From Bacteroidia bacterium (GTDB lineage: Bacteria > Bacteroidota > Bacteroidia > Bacteroidales > UBA7960): a stretch of 61,307 nucleotides of DNA. The notes under the pieces were generated by a model, which was not told where the DNA came from, searched no databases, and saw only the letters and a list, made by a program, of their open reading frames with translations. Shown here one piece after another: positions 1 to 61,307 of the stretch (the first letter of the stretch is position 1; each line of letters opens with the position of its first letter). The DNA is taken from NCBI GenBank assembly GCA_007695305.1, contig REEA01000188.1, forward strand, positions 1 through 61,307, read 5' to 3'. The position numbers and the translations under genes were made by a program.

Positions 1-130
1 CACGAATGAAAGAAGAAAAGATATTCGTGCATTCGTGGCAAAAAATAATATGCCACAAATTCACGAATGAAAGAGGAAATAATATTCGTGCATTCGTGGC
101 AAAAAAATTATGCCACGAATACACGAATGA
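1..130. repeat. Two tandem palindromic intergenic repeats
   Basis: Two units of about 60 bp lie head to tail. In each, ATTCGTGCATTCGTGGCA (23-40 and 84-101) is followed by an A-rich loop and its near-perfect inverse (51-68 and 111-128). Each unit can fold into an 18-bp cruciform or RNA hairpin. The second unit pairs with only one mismatch, the first with more. The repeat probably continues to the left of the window. It lies just beyond the 3' end of the minus-strand plug-protein gene and could help end its transcript, although no clean T-tract terminator is formed. Confidence 0.75.
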
Positions 131-178
131 AAAAGAAAAAATTCTTTTTTGACCGCCAAAGATGCTGAAGAAGATCTG

Positions 179-1504
179 CTACCTCGGCACAGCAGAATTA
201 AAATGCCCGATGCCGATGAGCTGGTCGTACAAGTCGCCGGGTTGCCGGTGATATATATAGATGGTATAGTCATTTTCAGTTACTGAATGGCTGCCTTCGA
301 TAAAGGCGATGTCAACATCTGCACCCTCTGCCGGGATGAAGGCATACAGATAATTGTAGTAACCCTGTTTAAGCAGGAGGCTTAGCTCATAGGCCTTTTC
401 TCCATAGTTATAGTTCATCTTGTTTTCTTCGGTAAAACCCCAGTCGGTGAGTGCACCCATCACATACAAGTGTCCGTATTCAAGTGGTCCGCCGGGCATT
501 GGAAGGTGGAAATGTACCCAGGCGTAATCTGCTTCTATCATATCATTTGGTGCATCACGGGTAGAGATATGAAAGCGGCCGTTGAGATCATCATCGGTGA
601 TATAGCGGGCATGGGGTCGCGGTCTGTCCGGCACAAGATAAACGTCCCAGTATCTTCTGGACGAACGGATATCGTGAACCCTTTCCGACAGGAAACGCAA
701 ACTGCGGATATCGAACCGGCGAAATTCGTTGTTCCCCTCAAACAGGGTTTCTTCTTCGTAGTCGTATATCAGCTGATCACCTCTGATGCCCCGGGGTGCC
801 AGATCTGTGATGGCATTGTCCCAGCGGCCGTTCTGTGTGATCACAACTTTCAGATCACGATATGGATTAGAAACACGGTATCGCCCCAGGTTGATATTAA
901 ACATGATCTGCTGTTTCCGGTCACGATAGCGAACAAGGTTTGCCTGCTCCACATGGCCTGCTACGGTAACGCTTTGGGTGAAAACGGAAAACCTCCTCGT
1001 CAGTACCACGTCATCCGGATTTCCTTCCATGAACACGACCAGCAGATAATTGCCCGATTTTGTGGGACGCATGTTGGAATTTGGGAATTCAAGCCAATAG
1101 TGCGTATAAGGTACCCGCGTGTTCACCGACCGCCGGTAGTTTCGGATGTGATCTTCGTAAAAACCGTCGATATATTCAAAAGGCCTCAATTCAGAAGGCT
1201 GCCAGTGTGCATCACAATGAATGATTGTGTAATTATAGTGTTTGTAATCGGCATCCATATCATCAAAACGAAGAATTAGCCGGTCATCAGAATGCATGCG
1301 TATCAAAGGGTCCGATAATTCAAAGCCAATCTGATTAAACAAAACTGTACGGATGTTGTTTTTATGAATAAAGTCCCCGTAAAGAAAATAATCTTTATTC
1401 GTATCCCCACTGTATAAGGGGCTAACGGAGGAAAGCAAGAGCCAAAAAACAACAAAATTAAGGGGGATGCTTTGTCTGATTAAGGAAAAAAAACGGCAGA
1501 TCAT
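179..1504 (-). CDS. Type IX secretion system plug-family protein (formerly DUF5103)
   Basis: A 441-aa exported protein recognised as the Bacteroidota family once called DUF5103 and now T9SS plug protein, thought to close the SprA translocon when it is idle. The N-terminus is a signal peptide (hydrophobic NFVVFWLLLSSVSPLYSG). The body is beta-rich, with family-typical stretches such as LFNQIGFELSDPLI, HCDAHWQPSEL and the C-terminal YGHLYVMGALTDWGF region. The reading frame opens upstream with TTG at 1525, but ATG at 1504 is the better start because it places the signal peptide properly. It is divergent from nqrA. A TAGCTTTG box on the minus strand (1546-1553) may be its -7 element. The family call is from remembered motifs, not a search. 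Confidence 0.82.
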   Translation of the reverse strand: MICRFFSLIRQSIPLNFVVFWLLLSSVSPLYSGDTNKDYFLYGDFIHKNNIRTVLFNQIGFELSDPLIRMHSDDRLILRFDDMDADYKHYNYTIIHCDAHWQPSELRPFEYIDGFYEDHIRNYRRSVNTRVPYTHYWLEFPNSNMRPTKSGNYLLVVFMEGNPDDVVLTRRFSVFTQSVTVAGHVEQANLVRYRDRKQQIMFNINLGRYRVSNPYRDLKVVITQNGRWDNAITDLAPRGIRGDQLIYDYEEETLFEGNNEFRRFDIRSLRFLSERVHDIRSSRRYWDVYLVPDRPRPHARYITDDDLNGRFHISTRDAPNDMIEADYAWVHFHLPMPGGPLEYGHLYVMGALTDWGFTEENKMNYNYGEKAYELSLLLKQGYYNYLYAFIPAEGADVDIAFIEGSHSVTENDYTIYIYHRQPGDLYDQLIGIGHFNSAVPR

Positions 1505-1545
1505 TGACTTCTGGTTTTGGTTCAAGATGCTCGGTTTGTTAAAAA

Positions 1546-1553
1546 CAAAGCTA
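1546..1553 (-). promoter_or_regulatory. Candidate -7 box for the plug-protein gene
   Basis: Read on the minus strand this is TAGCTTTG, a match to the Bacteroidota -7 consensus TAnnTTTG, about 40 bp upstream of the chosen ATG. No clear -33 TTG is seen at the usual distance, so support is moderate. Confidence 0.4.
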
Positions 1554-1603
1554 ATGAAAAAAGAAATACTTCCGTTGGTATTTCTGATATTTAAAAATAT
1601 CTA

Positions 1604-1611
1604 TAATTTTG
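1604..1611 (+). promoter_or_regulatory. Candidate -7 box for the nqr operon
   Basis: TAATTTTG matches TAnnTTTG and lies 34 bp before the nqrA ATG. The nearest upstream TTG (1575-1577) is 26 bp away, longer than the usual spacer of about 19 bp, so the -33 element is uncertain. Confidence 0.4.
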
Positions 1612-1645
1612 TTGGGTTCAATTCTTACAATAATATCATCCAAAG

Positions 1646-3007
1646 ATGTCAAAAGTAATTAAGACAAAACGTGGTTTGGACATCCCGCTGCTAGGGGATG
1701 CGGAAAAGATCCTGCAAACACCGCCCAGGGCATCGGAGTATGCTTTAAAGCCCCCTGACTTTCATGGGTTGGTTCCAAAAATGATGATCAAGGAGGGAAC
1801 CAGGGTCAAAGCAGGTAGTCCGTTGTTTTTTGATAAATACAATGAGGACGTGGTATTTACATCCCCTGTGAGCGGAACTTACACCGAGCTGGTGCGGGGA
1901 GCCAAGCGGCGAATCATGGAGATACGCATTATGCCGGATCCGGAAGACGATTACATTGACTTTGGTACTGAATCACTCTCAACCATGAACCGGGAGCAGG
2001 TCATTCAAAAACTGCTGAAAAGCGGCCTCTGGCCAATGATTCGCCAGCGCCCCTATTCAGTGATTGCCAATCAGAATGACAAACCCCGCTCTGTCTTTGT
2101 TTCTGCCTTTAAATCCGCACCCCTGAGCTCCGATATGGATTTTGTGGTGAATGGGCAGGAAGATGACTTTCAGGCCGGACTTGATGTACTCGGCATGCTA
2201 ACAGACGGGGGAGTGCACCTGGGCATTCATGCCGATCAAACAATGTCAAAAGCTTTTACCGAAGCCAAAGGGGTGCAGATACACCGTTTCAAGGGGCCCC
2301 ATCCTGTCGGCAATGTGGGTATTCAAATCTACCACGTGCAACCCATCAATAAAGGCGAAACGGTTTGGTATGCTGATGTGCAGGATGTGATCATTATCGG
2401 GCGTTTGTTCAAAAAAGGAATTTATGATGCCAGAAAAATTGTGGCCCTCACCGGATCAGAAGTACTGAACCCAAGATATTACCGAATCATCACCGGTGCA
2501 CAAATCAATTCTTTTGCAGTCAACAATGTCCGTTCCGAAAATGGTTTAACACCCAGATTTATCAGCGGCGATGTGCTTTCGGGTGAAAAAATTGCACCCG
2601 ACGGCCATATCGGATTCTATGATGACCAAATCACCATTATCCCGGAAGGCGATAAGCCTGAACTTCTTGGCTGGCTGATTCCCACCATTGATAAATTCAG
2701 TGTTTCAAGAACCTTTTTCTCATTCCTGATGCCCTGGATGAAATACAGGCATAATACAAACATCCGTAGTGGGGTGAGACCTTTTGTCATTACCGGTATA
2801 TATGAAAAGGTTCTTCCCATGGACATCATGCCCATGCAGCTCATTAAATCCATTATGATCAACGATATTGATATGATGGAAAAACTGGGTATTTACGAGG
2901 TGGCTCCCGAAGATTTTGCCTTGTGTGAATATGTTTGCCCCTCCAAGATTGAAATACAAACCATCCTGCGTGAAGGGCTTGATACCATGCGCAAGGAATT
3001 TACCTAG
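1646..3007 (+). CDS. nqrA: Na+-translocating NADH:quinone reductase subunit A
   Basis: The 453-aa cytosolic subunit of Na+-NQR, the complex that oxidises NADH, reduces quinone and pumps Na+ out. NqrA carries no transmembrane helix, and its N-terminal region resembles lipoyl/RnfC-like barrels. The N-terminus (KTKRGLDIPLLGDAEK) and the C-terminal ending (ALCEYVCPSKIEIQTILREGL) are typical of NqrA, and the length is normal. It is the first gene of nqrABCDEF, with 41 bp to nqrB. ATG at 1646 is the only sensible start; an overlapping upstream frame (1467-1658) is spurious. Confidence 0.97.
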   Translation: MSKVIKTKRGLDIPLLGDAEKILQTPPRASEYALKPPDFHGLVPKMMIKEGTRVKAGSPLFFDKYNEDVVFTSPVSGTYTELVRGAKRRIMEIRIMPDPEDDYIDFGTESLSTMNREQVIQKLLKSGLWPMIRQRPYSVIANQNDKPRSVFVSAFKSAPLSSDMDFVVNGQEDDFQAGLDVLGMLTDGGVHLGIHADQTMSKAFTEAKGVQIHRFKGPHPVGNVGIQIYHVQPINKGETVWYADVQDVIIIGRLFKKGIYDARKIVALTGSEVLNPRYYRIITGAQINSFAVNNVRSENGLTPRFISGDVLSGEKIAPDGHIGFYDDQITIIPEGDKPELLGWLIPTIDKFSVSRTFFSFLMPWMKYRHNTNIRSGVRPFVITGIYEKVLPMDIMPMQLIKSIMINDIDMMEKLGIYEVAPEDFALCEYVCPSKIEIQTILREGLDTMRKEFT

Positions 3008-3048
3008 TTCAGGAATCTTTATGATAATAACCTAAAAAAATAAGAACA

Positions 3049-4224
3049 TTGAAAGCGATACATAACTTGTTGGACAAGGTCAGGCCCAATTTTGAAAAAG
3101 GCGGGAGGTTTGAAAAACTGTACCGTACTTTTGAAGCTTTTGAGACTTTTCTTTTCGTTGCCGGTAATGTAACCAACAGGGGAAGCCATATCCGGGATGC
3201 CATGGATATGAAAAGAACCATGTTCCATGTGGTCATTGCCATGACGCCGGTTCTTCTGTTTGGTATGTGGAATGTCGGCTTTCAGCATTACAAGGCCATC
3301 GGCATGGAAGTTGACTTGCTTGACCAGTTTCTTTTTGGACTGATAAAGGTTTTACCCATCATTGTGGTAAGTTATGCTTCGGGCCTTGCTGTTGAATTCA
3401 TTTTTGCAACCATACGCAATCATGAGGTAAATGAAGGGTTTCTGGTTTCCGGATTGCTGATTCCTTTGATCATTCCGGTTACCACACCTTTGTGGATGAT
3501 AGCCCTTGCTACGGTATTTGCTGTGATCATCGGGAAAGAGGTATTTGGTGGAACAGGTATGAATATCCTGAATCCTGCTCTTTTGGCGCGAGCATTCTTG
3601 TTCTTCGCCTATCCGGCATACCTGGTTGGTGACGATGTATGGATTTACACCAACCTGCAGGAAGGACAGCAATTGATTGACGGGTTTTCGGGGGCAACAC
3701 CATTGGCTTACCTTGCCATCGGAGAAATAGAAAAGCTTCCCTCCGTGTTGGAAATGTTCCTTGGTACTATTCCCGGTTCAATTGGTGAAACCTCAACATT
3801 AGCCGTTCTGTTGGGGGCACTCGTGCTGATAGCTACCGGAGTGGGAAGCTTGCGTATCATGTTATCGGTTGTAGCCGGTGGCCTGTTTACCGGCCTCCTT
3901 TTTAACATTTTTGCAGTGAACCCATACATGGAAATCCCTGCCTATTACCATCTGATCATGGGAGGCTTTGCCTTTGGCACCGTATATATGGCAACAGATC
4001 CCGTATCAGCGTCCCAGACAGGAACGGGTAAATACATTTACGGATTTCTGATTGGGGTTATCACGCTGCTGATCCGGGTGGTGAATCCGGCCTATCCCGA
4101 AGGAATGATGCTTGCCATCCTCTTCATGAACGTGTTTGCGCCTCTGATTGACCATTATGTGGTACAGGCCAACATCAAAAAACGGCTCAAAAGGATGCAA
4201 ACAGCAGAGGTTAAAACAACATAA
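3049..4224 (+). CDS. nqrB: Na+-NQR subunit B, membrane, covalent FMN
   Basis: A 391-aa polytopic membrane subunit of Na+-NQR. It is a core part of the Na+ channel and carries an FMN covalently linked to a threonine. The flavinylation motif is visible as DGFSGATPL, with Thr217 the likely attachment residue. Conserved segments such as GGTGMNILNPALLARAFLFFAYP and the C-terminal MATDPVSASQT match the NqrB/RnfD family. The N-terminus (KAIHNLLDKVRPNFEKGGRFEK) is typical, and it is reached only from a TTG start codon; no in-frame ATG precedes that conserved region. Modification requires ApbE, encoded downstream at 8632. Confidence 0.97.
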   Translation: MKAIHNLLDKVRPNFEKGGRFEKLYRTFEAFETFLFVAGNVTNRGSHIRDAMDMKRTMFHVVIAMTPVLLFGMWNVGFQHYKAIGMEVDLLDQFLFGLIKVLPIIVVSYASGLAVEFIFATIRNHEVNEGFLVSGLLIPLIIPVTTPLWMIALATVFAVIIGKEVFGGTGMNILNPALLARAFLFFAYPAYLVGDDVWIYTNLQEGQQLIDGFSGATPLAYLAIGEIEKLPSVLEMFLGTIPGSIGETSTLAVLLGALVLIATGVGSLRIMLSVVAGGLFTGLLFNIFAVNPYMEIPAYYHLIMGGFAFGTVYMATDPVSASQTGTGKYIYGFLIGVITLLIRVVNPAYPEGMMLAILFMNVFAPLIDHYVVQANIKKRLKRMQTAEVKTT

Positions 4225-4244
4225 ACAAGAAAAACAATTAAGCG

Positions 4245-4937
4245 ATGACAAACCGATATGTGTTTCTTTATGCATCTGCGATGGTTGTGGTGGTGGCACT
4301 GGTGCTCTCCAGCGCGGCTACGCTGCTGAGACCGTTGCAGGAGCGCAATATGCGCATCGAAAAGATGCAGAATATCCTTGCTGCCATCAATATTCCCGCA
4401 CCGCGCGCAGAAGCTGAGGCCCTCTTCAACCAATATATCACCACGGCAAAGATTGTCAATTCCCGGGGTGAGGAAATTGAAGGTGACGCCTTTGAAGTGG
4501 AACTGCAGGATGAGGTCAGAAAGGATCTTGCCGACAGGCAACTGCCGGTTTTTATTGCCGATGTTGACGGTGAAATCTTCTATATTTTGCCCATAAGGGG
4601 AAATGGCTTATGGGGCCCCATCTGGGGGTATATCGGACTGGAGTCAGACCTGACCACCATTGCCGGAGCCAACTTTGACCATGCCAGTGAAACTCCCGGT
4701 CTGGGTGCAGAAATTGCCGACAAACCATTCCAGGAACAATTTACAGGGAAAAGGATTTTTGATGAAGAGGGCAACTTTCGTCCTGTGCGCGTCGTAAAAG
4801 GCCGTGCCCCGGCTGATGACCTGCATGCCGTGGACGGCGTATCCGGCGGCACCATCACCTCAAACGGCGTTACCAATATGGTGCGCGACGGATTGGCAGC
4901 TTATAAGTCTTACTTTGAAAAAATTAAAACAACATGA
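4245..4937 (+). CDS. nqrC: Na+-NQR subunit C, periplasmic, covalent FMN
   Basis: A 230-aa subunit with one N-terminal membrane helix (residues about 5-28) and a periplasmic FMN-binding domain. The flavinylation motif reads DGVSGGTITSNGV, with Thr203 as the expected FMN-linked residue. The position before it is Gly rather than the commoner Ala of SGAT. Upstream family features include GLWGPIWGYIGLE and ETPGLGAEI. The stop overlaps the nqrD start by 4 bp (ATGA), implying translational coupling. Length is close to the short Bacteroidota form of NqrC. Confidence 0.96.
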   Translation: MTNRYVFLYASAMVVVVALVLSSAATLLRPLQERNMRIEKMQNILAAINIPAPRAEAEALFNQYITTAKIVNSRGEEIEGDAFEVELQDEVRKDLADRQLPVFIADVDGEIFYILPIRGNGLWGPIWGYIGLESDLTTIAGANFDHASETPGLGAEIADKPFQEQFTGKRIFDEEGNFRPVRVVKGRAPADDLHAVDGVSGGTITSNGVTNMVRDGLAAYKSYFEKIKTT

Positions 4938-5593
4938 GTGAATACAGCAATACACCAAAAGAAGCCTTGTTCTCGCCACAAAACAGGAAGCTGCTGACTA
5001 ACCCGCTGGGGAAAGACAATCCAATCAATGTGCAGGTCCTCGGCATTTGCTCAGTACTGGCGATTACAGTGCAACTCAGGACATCCATCGTGATGGCGAT
5101 TTCTGTTGTGGCCGTTATGGGTCTGGCAAACGTCATCATATCCCTGCTAAGAAAAACCATCCCACCAAGGATACGAATCATCGTGCAACTTACCGTGATC
5201 GCATCGCTGGTGATCCTGGTCGACCAGGTACTCAAAGCATTTGTGTATGATGTGAGCAGGCAGCTTTCTGTATTCGTGGGCCTTATCATCACCAACTGTA
5301 TCATCATGGGTCGCCTGGAAGCCTATGCACTCAACAACAAACCCTGGCCATCTTTCCTCGATGGGATAGGAAATGCCTTTGGCTACGGCTGGGTTTTGCT
5401 TACCGTAGGCTTTTTCAGAGAGCTCTTCGGCTCAGGAACCCTCATGGGATACCAGGTCATTCCCGGTTTCTTATATGATTTGGGATATGAAAACAACGGA
5501 TTTATGATCCTCCCGCCAATGGCCCTGATCACCGTAGGTATCATCATCTGGGTGCACCGGCACAGGGATCGAAGCCTTGTTGATATCAGCTAA
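4934..5593 (+). CDS. nqrD: Na+-NQR subunit D
   Basis: A 219-aa integral membrane subunit of Na+-NQR with about six helices. NqrD and NqrE are homologous inverted partners that hold the intramembrane iron-sulfur centre; the segment GLIITNCIIMGRLEAYA contains the conserved Cys. The N-terminus (EALFSPQNRKLLTNPLGKDNP) and FGSGTLMGYQVIP are family-typical. It starts within the nqrC stop codon (4-bp overlap) and is 29 bp from nqrE. Confidence 0.96.
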   Translation: MSEYSNTPKEALFSPQNRKLLTNPLGKDNPINVQVLGICSVLAITVQLRTSIVMAISVVAVMGLANVIISLLRKTIPPRIRIIVQLTVIASLVILVDQVLKAFVYDVSRQLSVFVGLIITNCIIMGRLEAYALNNKPWPSFLDGIGNAFGYGWVLLTVGFFRELFGSGTLMGYQVIPGFLYDLGYENNGFMILPPMALITVGIIIWVHRHRDRSLVDIS

Positions 5594-5622
5594 TCCATGG
5601 TAAAACCTTAAAGCGAAAAAAA

Positions 5623-6240
5623 ATGCAAGAGTTTGTAAACATATTTGTAAGGTCAGTCTTTATTGACAACATGGTATTTGCATACTTCCTGGGTATGTGT
5701 TCCTACCTGGCTGTATCACGAACCGTGAATACCAGCGTGGGCCTCGGTTTTGCCGTGGTGTTCGTACTCGGTATCACAGTGCCTGTCAACTACCTGCTGG
5801 AGAACTTCATCCTGGGAAGAGGCGCCCTGTCATGGCTCGGACCGCAATTTGCCGCTGTTGACCTGAGCTTTCTCACATTTATCATGTTCATCGCTATCAT
5901 CGCGGCCATGGTACAGCTGGTCGAAATGATCATAGAAAAGATCAGTCCGACACTGCATAACTCATTGGGAATTTTTCTGCCCCTGATCGCCGTTAACTGC
6001 GCCATCCTCGGCGGTTCACTCTTTATGCAGGAAAGAAACTTTGCCAATATCGGAGAAGCCTCTTCATTCGGCCTGGGCAGCGGTTTCGGATTTTTCCTGG
6101 CCATCGTGGGCATTGCCGCTATCCGGGAAAAAATTCGTTATTCAGCCGTTCCGGCACCACTCCGTGGCCTCGGCATCACCTTTATCATCACCGGCCTCAT
6201 GGGTATCGCATTCATGAGCTTTATGGGTATTGAATTATAA
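5623..6240 (+). CDS. nqrE: Na+-NQR subunit E
   Basis: A 205-aa, six-helix membrane subunit of Na+-NQR, paired with NqrD around the intramembrane iron-sulfur site. The conserved Cys-bearing segment is PLIAVNCAILGGSLFMQER. The N-terminus (FVNIFVRSVFIDNMVFAYFLGMCSYLAVS) is diagnostic, and length is normal. It lies 29 bp after nqrD and 21 bp before nqrF in the operon. Confidence 0.97.
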   Translation: MQEFVNIFVRSVFIDNMVFAYFLGMCSYLAVSRTVNTSVGLGFAVVFVLGITVPVNYLLENFILGRGALSWLGPQFAAVDLSFLTFIMFIAIIAAMVQLVEMIIEKISPTLHNSLGIFLPLIAVNCAILGGSLFMQERNFANIGEASSFGLGSGFGFFLAIVGIAAIREKIRYSAVPAPLRGLGITFIITGLMGIAFMSFMGIEL

Positions 6241-6261
6241 AATATTAGAAAAACAATCGCC

Positions 6262-7521
6262 ATGATATTGTTAGACGTAGGAAATATTTGGATCATCACG
6301 CTGAGCGTAGTCATGTTTCTTTTTGTGATGCTCCTGCTGGTGGGAATATTGCTCTATGCAAGAGCAAAACTGGTGCCCAGTGGCCCTGTAAAAATCACCA
6401 TCAATAACGAAAAAGAAATGGAGGTGAACGCAGGTGACACCCTCCTCACAACCCTGTCGCGCGAATCCATTTACCTCCCAAGCGCATGTGGCGGAGGCGG
6501 CACTTGCGCCATGTGCAAATGCCAGGTTTTTGACGGCGCCGGTGACATACTGCCAACCGAAGTGGGCTATTTCACCCGCAAAGAAATCCAGGAGAAATGG
6601 AGACTAAGCTGCCAGATCAAGGTGAAGCAGGACATGGACATCCATGTCCCCAAAGAGATCTTTGGCATCAAAAAGTGGGAATGTGAAGTGATTTCCAATC
6701 ATAACGTCGCCACATTCATCAAGGAATTTGTGGTGAAACTGCCTGAGGGAGAAAACCTGGACTTCCAGTCGGGAGGTTATATCCAGATCGATGTTCCACC
6801 CTGTGAGGTAGAATTCAAGGATATCGAAGTGGAGAAACAATTCCGCGACGACTGGGACAAACTAAACATGTGGGACCTGAAAATGGTCAACTCAGAACCG
6901 ATTTTCAGAGCCTACTCCATGGCAAACCACCCGGCCGAAGGAAACATCATCAAGTTGAATATCCGTATCGCCACCCCTCCATGGGATCAGAAAAAGAACA
7001 AGTTCATGAACGTGAATCCCGGTATATGTTCCAGCTATATCTTTGCCAGAAAGCCGGGCGATAAGGTAACCATCTCAGGGCCTTATGGCGATTTCTTCAT
7101 CAAAGAAACTGAACGTGAAATGGTATACATCGGAGGTGGTGCAGGTATGGCCCCCCTGCGGTCACATATATTCCACATGTTCCATACTGTAAAAACCGAC
7201 CGGAAAGTGTCGTACTGGTACGGAGCCCGCTCAAAAAGAGAGGTATTCTATGAAGAAGAATTCCGGAAAATTGAAAAGGAATTTCCAAACTTTAAGTTCC
7301 ATATAGCACTCTCAGAGCCTTTACCGGAGGATAACTGGGATGGTTATACCGGCTTTATTCATCAGGTTGTCATGGATAACTACCTGAAAGAACACCCTGA
7401 ACCGGAAGAGGTGGAATACTACCTCTGCGGGCCACCCATCATGAATGAATCGGTACTCCATATGCTCGACAACTTGGGAGTACCTGAAGAAAATATTGAC
7501 CTTGACGATTTTGGAGGTTAA
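6262..7521 (+). CDS. nqrF: Na+-NQR subunit F, NADH-oxidising flavoprotein
   Basis: A 419-aa entry subunit that takes hydride from NADH onto FAD and passes electrons to a [2Fe-2S] centre. An N-terminal helix (about 9-33) anchors it. The ferredoxin domain has Cys76, Cys82, Cys85 and a distal Cys117 (LSCQIKV). The FAD region follows ([11 protein letters not shown]), then the NADH-binding region ([16 protein letters not shown] and [12 protein letters not shown]), ending in the typical DDFGG. It is the last gene of the operon; a possible terminator and a promoter for the next gene overlap just behind it. Confidence 0.98.
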
Positions 7522-7526
7522 CTTTG
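7496..7526 (+). promoter_or_regulatory. Candidate promoter for the cation transporter gene, inside the nqrF 3' end
   Basis: TTG at 7496-7498 and TAACTTTG at 7519-7526 are 20 bp apart, matching the Bacteroidota TTG/TAnnTTTG promoter. The box is followed by CAGCCC, a common extension of such promoters. The predicted transcript start falls near 7532, giving a leader of about 30 nt. Confidence 0.55.
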
Positions 7527-7527
7527 C

Positions 7528-7550
7528 AGCCCTGTTATGCAGGGCTTTTT
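7528..7550 (+). terminator. Hairpin with T tract after nqrF
   Basis: AGCCCTG (7528-7534) pairs with CAGGGCT (7540-7546) across a 5-nt loop and is followed by TTTT. It can end the nqr transcript. It overlaps the predicted start point of the next gene's transcript, so a 5'-UTR role is also possible. Confidence 0.6.
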
Positions 7551-7561
7551 AACCTTTGAAA

Positions 7562-8449
7562 ATGAAAACTGATCGCTTTACAAAAGCCAACCGTGTTGTC
7601 TGGATAGGCTTTCTGGCCAATTTGCTGCTGACACTGTTCAAGCTGTTTGCAGGTATTTTTGGCCGCAGTGCAGCAATGATCGCCGATGCCATCCATTCCA
7701 TCAGCGATTTCATGACTGACCTGGTGATCGCCGGAAGCCTCAAAGTAGCAGCACGACCACGCGATGGCAATCATAAATATGGCCACGGAAAAGTTGAAAC
7801 ACTGGCCGCAGCATTCGTTGGTGGTGTCCTCCTGCTCGTGGGTGTGGGAATTTTATATTCCGGTATAATAAACATCATTGGTCATTTTGGGGACCATCCA
7901 CTTCATAGGCCCGGAATGATAGCACTTTATGCCGCAGTACTCTCCATTGGCATCAAAGAGGTTTTGTTCAGATATACAATACATGCCGGGAAAAAAGTAA
8001 ACAGCACGGTGCTTGTCGCCAATGCATGGCACCACAGAAGCGATGTTTACTCTTCCCTCGCCACTTTAGCCGGTATAGCAGGTGCCATTTTCCTTGGTAA
8101 CCAATGGGTAATACTGGACCCCATCGCAGCCATACTGGTCAGTTTCTTTATCTTTAAAGTGGCTGTTATGATCGTCAGAGAAGCCCTGCTCGAACTCATT
8201 GAAACCTCCTTGCCTTCAGCAAAAGAAAGGGAAATTATACAGATAGCCGGCGACGTGAAGGGAGTACATAATCCCCATGACCTGAAAACCCGGAAGATCG
8301 GAAGCAATATTGCTATCGATATGCATATACAGGTGAAACATGACCTCAATGTGAAAGAAGCCCACGATATTACCGTGGAACTTGAAAAATGCCTGCGCGA
8401 CAAATACGGGGACGATACCCATATTTCCGTGCATACCGAGCCGCTGTGA
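7562..8449 (+). CDS. Cation diffusion facilitator (CDF) family transporter
   Basis: A 295-aa inner-membrane divalent metal exporter with six helices and a C-terminal cytosolic ferredoxin-like domain (about 205-295). Metal-site motifs are visible in TM2 (HSISD within ADAIHSISDFMTD) and TM5 (HHRSD within NAWHHRSDVYSS). An HxxxD motif in both helices suggests Zn/Cd rather than the DxxxD pattern of FieF-type proteins. The frame opens with TTG at 7556, but ATG at 7562 is preferred. It sits between nqrF and apbE on the same strand and seems to have its own promoter, so it need not be linked to NQR. Confidence 0.92.
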   Translation: MKTDRFTKANRVVWIGFLANLLLTLFKLFAGIFGRSAAMIADAIHSISDFMTDLVIAGSLKVAARPRDGNHKYGHGKVETLAAAFVGGVLLLVGVGILYSGIINIIGHFGDHPLHRPGMIALYAAVLSIGIKEVLFRYTIHAGKKVNSTVLVANAWHHRSDVYSSLATLAGIAGAIFLGNQWVILDPIAAILVSFFIFKVAVMIVREALLELIETSLPSAKEREIIQIAGDVKGVHNPHDLKTRKIGSNIAIDMHIQVKHDLNVKEAHDITVELEKCLRDKYGDDTHISVHTEPL

Positions 8450-8450
8450 T

Positions 8451-8516
8451 GCTTGGGAGGAGAGAATGGAAGGGGAGAGTGGGAGAAGGAGAGAAAGAGA
8501 GAGTGGGAGTGACAGT
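8451..8516 (+). repeat. Purine-rich tract
   Basis: About 65 bp between the CDF gene and apbE consist almost wholly of G and A on the plus strand (repeats of GGGAG, GAGAGA and AAGGAG), with a few T and C. It is low-complexity and not coding. Confidence 0.7.
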
Positions 8517-8620
8517 AAGAAGTAAGCAGTAAGCAGTTGTTAGTTAATAGACTATTTGACATTTCGACATTTCGACATTTTGACATTTGACCTTTTGACC
8601 TTTTACACATTTTGACATCA
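8514..8620 (+). repeat. Degenerate octanucleotide array before apbE
   Basis: The tract begins with AGTAAGAAGTAAGCA (8514-8528) and a partial repeat of it. A run of about seven copies of an 8-bp unit follows, of the forms TTTCGACA, TTTTGACA and TTTGACCT, ending about 12 bp before the apbE start. The same leading 15-mer and a similar array occur before folD (48128-48391). Confidence 0.75.
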
Positions 8621-8631
8621 AAAAAATACAT

Positions 8632-9645
8632 ATGAAAAAATTTGGCTTGCTCACTCTGATTATTTTGTTGATGTTTTCCTGCGCACCAATCGACAGAGGA
8701 CCGCAGCTTGTGATCATCAGGGGAGTGGTTTTCGGCACTTATTATTCCATATCATATTACGATGATGACGGCACTGTATATCAGGAAGCGATCGACAGCC
8801 TGTTCAGGAAGTTTAACCGTTCGCTGTCGTTCTATGACCCCGGGTCTTTGTTGTCGCGGATCAACCGAAATGAAGAAACACTTGTTGATGAATACTTTGA
8901 AGTGGTTTTCAGACGGGCGCAGGAAATATCGAAAGAGACCGGCGGTGCTTTTGATGCCACTGTATTCCCGCTGGTGGATGCCTGGGGGTTTGGATTTTCT
9001 CAACGGGCTGAAATGACACCGGAAAAGATTGATAGTATTCTGCAATTTGTAGGTTTTGAAAAAGTCCGGGTTGACGATGGACATGTAATCAAGGATGATG
9101 AACGCGTTCAGCTGGATTTTAACGCCATTGCAAAGGGGTATGCAGCCGATGTGGTAGGTCTGTTTTTAGAATCAAAAGGGATATCAACCTATCTGGTAGA
9201 GATTGGTGGTGATATGATGGCAAAAGGGTTGAAGCCTGATGGAACCCAATGGCGTATTGGCCTTGAAATACCGGCCAGGGACATGGAAGCCACGCAGCAA
9301 TGGGATTATTTTGTGGAGATCAAAGATACCGGACTGGCCACTTCCGGCGACTACCGGCGCTATTATGAGGTAGAAGGCCGCCGCCTGTCTCATACCATTG
9401 ACCCTGAAACCGGATATCCCGTTGACCACCATCTGATGAGTGCATCTGTTTTTGCACCGGATGCCATGTCTGCAGATGCCTATGCAACTGCTTTCATGGT
9501 GATGGGACTGGCAAAGGCCATCGATTTTGTAGAAAATCGTGACGACCTTGAAGCCTATTTCATCTTCGCCGATCAAAGCATAGAACAACAATATGCCTAT
9601 TATGCGAGCTCAGGGCTCATATTACTCACCAGGGACGATTTATAG
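8632..9645 (+). CDS. apbE: FAD:protein FMN transferase, lipoprotein
   Basis: A 337-aa periplasmic lipoprotein that moves FMN from FAD onto Ser/Thr of target proteins. The lipobox is at the N-terminus (LLMFSCAP, Cys17). Family motifs are present: TGGAFDATVFPLVDAWGF, LDFNAIAKGYAADVV, STYLVEIGGDMMAKG, HTIDPETGYPV, and the metal-site region MSADAYATAFMVMG. Its obvious clients are NqrB Thr217 and NqrC Thr203, encoded upstream on the same strand. The CDF gene and a low-complexity spacer intervene, so co-transcription with nqr is not certain. Confidence 0.96.
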   Translation: MKKFGLLTLIILLMFSCAPIDRGPQLVIIRGVVFGTYYSISYYDDDGTVYQEAIDSLFRKFNRSLSFYDPGSLLSRINRNEETLVDEYFEVVFRRAQEISKETGGAFDATVFPLVDAWGFGFSQRAEMTPEKIDSILQFVGFEKVRVDDGHVIKDDERVQLDFNAIAKGYAADVVGLFLESKGISTYLVEIGGDMMAKGLKPDGTQWRIGLEIPARDMEATQQWDYFVEIKDTGLATSGDYRRYYEVEGRRLSHTIDPETGYPVDHHLMSASVFAPDAMSADAYATAFMVMGLAKAIDFVENRDDLEAYFIFADQSIEQQYAYYASSGLILLTRDDL

Positions 9646-9867
9646 CATAAAAAACCAACACCTGCGAAACCACACCGAAGAACAAGTTCCCCTGCAACAC
9701 CGGCCCGGGGAACTCCCGTGTATTACCCCCATTGCCTCGCCAACTTCATTCAATTAACAATTGTAAAACAGGAAAAACATTTCCCGGATTGAAAAAAAAA
9801 TCGTATATTTCTAAATTGAAACAGTAGTTGGATTTTTTTTCAAATCAATGCAAAATTCAAAGTCCCT

Positions 9868-10869
9868 ATGAAAAGAGCACAAAAAATTCGCCTGGGAATA
9901 TTTTTAATGGTAAGTACAGGCATTCTGATAATACTGATCGTATTCTTTATTGCCCAAAGTATATTTGAAACCAAAGAACAGTATTTTGTAGCCTATGAGA
10001 ATATATCAGTAAGTGGGCTGGAAGTTGGAAGTCCTGTAAAGTATTTGGGCATCAATGTGGGAACCATTGCCGACATTCGGATTGATCCGGATGATGTTCA
10101 TGTCGTCATTTTAGAGCTTGCCCTGAGGGAAGACACACCTGTTAAAGAGGATGCGGTGGCCGACATCGTGGCTATGGGTATCACGGGTTTGCGTACCATT
10201 GAGATCAGGGGAGGTACCCGTGAAGCTGCATTCCTGGAGCCGGGTGGCTATATCCGTGCCGGCACCTCATTTGCAGAAGACATAACCGGCAAAGCAGAAG
10301 ACATTTACTTCAAACTGGAGCAGGTACTCAACAATTTGCAAGTGTTTACCCATCCGGATAATATGCAGGCTTTTACCCAAACGGCACAGGATATTTCTGC
10401 GTTTACCAGGCAGGCAGGTGAAACGGTAACTGCGCTGGACGGACTTGTTGCCGACAACCGCGATGACATCCGGCAGGTGGTGGCATCAGCGGAAAAGTTT
10501 ACCCGGGAACTGGATAAAACCTCTGAAGAACTATTTATGGCCGTTGCCCGATTTAACCAAATCATGCAGGGTGACACCCTCGGAGAAGTGCTGGGGAACT
10601 TCAGGGAACTTTCGGTAACGCTCAGAGAAACCAACCTGAATGAGCTGATTGAACAATTGGCAGCCACCACCTCCGATACCCAGATACTGTTGCGGCGGGT
10701 CGGTGAAGATATTGACCGTGGTAGTGAGGCGCTTGCCGAAAACCTGTTGCTCCTCCAATATACACTGGAAAACATCCATGAAGTATCCCGTAAAGCCAGT
10801 GCAAACCCTTCAATCCTTATTCGGCGGCCCCGTATGGAAGACGCTGCAGACAAGATATTGAAAGACTGA
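9868..10869 (+). CDS. MlaD-like MCE-domain lipid transport protein
   Basis: A 333-aa protein with an N-terminal membrane anchor (about 8-33) and a single MCE domain (about 38-116; VSGLEVGSPVKYLGINVGTIADIRI and ITGLRTIEIRGG). A long helical region follows (about 145-300), predicted to reach across the periplasm. MCE proteins ring lipids passing between inner and outer membranes. It is the first gene of a four-gene cluster with a PqiC-like lipoprotein, an MlaE permease and an MlaF ATPase. The 222-bp gap before it has a GTTCCCC/GGGGAAC inverted repeat (9686-9713) without a T tract and no convincing promoter. Confidence 0.88.
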   Translation: MKRAQKIRLGIFLMVSTGILIILIVFFIAQSIFETKEQYFVAYENISVSGLEVGSPVKYLGINVGTIADIRIDPDDVHVVILELALREDTPVKEDAVADIVAMGITGLRTIEIRGGTREAAFLEPGGYIRAGTSFAEDITGKAEDIYFKLEQVLNNLQVFTHPDNMQAFTQTAQDISAFTRQAGETVTALDGLVADNRDDIRQVVASAEKFTRELDKTSEELFMAVARFNQIMQGDTLGEVLGNFRELSVTLRETNLNELIEQLAATTSDTQILLRRVGEDIDRGSEALAENLLLLQYTLENIHEVSRKASANPSILIRRPRMEDAADKILKD

Positions 10870-10942
10870 AGCTGTTTCCGAAATATCCCATAAAACATAT
10901 TGAACATAAACCGGTATTTATCATACAGACATAATAAACGCC

Positions 10943-11578
10943 ATGACACACAAAACCCGCCTGAGTATTGTTATTTTGACTTCCGTTGTGATGCTTTTCT
11001 CCATGATGGGCTGCAGGAGCAGTAAACCTTTGGTGCACCAATATTATCTGCTGGAACTACCACCGGAATTGTTTATAGAGTGGCCGGCTGACTTTTCTGC
11101 TGTTCCTGCCACATGCCAGATCGAAAAAGCGGATATTTCGACGGCCTATGCTGGCTACCAGATCGCCATCCGTGAAAACACCAATCAAATCAGATATTTC
11201 ACCTTTAACACCTGGGCCATCCGGCCGAAAGAGGCCTTTACACAAATGACACTGGACTTTCTTGTAAAGCACGGGTTGTTTGAACAAATTAGCCATGGCC
11301 GAACAATTGTGCCTGCAACCTATCTGCTGGAAACAGAGGTGCACCACCTTGAAATTGATAACCTGGAAGGTTTTTTCCGCGCCAGGCTGCATGTAGCGTT
11401 CAGGCTTCTGCATCACAATGAAAACTATGAAATCATTTATCAGCACTCTGCTGACCGATTTCAAACACTGGAACAAAACAGTATAAACGACTTCACAGCG
11501 GCTGTCAGTAAAATGTTTGCAGAGGAACTCCATACGTTTAGTATTGGTTTTATGAACATGCTCGGTGAAAACAGATAA
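10943..11578 (+). CDS. PqiC/YmbA-like ABC transport auxiliary lipoprotein
   Basis: A 211-aa lipoprotein: signal peptide with lipobox (MLFSMMGCRSSKP), then a domain of the LptE/PqiC type beginning YYLLELPPE. In other bacteria such proteins sit at the outer membrane as partners of MCE assemblies. Position between the MCE and permease genes supports the call more than sequence does, as the family is weakly conserved. It is 29-32 bp before the permease gene and 73 bp after the MCE gene. Confidence 0.72.
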   Translation: MTHKTRLSIVILTSVVMLFSMMGCRSSKPLVHQYYLLELPPELFIEWPADFSAVPATCQIEKADISTAYAGYQIAIRENTNQIRYFTFNTWAIRPKEAFTQMTLDFLVKHGLFEQISHGRTIVPATYLLETEVHHLEIDNLEGFFRARLHVAFRLLHHNENYEIIYQHSADRFQTLEQNSINDFTAAVSKMFAEELHTFSIGFMNMLGENR

Positions 11579-11610
11579 TATACACGGCCAATAGATTTAT
11601 CGAACCGGTG

Positions 11611-12753
11611 ATGAGAAAAAAAACGCAAAATAGCTTCAGTCGGAATATTGTATTTGAGGGTCAGCAGATTGCCTTGCTGGATGGTAATGTGCTCCGGTTA
11701 AAAGGTAACCTCACAATGAAGGAAGCTGCACATTTTACAGGGACGTTTTTCCGGATGTTTAAACCGTCAAAATACAGGTATCTGGATATCGACCTGTCGC
11801 TTCTTTCAAACATCGACAGTGCCGGTGTTATGGCTTTGTTTTATATTCAGAAACAGTTGAAAGAAAAGAAAATCAGGGTTGAAATCACCGGAGGATCAGA
11901 AACAGTGCAGGACAAAATCCGGCTTTTTTTTCCGGATACTGAAAACACGATCGCGTCACCACAAAAACCGGGGTGGTTTGAACATTCCGGAAACAAAGTA
12001 CACCACTTTTTCAGCTCTTATGTTTTTGGCTTTTTACTCTTGGCTGCCAATGTTTTTTATTGGGGCATTACCGACGTTTTTCGTACCCGGACCCGCCGGA
12101 AGGGAGAGGTGGTTAACCAGGCCATACAGATTGGCGTAAATGCAGTGATCATTATCGTATTCCTCAGTTTTGTCATCGGTTATGTGATCGCGCTGCATTC
12201 ATCCAGCCAATTAAGAACATTTGGAGCAAATATTTTTGTGGTCGACCTGGTTGTCTTCTCTATTATGAGCCAAATGGGTCCATTGATAACAGCTATTCTG
12301 GTTGCCGGCCGGAGCGGATCGGCAATTGCTGCTGAAATTGCAACCATGAAAGTCACTGCCGAATTGGACGCACTCAAAACCATGGGTTTGAACCCAAACC
12401 GTTTTGTGGTTGTGCCGAAGCTATATGCCTGCATGCTGACCATGCCTTTTTTGATTGTACTTGCCAATGTGGCAGGTATAACAGGAGGCGCACTGGCTGC
12501 GAATGTATATCTAGACATTACTCCCAATATTTTTATAAACAGGATGCAGGAGATTATGATGGCTAAGGACTTGTGGACTGCTTTGGTAAAAAGCCAGGTG
12601 TATGCCGGATTGATCGTGTTAACCGGCAGCTTTTATGGTTTTCGCGTTGAAAGAGGGGCTGAAGGCGTAGGTCGCATGACCACGTCCGCCGTTGTGCTGG
12701 CAATTACATTGGTCATATTGGCCGACAGCATACTGGGAATCATTTTTTACTAA
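11611..12753 (+). CDS. MlaE-type permease with fused N-terminal STAS domain
   Basis: A 380-aa inner-membrane permease of a lipid ABC transporter. The first 110 or so residues form a STAS domain (LRLKGNLTMKEA, then LSLLSNIDSAGVMALF), the counterpart of free-standing MlaB. The MlaE core follows (about 130-380), with VAGRSGSAIAAEIATMKVTAELDALKTMG as signature. A GTG codon at 11608 is followed at once by ATG at 11611, which is preferred. The stop is 4 bp before the ATPase start. Confidence 0.9.
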   Translation: MRKKTQNSFSRNIVFEGQQIALLDGNVLRLKGNLTMKEAAHFTGTFFRMFKPSKYRYLDIDLSLLSNIDSAGVMALFYIQKQLKEKKIRVEITGGSETVQDKIRLFFPDTENTIASPQKPGWFEHSGNKVHHFFSSYVFGFLLLAANVFYWGITDVFRTRTRRKGEVVNQAIQIGVNAVIIIVFLSFVIGYVIALHSSSQLRTFGANIFVVDLVVFSIMSQMGPLITAILVAGRSGSAIAAEIATMKVTAELDALKTMGLNPNRFVVVPKLYACMLTMPFLIVLANVAGITGGALAANVYLDITPNIFINRMQEIMMAKDLWTALVKSQVYAGLIVLTGSFYGFRVERGAEGVGRMTTSAVVLAITLVILADSILGIIFY

Positions 12754-12757
12754 TATC

Positions 12758-13537
12758 ATGATGATGGAAAAAGAAAAGGTAGTCGAAGTTCAGCATTTAT
12801 ACGCAGCTTTTGATGAAATGGTCGTTCTTTCAGATGTTTCTTTTGCAGCATTTAAAGGTGAAGTGTGTGTTATTTTGGGAGGCAGCGGCTCTGGAAAAAC
12901 AACATTGCTGAAACACCTGTTGTCGCTTTATCCGGTCATACAAGGACATGTGTCGGTGCTTGGCAAAGATGTTTCCCGCCTGAGGGAAGCAGAGCAGGTT
13001 GATCTGTACCTGCAAATGGGCGTTTTCTACCAAAGTGGTGCACTAATAAACTCATTAACAGTAGCCGAAAATGTAGCCCTCCCATTGGTACAGCATTCAA
13101 ATCTGCCAAAAGCACTCATCGATGATATTGTTTACATGAAGCTTGGGCTGGTGAATCTCTCCCATGCATTTCATCTGTATCCGTCGCAGCTCAGTGGTGG
13201 TATGCTGAAACGCGCAGCCCTTGCCCGGGCCATTGTCATGGATCCGCCATTGCTCTTTTGCGACGAGCCCGGTGCAGGTCTTGACCCTGTTTCACTGGAA
13301 GCGTTAGATACACTAATACTTAATCTTAAAGATAAATTGGGAATGACCATAATCATGGTAACCCACGAAGTGTCAAGTATTCTCAGAGTAGCCGACCGAA
13401 TCGTGTTTCTTGATAAGGGAATAGTTGCATTCGAAGGACCATTGATCGATGCCCTGCATGTGGATCAACCAGCAGTCAGGGAATTTTTCTCTGTGCTGGA
13501 TAACGAAAATATGAGGGAGTTGATAAGCGCGCAGTAG
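12758..13537 (+). CDS. MlaF-like ABC transporter ATP-binding protein
   Basis: A 259-aa ATPase of the lipid transporter. Walker A is GGSGSGKTT, the ABC signature LSGGMLKRAALARA, Walker B LLFCDEPGAGLDP, and the switch His is in MVTHEVSS. The open frame extends upstream to 12692 inside the permease gene. ATG at 12758, just after the permease stop, is the natural start (a run of three Met codons makes the exact one uncertain). No MlaC-like gene is nearby. Confidence 0.92.
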   Translation: MMMEKEKVVEVQHLYAAFDEMVVLSDVSFAAFKGEVCVILGGSGSGKTTLLKHLLSLYPVIQGHVSVLGKDVSRLREAEQVDLYLQMGVFYQSGALINSLTVAENVALPLVQHSNLPKALIDDIVYMKLGLVNLSHAFHLYPSQLSGGMLKRAALARAIVMDPPLLFCDEPGAGLDPVSLEALDTLILNLKDKLGMTIIMVTHEVSSILRVADRIVFLDKGIVAFEGPLIDALHVDQPAVREFFSVLDNENMRELISAQ

Positions 13538-13617
13538 AAAAACCGCTTTGTGAAGCTCTTTGCCCCAAAACTTTTTTTAGTGGTTTATACAGAAGACATC
13601 ATTGCCAGCCTGCATAT

Positions 13618-13830
13618 CTAAGCAATATTGTTTTCCTTCAATTCTGTATTGCTGTCACACTCTTCCGGAATTCCCGAAGCGCAAGAACATGGTTTTTGCT
13701 TCCCTGAGTCGGGATCGTAGGTGCTGGTGCACGATTTGGTAAAGGTTTCACCCGGCTTGATGAACATTTTTATAGCGATACCACCAATGGCAAGGGCTAA
13801 TAAAATGACGGCTAAAATAATGGCTTCCAT
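13618..13830 (-). CDS. Small Cys-rich membrane protein, function unknown
   Basis: A 70-aa protein with one N-terminal helix (about 3-24, EAIILAVILLALAIGGIAIKMF). A short domain follows with four cysteines in the order CTST, CSCASG, EEC, ending in an Asn/Glu-rich tail. Similar small proteins are common in Bacteroidota, but I do not know a function. The four Cys could bind metal or form disulfides. It is alone on the minus strand between the lipid operon and the methyltransferase. Start ATG gives a helix directly at the N-terminus, which supports it. Confidence 0.72.
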   Translation of the reverse strand: MEAIILAVILLALAIGGIAIKMFIKPGETFTKSCTSTYDPDSGKQKPCSCASGIPEECDSNTELKENNIA

Positions 13831-13950
13831 ATATGAAGGTATTTTTTTCTATGATTTTTGATGATTCGTTGCAATTGGAATTGTCTGATTATCTTCAGAC
13901 CTTTCAACGCATAACACATTGAAAATGTAACAAACAAGCGGGCCTAATGT

Positions 13951-14730
13951 TCATGTTGCAGCCGTTTTGCTGCGTATGTGAGCCATCATGATACCTGCGG
14001 CCATGGCCGCATTGAGAGACTCCGGTGCTTCAGCGGAGTCTCCCTGTTTGTGAGAAGGGATCGACATTTCTTTGAGGGTGGCTCTCAAAACCTTTTCTGA
14101 CAATCCTTTGGATTCATTACCGATCACGATAGCAGCAGGCAGCGAAAAAGACATGTCATACAAGCTTCCTCCATCGGTTGAAGCTGCATAGAAAGCAATT
14201 TCCCGGCTGAAGTTCTGAATGAAAGAAAGGATGTCGGTGTAGTACATTCGCACCCGCAAAAAGGATCCCATGCTGGACTGGATGACCTTTGGGTTGAAAA
14301 GATCGGCTGTATCGGGTGTGCAAAATATATGTCGCACACCAAACCAATCGGCCGTGCGGATAATGGTTCCCAGGTTGCCGGGGTCCTGAATGTTTTCCAG
14401 TATCACAATCAGATCATCGGATGCGAACTGTGCGGGGGGTGGATGTTTCGGTTTTTGTACCACTGCCAGTACCCTGTTTGGGCTCCTGAGGGTGCTGATC
14501 CGTTCCAGTTGTTTCGGGCTTACCCTTACTTTCTCCACATTGCCGGGGATCTGTGCTTCCATCTCTTCCATCCAATCAATGGTGCCGTAGATCGACACAA
14601 TATCTGCAAAGTCCGAAATGATCATTTCCTGAATGATCTTTTCTCCTTCAGCAACAAACTGATGGTACCGGTCACGGAACTTTTTTTGTTGCAAGGAGCG
14701 AATGTGCTTTATCTGATTGGCGGTGATCAT
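13951..14730 (-). CDS. TrmH/SpoU-family RNA 2'-O-methyltransferase
   Basis: A 259-aa SPOUT methyltransferase that uses S-adenosylmethionine to methylate ribose in rRNA or tRNA. An N-terminal substrate-binding domain (about 1-95) precedes the knotted catalytic domain. SPOUT motifs are visible: LENIQDPGNLGTIIRTADWFG (motif 1, with the Arg), IVIGNESKGLS (motif 2) and IPSHKQ...ESLNAAMAAGI (motif 3). The insertion of GDSAEAP in motif 3 is slightly unusual. RlmB-like 23S activity is possible, but the exact target cannot be read from the sequence. Confidence 0.9.
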   Translation of the reverse strand: MITANQIKHIRSLQQKKFRDRYHQFVAEGEKIIQEMIISDFADIVSIYGTIDWMEEMEAQIPGNVEKVRVSPKQLERISTLRSPNRVLAVVQKPKHPPPAQFASDDLIVILENIQDPGNLGTIIRTADWFGVRHIFCTPDTADLFNPKVIQSSMGSFLRVRMYYTDILSFIQNFSREIAFYAASTDGGSLYDMSFSLPAAIVIGNESKGLSEKVLRATLKEMSIPSHKQGDSAEAPESLNAAMAAGIMMAHIRSKTAAT

Positions 14731-14809
14731 GGATTTATCAAGGCACTGAAATTAAGAACAACGGCGATATTAAACCGGGGCCAATATTATTTGCCCGATG
14801 ACCTGATAT

Positions 14810-14838
14810 AAAAAAACCTGTCGCTTCAATGACAGGTT
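14810..14838 (-). terminator. Terminator of rpsF-rpsR-rplI
   Basis: AACCTGTC (14815-14822) and GACAGGTT (14831-14838) form an 8-bp stem with an 8-nt loop. A runs on the left and T runs on the right make it work in both directions; on the minus strand it follows rplI directly. Confidence 0.85.
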
Positions 14839-14859
14839 TTTTGTTGAGCCCATCAATGT

Positions 14860-15309
14860 TTATTCACCAAAAACCTCAAATTTCAACTCCGGGCGGACTT
14901 CCTTATGCAGATTGATTTTTGCCGTATATGTGCCCACTTCCTTGATGGCATCACCGTCAAGCATGATTTTCTTGCGGTCAATTTCAAGGCCGAATTGCTC
15001 TTTGATGGCTTCTGCTATTTGCAGTGCATTTACAGAACCAAAGATCTTTCCGGATGTACCCACTTTAGCAGCAATACGAACTTCAATATCCTGCAACTTC
15101 TCTGCCATTTTTTCCGCTTCCTTGCGAACCTTTTCTTCTTTAAACTGACGCTGCCTGATGGTTTCGGCCATTTTCTTCTTTTCGGAAGGGATGGCAATGA
15201 TGGCTAAGCCTTTTGGAATAAGATAGTTGGTGGCGTAACCGTCTTTCACGGTAACCAGATCGTCTTTGAACCCCAGATTGGGAACGTCTTGTTTTAAAAT
15301 AATTTCCAT
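14860..15309 (-). CDS. rplI: 50S ribosomal protein L9
   Basis: 149 aa. The N-terminal domain is typical (MEIILKQDVPNLGFKDDLVTVKDGYATNYLIPKGLA), followed by the long connecting helix (about 42-78, rich in Lys and Glu) and the C-terminal domain. It is the last gene of rpsF-rpsR-rplI, 12 bp after rpsR, and is followed by a clear terminator. Length is normal. Confidence 0.98.
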   Translation of the reverse strand: MEIILKQDVPNLGFKDDLVTVKDGYATNYLIPKGLAIIAIPSEKKKMAETIRQRQFKEEKVRKEAEKMAEKLQDIEVRIAAKVGTSGKIFGSVNALQIAEAIKEQFGLEIDRKKIMLDGDAIKEVGTYTAKINLHKEVRPELKFEVFGE

Positions 15310-15321
15310 TATTGTACCTCC

Positions 15322-15594
15322 CTATTTTAAAAGATCCGCTACATAAGGCATAATGGCCAGATGACGAGCCCTTTTGATGGCTTTGGCCACTTTGCGCTGA
15401 TACTTTACAGATGTTCCTGTAATCCTTCTGGGAAGGATCTTCCCCTGCTCGTTCACAAACTTTAGCAGAAAATTAGCATCCTTGTAGTCAATATATTTGA
15501 TTCCCGCTTTCTTGAAGCGGCAGTATTTCTTCTTCTTGATATCCACAGCGATAGGCGCCAGATATCTTATCTCTGAATTTTGTTGTACAGCCAT
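15322..15594 (-). CDS. rpsR: 30S ribosomal protein S18
   Basis: 90 aa. The conserved core reads [24 protein letters not shown]...[35 protein letters not shown]. It lies between rpsF and rplI; S18 binds S6 on the 30S platform, which explains the linkage. Normal length and start. Confidence 0.98.
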
Positions 15595-15621
15595 GTTTCA
15601 ATGTTTTTTTGGTCCTACCTT

Positions 15622-15987
15622 TTAATTTTCTTTTTCTGCTTCTGTTTCCTTAACAGCATCCTTTTCACGCCGTTTTTTCTCATTGTATGCTACAGCATGC
15701 TTGTCCAATGAAACAGTAAGGAAACGTATCACCTTCTCGTCGCGCTTCATCTCCAGCTCCAGGGCTTTCACCAGCTGGGTGTCGGCTTTAAACTCTATCA
15801 GGTGATAAAAGCCGGTGGATTTTTTCTGGATCGGATAGGCCATTTTGCGCAAGCCCCAATGGTCCTCATACACAATCTCTGCCCCCTTGTTTTTCAGGTA
15901 GTCCTGAAACTTACTTACCGTTTCCTTCATCTGTTCTTCAGACAAAACGGGAGTCATAATGAAAACGGTTTCGTACTGTCTTACCAT
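15622..15987 (-). CDS. rpsF: 30S ribosomal protein S6
   Basis: 121 aa starting at [20 protein letters not shown], the usual S6 beginning. The frame is open back to an ATG at 16020 that would add 11 residues ([11 protein letters not shown]), which is not typical of S6. The C-terminus has the charged tail common in Bacteroidota S6. First gene of the S6-S18-L9 operon, with a candidate promoter at 16045-16052. Confidence 0.96.
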
Positions 15988-16044
15988 TTTGATTTGTTTA
16001 ATGTGTTTGTAATGATTCAATTATACATTCTCTAAAACGAGGTG

Positions 16045-16052
16045 CAAAGGTA
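16045..16052 (-). promoter_or_regulatory. -7 box of the S6-S18-L9 operon
   Basis: On the minus strand this reads TACCTTTG followed by CACC, an excellent match to the Bacteroidota form TAnnTTTGCAnCC. No TTG is seen at the -33 position, which is often weak in ribosomal promoters. Confidence 0.6.
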
Positions 16053-16148
16053 ATCAAAAATTTTAATTGGAAGCATGGAAAATTACTAATTTAACCAGTC
16101 TTCCGGGAAGAAGGAAATGGTATATAAACAGTAACCCGGAAAGAAATA

Positions 16149-17750
16149 TCATTCTGTTCCGCTGACCTTTTGGTAAGGTACAACGCGATAATAGTCGGCG
16201 GGATAGATGCCTGCAGAGATGAGTATTTGTCTCAGGGTAAATTGAACATTCAAGTGTTTTACTGTACCCATACTGTCAAGATCAAAAGTGACAAACTTTT
16301 CGCGCATGGACCTGTTTCTCCAGTGAGCACGGAAAGTGTCATAATGCCAATGTTCAAGATCTGCAATCATCTCGGCATCATCCCACAATTGCATCACCAG
16401 ATGGCCATTGGTATGGAGGCTGATTTCCGCGTTGTCATATACCTGGTGGTGATAATAACCTGTATATGCTTCCAGGGGCAGGGAAGGGGAGGTGCCTGTC
16501 TGTCTTTGGGCCTCAATGGCCTGCCGTCTTTCAAGGGTTTCGGCTTTCAGTGTTTCGAATTGTTCAAAATAGTGTGCATGCCAGTCTTTTTCCTCCTTAG
16601 TTTCGAGAATGGCATCCAGGATATAATAGACCACCGCCGGCCTGAAATTACAAAACAGATTGCTGGCAACCACTATTCCCAGATCCATTTCGGGCATCAG
16701 CAACAAGAATGACGTCATGCCATCAGTGGCTCCGCTGTGTTGCGACACCCTGTAACCCTTGTATTCTCTGAGCCCCCAGCCAAGGCCGTATCCGGTGAGC
16801 GGATCTCGCAGGGGGTCGTCAAGGGAGAAGACCTGATGGGGCTGGTGGGTTTCCAGGATTTTTTCCCGGCTGATCAGTTGTTGCCCTTTATAGGCCCCCG
16901 GTTCACCCAGATGAAGGAGCATCCAACGGGACATATCAGTCACCGATGCATTTACCGATGCGGCAGGACCCACATTGTCAAAATTCCGGCGGGGTATCAC
17001 CACCACCTCACCAAATATTTCCTGGTGAGGCCATGCTGCATTTTCCATGTTCTCAAGCCGCTTTATGGATGTGCTTGCCGTGGTCATCAGCAGTGGCTGA
17101 AAAAGGCGTTCGGTCATAAAGTCATCCCAGCTCATCCCCGAAACGGCCTCAATTACCTGACCTGCCACCATATACATGATGTTGCTGTAAGTATAACCGG
17201 AACGGAAGGTTTGCTCAAAGGGCATATGCTTTACAAAGCCCATTATGGTCTCCGGATCCCGGCCGGGCATAAAACGCAATCTGTTGCCCGTCAGCCGGCC
17301 AATACCAACCCGGTGCGATAACAGATCGCGCACGGTGAGGTGTTCGCTCACCCATGGATCCGACAGGGAAAACCACGGCAAATGATCACGCACCCTGTCG
17401 TCCCAGTCCATTTTGCCTTCGTCCACCAACATCGCCATGGCGGCGGATGTCATGGCTTTGGTAAGAGAAGCCATCCCGAAAACCGTATGCTCATCAACCG
17501 CTTCACCGGAGCCCAGTTTTCGCTCGCCAAATCCCGCTGCATAAACCGCTTCTCCCCCCATTACCACGGCAACTGCCATACCCGGAATACCATAGTCCGA
17601 CATTCCGCGCTCCATGAAAGCAGGCAGACCGGCAAGTTGTTTTTGTATGCGTTCCTCAAGGCTTTCACGTTTTTCTCCATATTTTGCCCCCACGGGAAAC
17701 AACCACAAAAACAAAACAAGAAAGCACAACGCGTTTGTTCTTTGATGCAT
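16149..17750 (-). CDS. Exported serine hydrolase, beta-lactamase/DD-peptidase-like fold
   Basis: A 533-aa periplasmic protein with a signal peptide (ALCFLVLFLWLFPVGA). The class C beta-lactamase fold spans about 35-400. The nucleophile motif SxxK is SLTK (within GMASLTKAMTSAAMA), the YxN motif is YSN (within SGYTYSNIMYM), and the third motif is HSG (within SQHSGATDGMTS). About 130 C-terminal residues (YTGYYHHQVYDNAEIS...) form an added beta domain seen in many such hydrolases. The substrate could be a peptide, ester or peptidoglycan; antibiotic hydrolysis cannot be inferred. Confidence 0.88.
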   Translation of the reverse strand: MHQRTNALCFLVLFLWLFPVGAKYGEKRESLEERIQKQLAGLPAFMERGMSDYGIPGMAVAVVMGGEAVYAAGFGERKLGSGEAVDEHTVFGMASLTKAMTSAAMAMLVDEGKMDWDDRVRDHLPWFSLSDPWVSEHLTVRDLLSHRVGIGRLTGNRLRFMPGRDPETIMGFVKHMPFEQTFRSGYTYSNIMYMVAGQVIEAVSGMSWDDFMTERLFQPLLMTTASTSIKRLENMENAAWPHQEIFGEVVVIPRRNFDNVGPAASVNASVTDMSRWMLLHLGEPGAYKGQQLISREKILETHQPHQVFSLDDPLRDPLTGYGLGWGLREYKGYRVSQHSGATDGMTSFLLLMPEMDLGIVVASNLFCNFRPAVVYYILDAILETKEEKDWHAHYFEQFETLKAETLERRQAIEAQRQTGTSPSLPLEAYTGYYHHQVYDNAEISLHTNGHLVMQLWDDAEMIADLEHWHYDTFRAHWRNRSMREKFVTFDLDSMGTVKHLNVQFTLRQILISAGIYPADYYRVVPYQKVSGTE

Positions 17751-17813
17751 GAGGCCTTTGTTTTACATAGTAAAATTAATGCTTGCAAACCACATTTGCA
17801 AAACCGCCCATTA

Positions 17814-18794
17814 TCAGATCAATGCGGCAGCATATTGAAATGTGGCAGGAAGTCCGCCCGTATGCCAAAACAGGATGTTGCTGCCCCGGGGTATCAGTTT
17901 GTTTTCGATCTGGTGCATCAACCCGTAAAATGCACGACCGGTATATACCGGATCAAGCAATATCCCTTCCGAACCGGCCAATGCAAGTATGGCTTTTTTT
18001 TCATTGGCGGTGATTACACCATAGCCGGGTTTTTCATAACCATCCAGTAGTTTCAAATCATCCTCATTCACTTCAGCATTCAATCCGTAACGTTCGCGGG
18101 CTTCATTAATGATGCTGCTGACCATTTCTCCAGGCGTCTTTCCCACGGTTGGTTCTTTGTCGATGCGTATCGGCATAAGCCTGGCATGCAAACCGTACAT
18201 CGCCTTCCCCATGGCAATTCCGGCCTGCATACCCCCTGAACTGGACGCAAAAAAGATGTAATCCATTTGGAGGTTAAGTGTTTTCAATTGTTCCTGTAAT
18301 TCCAGGGTTGCTTCCACGTATCCCAGGGCGCCTGTGGCATTGGAACCACCGTAGGGGATAAGGTAGGGATGGTTTCCGGCGGATCGCAGCTTTTCAACCA
18401 GTATCTCCGCATCCTCTCCCTTACGCTTTTCGCCGGAATAGTGAATACGGGCACCAAAAATATATGAAAGTAACAGATTTCCGCTTTTTACCTTTGGCTC
18501 TTCTCCCCCGAGCATCAGGTGACACTCCAGCCCTGCCATGGCACAAGCAGCGGCTGTTTGCCGGCAATGATTTGATTGTTGGGCACCCGATGCAATTACC
18601 GTATCGGCTCCCTGTTGTAAAGCAGCTCCAATGAGATATTCAAGTTTTCTGGTCTTGTTTCCCCCGGAAGCAAGCCCGGTATGATCGTCCCTTTTTATAA
18701 ATATCCGATAGCCGGGTGTGTATTTTCTTGAAAACTGATGCAGTTCATGGAGCGGAGTGGGCAGGAAACCCAGATTAAATTTTTTTGTTTTCAT
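17814..18794 (-). CDS. PLP-dependent ACC deaminase / D-cysteine desulfhydrase family enzyme
   Basis: A 326-aa fold-type II PLP enzyme. The PLP lysine lies in SGGNKTRKLEYL, followed by IASGAQQSNHCRQTAAACA, the phosphate loop SSSGGMQAGIAMG, and a C-terminal VYTGRAFYGLM. These features fit the family holding 1-aminocyclopropane-1-carboxylate deaminase and D-cysteine desulfhydrase; which substrate is used is not clear. The open frame extends to 18857, but ATG at 18794 (MKTKKFNLGFLPTPLHEL) fits the family start. It is 63 bp upstream of the serine hydrolase gene on the same strand. Confidence 0.88.
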   Translation of the reverse strand: MKTKKFNLGFLPTPLHELHQFSRKYTPGYRIFIKRDDHTGLASGGNKTRKLEYLIGAALQQGADTVIASGAQQSNHCRQTAAACAMAGLECHLMLGGEEPKVKSGNLLLSYIFGARIHYSGEKRKGEDAEILVEKLRSAGNHPYLIPYGGSNATGALGYVEATLELQEQLKTLNLQMDYIFFASSSGGMQAGIAMGKAMYGLHARLMPIRIDKEPTVGKTPGEMVSSIINEARERYGLNAEVNEDDLKLLDGYEKPGYGVITANEKKAILALAGSEGILLDPVYTGRAFYGLMHQIENKLIPRGSNILFWHTGGLPATFQYAAALI

Positions 18795-18906
18795 GTTGAT
18801 TTGATGATTGCATTGCTTGACTGTTATTTTATTTCTCTTGTTGGATGAGAAATCCATGCAGGCATATCAGGTAAATGACCATTTCACGTATTGCAACTGT
18901 CTTATG

Positions 18907-21261
18907 CTACAATGGCCAGAATATGGGCAGAAGTATCATTACCATAGCCATCACCACCAGGGTGAGTGGTATGCCCACTTTGAGATAGTGGCTAAATTTG
19001 TAGCCGCCTGGTCCCATTACCAGGAGGTTTGCAGGGTGTGACAGCGGACTCATGAAGCAGGCGGCGGCGGCCATGGCAATGGCCATCATCATGGCCTGAG
19101 GCGATATTCCGTAGTTGCCGGCTGCTTCAAGGGCAATGGGTGCCATGATCACTACCAGTGCCGGCGGGGGTATGGCCAGGGTTGCCAAGGCTGTAAACAG
19201 GTATAGTCCGGCAATGACGCCCCAGGGCCCGATGGTGCCAAAAACGTCAACCACTCCGGTGGCTACCAGGCTCGCGGCCCCTGTTTCCTGCATAGCCGTT
19301 CCAAGGGGCAGCATCCCTGCAATCAGGAATACCGCCCGCCACTCGATGGCGCGGTAGGCTTCTTCCATCTTTAAACAGCCGGTAAGTACCATTAAGGCAA
19401 TACCAATCACAGCCGCGATGGCAAGCGGAACAAAACCCAGCAACACAGGAGTCAGGACAGCCGCCATAACCAGGATGGATGTGAGTGCTTTATTGGTGCG
19501 CATTGGTTGTCCACCCATTTGTGTGAGCATGATAAAGTCAGGTTCACTGCCAATCAGTTCGAGCTTATCCCGACGTCCATACAATAACAAGGCCTCGCCA
19601 AAACGCAAAGGCAGGTCATGCAGGTTTGTCCGGTAAGCTCGACCTTCCCTCCAAATGGCCAGAACCGTTAATCCGTATTTTTTCCTGAAGTTGATCTCCC
19701 GTAAAGTTTTTCCAGCAAGGAGTGTGCGCGGTGCCAGAACAATCTCTGCCATCTGTATATCTTCCGACTCCAGGCTTTGCACCCCGGGGGGTGTTTCTTC
19801 CAGTATTTGCAGATCCTTGAGCCCGCGCAAAAGGGGCAGGTCTCTCACGTCTCCTTTCACCAGCAGGTGTCCTTCATGCTCAAACGATTGGTCGGGTGCA
19901 TAAGAGATCAGTGTGCCGTCTTTTGCCAGACTTCCCAGCACCGTTAGACCAAACGCACTGCCTATCTGACTTTCAGCGATGGCGCGTTCAAACAGTTCTG
20001 TGTCTTCGGTAACTTCCATCAAAAACAAGACTTCATGCAACTTGTATTCCTCCGTGAGCATTTCCGGGGATACTTTTACGGGCCCGGATATCTTTTCTTC
20101 CTTTTCGAGGATGGCAACCCGGTCGCGGGGGCCCTGGAGCAGCAAGGTGTCGCCTGCCTGCAGCACCATATCGTGAAGCAATGAACGTTGTATCCGATCC
20201 TCTTTTTTTAGTGCCAGAACGTTTATTCCAAGCCTCTTCCGGAAATCGGTATCGCGCAGGCGCTTGCCGGCAAAAGCTGATTGTTCCGGGATAACGGCTT
20301 CAAAAATCTGCAGGTCGTATTGCAAAAGGTTCTCTATTTTAAGGCCTGTTTCATCGGGTAGCATAACCTGCCATTGTTTCATTGCCGTAAGTGTGTCAAC
20401 CCGGCCCTGGACGTGCAATTTGTCGTTGGCTTTGATGATTGTTTGCGGGCCGGGGTCGAGAATATTGATATTATTACGAACAATAGACAACACATTAAGC
20501 CCCAGTCCGGCCCGAAGCCTGCTGTCTTCAAGCGTTTTGCCCACCAGCTGGGAGGATGGCCGAACATGAACCATGAAAGTCCTTTCCTGGAGGGCGTAAG
20601 CAGCCTGCAATGTTTTGCCTGCCTGCCTGCTTGTTTCTCCGATTACATCCTTCCGCGGCAGTAAAAATCTGCCAATAAATGCCACAAAAAGTACACCTCC
20701 AAACACAGCACCCAGACCAACCGGTGTATAATCAAACAGGCGGAAAGGAGTTTCACCGGCATCCTCCAATGCGTAACTGATCAAAAGATTGGGCGGTGTG
20801 CCAATGAGTGTGGTAAGACCACCCAAAAGGCAGCCGTAGGCGAGGGGCATCAGCAGCCGCGAAGGCGGTGTATTGGTTGACCGGGCCAGATCCATCACCA
20901 CCGGAAGCATCAGGGCAGCCACACCGATGTTGTTCATAAATGCCGACATAAAACCTGACGACAGCATGATCATGATGATGAGCCTGATCTCACTATGGCC
21001 GGCAAGGTATATCAGCTGCCGCCCTATGATCCTGGCAACGCCCGTTTGATAGAGTGCAGCACTCAGAATGAACATGGCCCATACGGTAATAACGGCAGGA
21101 TTACTGAAACCGGCAAGAGCCTGGTGAGGAGTGAGTAAGCCGGTAAAAGCCAGCGTGCCTATAACCAGCAATGCAACAATGTCCATACGTATCCATCCGG
21201 TGAAAAACAGCAGCAAAGCTCCACCAAGTATGGAAAAAACAATAAGGATTTCTAAAGTCAT
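18907..21261 (-). CDS. SLC13-type anion permease with four RCK_C domains
   Basis: A 784-aa permease of the DASS/SLC13 superfamily. The first membrane half (1-190) contains PAVITVWAMFILSAALYQTG and MNNIGVAALMLPVVM. The second half (590-784) contains MLPLGTAMQETGAA and MSPLSHPANLLVMGPGGYKF. Between them lie four RCK_C (TrkA-C-like) repeats, recognisable by GKTLED...LGLNVLSI, GKRLRDTDFRKRLGINVLAL, IGSAFGLTVLGS and GKTLREINFRKKYGLTVLAI. Most relatives have two such domains and about 590 residues. The substrate (sulfate, dicarboxylate or another anion) is not determined. It is 20 bp downstream of the macrodomain gene. Confidence 0.9.
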   Translation of the reverse strand: MTLEILIVFSILGGALLLFFTGWIRMDIVALLVIGTLAFTGLLTPHQALAGFSNPAVITVWAMFILSAALYQTGVARIIGRQLIYLAGHSEIRLIIMIMLSSGFMSAFMNNIGVAALMLPVVMDLARSTNTPPSRLLMPLAYGCLLGGLTTLIGTPPNLLISYALEDAGETPFRLFDYTPVGLGAVFGGVLFVAFIGRFLLPRKDVIGETSRQAGKTLQAAYALQERTFMVHVRPSSQLVGKTLEDSRLRAGLGLNVLSIVRNNINILDPGPQTIIKANDKLHVQGRVDTLTAMKQWQVMLPDETGLKIENLLQYDLQIFEAVIPEQSAFAGKRLRDTDFRKRLGINVLALKKEDRIQRSLLHDMVLQAGDTLLLQGPRDRVAILEKEEKISGPVKVSPEMLTEEYKLHEVLFLMEVTEDTELFERAIAESQIGSAFGLTVLGSLAKDGTLISYAPDQSFEHEGHLLVKGDVRDLPLLRGLKDLQILEETPPGVQSLESEDIQMAEIVLAPRTLLAGKTLREINFRKKYGLTVLAIWREGRAYRTNLHDLPLRFGEALLLYGRRDKLELIGSEPDFIMLTQMGGQPMRTNKALTSILVMAAVLTPVLLGFVPLAIAAVIGIALMVLTGCLKMEEAYRAIEWRAVFLIAGMLPLGTAMQETGAASLVATGVVDVFGTIGPWGVIAGLYLFTALATLAIPPPALVVIMAPIALEAAGNYGISPQAMMMAIAMAAAACFMSPLSHPANLLVMGPGGYKFSHYLKVGIPLTLVVMAMVMILLPIFWPL

Positions 21262-21281
21262 TGGCAGATCATTAAACTTGA

Positions 21282-21830
21282 TTATGGTGTATCGGGTTTG
21301 GAAACCTTCTTGTATGCCTCCCGGAATATCTCCAGGTCTTTTTCTGCAAACAGCACCATCCTGATGAGCTTAACTTCCTTTAACTCCGGAATGGTTTTCA
21401 TAATAGTTTCAATGGCAATGCTTGCTGCTTCTCTGATGGGGTAACCGAAAACCCCGGTGGAAATTGCCGGGAAAGCAATGGATTTAACCCTGTTTTTTTC
21501 TGCCAGCCGGAGTGCATTCCGATAGCAGTCGGCCAAAAGTTCGTCTTCCGGTTTGTCATGTCCGTAAACAGGTCCAAGGCAATGGATCACATATTTGTTT
21601 GGAAGATTGTGAGCGCCGGTGATCACTGCCTGTCCCGGTTGGATGGGAGCCAATGGCCGGCATTCATTTTCCAGTCCGGGGCCGGCTGCCCGGTGTATGG
21701 CACCGGCAACCCCGCCCCCTGTGCGTAGCTGCGCGTTGGCCGCGTTAACCACAGCATCTGCATCGGGCTGATGGGCAATATTACCAAGGATTAGCTCCAG
21801 TCTTGTGTATCCTGTTGTATTGGTTTCCAT
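21282..21830 (-). CDS. Macrodomain ADP-ribosyl hydrolase (O-acetyl-ADP-ribose deacetylase type)
   Basis: A 182-aa single macrodomain. The ADP-ribose-binding motifs are DAVVNAANAQLRTGGGVAGAIHRAAG (with catalytic Asn and the Gly-rich loop) and FPAISTGVFGYP. This is the YmdB/MacroD-like arrangement that removes acetyl or ADP-ribose groups. It is followed by the SLC13 permease on the same strand; a functional link is not evident. Start ATG at 21830 is the first of the frame. Confidence 0.93.
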   Translation of the reverse strand: METNTTGYTRLELILGNIAHQPDADAVVNAANAQLRTGGGVAGAIHRAAGPGLENECRPLAPIQPGQAVITGAHNLPNKYVIHCLGPVYGHDKPEDELLADCYRNALRLAEKNRVKSIAFPAISTGVFGYPIREAASIAIETIMKTIPELKEVKLIRMVLFAEKDLEIFREAYKKVSKPDTP

Positions 21831-21926
21831 AAGACAACGCTTTTTGCAATAACGCGAATATGTTGTTTGTTTTATGCTTATTCAACCTGCTTTTCAAAAA
21901 TAAACAAAATAAATGATCATTTTGGA

Positions 21927-21934
21927 TATCTTTG
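21927..21934 (+). promoter_or_regulatory. -7 box for the EamA transporter gene
   Basis: TATCTTTG followed by CCC matches the Bacteroidota TAnnTTTG motif, 55 bp before the start. No TTG occurs at the -33 position. Confidence 0.5.
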
Positions 21935-21988
21935 CCCACTTATTTCAACATTCCGCTGATCTTAAGAATGCGACAAATCTGAATAATT

Positions 21989-22921
21989 ATGATGGTCAGA
22001 AAGGACAACCGACCCCGAGGCATCCATTGGCTGGCGCTGGCAGTTTTAGTGCTGGTTTGGGGTAGCTCCTTCATCTTGATCAAGAGAGGACTGATCGCAT
22101 TCAGCAGTGCTGATGTCGGTGCCCTGCGCATTGCCATATCCTTTATGGTTCTTTCACCTTTGCTGTTAACACATTTAAGAAAAGTACCCCGGCGCAAACT
22201 GATCTATTTTGTAATTGCAGGCATCATCGGTAACGGTTTGCCCCCTTTTCTGTTTGCCATCGCGCAAACTGTGATCGACAGCTACATGGCCGGTGTGCTC
22301 AACTCGTTGACGCCTTTGTTTACCCTGCTTATCGGTGTTATGTTTTTTGGTATCCGCACCCGGTGGGTCAATGCAGTGGGTGTTGCTATCGGACTGGCCG
22401 GAGCGATTGGCTTGATGCATGCCGCCAATGGCAGTGAGATCAACAATATGTGGTATGGTCTGTTTGCCGTTGCCGCAGCAGTTTGTTATGCCATAAACAT
22501 GAATCTTATCAAGCGGTATCTTTCAGAATTCAGTGCGCTTACAATCACTTCCGTGGTATTTATGTTTATTGGTATCCCCGCTTTGGTCTATCTGTTCACG
22601 TGGAGCGATATGGTCCCTGTCTTGGCAAACCATCCGCAAGGCTGGGAAAGCCTGGGCTATATCACTATCCTTGCCGTGGTTGGAACAGCCGTTGCGATGA
22701 TTATACATAACTGGCTCATTAAGCAAACCACAGCATTATTTACATCAACGGTAACTTATTTGATGCCTGTGGTATCCATTGCCTGGGGAATTGCCGACGG
22801 CGAAGCCTTCTTTTTATTGTACATGTTTTGGATCGTAATTATCCTGGCAGGTGTTTACCTGACCAATAAAAGGCTTAACCGAAAAAACCCCCAAAGGCTG
22901 TCACCGGTAAAAGCATTATGA
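21989..22921 (+). CDS. EamA/DMT-family transporter
   Basis: A 310-aa inner-membrane protein with ten predicted helices in two EamA repeats (about 10-150 and 155-300). VLVWGSSFILIKRGL opens the first repeat and LMPVVSIAWGIADGE lies late in the second. DMT transporters export metabolites or amino acids; no substrate can be inferred. It is a single gene with its own candidate promoter, followed by a MITE-like element. Confidence 0.9.
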   Translation: MMVRKDNRPRGIHWLALAVLVLVWGSSFILIKRGLIAFSSADVGALRIAISFMVLSPLLLTHLRKVPRRKLIYFVIAGIIGNGLPPFLFAIAQTVIDSYMAGVLNSLTPLFTLLIGVMFFGIRTRWVNAVGVAIGLAGAIGLMHAANGSEINNMWYGLFAVAAAVCYAINMNLIKRYLSEFSALTITSVVFMFIGIPALVYLFTWSDMVPVLANHPQGWESLGYITILAVVGTAVAMIIHNWLIKQTTALFTSTVTYLMPVVSIAWGIADGEAFFLLYMFWIVIILAGVYLTNKRLNRKNPQRLSPVKAL

Positions 22922-22988
22922 TCATTGCTTCTCTTTTGCCCCCTAGAGGTGTTTGAAAGTGAATCCGGGTTTGATCTCACAACATCAT

Positions 22989-23210
22989 CTAACCTGCATT
23001 ATTCATGCTTTTAATTCAGGTCAGATGCAAGGCGTCGAAAGCCGCCGACATAGTAGTCTATTTCAAGGCTTTCGCAACGAAGCAGATGGCCTGAAGTAAA
23101 AGCACCAGAAAAAAGCAAACAAATTGAGTTTTAACAAGCTTTTGATCTTATTATCACTTAATCAGTCAGATACAGCAATTTGTTTGCTTTTTGTGAATAA
23201 TGCAGGCTAA
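22989..23210 (+). mobile_element. MITE-like element, complete copy with 4-bp target duplication
   Basis: The element spans 22993-23206 (214 bp) and is flanked by CTAA on both sides (22989-22992 and 23207-23210). Its terminal inverted repeat is 13 bp, perfect (CCTGCATTATTCA). Inside are two nested palindromes. TGCTTTTAATTCAGGTC (from 23005) is the inverse of GGCCTGAAGTAAAAGCA (about 23088-23104), and AAAAAGCAAACAAATTG (23110-23126) is the exact inverse of 23176-23192. There is no coding capacity. The 4-bp duplication is what IS1380-type transposases make, as I recall, but a parent element is not visible here. With the rplU promoter it fills the 380-bp gap between the EamA gene and rplU. Confidence 0.85.
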
Positions 23211-23229
23211 AAAAAGTTTATTAGACTTG

Positions 23230-23259
23230 TTGCATCGTCATAAAAATTGTTTATCTTTG
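23230..23259 (+). promoter_or_regulatory. Promoter of rplU-rpmA
   Basis: TTG (23230-23232), a 19-bp spacer, then TATCTTTG (23252-23259) followed by CACCCC. This is a textbook Bacteroidota housekeeping promoter. The predicted start lies near 23265, a 37-nt leader. Confidence 0.85.
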
Positions 23260-23301
23260 CACCCCAATATTCAGAGTGAATCATTTAATGCATAATTAGA
23301 A

Positions 23302-23613
23302 ATGTACGCAATTGTTGAAATAGGCGGACAGCAGTTCAGGATCGAGAAAGATCAGAAGCTGTTTGTGAATTTGCTGGACAGTGATGCGGGCAGCGATTTT
23401 GAGATTGACAAGGTGATGTTGCTGGCCGACGGAGACGACATAAAGGTAGGTACCCCACTGGTGGACGGTGTAAAGGTGAAAGCCAAAATTCTCGATCATG
23501 TGAAAGCAGATAAGATCTTGGTTTTCAAAAAGAAAAGAAGGAAAGGCTATCAAAAGCTGAATGGTCATCGTCAACCTATGACCCAGATACAGATTGAAGA
23601 GATCACCGCCTAA
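23302..23613 (+). CDS. rplU: 50S ribosomal protein L21
   Basis: 103 aa. The beginning MYAIVEIGGQQFRIEKDQKLFVNLL and the end FKKKRRKGYQKLNGHRQPMTQIQIEEI are typical of L21. It is followed 29 bp later by rpmA, the standard pairing, and is preceded by a strong promoter. Confidence 0.98.
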   Translation: MYAIVEIGGQQFRIEKDQKLFVNLLDSDAGSDFEIDKVMLLADGDDIKVGTPLVDGVKVKAKILDHVKADKILVFKKKRRKGYQKLNGHRQPMTQIQIEEITA

Positions 23614-23642
23614 AACATTAGCAATCGAAAAAGTAAACAACT

Positions 23643-24041
23643 ATGGCACACAAGAAAGGAGTTGGTAGCTCACGCAACGGTCGCGAATCCCACAGCAAGA
23701 GACTTGGTGTAAAAATATTTGGTGGCTCTGTAGCTACGGCAGGTAACATTATTGTACGGCAGCGTGGTACGCAGCACTATCCCGGACTCAATGTCGGTAT
23801 GGGCAAAGACCACACTTTGTACGCACTTATCGACGGAACGGTTGAATTCAAAAGAAAAGCTGGAAACAAATCCTATGTTTTCGTGAATCCACTGGCGGAA
23901 GCGGTGGTGGAGGAAATGCCGGAAAAAAAGCCGGTGTCGGTTAAACCTGAAAAAGCTGTTCCCGAAACAGTCGTAGCCGAAATCGCATCCGATGAAGTCG
24001 AAATAGAAGAAAAGGCAGAGACAAAAGAGGACAAAGAATAA
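23643..24041 (+). CDS. rpmA: 50S ribosomal protein L27 with acidic C-terminal extension
   Basis: 132 aa. Residues 1-85 are a normal L27 ([24 protein letters not shown], then [21 protein letters not shown]), with the unprocessed MAHKKG start. Residues 88-132 are an extra tail rich in Glu, Pro, Lys and Val ([17 protein letters not shown]...[10 protein letters not shown]), not found in ordinary 85-90-aa L27. The tail keeps the same frame, with no sign of a frameshift. A clear terminator follows. Confidence 0.97.
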
Positions 24042-24090
24042 AAAAACCTCATATCACGGTATTGACCAATAGTCAAACCTGCAAGATAGA

Positions 24091-24115
24091 ATCCTGCCAC
24101 GGCAGGATTTTTTTT
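24091..24115 (+). terminator. Terminator of rplU-rpmA
   Basis: ATCCTGC (24091-24097) pairs with GCAGGAT (24102-24108) around a CACG loop, followed by a run of T. A strong intrinsic terminator 50 bp after rpmA. Confidence 0.88.
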
Positions 24116-24131
24116 ATGATGTAATTCTTGC

Positions 24132-24306
24132 TAAATTTGGCGCCACTGTGCAGCGGAAATGCAGAAATCAGCGCCTGCACAAACCTTGAATACCATGAAT
24201 GCCGGCCAGCTTCGTTTCCCGGCGGAGGGAAACGGGAACAATAAGTATCCGTCATGCAGGGAGTAACATAAGAAACAACATTGTTAATGGATGAATTGAT
24301 CATCTT
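24132..24306 (+). promoter_or_regulatory. Candidate serS promoter and structured leader
   Basis: TAAATTTG (24132-24139) fits the -7 box, without a clear -33 TTG. The 160 bp to serS hold two possible stem-loops: GTGCAG...CTGCAC (about 24147-24180) and a strong one, CGTTTCCC/GGGAAACG around a 6-nt loop (24213-24234). No known riboswitch or T-box feature is recognised. Confidence 0.35.
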
Positions 24307-25578
24307 ATGATAGATATACAATTGATCAGGGATAACAGTGCGGAAGTGATCCGCCGTTATGAAGTAAGAAACTTTGATGCCACCGGACCGGTTAACAGGA
24401 TCAAAGAACTGGATGCCACCAGGCGTCAAACACAGAAGCAGCTGGATGATACGCTGGCTGAAGGCAATGCCATTGCACGCGAAATCGGGCAGCTTTTCAA
24501 GACGGGACGCAGCAGTGAGGCAGCTGCATTAAAGGAACAATCGCTATTGTTAAAGCAGCGGGCAAAAGATCTGCAGGAGCAGCTGGATATGGCTGCCAAA
24601 GAACTGTCTGAAACGATGACAGGTTTGCCCATGCTGCCGCACCATTCTGTTCCTCCCGGAACAACAGAGGCAGACAACGAGATCGTTCACACGGAGGGAG
24701 ACCTGCCCGGGCTCTTTAATAATGCCGTTCCTCACTGGGAGCTGGCGGGCAAATACGATATCATCGATTTTGAGGCGGGCACAAAAGTTACCGGATCCGG
24801 TTTTCCAATATATAAGGGAAAGGGTGCCCGTTTGCAGCGTGCCCTTATTTCTTTTTTTCTCGATGAAGCAGCTCAGGCCGGTTATACAGAATACCAGCCG
24901 CCGCTCCTTGTGAATGCCGACTCGGCCTTTGGTACAGGGCAACTGCCCGACAAAGACGGACAAATGTATCACGTGCCTTCCGACAATCTTTACCTCATAC
25001 CAACTTCTGAAGTGCCGGTCACCAATATTTTCAGGGATATGATTCTCAACGAAAAAGACCTGCCTGTGAAATGCACGGCCCATTCAGTATGTTTCCGGAG
25101 AGAGGCAGGCTCTTATGGTAAGGATGTAAGAGGACTCAACAGGCTTCATCAATTTGATAAAGTGGAGATTGTGCAGGTGACACATCCGGAAAAAAGTTAT
25201 CAGGCACTGGATGAAATGGTGAACTATGTAACCACATTGTTGCAAAAGCTGGAGCTTCCATTCCGGGTCGCCCGCCTGTGTGGCGGTGACCTTGGCTTCG
25301 CCGCGGCGCTGACCTACGACATGGAAGTGTATTCGGCAGCTCAGAAACGATGGCTGGAAGTCAGCTCCATCTCCAACTTTGAAACCTACCAGGCCCAACG
25401 GATGAAACTGCGCTTTCGTTCGCAGGATGGGAAAAACCTGCTGGCACACACACTCAACGGCAGTGCCCTGGCATTGCCGCGCATCATGGCAGCCCTGCTG
25501 GAAAACAACCAGTCGGAAGAAGGGATCAGTATCCCCGCAGCGCTTCAGAAATATACCGGTTTTGCCATAATCAGCTAA
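24307..25578 (+). CDS. serS: Seryl-tRNA synthetase
   Basis: 423 aa, class II synthetase that charges tRNA-Ser. The N-terminal coiled-coil arm (about 25-100) is followed by the catalytic core. Motif 2 is CFRREAGSYGKDVRGLNRLHQFDKVE and motif 3 is LNGSALALPRIMAALLENNQ; the serine-binding TSEVPVTN segment is present. Length and start are standard. It begins after a long, possibly structured leader. Confidence 0.98.
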   Translation: MIDIQLIRDNSAEVIRRYEVRNFDATGPVNRIKELDATRRQTQKQLDDTLAEGNAIAREIGQLFKTGRSSEAAALKEQSLLLKQRAKDLQEQLDMAAKELSETMTGLPMLPHHSVPPGTTEADNEIVHTEGDLPGLFNNAVPHWELAGKYDIIDFEAGTKVTGSGFPIYKGKGARLQRALISFFLDEAAQAGYTEYQPPLLVNADSAFGTGQLPDKDGQMYHVPSDNLYLIPTSEVPVTNIFRDMILNEKDLPVKCTAHSVCFRREAGSYGKDVRGLNRLHQFDKVEIVQVTHPEKSYQALDEMVNYVTTLLQKLELPFRVARLCGGDLGFAAALTYDMEVYSAAQKRWLEVSSISNFETYQAQRMKLRFRSQDGKNLLAHTLNGSALALPRIMAALLENNQSEEGISIPAALQKYTGFAIIS

Positions 25579-25688
25579 CCGGTCCGGGCTAACTGTATTC
25601 CATTATCCATTTGCTGCGGTTAAAACAAATATGCATGCTTTCACGTTCCATTTACGTCACCCGTTTAAGGATGTTTTTTCATTACAGA

Positions 25689-27536
25689 ATGTTTCCGTTT
25701 ATGCCAAAATATATTTTATTTCAGGTTTTCTTAAGCTCATTGTTTATGGTGTTCACCGGCGGATATGCCATTTCACAGGACGCCACAAATGAGCGACTTG
25801 CCGCGCAATTTCTGCGCGACGGACAATACGAGGAGGCACGTGCCTTGTATGAGGATCTTTTTGCAGAAAATCCCACATACATGATTTACAACAACTACCT
25901 TGAAAGCCTTTTTGCATTGGAAGAATTCAGACAGGCCGAAAGGGTTGTCAATAAACAGATTGAAAGGCATCCGGCTGATTTCCGCTACCGTGTTGACCTG
26001 GCGTGGGTGCACGAACAATCCGGCAATTCCCGCAGGGCACAAAGGCAAATGGACGATCTGATCAGTGAGCTCTCTGCAAACGCTGATGATGTGATCGGCC
26101 TTGCCATGGCTTTTGAAACCCGCGGTTTTATGGAAAGATCTCTTGAAACATATCTGCGTGGAAGACGATTGCTTGGTGATACCCACCCACTTCATCTGCG
26201 CATCGCCGGAGTACATGAAAAAATGGGTAATTTCAACGCCATGATGGAAGAATATGTTAATTATCTGGATGATTATCATAACGAGATGGACCGTGTGCGC
26301 GGCATTCTTCAGGATGCCATCGCGAACGACCCCGGCTTTGAGAGAAATGATGCCCTTAGAAGGGTTTTGTTGGCCAGAACACAACGGCATCCCGATAATG
26401 TAATGTATTCCGAAATGCTTTTGTGGCTCTCCATACAACAACAGGATTTTCGCATGGCATTTATGCAGGCCCGGGCCCTTGACCGCCGATTGCAGCAAGA
26501 AGGGAAACCCGTTCTGGAAGTGGCAAATCTCAGTACCAATAACAGAAACTACCGGATCGCAGCCGATGCCTATCAGTACCTGTTGAACATGGGTGAAGAC
26601 AGCCAATTTTACCTGGAAGCACTCGTGGGTTATCTAAATGTGCGCTTTTTGTCGGTGGTTGATGAATACGAATACGATGTAGCCGACTTGTTGAATATTC
26701 AGGAAGAATACCATGCTGCCATCGAGAGCCTTGGGATCAACTCAAGAACCGTGCAAATCGTCCGCAATCTGGCCAACCTCAAAGCTTTCTATTTGAATGA
26801 TAGCGATGGAGCCATCCAATTGCTCGAAGCCACACTTGATCTTCCCAATATTTCAAACCGTGTAAAAGGGGAGTGCCGTATTGAGTTGGCAGATATCTTG
26901 CTGCTCACCGGTGAAGTATGGGATGCCACTTTGCTGTACTCCCAGGTAGACCGCATGTTCAGGGATGATCCACTCGCCCATGAGGCAAAATATAAAAATG
27001 CCAGACTTACCTATTTCATCGGGGAGTTTGACTGGGCAAAGGCGCAGCTGGATGTGCTCAAGGGCGGCACCCACAGGCTCATTGCCAATGATGCCATGAG
27101 GTTGTCACTTCGAATCCAGGACAACCTGGGCATCAACGGAGACCCTGTTCCCCTGAAAATGTTTGCAAGAGCCGAACAGCACATATTTATGAACAATTTT
27201 GACAAAGCCTTGATGGTACTGGATTCCATACACGAACGCTTCCCTTTGCACCAGATCAATGATGACCTCATATTTGCCCGGTCAGAGATCAAACGGCAAC
27301 GTGGCGACTATGCGGCTGCCGATAGTTTGCTGGCTGTTGTCGTTGCTGACTTTCCGGCCGGACTGCTTGCCGACGAAGCATTGTTTCAAAGGGCACAACT
27401 GCATGAGCATTATTTCAAACAACCGGACAAGGCCATGGCCCTTTATCAGCAACTGATGATTGATTTTCCGGGCAGCCTGCATACCATTACTGCCCGAAAC
27501 CGCTTCAGGATCCTGCGCGGTGATATCGTCAACTGA
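25689..27536 (+). CDS. Exported TPR-repeat protein
   Basis: About 615 aa if ATG at 25689 is the start. The frame is open from a TTG at 25611, and ATG codons at 25635, 25671 and 25701 are also possible. A signal peptide (ILFQVFLSSLFMVFTGGYAISQ) points to export. The rest is helical with many degenerate tetratricopeptide repeats, for example LAAQFLRDGQYEEARALYEDLFAENP near the N-terminus and DEALFQRAQLHEHYFKQPDKAMALYQQL near the C-terminus, like YbgF/BamD-type scaffolds. Function unknown. It is 14 bp upstream of rsmA and probably co-transcribed with it. Confidence 0.82.
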   Translation: MFPFMPKYILFQVFLSSLFMVFTGGYAISQDATNERLAAQFLRDGQYEEARALYEDLFAENPTYMIYNNYLESLFALEEFRQAERVVNKQIERHPADFRYRVDLAWVHEQSGNSRRAQRQMDDLISELSANADDVIGLAMAFETRGFMERSLETYLRGRRLLGDTHPLHLRIAGVHEKMGNFNAMMEEYVNYLDDYHNEMDRVRGILQDAIANDPGFERNDALRRVLLARTQRHPDNVMYSEMLLWLSIQQQDFRMAFMQARALDRRLQQEGKPVLEVANLSTNNRNYRIAADAYQYLLNMGEDSQFYLEALVGYLNVRFLSVVDEYEYDVADLLNIQEEYHAAIESLGINSRTVQIVRNLANLKAFYLNDSDGAIQLLEATLDLPNISNRVKGECRIELADILLLTGEVWDATLLYSQVDRMFRDDPLAHEAKYKNARLTYFIGEFDWAKAQLDVLKGGTHRLIANDAMRLSLRIQDNLGINGDPVPLKMFARAEQHIFMNNFDKALMVLDSIHERFPLHQINDDLIFARSEIKRQRGDYAAADSLLAVVVADFPAGLLADEALFQRAQLHEHYFKQPDKAMALYQQLMIDFPGSLHTITARNRFRILRGDIVN

Positions 27537-27549
27537 AAACCTCACAAGC

Positions 27550-28335
27550 GTGCACGCATACCAGGTCACACCCAAAAAACATATGGGCCAGCACTTTCTG
27601 GCTGATCCAAATATAGCCCGGAAAATCGCTGAAAGCCTCTCAGGAAGCCAGCATTACGCCTATGTGCTGGAAGTTGGCCCCGGCACAGGTATGCTTTCCC
27701 AATTCCTCATGGGAAAGCCCAATCACCAATGGATAGGTGTTGAACTTGATTCTGAATCCGTAAACTTTTTAACAACAAAATACCCGGATTACGCATCTTC
27801 TGTTATTGAAGCAGATTTTTTGCATTTTGATCCTGAAAAAATACTGGCAGACCAACACTTTGCCCTGATAGGAAACTTCCCATACCACATCTCAAGCCAG
27901 ATTATATTTAAGGTGTTGAAACATCGACAGCAAATACCTGAAGTGGTGGGCATGCTGCAAAAAGAAGTTGCAGAGAGAATTGCAGCCAAACCGGGAAGCA
28001 AAACCTATGGTATCCTGAGCGTATTATCTCAGGCTTTCTATCATGTGAAACTGTTGTTCACCGTGCCTCCACATGTCTTTGTGCCGCCACCGAAGGTACG
28101 GTCGGCAGTGCTGCGCTTTGAAAGAAAGGAAGACATTGTCCTTGACTGTGATGAGACACTGTTTTTCAAGGTGGTGAAAACAGCCTTCAATCAACGTAGA
28201 AAAACCTTAAGAAATTCCCTAAAGACCATGGCGGTAGCATGGGATATGCTGCCCGCTGATTTACCCCAAAAACGACCGGAGCAATTGTCAGTCAGTGATT
28301 TTGTTGCGATTACCCGGAATGTGGGCTTAAAATGA
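27550..28335 (+). CDS. rsmA: 16S rRNA dimethyladenosine transferase (KsgA)
   Basis: 261 aa; dimethylates two adjacent adenines in the helix 45 loop of 16S rRNA. Motifs: GQHFLADPNIARKI, the SAM-binding LEVGPGTGMLSQFL, and the catalytic NFPYHISSQI (the NLPY variant). The open frame runs upstream to 27460 inside the TPR gene. GTG at 27550, just before HAYQVTPKKHMGQHFL, gives the family N-terminus, so I choose it; it lies 14 bp after the TPR stop. Confidence 0.96.
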   Translation: MHAYQVTPKKHMGQHFLADPNIARKIAESLSGSQHYAYVLEVGPGTGMLSQFLMGKPNHQWIGVELDSESVNFLTTKYPDYASSVIEADFLHFDPEKILADQHFALIGNFPYHISSQIIFKVLKHRQQIPEVVGMLQKEVAERIAAKPGSKTYGILSVLSQAFYHVKLLFTVPPHVFVPPPKVRSAVLRFERKEDIVLDCDETLFFKVVKTAFNQRRKTLRNSLKTMAVAWDMLPADLPQKRPEQLSVSDFVAITRNVGLK

Positions 28336-28370
28336 TCCGGCTTTGGTCTGTTATGGTTTTTTTTCGACAC

Positions 28371-28405
28371 TTGTTTCCTGTTCGTTCGAAAAAGCTTAAT
28401 TTTGT
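28371..28405 (+). promoter_or_regulatory. Candidate promoter of the PP2C-like/LysM gene
   Basis: TTG (28371-28373) and TAATTTTG (28398-28405) with a 24-bp spacer. The box lies 27 bp before ATG 28432, and it argues against the upstream in-frame start at 28402. Confidence 0.5.
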
Positions 28406-28431
28406 TGCAACGCAGTACAAGCTCCATCAAC

Positions 28432-29754
28432 ATGGCTACTAAAAAGCTGAATAAATTTGAGTATGCGGGAGAGGAAGTTCCGGGCAGTGCCGGTTTTAGA
28501 GGTTTGCACCGGCAAGCTGCTTTTGAAACCCCCGCCGGTTATGCCTTTGTGGTTGTTTCATCTGCCGTTGAAGAAAAAATCCAGGCAGACTTGACCGCTG
28601 TGGTAATCGATCGCATCCGTTATTACATGAACACGGAAACGGAAGACCGTATTTCATCCCTCCCCGGGAATGCACTTGTTTATACAAGCGGATATCTCAA
28701 ACTGCAGAGTGAAAAGGGTCAGGGAAAAGAGGCCAAAGAGATCAGCTGTTTGTGTGTATTGTTCCATAAAGAGGTCATCCATTATGCGGCTGTTGGTGAT
28801 GTTTGTTGCTGGTTATTTACTGACCGGAAAATGATCCCTGTATATCAGCCGCCTTCAAAAACACTGACAGAGTCTGACACGGATCGGAGCTATATGGGTA
28901 ATAAAAGCCTTATCAAACCGGCAACCGGAACCTCGGCCGGTTTAGCTCCCATGGATCATGACATGCTTTTGCTGGCCTCATCATCACTATGCAACTGCCT
29001 TGCCGAAAAACAGGTCAGAAAGATATTGCAGGACTCTATGCCACTTGGATCCAAAGTCCTGAGGGTGCTGCAGCATGCATGTAAGGAAACACCCGCAGAA
29101 GCTGCCGCGCTGATGATCCTGTCATTTTATGACCTGCAGAACCGGGAAAGGATCATTGCACCCGTTGAGCAGCCGGACGCTCAAAATCAAGGTATTAGCA
29201 AAGAAAAGCCAAAAAACAAAGCCGGAACAAAAACCACTGCTGCAAAACCCGCAGCATCTGCCGGCATATTGTCGTGGTTAAAGCTTGGTCTGCAAATTCT
29301 TGCCCTGGCATTTGTCGGCTACATGATTTATGACCTTTTCATTTTCGACCCCCATCCACCCATACACATTCCTCCTGCTACAACTGTTGTGGAACAGGAT
29401 GTAGTTATCGATCTCCCGGAGGATTCCATATCGGCACACACGCAGGCGCCACCGGCAATGCCGGATGATGTGAGTTATACGGTTCGCACCGGTGACTCCT
29501 GGTCAAACATTTACCGTCAGTTCAGGGTTTGCTCCTGGTTTATCATCAACCATCCTCCCAACAGGGGCCGGTTGGGCAGAGATGGCAGTTTGATCGCCGG
29601 GCAAAGCCTCCGCATACCCGTGAAATACTCAGGAAGTCCCGATCTGAATCCATATTATTACCATGAGTTTACCCTCGATCAGGTTGGCAGTAATTGTCAG
29701 AATGCCGGCAGAGAGTTTCTTGAATCTTTTGAGGCAAAATATCAAAACCCCTAA
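28432..29754 (+). CDS. Degenerate PP2C-like domain, membrane helix and LysM domain
   Basis: A 440-aa protein with an unusual layout. Residues 20-235 resemble a PP2C/SpoIIE phosphatase fold: AAVGDVCCWLFTDRKMIPV corresponds to the GD(S/T)R..L strand, and DHDMLLLASSSLCNCLAEKQVRKIL to the LLLCSDGL region. The usual metal-binding Asp of DGMGG and SDGL is absent. A Lys/Ala/Pro linker (245-277) leads to one transmembrane helix (279-304), then an extracytoplasmic LysM domain (348-398, YTVRTGDSWSNIYRQF...QSLRIPV). I infer a cytosolic pseudo-phosphatase joined to a periplasmic peptidoglycan-binding module. The PP2C assignment is by pattern only. Confidence 0.7.
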   Translation: MATKKLNKFEYAGEEVPGSAGFRGLHRQAAFETPAGYAFVVVSSAVEEKIQADLTAVVIDRIRYYMNTETEDRISSLPGNALVYTSGYLKLQSEKGQGKEAKEISCLCVLFHKEVIHYAAVGDVCCWLFTDRKMIPVYQPPSKTLTESDTDRSYMGNKSLIKPATGTSAGLAPMDHDMLLLASSSLCNCLAEKQVRKILQDSMPLGSKVLRVLQHACKETPAEAAALMILSFYDLQNRERIIAPVEQPDAQNQGISKEKPKNKAGTKTTAAKPAASAGILSWLKLGLQILALAFVGYMIYDLFIFDPHPPIHIPPATTVVEQDVVIDLPEDSISAHTQAPPAMPDDVSYTVRTGDSWSNIYRQFRVCSWFIINHPPNRGRLGRDGSLIAGQSLRIPVKYSGSPDLNPYYYHEFTLDQVGSNCQNAGREFLESFEAKYQNP

Positions 29755-29762
29755 CCAGGATT

Positions 29763-30719
29763 ATGTTAGTGAAAGGCATCGTGCTTATCGTGGATCCTGT
29801 TCATCCTTTGCTGATGGAAGAGCTTAAGGCTGTTGGTTTTGAATGTGTCTGCGAACCGGAAATCCCATTTGATGTTTTTATGGAGCGCCTGCCGCATCTC
29901 ACCGGCATCATTATCCGGAGCCGATGGAAGCTGGATAAAAAGGTGTTGCAAAATGCAGGGAAGTTACGCTTTGTGGGCCGGATTGGCAGCGGCCTGGAGA
30001 ATATTGACGTGGACTATGCCCGAAAAAAAAACATTGTATGTTTGAATACCCCCGAAGGTAACCGGCAGTCAGTTGGTGAGCATGCTGCAGGGATGCTGCT
30101 GACACTGGTAAACAAAATCTGTTCGGCCGACCGGGAAGTACGTCAGGGTATATGGCAGCGTGAAAAAAACTGGGGGACAGAAATCCATGGCAAAACCCTT
30201 GGAATTATTGGATATGGAAACACGGGAAGTGCATTCGCTGAATGTATGAAAGGCTTTGGTATGGAAATTCTCGTCTATGACAAATACAAAACCGGCTTTG
30301 GTTCGGATCATGTCAGGGAAGTTACGCAAAATGAAATTTTTAAACGGGCAGATGTGTTGAGCCTGCATGTGCCGCTAACGGATGAAACCCACCATCTCGT
30401 AAACAGCCGGTATCTGGCGAAATTTCAAAAACCGGTATACCTGATAAACACAGCACGGGGTGCCGTGGTTTCTACAGATGATCTGCTGGAAGCCATTGAT
30501 AACGGTAAAGTACTGGGAGCAGCACTCGACGTTCTTGAATATGAGCGTTTTTCTTTTGAGCAATTGGATTTTGAACAACTTCCCGGATCATTCAGGCGCC
30601 TGGCACAATTGCCTGAGGTGGTCCTTACGCCGCACGTGGCAGGCTGGACAAATGAATCCTATATGAAACTTTCTAAAGTTATGGCGGAAAAAATCAAACG
30701 GTTATTTGCAGGAGGTTGA
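29763..30719 (+). CDS. 2-hydroxyacid dehydrogenase, phosphoglycerate dehydrogenase-like
   Basis: 318 aa, NAD(P)-dependent D-isomer-specific 2-hydroxyacid dehydrogenase. The Rossmann motif is LGIIGYGNTGSAFAE, the catalytic Arg is in NTARGAVV, the Glu in ALDVLEYE and the His in LTPHVAG. It lacks the ACT domain of full SerA, so it could be a short 3-phosphoglycerate dehydrogenase or act on another hydroxyacid. It starts 8 bp after the LysM gene and overlaps the convergent aspartate kinase gene by 18 bp at the 3' end. Confidence 0.88.
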   Translation: MLVKGIVLIVDPVHPLLMEELKAVGFECVCEPEIPFDVFMERLPHLTGIIIRSRWKLDKKVLQNAGKLRFVGRIGSGLENIDVDYARKKNIVCLNTPEGNRQSVGEHAAGMLLTLVNKICSADREVRQGIWQREKNWGTEIHGKTLGIIGYGNTGSAFAECMKGFGMEILVYDKYKTGFGSDHVREVTQNEIFKRADVLSLHVPLTDETHHLVNSRYLAKFQKPVYLINTARGAVVSTDDLLEAIDNGKVLGAALDVLEYERFSFEQLDFEQLPGSFRRLAQLPEVVLTPHVAGWTNESYMKLSKVMAEKIKRLFAGG

Positions 30720-32012
30720 AGCGTCATTTTTAACCACCAACTGCAATGTGGTCCTGCTCTTTTGCTCCAACAGCACTTCCCGCCCCCTTACCAGTTCATC
30801 GATATTCGCTTTCCCGTAATGCCTTACGGTGACCAGTTCCAGGTTGCTGTTGTGTTTTACATGAAAGTTTTTCTTCAAATCCTTTAACAAGGCCGGGGTT
30901 TTGGTCTTGTCGCGGTCAAAACAGGCCGAAAAACTGATGGCTGAATTTTGCATCAGGTTCATTCGCACCCCATGCCTGGCAAAATCTGCAAAAATCCTCG
31001 ACAGGTTCTCCTCTGCGATAAAACTGAAGTCCATGGGAAAAATGGATACCAATACCTGGTTATATTTAAAGATGTAGGAAGGAACCAGGTTATCGTATGT
31101 TTCATTTTGATTGATCAGCGAACCCGCTTTGTTTGGCTGTTCAAAGGATTTGACCCTCAGTGGAATGTTTTTGCTGAGCAGTGGTTTCAGTGTTTTGGGA
31201 TGGATTACGGTAGCACCGTAATAGGCCAGCTCGATGGCTTCCTGGTAACTGATATTATTTAACAGCAAGGTGTTTCGCAGTATTTTGGGATCGGCGTTAA
31301 GCAGACCGGCAACATCCTTCCAGATCACTACTTCAGAGGCATCGAGGGCATAAGCAATGATAGCAGCTGTGAAATCAGATCCTTCCCTGCCAAGTGTCGT
31401 TGTAAATCCCTGTGTGGTGCCACCGATGAACCCCTGTGTGATCACCAGTGGCGGTAAGATTGGCTCCTCAATATTTGTCAGAAAGGGTAACAGTTTTTCC
31501 CGTATGTTTCGGGTGCTCATGATCCAGTCAACTCGGGCGTCCCTGAAGTTGGCATCGGTGATCACCAGCTTTTGGGCGTTAAATAAATAGTTGTGCAAAC
31601 CTATCTCTTTCAGATAGGCACTGAGGATTTGTGTGGACACCATTTCACCGGTTGAAACAATACGGTCGTATTCATAATTGTAGTTGTTGCCCGGTTCCTC
31701 GGTGATGTAATAATACAGCTGGTAAAATGATTGTTCCAAAACGCTGAATACGGGATGGTTCGGATCCGAAAACAACCCTTTTGCCACCTGCAGGTGAGAA
31801 GTCTTAAGCTGATCAAAGATTGCCATCATGGAAGTCTTATTCCTTTCCATGAACATTGCACACAGCAATTCCAGTGCATTGGTTGTTTTGCCCATGGCCG
31901 ACAGTACAATCACCAGCGGCCCGGTGTCATGCTGGTGTTTGATGATCTCTGCTACATTTCGTACCGACTTCGGATCTTTTACCGAAGCCCCTCCGAACTT
32001 GAATACGCGCAT
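30702..32012 (-). CDS. Aspartate kinase
   Basis: 436 aa, first step of the aspartate family pathway (Lys, Thr, Met, diaminopimelate). The N-terminal KFGGASVKDPKSVRNVAEII is the amino-acid kinase signature (Ala replaces the usual Thr of KFGGTSV). FTTTLGREGSDFTAA and EVVIWKDVAGLLNADPKI follow; two ACT-like regions occupy the C-terminal third. It is monofunctional, with no homoserine dehydrogenase part. A TATATTTG box at 32051-32058 (minus strand) may be its -7 element. Confidence 0.94.
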   Translation of the reverse strand: MRVFKFGGASVKDPKSVRNVAEIIKHQHDTGPLVIVLSAMGKTTNALELLCAMFMERNKTSMMAIFDQLKTSHLQVAKGLFSDPNHPVFSVLEQSFYQLYYYITEEPGNNYNYEYDRIVSTGEMVSTQILSAYLKEIGLHNYLFNAQKLVITDANFRDARVDWIMSTRNIREKLLPFLTNIEEPILPPLVITQGFIGGTTQGFTTTLGREGSDFTAAIIAYALDASEVVIWKDVAGLLNADPKILRNTLLLNNISYQEAIELAYYGATVIHPKTLKPLLSKNIPLRVKSFEQPNKAGSLINQNETYDNLVPSYIFKYNQVLVSIFPMDFSFIAEENLSRIFADFARHGVRMNLMQNSAISFSACFDRDKTKTPALLKDLKKNFHVKHNSNLELVTVRHYGKANIDELVRGREVLLEQKSRTTLQLVVKNDASTSCK

Positions 32013-32050
32013 CTTTGTTTTATATTTTACCGGTAAGATCGGTTATTCTG

Positions 32051-32058
32051 CAAATATA
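32051..32058 (-). promoter_or_regulatory. Candidate -7 box for aspartate kinase
   Basis: The minus strand reads TATATTTG then CAG, a match to TAnnTTTG, 39 bp before the start. It adjoins the T tract of the upstream terminator. No -33 TTG is found at normal spacing. Confidence 0.45.
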
Positions 32059-32085
32059 TAAAAAACCCCGGCGGTTACCGGGGTT
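32058..32085 (-). terminator. Terminator of the ECF sigma factor gene
   Basis: On the minus strand AACCCCGG and CCGGGGTT form an 8-bp stem with a 6-nt loop, followed by TTTTT. Confidence 0.85.
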
Positions 32086-32130
32086 GCTCAAAATGAAAGG
32101 GAAAATATATATTGAAGAAATCTTACAATA

Positions 32131-32631
32131 TCAGGCTGATTTCAAAGCTTCCATGAGCTTTTTGCGTGTGAAGAAAATCCGGCTCTTAACCGTGCCAATG
32201 GAAAGGTTCAGCTTCTCGGCAATTTCCTTGTATTTATAACCATTGTTATACATCTCAAACGGCAGGCGTTGTTCTTCACTGATGCCTTCAATTACTTTTT
32301 TAATTTCCTTGAGTGAATAATCAGAATCAGGAAGTCCAATGCTGCTTTCCTGTGAAAGATTGAGGTAGTACAGGTCATCTGTTTTGTCCAGAATCGTGTT
32401 GTTCCTGACATTCTGTCTGTAATTGTTGATGAAGGTGTTTTTCATGATGGTGAAAGTCCACGCCTTCAAATTGGTGTTGTCGGTAAACTTATCCCGGTTG
32501 GTAATCGCTTTCAGAAATGTTTCCTGAACCAGATCCTGCGCATCCTCGTAGTTGGATGTTAACGTGTATGCAAAATATTTCAGATTCTTCTGAAGACCCA
32601 GTAATTTGTAGTTAAATTCAAGTGCTGTCAT
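32131..32631 (-). CDS. ECF-type RNA polymerase sigma factor
   Basis: 166 aa with sigma region 2 (about 10-80; NYEDAQDLVQETFLKAI and NLKAWTFTIMKNTFINNYR) and region 4 (about 108-160; LPFEMYNNGYKYKEIAEKLNLSIGTVKSRIFFTRKKL). No anti-sigma gene is next to it. Upstream on the same strand, 470 bp away, is a MerR-type regulator with photoreceptor motifs, an arrangement that recalls LitR-LitS pairs. It has its own strong promoter at 32668-32697 and a terminator after it, so it is a single-gene transcript. Confidence 0.94.
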   Translation of the reverse strand: MTALEFNYKLLGLQKNLKYFAYTLTSNYEDAQDLVQETFLKAITNRDKFTDNTNLKAWTFTIMKNTFINNYRQNVRNNTILDKTDDLYYLNLSQESSIGLPDSDYSLKEIKKVIEGISEEQRLPFEMYNNGYKYKEIAEKLNLSIGTVKSRIFFTRKKLMEALKSA

Positions 32632-32667
32632 GACGGATGTGGTTTTAGCTGTTCAAATGTTGTATTA

Positions 32668-32697
32668 CAAAATTAAACAAAAATAAATATCTCACAA
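32668..32697 (-). promoter_or_regulatory. Promoter of the ECF sigma gene
   Basis: On the minus strand: TTG (32697-32695), a 19-bp spacer, then TAATTTTG (32675-32668). The predicted start is about 30 nt before the ATG. This is an excellent match to the vegetative Bacteroidota promoter. Confidence 0.8.
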
Positions 32698-32740
32698 GCG
32701 TTTTAAAACTTTTTAACAAAACATGTTGATTAAATATAGC

Positions 32741-32790
32741 GTTTGGTACACACAAAAAATCTATTTGGCATACAAAAATAAGCTATACAA
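32741..32790 (-). promoter_or_regulatory. Repeated TACA motifs upstream of the sigma promoter, candidate operator
   Basis: Three related motifs occur: TTTGGTACACA, TTTGGCATACA and GCTATACAA (TACA at 32747, 32771 and 32786). The first two are direct repeats 24 bp apart. They lie 50-90 bp upstream of the -33 element in the 470-bp spacer between the MerR-like and sigma genes. TACA-type half sites are, from memory, reported for LitR/CarH operators; the link here is inference. The remainder of the spacer (32800-33100) holds no convincing gene. Confidence 0.3.
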
Positions 32791-33101
32791 TGCGTATTTA
32801 AAAGGGTTTAGTGTTTAATTAATGTTAAAGATTATTTACTTTGTTATGGAAGGAGGTGATTTGAAAACAGGCATGAGTAATATATCTCAGTTCCGGGTTG
32901 ACCATAGTTAAAAAATGTTTGGTGAAAGGATAAGATTTGTGTAAAGTTGCGGGAGTAACTTATGCGAATCATAATCAGCACAAAAGGTAGGCGCAATGAT
33001 CAGGGCATTGGTACGAACAAAATGCATGATGTACCTTTAACCGGGTATTGCAGGAATGGTTGAGAAATGGGAAGTACTAAATTTTCGGATGAGGAACCTT
33101 T

Positions 33102-33989
33102 TCAGAGTGTTTTCAGTATTTGTTTGAATTCTTCCGCATCTTTGACCCGAACAACATTCTCCGGCAGGTTGATTCCTTCCTGGAAAACCTGGTATCCGGT
33201 AACAAATATTTTTTTGTAGCTAAAACTTTCGGAAAGTTTTTGCAGATAATCCGGAATCTCTTTGGTATTCATGGCAGCCACAAAATAGGTAAAAAGATAA
33301 TCTGTCTTTAGGATTTTCAATACCTCCGTTAAATCATCAAAAGGTACCGATTGACCCAGATAGATCACCTTAAAACCGTTCTTTTTGAGAATGAAGTTGT
33401 AAAACAGTAAGCCCAGCTCATGCAGTTCGTTTTCAGGCAAAAACAACAGGAAGGTTTTGGCATCCTGTGCAGTGGGTTTTGCCTGCCCATCGATGGCAAT
33501 GATGATTTTCTGGCGTATCAGGTTGGTGATAAAGTGTTCCTGGGCAGGGTTAATATTGTCGATGAGCCAGAGAATGCCTACTTTCTCAAGAAACGGATAT
33601 AAGATATGTGTAACACACTTTTCGAATCCAAGCTTAAGAATGGCAGTGTTGAGCGTATGTTCAAAAACATCTTCGCTCATTTCAATCATGGAAACCACCA
33701 GGTTATTGATCATGGAATCATAATCACCGTGAGAGCCGGAAATTTCCATGACTTTTTCATTGATCTCTGCTTCATCCATTTTGGCGATGTTGGAGATCTT
33801 AAATCCATGTTTGTTAAGGGTACTTATATTCAATATTTTTTTGAGATCACAATTGTGATAATAGCGAATATTGGTATCGGTTCTTTTGGGTTCAATAATA
33901 CCATAGCGCTTCTCCCATATGCGTATGGTATGGGCTTTTATACCGCTTAGTTTTTCCAGGTCATTAATGGAGAAGCGATGGGGATGCAT
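33102..33989 (-). CDS. MerR-family regulator with B12-binding photoreceptor-like domain (CarH/LitR type)
   Basis: 295 aa. A MerR winged helix (5-70; FSINDLEKLSGIKAHTIRIW, EKRYGIIEPKRT) is followed by a helical bundle and a Rossmann-like cobalamin-binding domain (175-295). The photoreceptor motif Wx9EH is present (Trp141, Glu151, His152), as is ExHxxG (Glu188, His190, Gly193), where His190 would be the lower cobalt ligand. The residue after Trp141 is Leu, where Thermus CarH has the His that binds cobalt after light exposure. In CarH proteins adenosylcobalamin drives DNA binding in the dark and light releases it. The neighbouring sigma gene is the likely target. Confidence 0.87.
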   Translation of the reverse strand: MHPHRFSINDLEKLSGIKAHTIRIWEKRYGIIEPKRTDTNIRYYHNCDLKKILNISTLNKHGFKISNIAKMDEAEINEKVMEISGSHGDYDSMINNLVVSMIEMSEDVFEHTLNTAILKLGFEKCVTHILYPFLEKVGILWLIDNINPAQEHFITNLIRQKIIIAIDGQAKPTAQDAKTFLLFLPENELHELGLLFYNFILKKNGFKVIYLGQSVPFDDLTEVLKILKTDYLFTYFVAAMNTKEIPDYLQKLSESFSYKKIFVTGYQVFQEGINLPENVVRVKDAEEFKQILKTL

Positions 33990-34159
33990 TTATTTTTGGT
34001 TTTTGAAACTTGATATTTAACAAATAAACATTAATCAAATAAAAAAGTTCATGGTTTGTTTAATTAAAATAAAATGCTTATATTGTGAGGCCTAAAAACA
34101 GCCTTAAGGCATCATCAAGCGTTAAATCTTCAATAAAATATTCTCAGTAAAAATCAAAA

Positions 34160-35068
34160 ATGAAAACCATGGAGTTAAACAACTTAGAAATCACAGAGCA
34201 GCCGGAGGGTTTCCGGTTTACCAGCATCCGAGAGCTGGTAAACCGAACCCTCAACCAAAACTTCGGCACCCACATCACCCGGGACAAAGTATCCAGCGGT
34301 TTCAAAGAACTTGACAAAGCGCTGGGTGGATTTCAGAAAGGACATTTATATACGATCGCGGTAAAACCAGGAATGGGGAAAACCGCTTTTTTATTGTCCC
34401 TCACCAACAACATGGCTATCAAAGACAATTATTCAGTAGCCATTTTCTCTTCGGAAAGATCCAACCAAAAAATGACAAACCGGCTTATTGAAACAGAAAC
34501 AGGTATGTCATTAAACCAGCTCCAATCCGGAAGCTTCAAAGAAAGTGAGCGGGATCACCTGCTGTCAATGCTCAGTAACATTGCCAAAGCCAAAATATTT
34601 ATGGATGACACTCCGGCTTTGTCAACCTCTTTGTTTGCAAAAAAGATCAGAGAGCTGAAGCAAAGGCAGCACATTGACCTGGTGATCGTTGATTATCTGG
34701 AATTGCTGACCATCGGTATCGGGCAGAAAACTGACCGTCCTGCCCAATTGGGCAGTATCGTGAAAGAATTGCGGGATATTGCTTCTGCTTTGGAAATTCC
34801 GGTTCTTCTGTTTTCACAGTCTGCCGGATATACCAATGGCTACCCGGGAGCAATACGTCCGTCAATAAAAGCTTTACCTGCGTTCCTGAAAGATCATTCG
34901 GATGTTTGCATGTTGTTGCACCGGAACATTGTTTTCGAGGCAAAATCACAATCTTCTGCGAAACATGCTGTTGAGCTGTATGTGATTCCCGGTGACAACA
35001 CGGATAAGGAAATTATTGTGCCGCTTGGCTTCATTGAAAGCATTGCGAAATTCACGGATTTTTCCTAA
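34160..35068 (+). CDS. Stand-alone DnaB-type RecA-like ATPase domain
   Basis: 302 aa resembling only the C-terminal ATPase half of DnaB; the primase-binding N-terminal domain is missing. Walker A is KPGMGKT (69-75), the Glu after strand 2 is in SSERS, Walker B is LVIVDYLELL, and a sensor Gln is in FSQSAG. The LRESGAIEQDAD and KHRNG segments of true DnaB (arginine finger and DNA-contact region) are replaced by unrelated sequence. Full DnaB is encoded separately at 52193. It is divergent from the MerR-like gene, across an AT-rich 170-bp spacer, and is followed by a terminator. Role unknown; motor function is doubtful. Confidence 0.8.
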   Translation: MKTMELNNLEITEQPEGFRFTSIRELVNRTLNQNFGTHITRDKVSSGFKELDKALGGFQKGHLYTIAVKPGMGKTAFLLSLTNNMAIKDNYSVAIFSSERSNQKMTNRLIETETGMSLNQLQSGSFKESERDHLLSMLSNIAKAKIFMDDTPALSTSLFAKKIRELKQRQHIDLVIVDYLELLTIGIGQKTDRPAQLGSIVKELRDIASALEIPVLLFSQSAGYTNGYPGAIRPSIKALPAFLKDHSDVCMLLHRNIVFEAKSQSSAKHAVELYVIPGDNTDKEIIVPLGFIESIAKFTDFS

Positions 35069-35075
35069 AATGAAT

Positions 35076-35106
35076 AACCCGGTATCCAGATACCGGGTTT
35101 TTTTTA
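35076..35106 (+). terminator. Terminator after the DnaB-like gene
   Basis: AACCCGGTAT (35076-35085) pairs with ATACCGGGTT (35090-35099) around a 4-nt loop, followed by eight or nine T. Confidence 0.92.
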
Positions 35107-35137
35107 TTATTTTGCGGCCAAAATAAACACCTTTGTT

Positions 35138-35680
35138 ATGGCAATCATCAACGAAAATGAAATGCGTCAGGATACCGTGCTGCATGTGGCAAAAAAAATG
35201 GTCCTGGCAGCACGTACTGCACCAAAAGCCCGCGGCATTAACAACATCGCCATGTCTATCCTTACAGGCAGTGATATCCAGTCACTTGCCAAAACCATGA
35301 AGGAAATCGGCGAAAAACAAGACAACCAAATTTTTTTGAGGGATGCATCCAATGTGCTGAACCATGCCCAGGCAGTGGTAATCATGGGCACCAAAATTGA
35401 ATCGCTTGGCCTCAAAACCTGCGGGCTCTGTGGATTCCCCGATTGTGCTTCCAAAAACAAACAACCTGAAATTCCTTGTGCTTTCAACACCGGAGACCTT
35501 GGTATAGCCATGGGCTCGGCCGTAAGTGTTGCCATGGATGCCAGAATCGATAACCGGATCATGTATACCATTGGTTTCGCTGCCCAGCAAATGGGCCTGC
35601 TCGGCAAAAATTATAATATTGTTTATGGCATTCCACTGAGTGCTGCTTCTAAAAATCCATTCTTCGACCGAAAAAAATAA
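35138..35680 (+). CDS. DUF2148 ferredoxin-domain protein
   Basis: 180 aa. The DUF2148 family is recognisable by KMVLAARTAPKARGINNI near the start and the cysteine cluster CGLCGFPDCASK (CxxCxxxxC) with a later Cys in EIPCAFNTGDLGIAMGSAVS. The cluster probably holds an iron-sulfur centre. The function is not established. The gene follows a strong terminator and is separate from tpx. Confidence 0.85.
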   Translation: MAIINENEMRQDTVLHVAKKMVLAARTAPKARGINNIAMSILTGSDIQSLAKTMKEIGEKQDNQIFLRDASNVLNHAQAVVIMGTKIESLGLKTCGLCGFPDCASKNKQPEIPCAFNTGDLGIAMGSAVSVAMDARIDNRIMYTIGFAAQQMGLLGKNYNIVYGIPLSAASKNPFFDRKK

Positions 35681-35808
35681 TTTATCCAAACGGCATTTTT
35701 CTAAGCTTCTTTTAAACAAAAGACATCACCGCTTGTTTCTATTCAGGTAATTATTTGTTGGCATGCCTGTTCAGACATGCTATTTTTCATTCATAAAACC
35801 AATCTGCC

Positions 35809-36321
35809 ATGAAAAGAAACAGCGATTTGGTTACACTCGCCGGTAACCCGGTAACATTAAAGGGGAAACTGGTGAAGGAAGGCCATAATGCAAAAAATTT
35901 TGTTGCTATTTCAACCGACATGAAACCGGTCAGCCTGAGCGACTACAAAGGGAAAGTGCGCATCATCTCTTCCGTACCAAGTGTTGACACCGCTGTATGC
36001 GCACAACAAACAAGACGATTCAACCTGGAAGCATCAAAACTGGATAATATACAAATTATCACGATTTCCAATGACTTGCCTTTTGCGTTAAAGCGTTTCT
36101 GTGCTGCCGAAGGTATAGATAACCTTGTTACAGTCTCCGATCAAAAGGACAGGGATTTCGGTATAAAGTACGGTCTGTTTATTGAAGAGGTTGGCCTCCT
36201 GGCGCGTGCAGTAATCGTAGTCGATAAAGATGATACGGTAAAATATGTTGAACTGGTCAAGGAAGTCGGCGACCAGCCCGATTATGATAAAGCTCTGCTA
36301 GCCGCCAAAGAGCTGGCCTGA
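35809..36321 (+). CDS. tpx: Thiol peroxidase
   Basis: 170 aa, an atypical 2-Cys peroxiredoxin that reduces peroxides using thioredoxin. The peroxidatic Cys64 is in PSVDTAVCAQQTRRF (usual form PSxDTPVC) and the resolving Cys98 in LKRFCAAEG. Length is normal. It has its own terminator downstream. Tpx proteins may be periplasmic in some species, but no signal peptide is seen here. Confidence 0.96.
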   Translation: MKRNSDLVTLAGNPVTLKGKLVKEGHNAKNFVAISTDMKPVSLSDYKGKVRIISSVPSVDTAVCAQQTRRFNLEASKLDNIQIITISNDLPFALKRFCAAEGIDNLVTVSDQKDRDFGIKYGLFIEEVGLLARAVIVVDKDDTVKYVELVKEVGDQPDYDKALLAAKELA

Positions 36322-36412
36322 AAAAGCAGCAGAAGCGTTTTTAAAGTACTTTTGGGATCTGAACTGTTTCAAACTTGTTCATCATTGTGGTTTTTGGTGA
36401 ATCATGATCCCC

Positions 36413-36442
36413 GCGGAGCCACAACGGCTCCGCTTTTTTTTT
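36413..36442 (+). terminator. Terminator of tpx
   Basis: GCGGAGCC and GGCTCCGC form an 8-bp stem with an ACAAC loop, followed by nine T. It lies 92 bp after the tpx stop. Confidence 0.9.
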
Positions 36443-36530
36443 GCCATAAAGGCAAGACAACCTCAAGCCGGAAGAGTATGCAGATTATGCAAAGCAGGGC
36501 CAGTATTTCATCGATTTTCTTCTTTATCAT

Positions 36531-36561
36531 AAAAAAAAGCGGGAAACATATTGTTCCCCGC
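36531..36561 (-). terminator. Terminator of dnaK
   Basis: On the minus strand GCGGGGAACA pairs with TGTTTCCCGC around a short AT loop and is followed by eight T, 24 bp after the dnaK stop. Confidence 0.87.
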
Positions 36562-36584
36562 CTTTGATCATGAAGTTCCCATGC

Positions 36585-38504
36585 TTATTTCACTTCTTCA
36601 AAATCCACATCGGTAACATCGTTGTCATCGTTGTCCTTTTTGCCGGAGGCTTCCTGATTTGATTCCTGCTGTTGCTCTTGCCCACCGGCTTGTTGCTGCC
36701 CTTGTGTATTTTGATACATTTCGGTGCTGGCTACCTGCCATGCATTGTTCAATGTGGCCATGGTTGCTTCAATGGCTGCCAGATCTTTGTTTTTGTGTGC
36801 TTCTTTAAGATCTGCAAGGGCCTTTTCGATCGGCTCTTTCTTGTCGGCAGGAAGCTTCTCACCAAATTCCTTTAACTGTTTTTCGGTTTGGAAGATGAGG
36901 CTGTCGGCGGCATTCAGTTTGTCGATTTCCTCTTTCTGTTTCCTGTCCGATTCTGCATGGGCTTCTGCTTCTGTTTTCATCCGTTTGATTTCTTCCTCTG
37001 TAAGGCCTGAGGATGCTTCAATGCGAATGTTTTGGGACTTTCCGGAAGCTTTGTCTTTGGCTGACACATTGAGGATACCGTTTGCGTCAATATCAAAGCT
37101 TACTTCAATCTGAGGTATGCCGCGTGGCGACGGAGGTATCCCGTCAAGGTGAAACCTTCCGATGGTTCGGTTATCTTTGGCCATGGGCCTTTCGCCTTGC
37201 AGAATGTGTATTTCAACTGATGTCTGATTATCGGCGGCAGTGGAAAATGTTTCTTCTTTTTTGGTGGGGATGGTTGTATTGGCTTCAATGAGCTTTGTCA
37301 TTACTCCGCCAAGGGTTTCGATACCCAGCGAGAGCGGTGTAACGTCAAGCAGCAATACATCCTTCACTTCACCGGTAAGCACGCCTCCCTGTATAGCTGC
37401 TCCAACGGCAACTACTTCATCGGGATTAACACCTTTTGATGGCTTTTTCCCGAAAAACTTCTCCACCACTTCCTGGATGGCAGGAATACGTGTTGAACCA
37501 CCCACCAGAATTACTTCATCAATATCGGATTGTTGCATACCTGCTTCTTTCAGTGCAATTTTGCAGGGTTCGAGTGTTGCCTGGATCAGCTTGTCGCTCA
37601 ATTTCTCAAAGTTACTACGTGAAAGCGTACGTACAAGGTGTTTCGGAATTCCGTCAACCGGCATGATGTAAGGCAGGTTAATTTCTGTTGATGTGGCACT
37701 GGAAAGCTCTATCTTGGCTTTTTCGGCAGCTTCTTTCAAACGCTGCAATGCCATTGGATCCTTTCGCAGATCAATGCCTTCGTCTTTCAGGAACTCTTCT
37801 GCCAGCCAATTGATGATTACGTCATCGAAGTCATCACCGCCAAGGTGTGTGTCACCGTTTGTGGATTTAACTTCAAACACGCCGTCACCAAGCTCCAGGA
37901 TGGAGATGTCGAAGGTTCCGCCACCGAGGTCGAATACCGCTATCCTGATATCCCTGTCTTTTTTATCGAGGCCGTAGGCCAGGGAGGCAGCCGTTGGTTC
38001 GTTGATGATCCTGCGCACCTTTAAACCCGCGATCTCACCGGCTTCTTTTGTGGCCTGGCGCTGAGAGTCGTTAAAATAGGCAGGCACCGTGATCACCGCC
38101 TCCGTAACTTCTTGTCCAAGATAATCTTCTGCCGTCTTTTTCATCTTCTGCAGAACCATTGCAGAGATCTCCTGGGGGGTGTAGCTTCTGTCATCAATCT
38201 TGACCCTGGGTGTGTTGTTATCTCCCTTTTCAATTTTGTAACTGACCATTTTGCGCTCTTTCTCAACCGCATCATAGGGTTCTCCCATCAATCTTTTGAT
38301 GGAGTAAATGGTTTTTTCGGGATTTATGATCGCCTGTCGTTTGGCGGGGTCTCCGATTTTTCTTTCTCCGTTTTCAGTAAAGGCAACAATGGAAGGTGTG
38401 GTGCGTCTTCCCTCGCTATTAGGGATTACCACCGGTTCATTACCTTCCATCACCGATACACAAGAGTTGGTTGTTCCTAAATCAATACCAATAATTTTAC
38501 CCAT
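36585..38504 (-). CDS. dnaK: Chaperone DnaK (Hsp70)
   Basis: 639 aa. The nucleotide-binding domain (1-380) shows [32 protein letters not shown] and [14 protein letters not shown]. The substrate-binding domain (390-500) and a helical lid follow, with a C-terminal Gln/Gly-rich tail ending DVDFEEVK. It is monocistronic; no grpE or dnaJ is adjacent. The 292-bp upstream spacer holds a sigma-54-like sequence at 38688-38703 but no CIRCE element. Confidence 0.99.
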
Positions 38505-38687
38505 TGTTCTATGTTTTTTTGACCTGTTCCGGCGCTGTCCTGTTTTCGGGGCGCCAATGGCTGCTTTTTTGCAGGGTTAAACGCGCAATGCGCAGCCTTT
38601 TTTGTATCTCGATCAAGCAAAAATGGCAGCGTCAGCAAACCGGATCAGATCGTTCGTTTTTGATTCAATTCTTTTGGTAAGAAGCTT

Positions 38688-38703
38688 TCAATCATTATGC
38701 CAA
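38688..38703 (-). promoter_or_regulatory. Sigma-54-like sequence upstream of dnaK
   Basis: The minus strand reads TTGGCATAATGATTGA, close to the sigma-54 form TGGCAC-N5-TTGC, but with A in place of the final C. It lies about 185 bp before the dnaK start. It may be chance. Confidence 0.2.
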
Positions 38704-38796
38704 CATCCTTTTGCGGTGTTTTTGTTGAAATAATGGCACGATTGCAACAAGATGCATGTAATGCAATGTCAGAATAGTGACAAAAAGGCAGACGGA

Positions 38797-41241
38797 TTAG
38801 AAACGTGCGATCAGCTTTACATTCACCAGTCTGGATGTGAGATAGTTGGGAATGGCAAACAAGTTATTTTCCACGTCCTTTACCCATGAATAGGAGATGG
38901 TGTTATTGATTTCCAGCAAGTTAAATATTTCTGCAGTGATCCACATGGATTCCAGGTGGCGTAATGGATTCGTGTCGGAGAAAGATGAGTTTTCTCCCAC
39001 CAGCTGTTTCGAAAAACCAATGTCAACGCGCTGATAAGCAGGCATTCTTCCGTAATTTACATTTTTGTCGCGTGTGGGAGGCCAGAAGGGGAGTCCTGCC
39101 CCGTAAAAAAACCCGAGTTGCACCTGGTAGCTGGGGTTTCTTGGCAGGAAGTCCTGGAAAAACATGCTAAAATGAAAGCGTTGATCGGTGGGTCTTGGAA
39201 TATATCCGGCAGGAATTTGTTCTCCCTGCCGGTTGATGATGAAGGCGCCTTCAATTTTTTCTCGGGTTTGCATCACCGACAGGCTGGCCCAGGAGTCGAT
39301 ACCCGGCACAAACTCACCATGAATTTTCATGTCAATACCGGTGGCGTAGCCTTTGGAAATATTGTCGGCATAATATCTGATTCTGACGTTATCCAGCTGG
39401 TATGGAATGATGTCATTCAAAAACTTGTAATACACTTCAGTGGTGTACTGAAATGGTCTGTTCCATGCTGTAAAGTTAAATGTTGAGCCGAGCACCATGT
39501 GGATTGATTCCTGTGCCCTGATCTTGTCGTTTAGTTTGCCTTGCATATCGCGCAATTCCCTGTAGAATGGCGGTTGGTGGTAATAGCCTGCAGAGGCTCT
39601 GAAGGTGAGGCGGGCTGCCCATTCCGGTTTGTAAAGAACGGTTGTGCGGGGGCTGAACAAAAACTGGCGGTTGTAATCCCAGTAGTTGGCGCGGAAGCCT
39701 GCCGTAAAGGCATAGCGTCCGTGTGGCCGCTGCCACTCCCAGGTGTTTTGTATGAAGCCCGAAAAACGGTTCGACTGCAGGCTGATACGCGCGTTGATTG
39801 TGTCTTGCAGCAGGAGGGCTTCAGAAGGGTATTGTGGCAGGGAGAAACCTGCAGAGTCGATCAGGCTCCATTCACTTAACCTGTCGTAAATATCTTCGTA
39901 CCGGTAGCGTAACCCCCATTTCAGATGATGGCTTTCGTTTTGCCAGTCGCCTTTTGTTTCCACGTTTACAACGATGGCATTCAAATAATTTCGTGCATGA
40001 TTCAGGAAGGTACCAACACCCAAAGGCTCACCGGTGGGCTGTCCGAAGTCGTCCTGCCCCATGTCGGTTTCCACCCGCTGGAGCCAGTATTGCCCGAGAA
40101 TATCGAAATTTTCTTGTTCATCCGACTGAAAAACACTGCTGATAAATTGAAGGTTCAGTTCATCTGTTGGGCTGTAATTCAGCGAAAGTGCCGCTGTGCT
40201 TGTGGTAAAACGGTTCACCTCGCGACCGTCAAAAAAGACGGTAAATTCTCGAACATCGGTGACTGTTCCGAAGCGTGTTCGTTGAACTTCCGGCTTAAAC
40301 CTGAAGCTGTTATCATTGAAATTACCCAGAAAGCTCAGCTGCCAGTTATCGGAAATCCGGTATCTGAGCAGTGCTTGCAGGTCGGAAAACGACGGACGGT
40401 AGTCGCCCTGCGTATCCAGGGTTCCCAAAAGATATTGATTTGACTTATAGCGCACGCCTGTCAGATAGGAGAAACGTTTGTTGTCTGAAATCCCTTCCAG
40501 ATGCAGGGAGCCTTCCAGCAAACTGACAGAGAAGGAGCCGGCAAATTCTTTGGGGTCTTTATAGGTAATATCCAGTACGGATGACATTTTGTCGCCGTAG
40601 AGTGCGTTGAAGCCTCCGGCTGAAAAGCTGATGGAGGACACCATTTCCGGGTTCAGAAAGCTTAATCCTTCCTGCTGTCCGGAACGTACCAGGAAGGGTC
40701 TGTATATTTCTATGCCATTCACATACACCAGGTTTTCGTCATAGCTTCCTCCCCTGACGGAGTATTGCGCGGATAGTTCGGTTACGGTGGAAACGCCTGG
40801 TAAGGTTTGTACAAGGCGTTCGATGCCTGCACTCGGGCTCGGCAGGGAGGTTGTAAGTCTTGGGTCCAGCTTTATGACGTCGGTGGTTAACACCTGCCGG
40901 TCTCTGACTTCCACGTCAGGCAGGGATGTCAACAGGGGTTGAAGGGTGATGTCCACAATCAGTGTTTCGCCCGGCGATAGTTCAACAGGCACGCGTTCAG
41001 GTCTGAATCCAAGGTGGGATACAATGAGCGTGAACGGACGGCCGGCGGGTATCTGCACCCGGAAAAACCCACGCTCATCGGTGCTTGTACCAATGGTTGT
41101 GCCTTCCAGGGCAAGATTCACAAAACCCATGGGATCACCATCAGGCGTACGCAGATGGCCTTCCAGCGTTCCCTGCTGGGCCAAAAGCACCGGTGAAATC
41201 AAAAAAAAGAGAATGGTGAAGATATGTCGGTTTAGGATCAC
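38797..41241 (-). CDS. TonB-dependent outer-membrane receptor with carboxypeptidase-like N-terminal domain
   Basis: About 814 aa from GTG 41241, which gives a clean signal peptide (LNRHIFTILFFLISPVLLAQ); the frame is open to TTG 41289. A CarboxypepD_reg-like domain comes first (GTLEGHLRTPDGDPMGFVNLALEGTTIGTSTDERGFFRV). A TonB plug follows (LPSPSAGIERLVQTLPGVSTVTELSAQYSVRGGSYDENLVYVNGIEIYRP) and then a 22-strand barrel ending in FNLLEINNTISYSWV...VKLIARF, with terminal Phe. There is no SusD partner next to it, so it is not a standard PUL. The ligand cannot be inferred. Confidence 0.93.
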   Translation of the reverse strand: MILNRHIFTILFFLISPVLLAQQGTLEGHLRTPDGDPMGFVNLALEGTTIGTSTDERGFFRVQIPAGRPFTLIVSHLGFRPERVPVELSPGETLIVDITLQPLLTSLPDVEVRDRQVLTTDVIKLDPRLTTSLPSPSAGIERLVQTLPGVSTVTELSAQYSVRGGSYDENLVYVNGIEIYRPFLVRSGQQEGLSFLNPEMVSSISFSAGGFNALYGDKMSSVLDITYKDPKEFAGSFSVSLLEGSLHLEGISDNKRFSYLTGVRYKSNQYLLGTLDTQGDYRPSFSDLQALLRYRISDNWQLSFLGNFNDNSFRFKPEVQRTRFGTVTDVREFTVFFDGREVNRFTTSTAALSLNYSPTDELNLQFISSVFQSDEQENFDILGQYWLQRVETDMGQDDFGQPTGEPLGVGTFLNHARNYLNAIVVNVETKGDWQNESHHLKWGLRYRYEDIYDRLSEWSLIDSAGFSLPQYPSEALLLQDTINARISLQSNRFSGFIQNTWEWQRPHGRYAFTAGFRANYWDYNRQFLFSPRTTVLYKPEWAARLTFRASAGYYHQPPFYRELRDMQGKLNDKIRAQESIHMVLGSTFNFTAWNRPFQYTTEVYYKFLNDIIPYQLDNVRIRYYADNISKGYATGIDMKIHGEFVPGIDSWASLSVMQTREKIEGAFIINRQGEQIPAGYIPRPTDQRFHFSMFFQDFLPRNPSYQVQLGFFYGAGLPFWPPTRDKNVNYGRMPAYQRVDIGFSKQLVGENSSFSDTNPLRHLESMWITAEIFNLLEINNTISYSWVKDVENNLFAIPNYLTSRLVNVKLIARF

Positions 41242-41344
41242 TGTCAAGAACTTATGGATTACTGTGAAATCACTCAGAAAAAGGAACAAACAGGATGCTC
41301 ATACTTAATAACCAAAGTGTGAAAAAAATATTGTATGCCATGGA

Positions 41345-41998
41345 TCAATCACTGCGTCTGAAACGACCTTCACGCCAGGCCTGAAAGAACTCAGCCCATG
41401 CAAAAGGGTCAAAAATTCGTATCGGAGGCGATTGCCCTGCGTAGTATAAGCGGTCTGAGTGTTGCTGCACATAATGACGGAAATTCATACTGCCATCCAT
41501 GGGCATATTTTCAAAACGTTCGCGCATTTCGGCCTGTGCAAGGTTTCGCATGGCCCTGTCGTAATCATCGGAAGGGATCTCTGTGTGAATGAATGCGTGG
41601 CGGAATTGTTCGCGGGTTGGCCAGGGGTAAATAACGGTTTCGGCAAGGTGGATGGTGTCCCTGGTCATCAACTGCACTGCAGAATACCTCGACCGTGAAA
41701 GCGTATCAGGAATGGCATAATACACATCCTCAAATCCGACAGATGAAAAGCGCAGGGTGTCAGTGTTATAAACCGGTATTGAAAAAAAACCATAATAGTC
41801 AGTGGATGTTCCGCGATTGGTATTTTTTACCCAAACCGTGGCAAAGGGGAGCGGTTTCAGGCTGTCCCCGGTTAGTACCAGCCCTGTAAACTGGATAACG
41901 CGCCGGGGCGGTTGATTGCTGTAGGTCCGGCCGGAAAAACCAGCAGCCAGAATAACTCCCAGCAAAACAAGGAACAACAGAAATATGGTGCCTCGCAT
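41345..41998 (-). CDS. Exported protein with carboxypeptidase regulatory-like domain
   Basis: 217 aa from ATG 41998 (MRGTIFLLFLVLLGVILAAGFS), a signal peptide or anchor; an upstream in-frame ATG at 42043 adds 15 residues. Residues about 35-115 form a CarboxypepD_reg-like beta-sandwich (FTGLVLTGDSLKPLPFATVWVKNTNRGTSTDYYGFFSI). The C-terminal part (EQFRHAFIHTEIPSDDYDRAMRNLAQAEMRERFE) is conserved in Bacteroidota but of unknown role. It lies upstream of the TonB receptor on the same strand, 56-104 bp away, and may be co-expressed. Confidence 0.8.
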   Translation of the reverse strand: MRGTIFLLFLVLLGVILAAGFSGRTYSNQPPRRVIQFTGLVLTGDSLKPLPFATVWVKNTNRGTSTDYYGFFSIPVYNTDTLRFSSVGFEDVYYAIPDTLSRSRYSAVQLMTRDTIHLAETVIYPWPTREQFRHAFIHTEIPSDDYDRAMRNLAQAEMRERFENMPMDGSMNFRHYVQQHSDRLYYAGQSPPIRIFDPFAWAEFFQAWREGRFRRSD

Positions 41999-42116
41999 GT
42001 TCTTTTTATTTGGTATAAAAGTAATAAGATTCAACGACATCATGAAATGATGCCTTTGAGAATGACCTGATCTTATAAATCTTTAACAGACCGAAGATAT
42101 GGGTCGCTATCATGGC

Positions 42117-42153
42117 AAAAAAAAAGCCGTTGCATATATGCAACAGCTTTTTT
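42117..42153 (-). terminator. Bidirectional terminator after rpmB
   Basis: GCTGTTGCAT and ATGCAACGGC (minus strand, 42126-42147) form a 10-bp stem flanked by A and T runs on either side, 21 bp after the rpmB stop. Confidence 0.87.
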
Positions 42154-42173
42154 ATGCAAAAACCAATGTAGGC

Positions 42174-42410
42174 CTATTTCAGAAAACCTTTTTCACGCGC
42201 TTCTTTTATACTCGCGTAGATTCCCTTTTTGTTAATGATACGAATCCCTTTTGCTGATACTTTCAGGGTTACCCAGCGGTTTTCTTCAGGAATAAAAAAC
42301 CTTTTGGTTTGAATATTTGGGTAAAACCATCTGTTGGTTTTTATATTCGAGTGCGATACACGATGTCCTGTAATCGGTCTTTTTCCTGTAATTTGGCAAA
42401 TACGTGACAT
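42174..42410 (-). CDS. rpmB: 50S ribosomal protein L28
   Basis: 78 aa: [37 protein letters not shown] at the N-terminus is standard L28. The zinc-binding Cys set is reduced to one Cys, as in many L28 forms. Unlike many Bacteroidota, rpmG and the small DUF4295 gene do not follow it. A CGTCCTTTGCACTCC sequence upstream (minus strand, near 42457-42471) resembles a -7 box without the TA. Confidence 0.97.
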
Positions 42411-42573
42411 GGCCTTCCGATTTTTTTACAAATGAACTAAACGTTTTTTTTTGGAGTGCAAAGGACGGCATTTTTTTTGTTTTTGGCAAATCTTTTTTTA
42501 AAAACTTCATTTCTGCTTGATTTTTTCTTTGGCATTGTGTAATTTCGAAGCTCCACAAGTGCAGGCATTTTTC

Positions 42574-43089
42574 ATGAATTATTATGAAATACTGGGTGTT
42601 GATATTAACGCCAATGAAGAATCCATAAAGCGGGCTTTCCGTTACCGGGCCAAGTTGTTGCATCCCGATGTAAGCCGGCATTCACGCTCTGTGGAGGAGT
42701 TTCAGTTGATCAATGAGGCTTACCAGATTCTCAGCAATGCTGAGAAGCGACGTTTGTACGATATACGGTTATCCCAGGGGCAGGCTATACAGTCAAGACG
42801 TGTATACTACAGACCCGGAGCTGCATCAAACGGATATGCAAAACAGCATTATTATGCCTATAAAAAGAAGCAGGAAACTTACCAGCCCACCCGTTTTGAA
42901 AAAATCTTCGATCAGTTTTTATTCTTTTTTATGTTGATGGCGGGTTTGAGTGCTGTTTTTTATGGTATTTACCGGGCTGTTGGGGAACCGGTTGAAGGAG
43001 TGAACCCTTATCTGGGTATTGTTTTTGGTGTTGGCTTCACTACTTTATTTATATATGTCTGGGATAAAAAGCAGCGGATGGATCATTGA
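42574..43089 (+). CDS. Membrane-bound DnaJ-domain protein
   Basis: 171 aa from ATG 42574 (MNYYEILGVDINANEESIKRAFR); the frame continues upstream to 42517 without homology. The J domain occupies residues 1-65, with the HPD tripeptide in KLLHPDVSRH. A basic linker and two hydrophobic helices follow (about 110-130 and 140-160), so the J domain faces the cytoplasm from the membrane. It may recruit DnaK to the membrane. A TAATTTCG sequence at 42540-42547 may be a weak -7 box. Confidence 0.9.
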   Translation: MNYYEILGVDINANEESIKRAFRYRAKLLHPDVSRHSRSVEEFQLINEAYQILSNAEKRRLYDIRLSQGQAIQSRRVYYRPGAASNGYAKQHYYAYKKKQETYQPTRFEKIFDQFLFFFMLMAGLSAVFYGIYRAVGEPVEGVNPYLGIVFGVGFTTLFIYVWDKKQRMDH

Positions 43090-43139
43090 TGTTAAAGCCG
43101 CATACGTTTCTTTGATGACAGACTAATATCCAATTATCA

Positions 43140-44084
43140 TTATTCTTTATTCAGCTTCCCGGCAAAAAACATAACAGCCAGTATCAAAGCCAGACCGGCA
43201 AGTGCACAAATCATAACAGGTAAAACCTGAGGGCTTTCGCCATACAAGGCAGCATATTGTGAAGGCAGGATACTTCTTTCCAGCACCGGAATTTCTTCTC
43301 CGCTTGTGCCAATGCGTGTTTCCAGGACTTCTTTCCATGGCCACAGCTTGTTAAGTGAGCCGATCATGAATCCTGTCAGCATGGCCAATGTAGCATTGGG
43401 ATATTTTTTCAGCAACCAGCCAATGGCGTTCGAAAACGCGATAATTCCTCCAATACCGCCTATACCAAACACCACGATAACCATCATATTCCAATCTTTG
43501 ACGGCATTTATCATGTATTCGTACTTACCCAGCAAAACCAGAATGAATGCGCCGGATATACCCGGCAGGATCATCGCGCAGAAGGCTATGCTGCCGGCCA
43601 GAAAGATAAACCACAAATGATCGGGTCCGGTGGCAGGTGTTGCAATGGTGACATAATAAGCCACCGCAGAACCGGCAATAAGAAACAACCAGGAGAGTGC
43701 GTTTCTGTTTTTTATTCTGGAACCCACATAAAAAACGCTACCCAGGATCAGTCCGAAAAAAAATGCCCAGATCATCATGGCGTGATTGTCGAATAGCCAC
43801 GAAAGAAGACGTACAAGTGAAAAAATGCTGATCAGGATCCCTGAAAGTACCGCCGCCAGGAAATAGCCGTTGATCCTTTCCCATGCCTTGGTAATCCCTT
43901 GCTTGCGCAAGGTGGCAATAAGGCCGGCATTGAATGATTTAATGCTGTTGATCAGCTCTTCGTAAATCCCGGTGATCAGTGCCATGGTACCGCCCGATAC
44001 TCCGGGGATTACATCAACGGCACCCATCGCCATCCCACGTAAAACAAGCAACAAATAATCTTTGGCAGATCGGTTATGCTTCAT
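43140..44084 (-). CDS. DUF368 membrane protein, putative undecaprenyl-phosphate recycling transporter
   Basis: 314 aa with about eight to ten helices. The family signature is GMAMGAVDVIPGVSGGTMALITGIYEELI, repeated in inverse form as ILPGISGAFILVLLGKYEYMI. DUF368 proteins were recently proposed to flip undecaprenyl phosphate back to the cytosolic face for cell-wall synthesis (established for Gram-positive and Vibrio members). The gene follows phosphosulfolactate synthase on the same strand at about 100 bp. Confidence 0.9.
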   Translation of the reverse strand: MKHNRSAKDYLLLVLRGMAMGAVDVIPGVSGGTMALITGIYEELINSIKSFNAGLIATLRKQGITKAWERINGYFLAAVLSGILISIFSLVRLLSWLFDNHAMMIWAFFFGLILGSVFYVGSRIKNRNALSWLFLIAGSAVAYYVTIATPATGPDHLWFIFLAGSIAFCAMILPGISGAFILVLLGKYEYMINAVKDWNMMVIVVFGIGGIGGIIAFSNAIGWLLKKYPNATLAMLTGFMIGSLNKLWPWKEVLETRIGTSGEEIPVLERSILPSQYAALYGESPQVLPVMICALAGLALILAVMFFAGKLNKE

Positions 44085-44185
44085 TTCAAAATCTGTTTAT
44101 TAAAGGAGAAATGGCTTTTTTGCCTTTTTACCGGGAAGTGGTGGAAAGTGCCGGGGATAAAAACAAAGGTACGGACAGGAGGTCA

Positions 44186-44959
44186 TTACAGTTTATATTT
44201 CAGAAATTCTGCGGGCAGGTTTTCGAAAAAAGTATCACCACGAAGTCCAAGACGCAAGGTTTCCAGGGGGATGATTTCGGCAGGCGAGATATTGCCCAGG
44301 TTGACCAGCGCACCAAGTTTGCGGATAAACCATATCTGCTGTTGCTTGGCCGGAGCCTCCCAGATGATTTTTTCAGGTGGTATTTCCTGGAGGATATGGT
44401 CGATCAGCCCGGTGTCGGCACTTCCGTTCTTTCCGTAGATACCTACTGTTCCGCTCTCCCTTGCCTCACCAATGACAAAACTGCTTCCGGCCTCCAGTTC
44501 GCTGCGCATGGCAGATATCCATTCATCGGCCTGTAAGGTCACATCCTCATCTTTTGCCCCTACTTCCGAAACCACCATAAAATGTTTGCCTAGCTGTTTG
44601 ATGATGTTACATTTTTGTTCCTGCTCCATCCGGATACATCCATCGGATACTTCTGCGGCATCGCAACCGATGGCGTCAATATATTTCTGGTATTCATCCA
44701 GTTGATCGCGGATCACAAATGCTTCCAGCAGGGTACCTCCAACATATACCCTGATGTTGTGTTGCCGGTAGATGCTGACTTTTTCTTTGACATTTTTGCT
44801 TACATAAGAAGTACCAAATCCCAGCTTGACAAAATCAATAAGGTGACCGGCGGTTTCTGCCAGGTCATGGGCTTGCCTTACTCCAAGGCCTTTGTCCATA
44901 ACCATGGTTACCCCATTGCTCCGGGGCTTTTCCATGCGATTGGGAAGATGGTCCAGCAT
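44186..44959 (-). CDS. comA: Phosphosulfolactate synthase (ComA family)
   Basis: 257 aa from ATG 44959; a TTG at 44983 would add 8 residues (QAKKKKH). ComA adds sulfite to phosphoenolpyruvate to make phosphosulfolactate, the first step of coenzyme M synthesis in methanogens. Family motifs: GVTMVMDKGLG, DFVKLGFGTSYV, IRVYVGGTLLEAF, CDAAEVSDGCI, SEVGAKDE and VIGEARESGTVGIY. No comB or comC is present. Its role in Bacteroidota, which do not make coenzyme M, is uncertain; a sulfolactate or sulfonate product is possible. Confidence 0.88.
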   Translation of the reverse strand: MLDHLPNRMEKPRSNGVTMVMDKGLGVRQAHDLAETAGHLIDFVKLGFGTSYVSKNVKEKVSIYRQHNIRVYVGGTLLEAFVIRDQLDEYQKYIDAIGCDAAEVSDGCIRMEQEQKCNIIKQLGKHFMVVSEVGAKDEDVTLQADEWISAMRSELEAGSSFVIGEARESGTVGIYGKNGSADTGLIDHILQEIPPEKIIWEAPAKQQQIWFIRKLGALVNLGNISPAEIIPLETLRLGLRGDTFFENLPAEFLKYKL

Positions 44960-44996
44960 ATGCTTTTTCTTTTTGGCTTGCAAGGGGGTCTTGCAT

Positions 44997-46391
44997 TTAT
45001 ATCAGTTTGTCAACAGTATCCATGAACGCCTTGCTGTCATTCAGAGCCGGGAAACGGGTCAGGATGTTTTGGATTCCTTCTGAAGTATGGTCAAAGGCTT
45101 CTTCCAGGAAAAAGCCGGCTTCATGGTCCTTCCCGCAAAGGAAAAGAACGGCAGCCGTAAAATACAGGATGTTACGGTTTCCCGGAATTGCTTCCATGCC
45201 CCTGTTCAACACATCCAGGGCCGGTTGATACTCACTGATGTTGGCGAGGGCTTCGCTGTACTCCAGCCATGTCTCTTCATCATCAGGGTCAATGGAGAGG
45301 GCCTTTTCATAGGCCTGTTTACCATCTTCGAACTGACTAAGATTAAAAAATGCGTTGCCAAGTAAAGCCAGGTAATTTATGTTTTCAGGATCCAGTGCAA
45401 CTCCTTTTTTCAGGTATTGAAGCGCTTCATTGGACGATCCTGCTTCCATGTCACAAACACCCATGCCTATCCATGCATCGGCAAGTTCCGGGTCTTTGCG
45501 CACACACTCAAGGTAATACGATTTTGCAATGGTATAATCTTTCAGCTTTTCATAACATTCACCGATGTAATAAAATGTCATGGGGTCACTGTCGTTTTGG
45601 CTGATTGATTCAAGATAGGAGTCAATGGCTTCTTTTTCCCTGTTGAGGAGGCTCAGGGTGTATCCTTTATGGAACCAGGAGTGCTCGTGATCGTTGTCGA
45701 TTGCCAGGGAGTACTCCAGGGCCTCAAGGGCTTTCTCATAAAGCCCTGCATTGATATAGGAAACTCCCAGATTAAACCATGCTTCAACACTATAGGGGTT
45801 TCTATCGATCAGTTTTTTGAAAAAAGAAATTCCTTCTTCCGTAAGTGAGAGCAGGTCAAAGCAATATGCGGCCTCATAGATAGCAAGATCGTTGTTGGGA
45901 TTTACCCTGAGTGCCTTGTCCAGATACTCCAGTGTTTTGTCAAAGTTGCCCATGTTTTCATACTCAAAAGCAATATTGCAATACACGAAATCGGGTTCAT
46001 CGGCACCCAGAACAGCCTTATTATATTCTTCAATGGCTTTTTCGTAATTCTCCAGTTGGGAGTAAATAGCCCCTTTTGTCAGCAGCACATCATTGTTGGA
46101 AGGGTCCAGATTTTCAATGGTGCTGAGGAGTTCCAGTGCGTGGTCTTCCTTATTAATAGAGGCCAGCAGTTGTGCTTTCTTTAGCATGAGCGGGATCGAT
46201 GATGGATGAACCAAACATGCTTCATTGCATATATTTAATGACTGTTGGTATGAGCCGGTCATCACATAGTAATCAATGATTTCCTCAAAATCATCCACAT
46301 CAAAATATACAGATTCATTCTGAAGCAAAATAGCCTCATACCTGGTAACCTGCCAGGGCTTGTTTATATGATTATTCATTTCGTCATTCAT
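44997..46391 (-). CDS. Cytosolic TPR-repeat protein
   Basis: 464 aa from ATG 46391 (or 46379). The open frame reaches 46493, but the candidate promoter at 46461-46493 lies inside that extension, so the shorter start is required. It contains about eleven tetratricopeptide repeats in a row, many close to consensus (for example AWFNLGVSYINAGLYEKALEALEYSLAID). No signal peptide. It is 37 bp upstream of comA and likely in one transcript with it. Function unknown; a protein-binding scaffold is expected. Confidence 0.9.
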   Translation of the reverse strand: MNDEMNNHINKPWQVTRYEAILLQNESVYFDVDDFEEIIDYYVMTGSYQQSLNICNEACLVHPSSIPLMLKKAQLLASINKEDHALELLSTIENLDPSNNDVLLTKGAIYSQLENYEKAIEEYNKAVLGADEPDFVYCNIAFEYENMGNFDKTLEYLDKALRVNPNNDLAIYEAAYCFDLLSLTEEGISFFKKLIDRNPYSVEAWFNLGVSYINAGLYEKALEALEYSLAIDNDHEHSWFHKGYTLSLLNREKEAIDSYLESISQNDSDPMTFYYIGECYEKLKDYTIAKSYYLECVRKDPELADAWIGMGVCDMEAGSSNEALQYLKKGVALDPENINYLALLGNAFFNLSQFEDGKQAYEKALSIDPDDEETWLEYSEALANISEYQPALDVLNRGMEAIPGNRNILYFTAAVLFLCGKDHEAGFFLEEAFDHTSEGIQNILTRFPALNDSKAFMDTVDKLI

Positions 46392-46460
46392 AGGAGTATG
46401 GACATGCAATCTTTTGACAATGTGATGTCTGCGGATTTTAAACTTGCCTATGCCGTGATG

Positions 46461-46493
46461 CAAAGTTACACAAAAAACGATGAGCGTCTGCAA
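46461..46493 (-). promoter_or_regulatory. Promoter of the TPR-comA unit
   Basis: On the minus strand: TTG (46493-46491), a 22-bp spacer, then TAACTTTG (46468-46461) followed by CAT. The predicted transcript start is about 64 nt before ATG 46391. Confidence 0.65.
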
Positions 46494-46635
46494 ACGGAAA
46501 AAACTTCATCATAATTTAAAGGTAACAAAAAAACGGACAGGATAAAAATAATCAAAAAAAAGCCATACTGTTGTAAATTCTGCTTACTGCCGTGCAACAC
46601 TCCCGGCTTCTGTGAGAAAATAGGAGAATTATTGG

Positions 46636-46643
46636 TATTTTTG
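46636..46643 (+). promoter_or_regulatory. -7 box of ffh
   Basis: TATTTTTG followed by CA matches TAnnTTTG. It is only 17 bp before the ffh ATG, implying a leader of about a dozen nt. The -33 element is unclear. Confidence 0.55.
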
Positions 46644-46660
46644 CAAAAAAAACAGCCATT

Positions 46661-48001
46661 ATGTTTGATAATTTAAGTGATAAACTGGATAGGGCATTTA
46701 AAGTCATCAAGGGGCAGGGCCAGATTACGGAGGTGAATGTGGCGGAGTCATTAAAGGATATTCGCCGTGCCCTGGTGGATGCCGATGTGAACTTTAAGAT
46801 TGCGAAATCTTTCACCGAGCGGGTAAAGGAAAAGGCGCTCGGACGCGATGTGCTAACGGCTGTATCGCCCGGTCAGCTGATGGTGAAAATTGTTCATGAA
46901 GAGCTTACGGAGCTGATGGGCAGCACCCATGAAGAGCTTCAGCTGAAGGCGAGTCCTGCCATCATGCTCATTGCGGGTTTACAGGGTAGCGGTAAAACAA
47001 CTTTTTCAGCCAAGCTGGCCAATTACCTGAAAAGCAAAAAAGGTAAAAAAGTTTTGCTGGTGGCATGCGATGTCTACCGCCCCGCCGCCATTGATCAATT
47101 AAAGGTTTTGGGGCAACAAATAGATGTTGAGGTTTATACAGAGCCTGACAAGCAGGATGCGGTGGGTATAGCCAAACGCGCTTTATCCCATGCAAAAAAT
47201 ATGGGTCACCAGGTGGTGGTTGTAGATACAGCCGGTCGCCTGGCCATTGATGAGCAGATGATGGACGAGATTGCCTCTCTGAAAAAAGCGCTGAATCCAC
47301 AGGAGACACTGTTCGTTGTAGATGCAATGACAGGACAGGATGCGGTGAATACAGCCAAGGCGTTTAACGACCGTTTAGACTATGAAGGGGTGGTTCTTAC
47401 CAAGCTTGATGGTGACACTCGTGGCGGGGCAGCACTAACCATCCGGTCGGTGGTTGATAAACCCATCAAATTTGTAGGTATCGGTGAAAAGGTGGATGCC
47501 ATTGAGCTTTTCCATCCCGGCAGGATGGCAAACCGCATCCTGGGCAAGGGTGATATTGTTTCGCTTGTGGAAAAAGCCCAGGAACAATACGATGAGGAAG
47601 AAGCAAGGCAACTTCAGAAAAAACTGGCCAAAAATCAATTCAACTTCAACGATTTTCTGAAACAGCTGCATCAGATCAAAAAAATGGGTAATATGAAAGA
47701 CCTTATGGGGATGATCCCCGGTGTGGGCAAAGCTGTCAAGGATCTTGATATTGAAGATGATGCATTTAAAGGGATTGAAGCCATTATTTACTCCATGACA
47801 CCGGAGGAAAGGGAGAATCCTGCATTGCTTAATGGCAGCAGGCGTAAACGTATTGCCAGGGGATCAGGCACCGACATTACGGAAGTGAATAAACTGGTGA
47901 AACAATTTGAAGATACACGGAAGATGATGCGCATGATGACTGCCGGCGGCAAAGGAAAAATGGCCAACATGATGCGCAACTTGCAGGGTGCGCGCCGTTA
48001 G
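46661..48001 (+). CDS. ffh: Signal recognition particle protein Ffh
   Basis: 446 aa GTPase that binds 4.5S RNA and signal peptides of nascent membrane proteins. N and G domains (1-295) carry GLQGSGKTTFSAKLA (G1), DTAGRLAIDEQMM (G3), TKLDGDTRGGAAL (G4 region). The M domain (about 325-446) is rich in Met (MKDLMGMIPGVGK, RKMMRMMTAGGKGKMANMMRNLQGARR). The TAG stop at 47999-48001 abuts a truncated MITE copy; the TTAG that contains the stop could be one of its target duplications. Confidence 0.98.
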   Translation: MFDNLSDKLDRAFKVIKGQGQITEVNVAESLKDIRRALVDADVNFKIAKSFTERVKEKALGRDVLTAVSPGQLMVKIVHEELTELMGSTHEELQLKASPAIMLIAGLQGSGKTTFSAKLANYLKSKKGKKVLLVACDVYRPAAIDQLKVLGQQIDVEVYTEPDKQDAVGIAKRALSHAKNMGHQVVVVDTAGRLAIDEQMMDEIASLKKALNPQETLFVVDAMTGQDAVNTAKAFNDRLDYEGVVLTKLDGDTRGGAALTIRSVVDKPIKFVGIGEKVDAIELFHPGRMANRILGKGDIVSLVEKAQEQYDEEEARQLQKKLAKNQFNFNDFLKQLHQIKKMGNMKDLMGMIPGVGKAVKDLDIEDDAFKGIEAIIYSMTPEERENPALLNGSRRKRIARGSGTDITEVNKLVKQFEDTRKMMRMMTAGGKGKMANMMRNLQGARR

Positions 48002-48129
48002 TAGCTGGCCTGAAGTAAAAGCACTTGAAAAAAGCAAACAAATTGAGTTTTTGCAAAAATATGCTCTTACTACCATTTAATCAATTATATACAACAATTT
48101 GTTTGCTTTTTGTGAATAATGCAGGTTAG
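47998..48129 (+). mobile_element. Truncated MITE-like copy after ffh
   Basis: 48006-48125 matches the right 120 bp of the element at 22993-23206, including the 17-bp palindrome arms (48029-48045 and 48095-48111) and the right terminal end GTGAATAATGCAGG. The left third, with the left inverted repeat, is missing. TTAG occurs at both edges (47998-48001 and 48126-48129), which may be the 4-bp target duplication or chance. The palindrome could act as the ffh terminator. Confidence 0.75.
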
Positions 48130-48391
48130 TAAGAAGTAAGCAAAAAAGAAAGGGACAGGGCTTGACCTGTCCAGAGATAAAAACTTTGTGTTCATTGTGT
48201 CCTCTGTGGTGAAAAAATAAATACCACTCCTTTGCGGTTTTTGCGCTTATAATTTTGCGGCCTTGGCGTGGGATCTATTGTGCTTCGCGAAGAGCGCAAA
48301 GAAAAAGACACGCAAAATACGCAAAGAAAGGGTACAAGCTAAGCCAAAATTCTAACTTTTTGACCTTTTGACCTTTTGACCTTTTGACATT
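48128..48391 (+). repeat. Low-complexity intergenic region with octanucleotide array before folD
   Basis: The stretch starts with AGTAAGAAGTAAGCA (48128-48142), shared with the apbE upstream region. It contains a GGACAGG/CCTGTCC hairpin (48153-48172) and a G/C-mixed tract with GCGCAAAG, ACGCAAAA and ACGCAAAG repeats (about 48225-48330). It ends in four 8-bp repeats of TTTTGACC/TTTTGACA (48357-48391), about 20 bp before the folD ATG. I see no gene in this 412-bp gap. Confidence 0.7.
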
Positions 48392-48413
48392 TTTTACAAA
48401 ACTTTATACACAC

Positions 48414-49295
48414 ATGAAAATTATTGACGGAAAACAAATTGCTGCAAAAATTAAGGAAGAAATTGCAGGTGAAGTAAAGCGAATGATTGACCGGGGCGAA
48501 AAAGTTCCGCATCTGACAGCCATTCTGGTTGGCGAAGATCCGGCCAGCGAAACTTACGTGAATAGCAAAGCCAGGGCATGTAAGCAGGTTGGCTTTGATT
48601 CTTCAACCTATCGTTTCCCTGCCGATGTTTCGGAGGCAGAGCTGCTGGAGGCCGTAACATTTATCAACAAAGATCCGGAAATTGATGGTTTGATCGTACA
48701 GTTACCCCTTCCTGATCATATCGACAACCAAAAAGTAATACAGCATATTTTACCTGAAAAGGATGTGGACGGTTTTCACCCGGTGAACGTTGGCCGTATG
48801 ACCATCGGTTTGCCATCTTACGTGTCTGCTACACCCCATGGAATCATGGAGATGATCATGCGATCCGGCATTGAAACCAGGGGCAAAAACTGTGTGATCC
48901 TGGGCAGGAGCAATATTGTAGGCAAGCCAATGAGTTTGTTAATGGCCAGAAATGAAGAACCCGGCAATGCCACGGTAACCGTTTGTCACAGCAAAACACA
49001 GAATCTGGCGGAAATCAGTTCCCGCGCCGATATCCTGATTGTGGCCATTGGTCGCCCCGAGTTTGTGACCGCCGATATGGTTAAAGAAGGAGCGGTTGTG
49101 ATTGATGTAGGCATTCACCGTGTACCCTCTGCTGATACAAAATCCGGCTTCAGGCTTATCGGCGATGTGTGTTTTGATGAGGTGTCAAAAAAAGCTTCGC
49201 ACATCACGCCTGTGCCGGGTGGGGTAGGGCCTATGACCATCGTTTCACTGCTTATGAATACGCTCAAGGCATCTAAAAAAGAAATATACGGATAA
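48414..49295 (+). CDS. folD: Bifunctional methylene-THF dehydrogenase / methenyl-THF cyclohydrolase
   Basis: 293 aa; interconverts one-carbon folates. ATG 48414 ([17 protein letters not shown]) is the family start; an upstream in-frame ATG at 48384 lies in the repeat array and is rejected. Motifs: [22 protein letters not shown] (catalytic Lys), [30 protein letters not shown] and [11 protein letters not shown]. It is 3 bp from queE. Confidence 0.97.
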
Positions 49296-49298
49296 TCA

Positions 49299-49955
49299 TT
49301 GGCCAACTGTCAACTTATACACCTCAAACCTGAGGATGAAAAACAACTTCTGGAAGGCCAGCTGTTGCCTGTCATGGAGATGTTTTATTCTATCCAGGGT
49401 GAAGGCTACCAAACGGGGAAGCCTGCTGCATTCGTCCGTATTGGCGGCTGTGATGTAGGATGCCACTGGTGTGATGTGAAAGAAGCCTGGGATGCTTCTC
49501 TTCACCCTCTTACAAAAATCAATGATATTATCGATTATGTGCACGCCTTTCCTGCCAATGCGGTTGTGATTACCGGCGGTGAACCTTTAAACTATAACCT
49601 GGAATCCCTGTGTAAAGGTCTAAAAAACAATGGGTCATCCATTTACCTTGAAACCTGTGGTGCTTATCCCCTGCGGGGTCATTGTGACTGGATATGTGTT
49701 TCACCCAAAAAAAACATGCAGCCTCTGGATGAACTTATTTCACTGGCCGACGAGTTGAAGGTGATCATTCATGAAATGGATGATTTCCGTTGGGCTGAGG
49801 AGCAGGCAGCCCGGGTAAGAAGCAAATGCCATCTCTTTCTCCAGCCCGAGTGGAGCCGCCATGAGGAAATGCTCCCCCTGATCGTTGATTATGTAAAAAA
49901 ACATCCGCAGTGGATGGTTTCATTGCAGGCACACAAGTTTATGAATATACCGTAA
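49299..49955 (+). CDS. queE: 7-carboxy-7-deazaguanine synthase
   Basis: 218 aa radical SAM enzyme in the queuosine pathway; converts 6-carboxytetrahydropterin to 7-carboxy-7-deazaguanine. The cluster motif is CDVGCHWC (CX3CX2C), with FYSIQGEGYQTGKPAAFVRIGG before it and VVITGGEPL after it. The start is TTG at 49299, 3 bp after the folD stop; the next candidate, ATG 49375, would cut the protein close to the SIQGEG motif. Other queuosine genes are not in the window. The 3' end overlaps the open frame of the next gene but not its chosen start. Confidence 0.94.
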   Translation: MANCQLIHLKPEDEKQLLEGQLLPVMEMFYSIQGEGYQTGKPAAFVRIGGCDVGCHWCDVKEAWDASLHPLTKINDIIDYVHAFPANAVVITGGEPLNYNLESLCKGLKNNGSSIYLETCGAYPLRGHCDWICVSPKKNMQPLDELISLADELKVIIHEMDDFRWAEEQAARVRSKCHLFLQPEWSRHEEMLPLIVDYVKKHPQWMVSLQAHKFMNIP

Positions 49956-50092
49956 TTTTTCTCCGGGCCAAACGTTCTCATATTGGTCGACCCGGCAAAA
50001 AACAACATGTATCCAAACCATCCGGGGATGGTCGCCGGAAAGCGGTTAGATTGGCCCTGATCTGTGTTGTCAACATTTGCCTGTCAGGAATC

Positions 50093-52060
50093 ATGCGAAA
50101 CAGTCTGTTCATATTGGGAATGTGTATACTTTTGGCCGGCATTTTACCTGTCCATGGCCAATGGACCGGTGAGCTGTCGTCCGGCGATCGCCGTGCCATT
50201 CGCGCATATCATCGTGCTGAAGAGGCCTTGCGGAAGCATGATCCTTCGTCGGCCATAGATAACCTGCAACGTGCCATAGAGAGGGATAAAGCCTTTGCAG
50301 AAGCCCACATGCTGCTTGCCGAGATATATTTTGAAACAGACAGGTTTGCAGAAAGTATCCCATCCTATAAAAAAGCCATTGATCTGGATTCTCATCTATA
50401 CCGTCCGGCAAAATACAGGCTTTCAATGGCGCTCTACCGCACCGGAAGATATGCTGATGCTGCTGAAATGGCAAAACGCTTTTTGGACATGGGCGGGTAT
50501 GCTCCGGCCATGGGTGAAAGGGCCGAAGATCTTTTGACACGTAGTGATTTTGCCAATAAGCTCAAGAACAATCCCGTCACTTTTCAGCCGGTGAATCCGG
50601 GTCCGGCAATCAACACCCCGAATGCAGAGTACAGCCCTGCACTGACGGCTGATGAGCAAACGCTGATATTCACCAGGAAAAAGCCGCGGAAAGAATCTCC
50701 TTCTCCGGGTCAGACAGCATATTATGAGGATTTCTATATCAGCCATTACAAGGAAGGGGAATGGACGCCGGCAAAAAATCTCGGTCCGCCACTCAACACA
50801 CCCGGCAATGAGGGGGCACAAACCATCACGGCCGATGGTCGTCATCTGTATTTTGCCGCATGTAACCGGCCTGATGTTGTCGGGCGTTGCGACATCTATT
50901 ATTCGCGCAGGGAAGGTGGGCGCTGGACAACACCGGTGAATCCGGGGCGCCCGTTGAACTCAACAGCCTGGGATTCGCAACCTTCTGTCTCGGCCGATGG
51001 TTCGGTCATCTATTTTACCAGCAGCAGGGAAGGAAGCATCGGCCCGATGGATATCTGGAAGGCTACCCGTGATGAACATGGACACTGGACTGAACCCGTG
51101 AATATGGGGCCAACCATCAACACCACGGGTAATGAGATGTCCCCCTTTATCCATCACGACAATGCTACCTTGTATTTTGCATCCGATGGCCATCCGGGGA
51201 TGGGCGGGCTTGACATATTTTACAGCCGGCGCGATGATAACGGGCAATGGTCGAAACCCGTGAATATTGGTTACCCGATCAATACACACGGCGACGAGTT
51301 TGCCATGATCGTTGGTGCCTCCGGAACAACGGCATGGTTCTCGTCAGATATGGAAGGCGGCTATGGTGATGCTGATCTGTACACATTTGACCTCTACCCC
51401 GAAGCCAGACCATTGGCGCATACTTACATGCGTGGCAGGGTATATGATGCCGAAACCCTTGAGCCTCTCGCTGCCGGATTTGAGCTGTTTACCCTTAATG
51501 ACGGCCGGCGCATCACCACCGCCACTTCCGATCCCCATGACGGAACATTCCTGGTGGCCATCCCAGTGGGTAAAGAACTGGCGCTGAATGTCTCAAAAAC
51601 AGGTTATCTGTTCTTCTCAGCCCATTTTAGCTATGCAGATCCCGGATCAGTCGCAGAACCCTATCTCCGCGATATTGAACTGCAACCGATAAAAACAGGC
51701 GAACCGGTGGTTTTGAAAAATATCTTCTTCGAATTTGACAGTTACGACCTGGAAAAAGCTTCAAAGCCTGAACTGGACAAACTGTATCATTTTCTGCTGG
51801 AAAATCCGTCAGTGCACATCGAAATTGGTGGCCATACCGACAGCATCGGAAGTGATACATACAATATCACATTGTCTGAAAATCGCGCCGGAAGTGTGAG
51901 GAGTTATCTCATTGAGGCCGGTGTTTCGCCGGAAAGGATTACATACAAAGGATATGGTGACACCAGACCCGTTGCGACCAACGAAACACCCGAGGGGAGA
52001 GCCATGAACAGGCGCACTGAATTCAGGGTGGTTCATGCTGATCATAAAGATCAGGAATAG
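50093..52060 (+). CDS. PorE-like T9SS envelope protein: TPR, PD40 propeller, CRD and OmpA domains
   Basis: 655 aa from ATG 50093 (MRNSLFILGMCILLAGILPVHG, a signal peptide); the frame is open to 49910 inside queE. Four parts are visible. There are TPR repeats (about 30-150), a WD40/PD40-like propeller (165-430, with repeats of the type YSPALTADEQTLIFTRK and SQPSVSADGSVIYFTSSR), a carboxypeptidase regulatory fold (about 440-530) and a peptidoglycan-binding OmpA domain (about 545-650; GGHTDSIGSDTYN, NRRTEFRV). This matches the domain order described for Porphyromonas PorE, a T9SS accessory protein, although other Bacteroidota proteins share the layout. Confidence 0.85.
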   Translation: MRNSLFILGMCILLAGILPVHGQWTGELSSGDRRAIRAYHRAEEALRKHDPSSAIDNLQRAIERDKAFAEAHMLLAEIYFETDRFAESIPSYKKAIDLDSHLYRPAKYRLSMALYRTGRYADAAEMAKRFLDMGGYAPAMGERAEDLLTRSDFANKLKNNPVTFQPVNPGPAINTPNAEYSPALTADEQTLIFTRKKPRKESPSPGQTAYYEDFYISHYKEGEWTPAKNLGPPLNTPGNEGAQTITADGRHLYFAACNRPDVVGRCDIYYSRREGGRWTTPVNPGRPLNSTAWDSQPSVSADGSVIYFTSSREGSIGPMDIWKATRDEHGHWTEPVNMGPTINTTGNEMSPFIHHDNATLYFASDGHPGMGGLDIFYSRRDDNGQWSKPVNIGYPINTHGDEFAMIVGASGTTAWFSSDMEGGYGDADLYTFDLYPEARPLAHTYMRGRVYDAETLEPLAAGFELFTLNDGRRITTATSDPHDGTFLVAIPVGKELALNVSKTGYLFFSAHFSYADPGSVAEPYLRDIELQPIKTGEPVVLKNIFFEFDSYDLEKASKPELDKLYHFLLENPSVHIEIGGHTDSIGSDTYNITLSENRAGSVRSYLIEAGVSPERITYKGYGDTRPVATNETPEGRAMNRRTEFRVVHADHKDQE

Positions 52061-52157
52061 AATGAAATGCTTTTTGCATAAAACCCCGGCCGCTTTTTTG
52101 AATGGCAAAACAACGGGCTTCATATATCATTGTTGATAACTATTTTTTAAAAAACTG

Positions 52158-52188
52158 TTGGAAGCACATGGGAGATTGCGTACATTTG
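52158..52188 (+). promoter_or_regulatory. Promoter of dnaB abutting the start codon
   Basis: TTG (52158-52160), a 20-bp spacer, then TACATTTG (52181-52188). The ATG is at 52193, so the transcript would begin at or next to the start codon, predicting a leaderless message. Confidence 0.55.
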
Positions 52189-52192
52189 GACT

Positions 52193-53725
52193 ATGGAAAA
52201 CAAAGAACAAAAGGTGCGTGATGTTCCTGCAAGAAAGAATAAAAAGGTCTTCTATTCCCTTGATTATTCAGACCATGGCAGAGTGCCCCCCCAGGCGATC
52301 GATCTGGAAGAAGCGGTATTGGGAGCCATGTTGCTTGAGCAGAATGCCCTAACCAATGTTATTGATATATTAAAACCTGAGGTTTTCTATAAAGAAAGCC
52401 ACCAGAAGGTTTTTTCTGCCATTCACGATTTGTTTACCAACGCTCAGCCTGTTGACATACTGACTGTTACAGAGGCACTCAAGAAAAACGGGGAGCTTGA
52501 TATGGTAGGCGGTGCTTATACCATATCCATGCTCACCAACAGGGTCGCCAGTTCCGCCAATGCAGAGTATCATGCCCGGATCATCCTGCAAAAGTTTTTG
52601 CAGCGCGAACTGATTCGCATATCATCGGAAATCATCAAAGAATCCTATGAAGACACCCAGGACGTTTTTGACATACTGGACAAGGCAGAGAAGGAGCTGT
52701 TTGCGGTGAGCGAAACCAATCTGCGCCGCAATTATAAAAACATGCACTCGCTGATCAAAGATGCCATCACACAAATTGAAGGAGCAAAAAATCAGGATGG
52801 ACATATTAGCGGCATTCCCAGTGGGTTTACTGATCTTGACAGGGTAACGGCAGGCTGGCAAAAGGCTGACCTGATTATCCTCGCTGCCAGGCCGGGTATG
52901 GGAAAAACAGCTTTTGTAGTTACCATGGCCCGCAACATTGCGGTTGACTTTAAAAAGCCGGTAGCCATTTTTTCCCTGGAGATGACTGGCGTTCAGTTGG
53001 TTACAAGGTTAATTGCCAGTGAATCAGAGCTGGCTGCCGATAAGCTCCGGAGAGGGCAACTGGAAGATTATGAATGGGAACAACTGAATTCGCGCCTCAG
53101 CTCGCTAACGGATGCACCCCTGTTTATCGACGATACCGCGGCCTTGTCCATTTTTGAGCTGAGAGCCAAATGCCGGCGACTGAAAGCGCAGCATGATGTG
53201 CAACTTATCGTTGTGGATTACCTTCAATTGATGTCCGGTGGGTCCGACAATCACCGGGGAAACAGGGAACAGGAAATCAGTAATATTTCACGATCCATGA
53301 AAAGCCTGGCGAAAGAGCTGAATATTCCTGTAATTGCTATTTCACAGCTGAGCCGTGCCGTAGAAACAAGAGGAGGCTCCAAACGACCCATTCTTTCCGA
53401 CTTGCGAGAATCAGGGGCCATTGAACAGGATGCTGATATGGTATTGTTTATATACCGTCCTGAATATTATCAAATTACTGAAGATGAAAAGGGTAATTCC
53501 ACGGAAGGATTGGCCCAACTCATCATAGCGAAACACCGAAACGGTGCACTAAAAGATATCAATCTGCGTTTTATTCAAAACTTTGCCAAGTTTACTGAAT
53601 ATGAAACAGGGGATTATGGGCTGCGAAGAGATATACAACCATCTGACAGGTTTGATGATCAGCCCAACACATTGACCATCCCATCCAAAATGAATGATAT
53701 GGATGATGACGATGTGCCGTTCTGA
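52193..53725 (+). CDS. dnaB: Replicative DNA helicase DnaB
   Basis: 510 aa. The N-terminal primase-interacting domain (about 25-160; GRVPPQAIDLEEAVLGAMLLEQ) is followed by the RecA-like motor. Walker A is ARPGMGKT, then FSLEM, Walker B LIVVDYLQLM, and ISQLSRAVE, LSDLRESGAIEQDADMV, AKHRNG (arginine-finger region). No intein is present. ATG 52193 is the only plausible start. Contrast with the half-length paralogue at 34160. Confidence 0.98.
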   Translation: MENKEQKVRDVPARKNKKVFYSLDYSDHGRVPPQAIDLEEAVLGAMLLEQNALTNVIDILKPEVFYKESHQKVFSAIHDLFTNAQPVDILTVTEALKKNGELDMVGGAYTISMLTNRVASSANAEYHARIILQKFLQRELIRISSEIIKESYEDTQDVFDILDKAEKELFAVSETNLRRNYKNMHSLIKDAITQIEGAKNQDGHISGIPSGFTDLDRVTAGWQKADLIILAARPGMGKTAFVVTMARNIAVDFKKPVAIFSLEMTGVQLVTRLIASESELAADKLRRGQLEDYEWEQLNSRLSSLTDAPLFIDDTAALSIFELRAKCRRLKAQHDVQLIVVDYLQLMSGGSDNHRGNREQEISNISRSMKSLAKELNIPVIAISQLSRAVETRGGSKRPILSDLRESGAIEQDADMVLFIYRPEYYQITEDEKGNSTEGLAQLIIAKHRNGALKDINLRFIQNFAKFTEYETGDYGLRRDIQPSDRFDDQPNTLTIPSKMNDMDDDDVPF

Positions 53726-53899
53726 CACAAATGATGGTCGACCATTGAACAAATTGACCCCATTCATGATTTAAATTATTACGGGTGTTGCCCGGGGACA
53801 GGCATTTCCTTCTTGAGGAATGTGTTTTCCTGCCAAATTAGACTGACTGGCCGGTTGCCAAAAACCGGCAAAATGTTTTCAACTTAAAACTGAATAAAC

Positions 53900-55165
53900 A
53901 TGAAGAAATATCTGGTTTCTTTTTTCTTTGTACTTATATCATTGCAATCTTTTGGTGCACAAATCCTGGTGCCCATGGATCAATCCCAGCGCAATCATTT
54001 GAAAGCTTACGGAATCGCATACTTTGTATTGACTTATGATATTGAAGTCAGTTGGTTACTGAATTACAGGGGTGGCAGTTTTATGTTTGAACACCATCCT
54101 GAGTTTGAGCAGGAAATGTTGGTACGTGGTGTAAGCTACCAGGTAATTGCTGATGTGCAGGCTGCGGCTATTCTTCGTGAGATTGCCGAGCCGGAGGTAA
54201 ATATGGAGGAGGTCAGGCTTCACAAGGTACCCCGAATTGCGGTTTACACACCACCTAACAGTCTGCCTTGGGATGATGCGGTTACGCTGGCCCTTACCTA
54301 TGCTGAAATACCTTATGATGAAATTTATGACGAGGAAGTCCTTGCAGGCGTTTTGCCCTTGTACGATTGGCTCCACCTTCACCATGAAGATTTCACCGGG
54401 CAATTTGGCAAGTTTTGGTTTGCTTTTCGCAATGCCGCCTGGTATCGGGAAGATGTTCGTCTCGCGGAAGAAACGGCCCGTCGGCTTGGTTTTTCCCAGG
54501 TTTCCCACCTGAAACTGGCGGTGGCCAAAAAAATCCGTGATTTTGTAGAAGGTGGCGGATATATGTTTGCCATGTGTTCGGCACCTGAAAGCATTGATAT
54601 TGCCCTGGCGGCTGAAGGGGTGGACATCCTTCACGAGGTATACAATGGTACGCCTCCCGATCCTGATGCCCAGGAACGATTGGACTTTTCCCGCACCTTT
54701 GCCTTTGAGAACTTTTCCATCGTGCCCGATCCGGCCATCTATGAAAAGTCAAACATTGATGTACCTAAAACCGGACGTAATCAAAATACGGACTTCTTTA
54801 CCCTTTTTGAGTTTTCGGCCAAATGGGATCCCATCCCCAGCATGCTTACCCAAAACCATGAGCAGGTGGTCAAAGGATTTATGGGACAGACCACGGCTTT
54901 CCGCAAGGCTTTTATTAAACCCACGGTTACCATCCTTGGTGACAACAGATCAAAAGATGAGGCGAGATATATTCATGGAACGAGAGGACAGGGGACATTT
55001 ACCTTTCTCGGCGGACATGATCCGGAAGATTACCGGCACCATGTGGGTGACCCACCCACCGACCTGGACCTTTTCCCAAACTCCCCGGGTTACAGACTCA
55101 TCTTGAACAATGTATTGTTCCCCGCGGCCAGGCAAAAGCCTTTGAAGACCTGGCAAGCCAATTGA
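53900..55165 (+). CDS. Exported protein of unknown function, labelled asparagine synthetase B in some databases
   Basis: 421 aa with a signal peptide (KKYLVSFFFVLISLQSFGAQ). Conserved stretches include ILVPMDQSQRNHLKAYGIAYFVL, VSWLLNYRGGSFMFEHH, RIAVYTPPNSLPWDDAVTLALTYAEIPYD and GGGYMFAMCSAPESIDIAL. From memory, relatives in Bacteroidota are called asparagine synthetase B. I see no N-terminal Cys, no glutaminase motif and no PP-loop ATP site, so that name seems wrong. The middle part (VEGGGYMFAMCSAPESID) looks like a class I glutamine-amidotransferase-like fold. Role unknown. Confidence 0.75.
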   Translation: MKKYLVSFFFVLISLQSFGAQILVPMDQSQRNHLKAYGIAYFVLTYDIEVSWLLNYRGGSFMFEHHPEFEQEMLVRGVSYQVIADVQAAAILREIAEPEVNMEEVRLHKVPRIAVYTPPNSLPWDDAVTLALTYAEIPYDEIYDEEVLAGVLPLYDWLHLHHEDFTGQFGKFWFAFRNAAWYREDVRLAEETARRLGFSQVSHLKLAVAKKIRDFVEGGGYMFAMCSAPESIDIALAAEGVDILHEVYNGTPPDPDAQERLDFSRTFAFENFSIVPDPAIYEKSNIDVPKTGRNQNTDFFTLFEFSAKWDPIPSMLTQNHEQVVKGFMGQTTAFRKAFIKPTVTILGDNRSKDEARYIHGTRGQGTFTFLGGHDPEDYRHHVGDPPTDLDLFPNSPGYRLILNNVLFPAARQKPLKTWQAN

Positions 55166-55212
55166 TGCATGTTTACGGGTAGTACGCCGCAGCCCGGTAT
55201 GCTTCTCAACTA

Positions 55213-55716
55213 TTACCGGGTTCGGGATCTTTTCTTGTACACCAGGAAGGCATAAGGATATTTGTTCTTTTCGTCGGCGTCGAACTCTTCCATTTCCAGC
55301 AACTCCCATTTTTCAGGATCAATATCCGGGAAAAATGCGTCTCCTTCAAAATTTGCGAAGACCCTTGTGATATACAATCGCCGGGTGTGATAGAGGTCAA
55401 TGGTTTGCTCATAAATCTCTGAACCCCCTGCCACAAACACCTCTTTTTCGTCCTTTACCGCCTGGATCGCTTCTTTGATAGAGTGCACCACCCGGCATCC
55501 TTTTGCATCGTATTTCTCTTTTTTGGTAACCACGATGGTTTGTCTTCCATCCAGGGGTTTGCCGATGGACTCGAATGTTTTTCTACCCATGATCAGGGTT
55601 TTGCCCATGGTGATTTTCCTGAAATGCTTGAGGTCGACCGGCATATGCCAGATAAGCCGGTTTTCACTGCCAATGACATTGTTGTTGGCTAAGGCAGCAA
55701 TCAGCGATAGCTTCAT
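55213..55716 (-). CDS. folA: Dihydrofolate reductase
   Basis: 167 aa; NADPH-dependent reduction of dihydrofolate. The N-terminus (LSLIAALANNNVIGSENRLIWHMPVDLKHFRKIT) has the conserved Trp and the substrate-binding region with Asp27-equivalent in PVDLKHF. GKTLIMGRKTFESIG and VFVAGGSEIYEQTI follow. It is 70 bp downstream of thyA on the same strand, the classic pairing that recycles the dihydrofolate made by ThyA. Confidence 0.97.
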   Translation of the reverse strand: MKLSLIAALANNNVIGSENRLIWHMPVDLKHFRKITMGKTLIMGRKTFESIGKPLDGRQTIVVTKKEKYDAKGCRVVHSIKEAIQAVKDEKEVFVAGGSEIYEQTIDLYHTRRLYITRVFANFEGDAFFPDIDPEKWELLEMEEFDADEKNKYPYAFLVYKKRSRTR

Positions 55717-55786
55717 GTGAAAAATCTTTGGTTCTTAGCAATCAAATCTGTGGCCTGCAAAATGCAGGGTAGGCTAAAAATGTACC

Positions 55787-56578
55787 TTAAACGGCAATTG
55801 GAGCCTTAATATGCGGATGCGGGTCGTAGCCCGTCAGTTCAAAATCTTCGAAACGAAAATCAAAAATATTTCTGATTACCGGATTGATCTTCATCAGAGG
55901 CAGGGGTCTTGGTGAGCGACTCATTTGCAGCCTTGCCTGTTCAAGGTGATTCAGATAGAGGTGTGCATCTCCAAAGGTATGGATAAATTCTCCGGGTTGA
56001 AGATGACAAACCTGGGCCATCATCTGTGTCAGGAGGGCGTAGGATGCAATATTGAAAGGCACTCCAAGGAAAACGTCGGCACTTCGTTGATACAGCTGGC
56101 AGGACAATTTGCCTTCTGCAACATAGAACTGAAACAAAACGTGACAGGGTGGCAGGGCCATTTCGCCAATTTGGGCAACATTCCATGCACAGACCAGATG
56201 TCGTCGAGAATCCGGGTGATTTTTGATCTCCCGGATTACATTGGAAATTTGGTCTATACTTCCGTCCGGTGTTGGCCAGCTTCGCCATTGAGCCCCATAC
56301 ACCGGACCCAGGTTTCCTTCCGGATCTGCCCATTCATCCCAAATAGAAACACCGTTTTCATTCAGGTATTTGATGTTTGTGTCACCTTTCAGGAACCAAA
56401 GCAGTTCATGGATGATTGACCGGACGTGCAGTTTTTTGGTTGTCATCAGCGGGAACCCCTTGCTGAGGTCGAAGCGCATCTGGTGACCGAAAATACTCAA
56501 GGTACCTGTTCCCGTGCGGTCATCTTTTTTTGCGCCTTCCCGAAGGATACGATCCAGAAGGTTTATATATGGTTCCAT
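55787..56578 (-). CDS. thyA: Thymidylate synthase
   Basis: 263 aa; methylates dUMP with methylene-THF. The catalytic Cys is in [12 protein letters not shown]. The phosphate-binding Arg cluster includes [31 protein letters not shown] and [20 protein letters not shown]. It starts 22 bp after the nucleoside transporter stop and is followed by folA. Normal length. Confidence 0.98.
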
Positions 56579-56600
56579 GTTTTTTTATTCGGTAAAAGGT

Positions 56601-58097
56601 TTATCCAAGTATCATCCCCACGATGGTTGCGCTCATCAGGCCGGCCATTGTACCTCCCAACAGGGCCCTTAGTCCGAACTTGGAAAGAAGCACCCTTCTG
56701 GTTGGAGCCAGTGAGCCGATACCGCCAATCTGAATGCCAATGCTGGCAAAATTGGCAAATCCGCAAAGCAGATAGGTGGCCATAATAATTGATTTGGGAT
56801 CTGCAAAAGCATCGGCATCTTTCAGTTCAGCCAGGCTGATATAACCGATAAATTCTGTCATGATAATTTTTTCTCCAAGCAGCCGTCCTACAAGCGTGAT
56901 GTCGGGTAAGCTGACACCGATGAGCCACATGATGGGAGCGAAGGTGTAGCCCAGAATGAACTGCAGCGAAAGTCTGTCGTAGCGACCATCGGTGGCTTCA
57001 GAGATCAGGGGGTTGAGATTGAACATATCACCGATGCCTCCCACAATGAAATTGAACATGGCGATAAAGGCAATAAAAACCAGTAGCATGGCTGCCACGT
57101 TGGCTGCCAGCTTTAGTCCCTCTCCGGTTCCGTTGGTAATTGAGTCCAGAACGTTGTCACCGATTCTGTCTTTGGAGATCTCCATTGTTTTATCGATCTC
57201 TTCTGTTTGGGGATAGAGAATTTTGGTGATCACTACGGCGCCGGGTGCTGCCATGATGGATGCAGCCAGCAGGTGCTGGGCAAAAATAAGGCGTTGAACT
57301 GGATCATCACCTCCGAGGAAGCTGATGTATGCGGCCAGCACACCACCTGCCATGGTGGCCATACCACCGGTCATCACCAGTAATATTTCCGACTTTGTCA
57401 TGTCGGGCAGGTAGGCTTTGATCATCAAAGGAGACTCTGTTTGGCCCAAAAAAATATTGCCTGCCACAGAAAGGCTCTCTGCACCTGACAGCTTCATCGA
57501 TTTTGTCATAAGCCATGCCAGGCCATAAACGATTTTCTGGATGGCACCCAGATAAAACAGCAGGCTTGTCAGCGCAGAAAAAAAGATAATGGTGGGAAGC
57601 ACCTGGAATGCAAAAATAAATCCATAGGTTTCTGTATCGAGAAAATCACCAAACAAAAATTCTGAACCGGCTTTGGTAAAGTCGAGAATAACCACGAAAA
57701 CAGAGCCCACCATTTCAAAAAAGTACTGAACGGGGGGTACTTGTAACACACCAATGGCCAGTAAGATTTGTACAGATAAACCAATGCCCACCACGCGCCA
57801 TGAAATGGCCTTTCTGTTTGTACTGAATATCCAGGCAATGGCTATCAGCACCAACATCCCCAGCAGTCCCCTGAAAATGGAAATTATATTGAAAGAATAT
57901 TCAGGGATTTCAACAGTGGTGTGGTCGTTTGTCATTTCTGCCACTTCCTCGGTGTCATCCACCAACATGGGTCCGGTATCTGTTTCCCATAAAGGAAGAG
58001 TGTCGTTTAATTCATTTTCGCGGTTGTCAAATCCGGCTGCCATTATCGGCAGCAGCAACAAAACCAGCATGCTGATAAGCATCCCATTCGTCTTCAT
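56601..58097 (-). CDS. Concentrative nucleoside transporter (CNT/NupC family) with exported N-terminal extension
   Basis: 498 aa. The CNT core occupies about 75-498 (GAIQKIVYGLAWLMTKSMKLSGAESLSVAGNIFLGQTESPLMIKAYL, LMSATIVGMIL). The residues before it are unusual for the family: an N-terminal signal-like helix (MLISMLVLLLLPIMAAGF) and an acidic linker (about 25-68). Uptake of nucleosides is coupled to Na+ or H+. The ATG overlaps the stop of the upstream nuclease gene (TAATG), suggesting coupled translation. Context with thyA and folA suggests nucleotide salvage. Confidence 0.92.
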   Translation of the reverse strand: MKTNGMLISMLVLLLLPIMAAGFDNRENELNDTLPLWETDTGPMLVDDTEEVAEMTNDHTTVEIPEYSFNIISIFRGLLGMLVLIAIAWIFSTNRKAISWRVVGIGLSVQILLAIGVLQVPPVQYFFEMVGSVFVVILDFTKAGSEFLFGDFLDTETYGFIFAFQVLPTIIFFSALTSLLFYLGAIQKIVYGLAWLMTKSMKLSGAESLSVAGNIFLGQTESPLMIKAYLPDMTKSEILLVMTGGMATMAGGVLAAYISFLGGDDPVQRLIFAQHLLAASIMAAPGAVVITKILYPQTEEIDKTMEISKDRIGDNVLDSITNGTGEGLKLAANVAAMLLVFIAFIAMFNFIVGGIGDMFNLNPLISEATDGRYDRLSLQFILGYTFAPIMWLIGVSLPDITLVGRLLGEKIIMTEFIGYISLAELKDADAFADPKSIIMATYLLCGFANFASIGIQIGGIGSLAPTRRVLLSKFGLRALLGGTMAGLMSATIVGMILG

Positions 58098-58702
58098 TAC
58101 TTTTTGGCTTTTCGTTTATTGATCTCATCACGAATAATGGATGCTTTTTCATAAGCTTCAGCGTCGATAGCTTCCATTAGTTTTTTCTCCAGTTCTTTCA
58201 GGGTCATGTGGTTGTATTGATCTGCACTTCCCTGGTCTTGTTCTTCTTCCGGTTTTTTTTGTGCGGATTCAGTTTCCAGTGCTTCATCACCTTCCTGCAT
58301 CACGATGCCTGCAGCCTTCAGAATGCTTTCATAGGTGTAAATGGGACATTTGAATCTCACCGCGATAGCCACGGCGTCAGAGGTTCGGGAATCGATTTCC
58401 ACTTCTTTTATGCCATCGAAGCAAATGAGCTTGGCGAAGAAAATCCCCTCACTGAATTTATAGATGATTACTTCTTTGATGGAGATATTAAAGGTGGTGG
58501 CGAAATTTTTAAACAAGTCATGGGTTAGCGGCCTGCTCGGCTTCATTTTTTCCAGTTCAATGGCAATGGCCTGAGCTTCAAAGCTGCCGATGATGATCGG
58601 TAATCTCCGCTTTTTTCCTTCCTCACCAAAAATGAGTGCGTAAGCACCTGATTGTGATTGACTGTATGAGATTCCCAGAATTTCCAGTTTGATTTTCTTC
58701 AT
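58097..58702 (-). CDS. Bifunctional nuclease (DUF151) family protein with UVR motif
   Basis: 201 aa from ATG 58702; the frame is open to 58774, and an ATG at 58708 lies 2 codons upstream. An AAGGAG sequence about 9 nt before 58702 favours that start, a rare clear Shine-Dalgarno here. Residues 1-135 form the DUF151 domain (LPIIIGSFEAQAIAIELEKMKPSRPLTHDL, EIDSRTSDAVAIAVRFKCPIY). A charged linker leads to a UVR motif (about 165-200, LKELEKKLMEAIDAEAYEKASIIRDEIN), as in UvrB/C. The exact role is not established. Confidence 0.9.
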   Translation of the reverse strand: MKKIKLEILGISYSQSQSGAYALIFGEEGKKRRLPIIIGSFEAQAIAIELEKMKPSRPLTHDLFKNFATTFNISIKEVIIYKFSEGIFFAKLICFDGIKEVEIDSRTSDAVAIAVRFKCPIYTYESILKAAGIVMQEGDEALETESAQKKPEEEQDQGSADQYNHMTLKELEKKLMEAIDAEAYEKASIIRDEINKRKAKK

Positions 58703-58879
58703 ATGCATGTCTCCTTCAGAAGATGTCGCAAAATCGTCCCTCGTCCGAAACACAAAAATACGTTTTTTTATCAAACAGACCTTTTCTTCCCCATCTTTTT
58801 GAAATTCGCAGTGATTGATAACATTTAAAAATATTTAAGAAAAAAGCATAATTAATGTTATCTGATAACATATAATATT

Positions 58880-58887
58880 TATTTTTG
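58880..58887 (+). promoter_or_regulatory. -7 box of hppA
   Basis: TATTTTTG then CTCCC matches TAnnTTTG, 50 bp before the start; the expected -33 site has GTTATC rather than TTG. Confidence 0.5.
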
Positions 58888-58937
58888 CTCCCATTCAACA
58901 TCATCACTCATTTACTAATTCTATAAACAATATAAAA

Positions 58938-61130
58938 ATGCCTGCTGTTTTTTTCTTAGTTCCGATAAGTTCCATTTTGGCACTTGGATTTGCCTGGTAT
59001 TTTTTCCGGCAAATGATGCGCATGGATGAAGGCACCGACATGATGAAGAAGATTGCCGATCATGTTCGAAGAGGTGCTACTGCCTATCTTCATCAGCAGT
59101 ACAAAGTTGTAATCATCGTGTTTTTGGTCATCACGGTGATTTTTTCTTTTCTGGCCTATGGTTTAGGTGTACAGAACACCTGGGTTCCTTTTGCTTTTAT
59201 TACCGGGGGTTTCTTTTCCGGTTTGGCCGGTTTCTTTGGTATGAAAGCAGCTACTTATGCTTCAGGAAGGGTAGCCAATGCATGCCGGACGTCACTTGAT
59301 GGTGGTCTCAGACTTGCCTTCCGCAGTGGTGCCGTAATGGGACTTGTGGTGGTAGGCCTTGTATTGCTTGACATTTCGGCTTGGTTTATTATTCTGAATA
59401 TTTTTATTCCTGAAATGGAAGCGGGGTACAAACTAATGACCATCACCGCCATCATGCTCACCTTTGGCATGGGAGCATCTACCCAGGCATTGTTTGCCCG
59501 TGTAGGTGGTGGTATATACACCAAAGCTGCCGATGTGGGGGCTGATCTTGTGGGTAAGCTGGAAGCCGGTATCCCGGAGGATGATCCCCGTAACCCGGCC
59601 ACCATCGCCGATAACGTTGGCGACAATGTGGGAGATGTGGCCGGTATGGGAGCCGACCTGTTTGAATCTTTCGCAGCATCCATACTGGCAACCGCACTGC
59701 TTGGTGCGGCAGCCTTTATTGGATATGGACCTGAAATGCAAACCAATGCCGTGATTGCACCCATGCTAATCGCTGCCATCGGCACAGTGCTATCAATCAT
59801 TGGTGTATTCCTGGTGCGAACAAAAGAAGGAGCAACGCAGAAACAACTCCTGAAATCACTGGGGTTTGGGGTCAATATGAGCGCTGTTTTGATAGTTATA
59901 GCCTCTTTCCTGGTGCTCTATTATATGAATCTGCCCAACTATCTCGGACTGTGGGGGTCGATTGTTACCGGTTTGCTGGCCGGAATAGCCATCGGACAGT
60001 CCACAGAGTATTTCACGGCATCAGCTTATAAGCCTACCCGTCGCATTGCCCAAGCCAGTCAAACAGGAACGGCAACCCTTATTATCAGCGGTGTGGGTAC
60101 GGGTCTCATATCCGCTGCCGTTCCGTTGTTTATTATCGTAGTTGCCATTACATTTGCTTTCTCATTTGCAACAGGCTTCTCCTATAGCGTGGCTAGTCTG
60201 AATTATGGACTTTACGGTATTGGTATTGCTGCTGTAGGCTTACTTTCCACCCTGGGTATTACACTGGCCACAGATGCTTATGGCCCCATTGCCGACAATG
60301 CAGGCGGCAATGCGCAAATGTGTGGGTTGGGCGCCGAAGTACGTCAGCGGACCGACGCACTGGATGCCCTTGGCAATACCACCGCGGCAACAGGAAAAGG
60401 CTTCGCCATTGGCTCGGCCGCACTTACTGCACTGGCACTCCTGGCTTCTTATTTTGAAGAAGTGCGTATGATGTTTGTGAAGTTTCTGGACCGCCCCGCC
60501 GAGCTGATCAACGGCATCCCGGCTATCGATGCTTCCTTCCTCGACTTCGTGCACCATTATGAAGTGCATCTGATGAACCCTAAAGTGATTGTTGGTATTC
60601 TGCTGGGTGTGATGGCTGTATTTTTATTCAGCGGCTTGACCATGAATGCCGTTGGCCGCGCTGCACAAAAAATGGTGGATGAAGTGCGTCGCCAGTTTGC
60701 CACCATGCCCGGAATCATGGAAGGAAAAACAGAGCCCGATTATGCCCGTTGTGTCCACATATCAACCAAAGGTGCACAAAAGGAAATGCTTATCCCATCT
60801 CTCATAGCTCTCTTAATACCGGTGATCGTAGGTCTGATTTTTGGTGTGCCCGGTGTCTCCGGTCTCCTTCTCGGTACCATATCCAGTGGCTTTGCACTGG
60901 CCATCTTTATGGCCAATGCAGGCGGCGCATGGGACAACGCCAAAAAATATATTGAAGAGGGCCATTATGGAGGTAAAGGCTCTGAAAGTCACAAAGCCGC
61001 CGTAATAGGTGATACTGTGGGTGACCCATTTAAAGACACCTCGGGGCCCAGTTTAAATATCCTAATTAAGCTCATGGTAATGGCCGCGGTGGTAACAGTC
61101 GGTGTAGCTGTGTCCTATTCACTCCTTTGA
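58938..61130 (+). CDS. hppA: Membrane-bound cation-pumping pyrophosphatase
   Basis: 730 aa, about 16 helices; hydrolyses pyrophosphate and pumps Na+ and/or H+. The catalytic loops are visible: [59 protein letters not shown] and [18 protein letters not shown]...[40 protein letters not shown] has Ala where K+-independent enzymes have Lys, so it should be a K+-dependent type; Na+ pumping is likely, given the Na+-NQR operon, but not proven. It is a single gene followed by a hairpin. Confidence 0.97.
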
Positions 61131-61227
61131 TAATCGTGGCTTACGGTCGACTCTTCTGACGAACGATGCCAAATGAAGACCAACGGCTTTTTGACCGTCA
61201 AACATTATTTCTGTCATTAAACAATTT

Positions 61228-61265
61228 AAGACGTATGGTTATGCCATACGTCTTTGCTTTTTGTG
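61228..61265 (+). terminator. Terminator after hppA
   Basis: AAGACGTATGG (61228-61238) pairs with CCATACGTCTT (61244-61254) around a 5-nt loop and is followed by TGCTTTTT. Strong stem, interrupted T tract. Confidence 0.75.
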
Positions 61266-61280
61266 AATAATGCAGGCTAA
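61253..61280 (+). mobile_element. Isolated right end of the MITE-like element
   Basis: TTTGCTTTTTGTGAATAATGCAGG (61253-61276) equals the right end of the copies at 23206 and 48125, followed by CTAA as at 23207. The rest of the element is not present upstream, where the hppA terminator lies instead. The sequence ends the window region with no other feature to 61307. Confidence 0.6.
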
Positions 61281-61307
61281 AATAATGGCGGTTAAATAAA
61301 CATATTT

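Follow-up and report, generated by a model that had tools for sequence, protein, structure and literature searches.

Loss of catalysis on the PP2C fold is known in eukaryotes from TAB1. PHLPP2 is another eukaryotic PP2C fold that has lost its catalysis (PMC12002173). In bacteria, PstP is a transmembrane phosphatase that works with PASTA kinases encoded in the same operon (PMC12088040). This survey of bacterial PP2Cs, from 2025, gives PstP as its transmembrane example, and its main text does not mention LysM. Helices alpha1 and alpha2 of PP2C phosphatases form a regulatory switch that is moved by regulatory regions and by dimerisation, as in SpoIIE (PMC5468089). FimV/HubP combines a LysM domain in the periplasm with a partner-organising cytoplasmic part, the two being joined by one helix (PMC12918733). 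Bacterial pseudokinases are already being catalogued. In the open-access literature we found no description of a bacterial PP2C-type pseudophosphatase joined to a wall domain, and the PP2C pseudophosphatases found there were eukaryotic only; such an absence is weak evidence, and within this literature the view of the first-pass annotation that such a protein is not described was supported.

The window analysed here is a stretch of 61,307 nucleotides (contig REEA01000188.1) from a metagenome-assembled Bacteroidia genome of 2.9 Mb that is 94% complete (G000). It carries a gene for a protein with a PP2C-like domain, a transmembrane helix and a LysM domain (Table 1). Computational analysis established the fold, the loss of the active site, the maintained selection and the single origin of this protein family, together with the loss of the signalling partners in G000. 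On balance, we lean towards the view that the protein is a former receptor phosphatase rebuilt as a membrane pseudophosphatase, in which the LysM domain would bind the wall and the PP2C fold would serve for docking or dimerisation.

Table 1. Features of the pseudo-PP2C locus, in window coordinates
Feature	Residues	Position	Strand	Basis or remark
rsmA (16S rRNA dimethyladenosine transferase), upstream neighbour		27460..28335	+	Pfam RrnaAD 3.7e-51; order conserved across the family
Pseudo-PP2C / transmembrane / LysM gene	440 aa	28432..29754	+	ATG start; conserved start, full-length orthologues
PP2C-like domain	9-234	28456..29133	+	AlphaFold2, Foldseek against PDB, profile against PDB sequences
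Former DGMGG metal site, now SSAVE	43-47	28558..28572	+	Alignment with intact homologues
Helices alpha1-alpha2, PP2C switch helices	49-94	28576..28713	+	DSSP of model; conservation contrast; switch role from PMC5468089
Former GDSR motif, now GDVC	122-125	28795..28806	+	Alignment
Former SDGL metal site, now SSSL	183-186	28978..28989	+	Alignment
New invariant motif D-x-M-P, ahead of last long helix	201-204	29032..29043	+	D, M and P in 42/42 of family; beyond it, M and P vary
Former GGxDN metal site, now TPAEAA (GGxDN columns read TPAEA)	220-225	29089..29106	+	Alignment
Single transmembrane helix, N-in / C-out	279-305	29266..29346	+	Model helix, hydropathy, charge bias
LysM domain	346-396	29467..29619	+	AlphaFold2 pLDDT 94; Foldseek; weak Pfam LysM, E 0.19
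Conserved post-LysM extension	397-440	29620..29751	+	C422 probably pairs with C367 (29530-29532)
D-isomer 2-hydroxyacid dehydrogenase, downstream neighbour		29763..30719	+	Pfam 2-Hacid_dh_C 5.2e-53; in part of family only

The ATG start of the gene lies in the motif M-x-T/N-K/R-K-L/F-x-x-F-E-Y/F, which is kept across orthologues. A TTG start upstream, at 28402, was rejected because extensions 5' of the ATG had no conservation in orthologues. A nucleotide-pattern search of genome contigs yielded a single locus. Orthologues are present in 45 of the 47 sampled genomes of the window's family, one copy each, and are full-length or clipped only by contig ends; a full-length single-sequence search of 51 genomes of other families found no orthologue, save one weak match to LysM only. 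In the family, the locus runs in the order serS, a TPR protein, rsmA, the pseudo-PP2C gene, in part of the family the 2-hydroxyacid dehydrogenase gene (which in the window begins 8 nt past the end of the pseudo-PP2C gene), aspartokinase and an ECF sigma factor. Because the early TTG listed for rsmA makes its open reading frame overlap the end of the TPR frame (27460-27536), the true start of rsmA probably lies further downstream. The TPR protein (25611-27536) 5' of rsmA occurs in the majority of the genomes tested from the order; it seems to be conserved in the Bacteroidales and has no named function. It was rejected as a specific partner, being order-wide and mostly in genomes without the pseudophosphatase.

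From the sequence alone, the first-pass annotation had proposed a PP2C topology for the N-terminal region, with a single helix placing a LysM domain on the opposite side of the membrane, and structure prediction agreed on the fold. AlphaFold2, run on the 42-sequence family alignment, gave a model (pLDDT 84.7) with the strand and helix order of PP2C, a helix at residues 279-305 and a second compact domain. When this model was compared with the PDB by Foldseek, the top matches were all PP2C phosphatases: 2pk0 (E 2.1e-12), PstP 1txo, tPphA 2j82 and Stp1 5f1m, with TM-scores by target of 0.71-0.83. The profile of the 42 orthologues also matched solved PP2C phosphatases among the PDB sequences at 2.5e-14 over residues 20-232. 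Thus the model, Foldseek and the family profile all place the domain in the PP2C/PPM superfamily with its alpha/beta sandwich; a prediction lacking this fold, which the annotation had named as counter-evidence, did not arise. The window protein as a single sequence had no PP2C match in Pfam and no usable one in NCBIfam, and the family alignment was needed to reveal the fold. Since Pfam finds nothing in the single sequence, the earlier PP2C call was a genuine case of remote-homology inference.

The topology also agreed. The model has one transmembrane helix, flanked in the window protein by six Lys or Arg residues before it and none after it. Across the family, there are 273 Lys or Arg residues before the helix versus 105 after it, and 155 acidic residues before versus 342 after. 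Cys-367 and Cys-422 are invariant (42/42), and invariant cysteines occur only in the predicted periplasmic part. Because the charge bias and the outer-only invariant cysteines match the expected pattern, the N-terminus is predicted inside and the C-terminus outside; the prediction thus does not put both domains on one side of the membrane, the other outcome that the annotation had named as counter-evidence. The invariance of the two cysteines also suggests that they probably form a disulfide in the periplasm.

The last 100 residues, modelled alone, gave the beta-alpha-alpha-beta fold of LysM (pLDDT 94), and nearly all best Foldseek matches of the isolated domain were LysM proteins, with probabilities up to 0.99 and weak E-values (0.07 and above). 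Such E-values are expected, because the match covers only about 50 residues and the domain continues into an additional C-terminal stretch. Pfam LysM (PF01476) scored the window protein at 12.2 bits, below its gathering score of 20.9 bits, and reached an E-value below 0.01 in only 1 of 42 family members. The outer parts of some intact homologues (L138:3429-4832, L141:5579-7576) end in C-x(n)-IPLxYSxxxxYNPxxYQ, as in the window's family. This shared motif suggests that the unusual type of LysM arose before catalysis was lost.

To describe the active site, we aligned the window protein with 25 homologues from other families of the order. None of the four metal-binding aspartates (in the NED, DG, SDG and DN motifs) is retained in the window protein, and only 1 of the 16 catalytic and second-shell positions is kept. 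The columns of DGMGG and SDGL, whose aspartates the first-pass annotation had reported missing, indeed read SSAVE and SSSL. The flap subdomain, which characterises active PP2C/PPM enzymes, is reduced to 13 residues versus 29 in intact homologues. Against the Stp1/IreP family model NF033484, the window protein scored 16.6 bits versus a curated cut-off of 230, which the two intact homologues tested passed with 266-268 bits. The protein thus combines lost catalytic motifs with selection on the domain that held them, the mark of a pseudophosphatase, and judged by its sequence it is very unlikely to dephosphorylate anything.

In a PP2C-domain tree, one split (SH-aLRT 100) separates the window's family from the other homologues, and the family has a single origin. 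Homologues with the PP2C-transmembrane-LysM layout elsewhere in the order mostly have an intact PP2C domain. Among the homologues read from elsewhere in the order, about half had a detectable LysM, and several had outer parts of another kind or without a recognised domain, so this layout is common in the order and not universal. Beyond the order, a small home-made LysM profile found no transmembrane PP2C with a LysM in 30 loci fetched from a 248-genome sample. Outside the family, 13 of the 23 scored homologues adjoin a Hanks-type Ser/Thr kinase, and several of these kinase-adjacent homologues have a membrane FHA protein as a third gene (the Pfam names were confirmed on examples). In each of the 13 kinase-adjacent homologues, 14 or more of the 16 active-site positions are kept, compared with 3 of the 10 non-adjacent ones outside the family; this cut for an intact site was chosen after seeing the table, and because the tree shows only about two independent changes, we claim no significance for the association.

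At the thresholds used, neither a Hanks-type kinase nor an FHA protein nor a second PP2C was detected in G000 (94% complete). A partner kinase in this organism, for which the first-pass annotation had suggested a search by conserved co-occurrence, is therefore not supported, whereas homologues elsewhere have partners next door. None of the loci of the family has a kinase adjacent to the pseudo-PP2C gene, and the kinase-phosphatase-FHA module is absent there. In 20 of the 31 family genomes tested, no kinase reached the Pfam cut-off; those with a kinase are all nine genomes of genus g5, one of g4 and one of g1. No FHA protein was found in 19 of the 20 family genomes tested. The counts for g5 come from the Pfam search, and in the cases where the sequence was read, the kinases are of a TPR type or lie in another locus. 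Thus partner loss accompanies catalytic loss in the larger part of the family, though not throughout it.

Several loci showed other arrangements. One g5 genome (G024) has, besides its pseudophosphatase, a separate cluster of kinase, intact PP2C and FHA genes (L152:4872-9195). The sole kinase-like match in genome G002 (L154:1519-3342) is weak and fragmentary; it falls on a short contig with foreign-looking proteins, and may be contamination. In family f116 (L132, L133, L144), an intact PP2C-transmembrane-LysM gene adjoins a multi-helix TPR protein resembling TMTC (Pfam PMT_2/TMTC_DUF1736), not a kinase. In family f87 (L090, L092, L093), such genes have no neighbouring kinase, and the active site is eroding separately (DG to NG or GG); from these substitutions, f87 is a possible second origin of pseudophosphatases.

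Both domains of the window protein are under purifying selection. Over the seven close pairs in which it could be computed, the PP2C part had a dN/dS of about 0.12-0.19 and the LysM part one of about 0.04-0.16, with higher values in the linkers. In the other homologues, the 16 catalytic columns are by far the most conserved (0.49 versus 1.91 bits elsewhere); within the family, these former catalytic columns vary more than the other columns (2.64 versus 2.04, P 0.007 by column resampling), a difference that is not significant in the window's subclade alone (P 0.17). On the other hand, Arg-61, Tyr-64, Met-203 and Pro-204, which vary in other homologues, are invariant throughout the family, and Gly-87 and Arg-211 are nearly so. 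Arg-61, Tyr-64 and Gly-87 lie on the switch helices, which the model places at residues 49-68 and 74-94. Since the catalytic columns have relaxed while new invariant residues have arisen, the constraint on the PP2C part has moved and is not gone.

We propose that the protein is a pseudophosphatase of the inner membrane whose periplasmic domain binds the wall. Its ancestor would have been a receptor-type phosphatase, with PP2C inside, one helix and LysM outside, of a kind that in other Bacteroidales usually has genes for a Ser/Thr kinase and for an FHA protein as neighbours. In the window's family, catalysis would then have been lost in steps, with the kinase and FHA partners absent from most genomes. 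The LysM domain may sense or hold peptidoglycan, and the PP2C fold may act as a docking or dimerisation module through the switch helices, with their Arg-61, Tyr-64 and Gly-87, and through D-x-M-P; this module would relay the state of the wall to a cytoplasmic partner, or position that partner, without dephosphorylation. As both domains are under selection despite the lost catalysis and partners, a rebuilt, phosphate-free wall sensor or anchor is suggested, and phosphate-independent wall sensing or scaffolding is what we best infer for its function. A wider version is more tentative: across the family, an ancestral wall-responsive phosphatase may have become a phosphate-independent wall sensor, with moving switch helices, in cells without Hanks-type phosphorylation.

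The main rival to a report on the state of the wall is a pure wall anchor. The cytoplasmic domain would then have no signalling role, being a folded leftover kept for insertion, stability or spacing, and the periplasmic LysM would serve as a wall anchor or localisation tag. LysM is indeed the most conserved part of the protein (mean pairwise identity 0.55 versus 0.36), the active site is relaxed, and the conserved cysteine pair sits in the outer part. Nevertheless, dN/dS in the PP2C part is far below that of the linker, and this part has invariant, family-specific residues of surface type that other PP2Cs do not need. We consider the leftover domain unlikely, though it deserves weight.

It is improbable that the protein has remained an enzyme, whether by a shift of its metal ligands or by using the PP2C fold for another chemistry. 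Migrated catalytic residues do occur in some pseudoenzymes (PMC10211241), and the loss of the aspartates is graded: genus g3 has all four, g5 has none to four, so that g3 and part of g5 hold Asp at three or four metal positions, and the window's genus, g4 and g6 have essentially none. However, the window's clade has no conserved acidic residue at any of the four sites, its conserved acids Asp-177 and Asp-201 fall outside the motifs, and the flap is mostly gone. The earlier description of a dead phosphatase is accordingly firm for the window's genus and less so for its sister genus g3, in which the four retained aspartates make weak activity possible at the base of the family. As read from the alignment, catalysis was lost stepwise within the family.

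A further alternative, which we regard as very improbable, is that the protein protects or sequesters phosphoproteins, as a STYX-like substrate trap acting on phosphorylation by other kinases. This is a known mode of pseudophosphatases (PMC10211241), but the phosphate-binding centre is not conserved, and G000 has neither a Hanks-type kinase nor an FHA reader in a search that covered kinases of the Hanks type. Finally, a decaying pseudogene would explain the lost catalytic residues but is refuted by a reading frame that is open in every orthologue read, by a single copy in a fixed locus after rsmA throughout the family, and by dN/dS well below 1.

Returning to the pseudophosphatase with a wall-binding domain, its living relatives lay out the steps of the change: the intact enzyme with its kinase neighbour, intermediates with some of the aspartates, and dead forms in kinase-free genomes. 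This series would allow tests of what a PP2C fold does after catalysis is lost, and of whether the switch helices alone carry a signal.

Compared with the known systems, the window protein has the fold and the order of secondary structure of Stp1/IreP-type bacterial PP2Cs (NF033484; 2pk0, 5f1m, 2j82) over residues 9-234, but it differs from them in its missing metal aspartates, its mostly lost flap and its low family score (16.6 versus 230 bits). TAB1 and PHLPP2 differ in being eukaryotic, without a wall domain, and the products of unrelated loss events. FimV/HubP resembles the window protein in layout only and has no PP2C fold. PstP of M. tuberculosis (1txo) likewise has a cytoplasmic PP2C domain, one helix and an outside part, but it is enzymatically active, its outside part differs, and its kinases are present. 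The PP2C-transmembrane-LysM proteins of other Bacteroidales with an adjacent kinase and FHA gene (L132, L134, L135, L137, L140 and others) have a homologous PP2C domain and an equal layout, and several of the homologues with this layout share an N-terminal motif of the L-K-N-F type with the window protein; they differ in being mostly intact, with LysM detectable in about half of those read.
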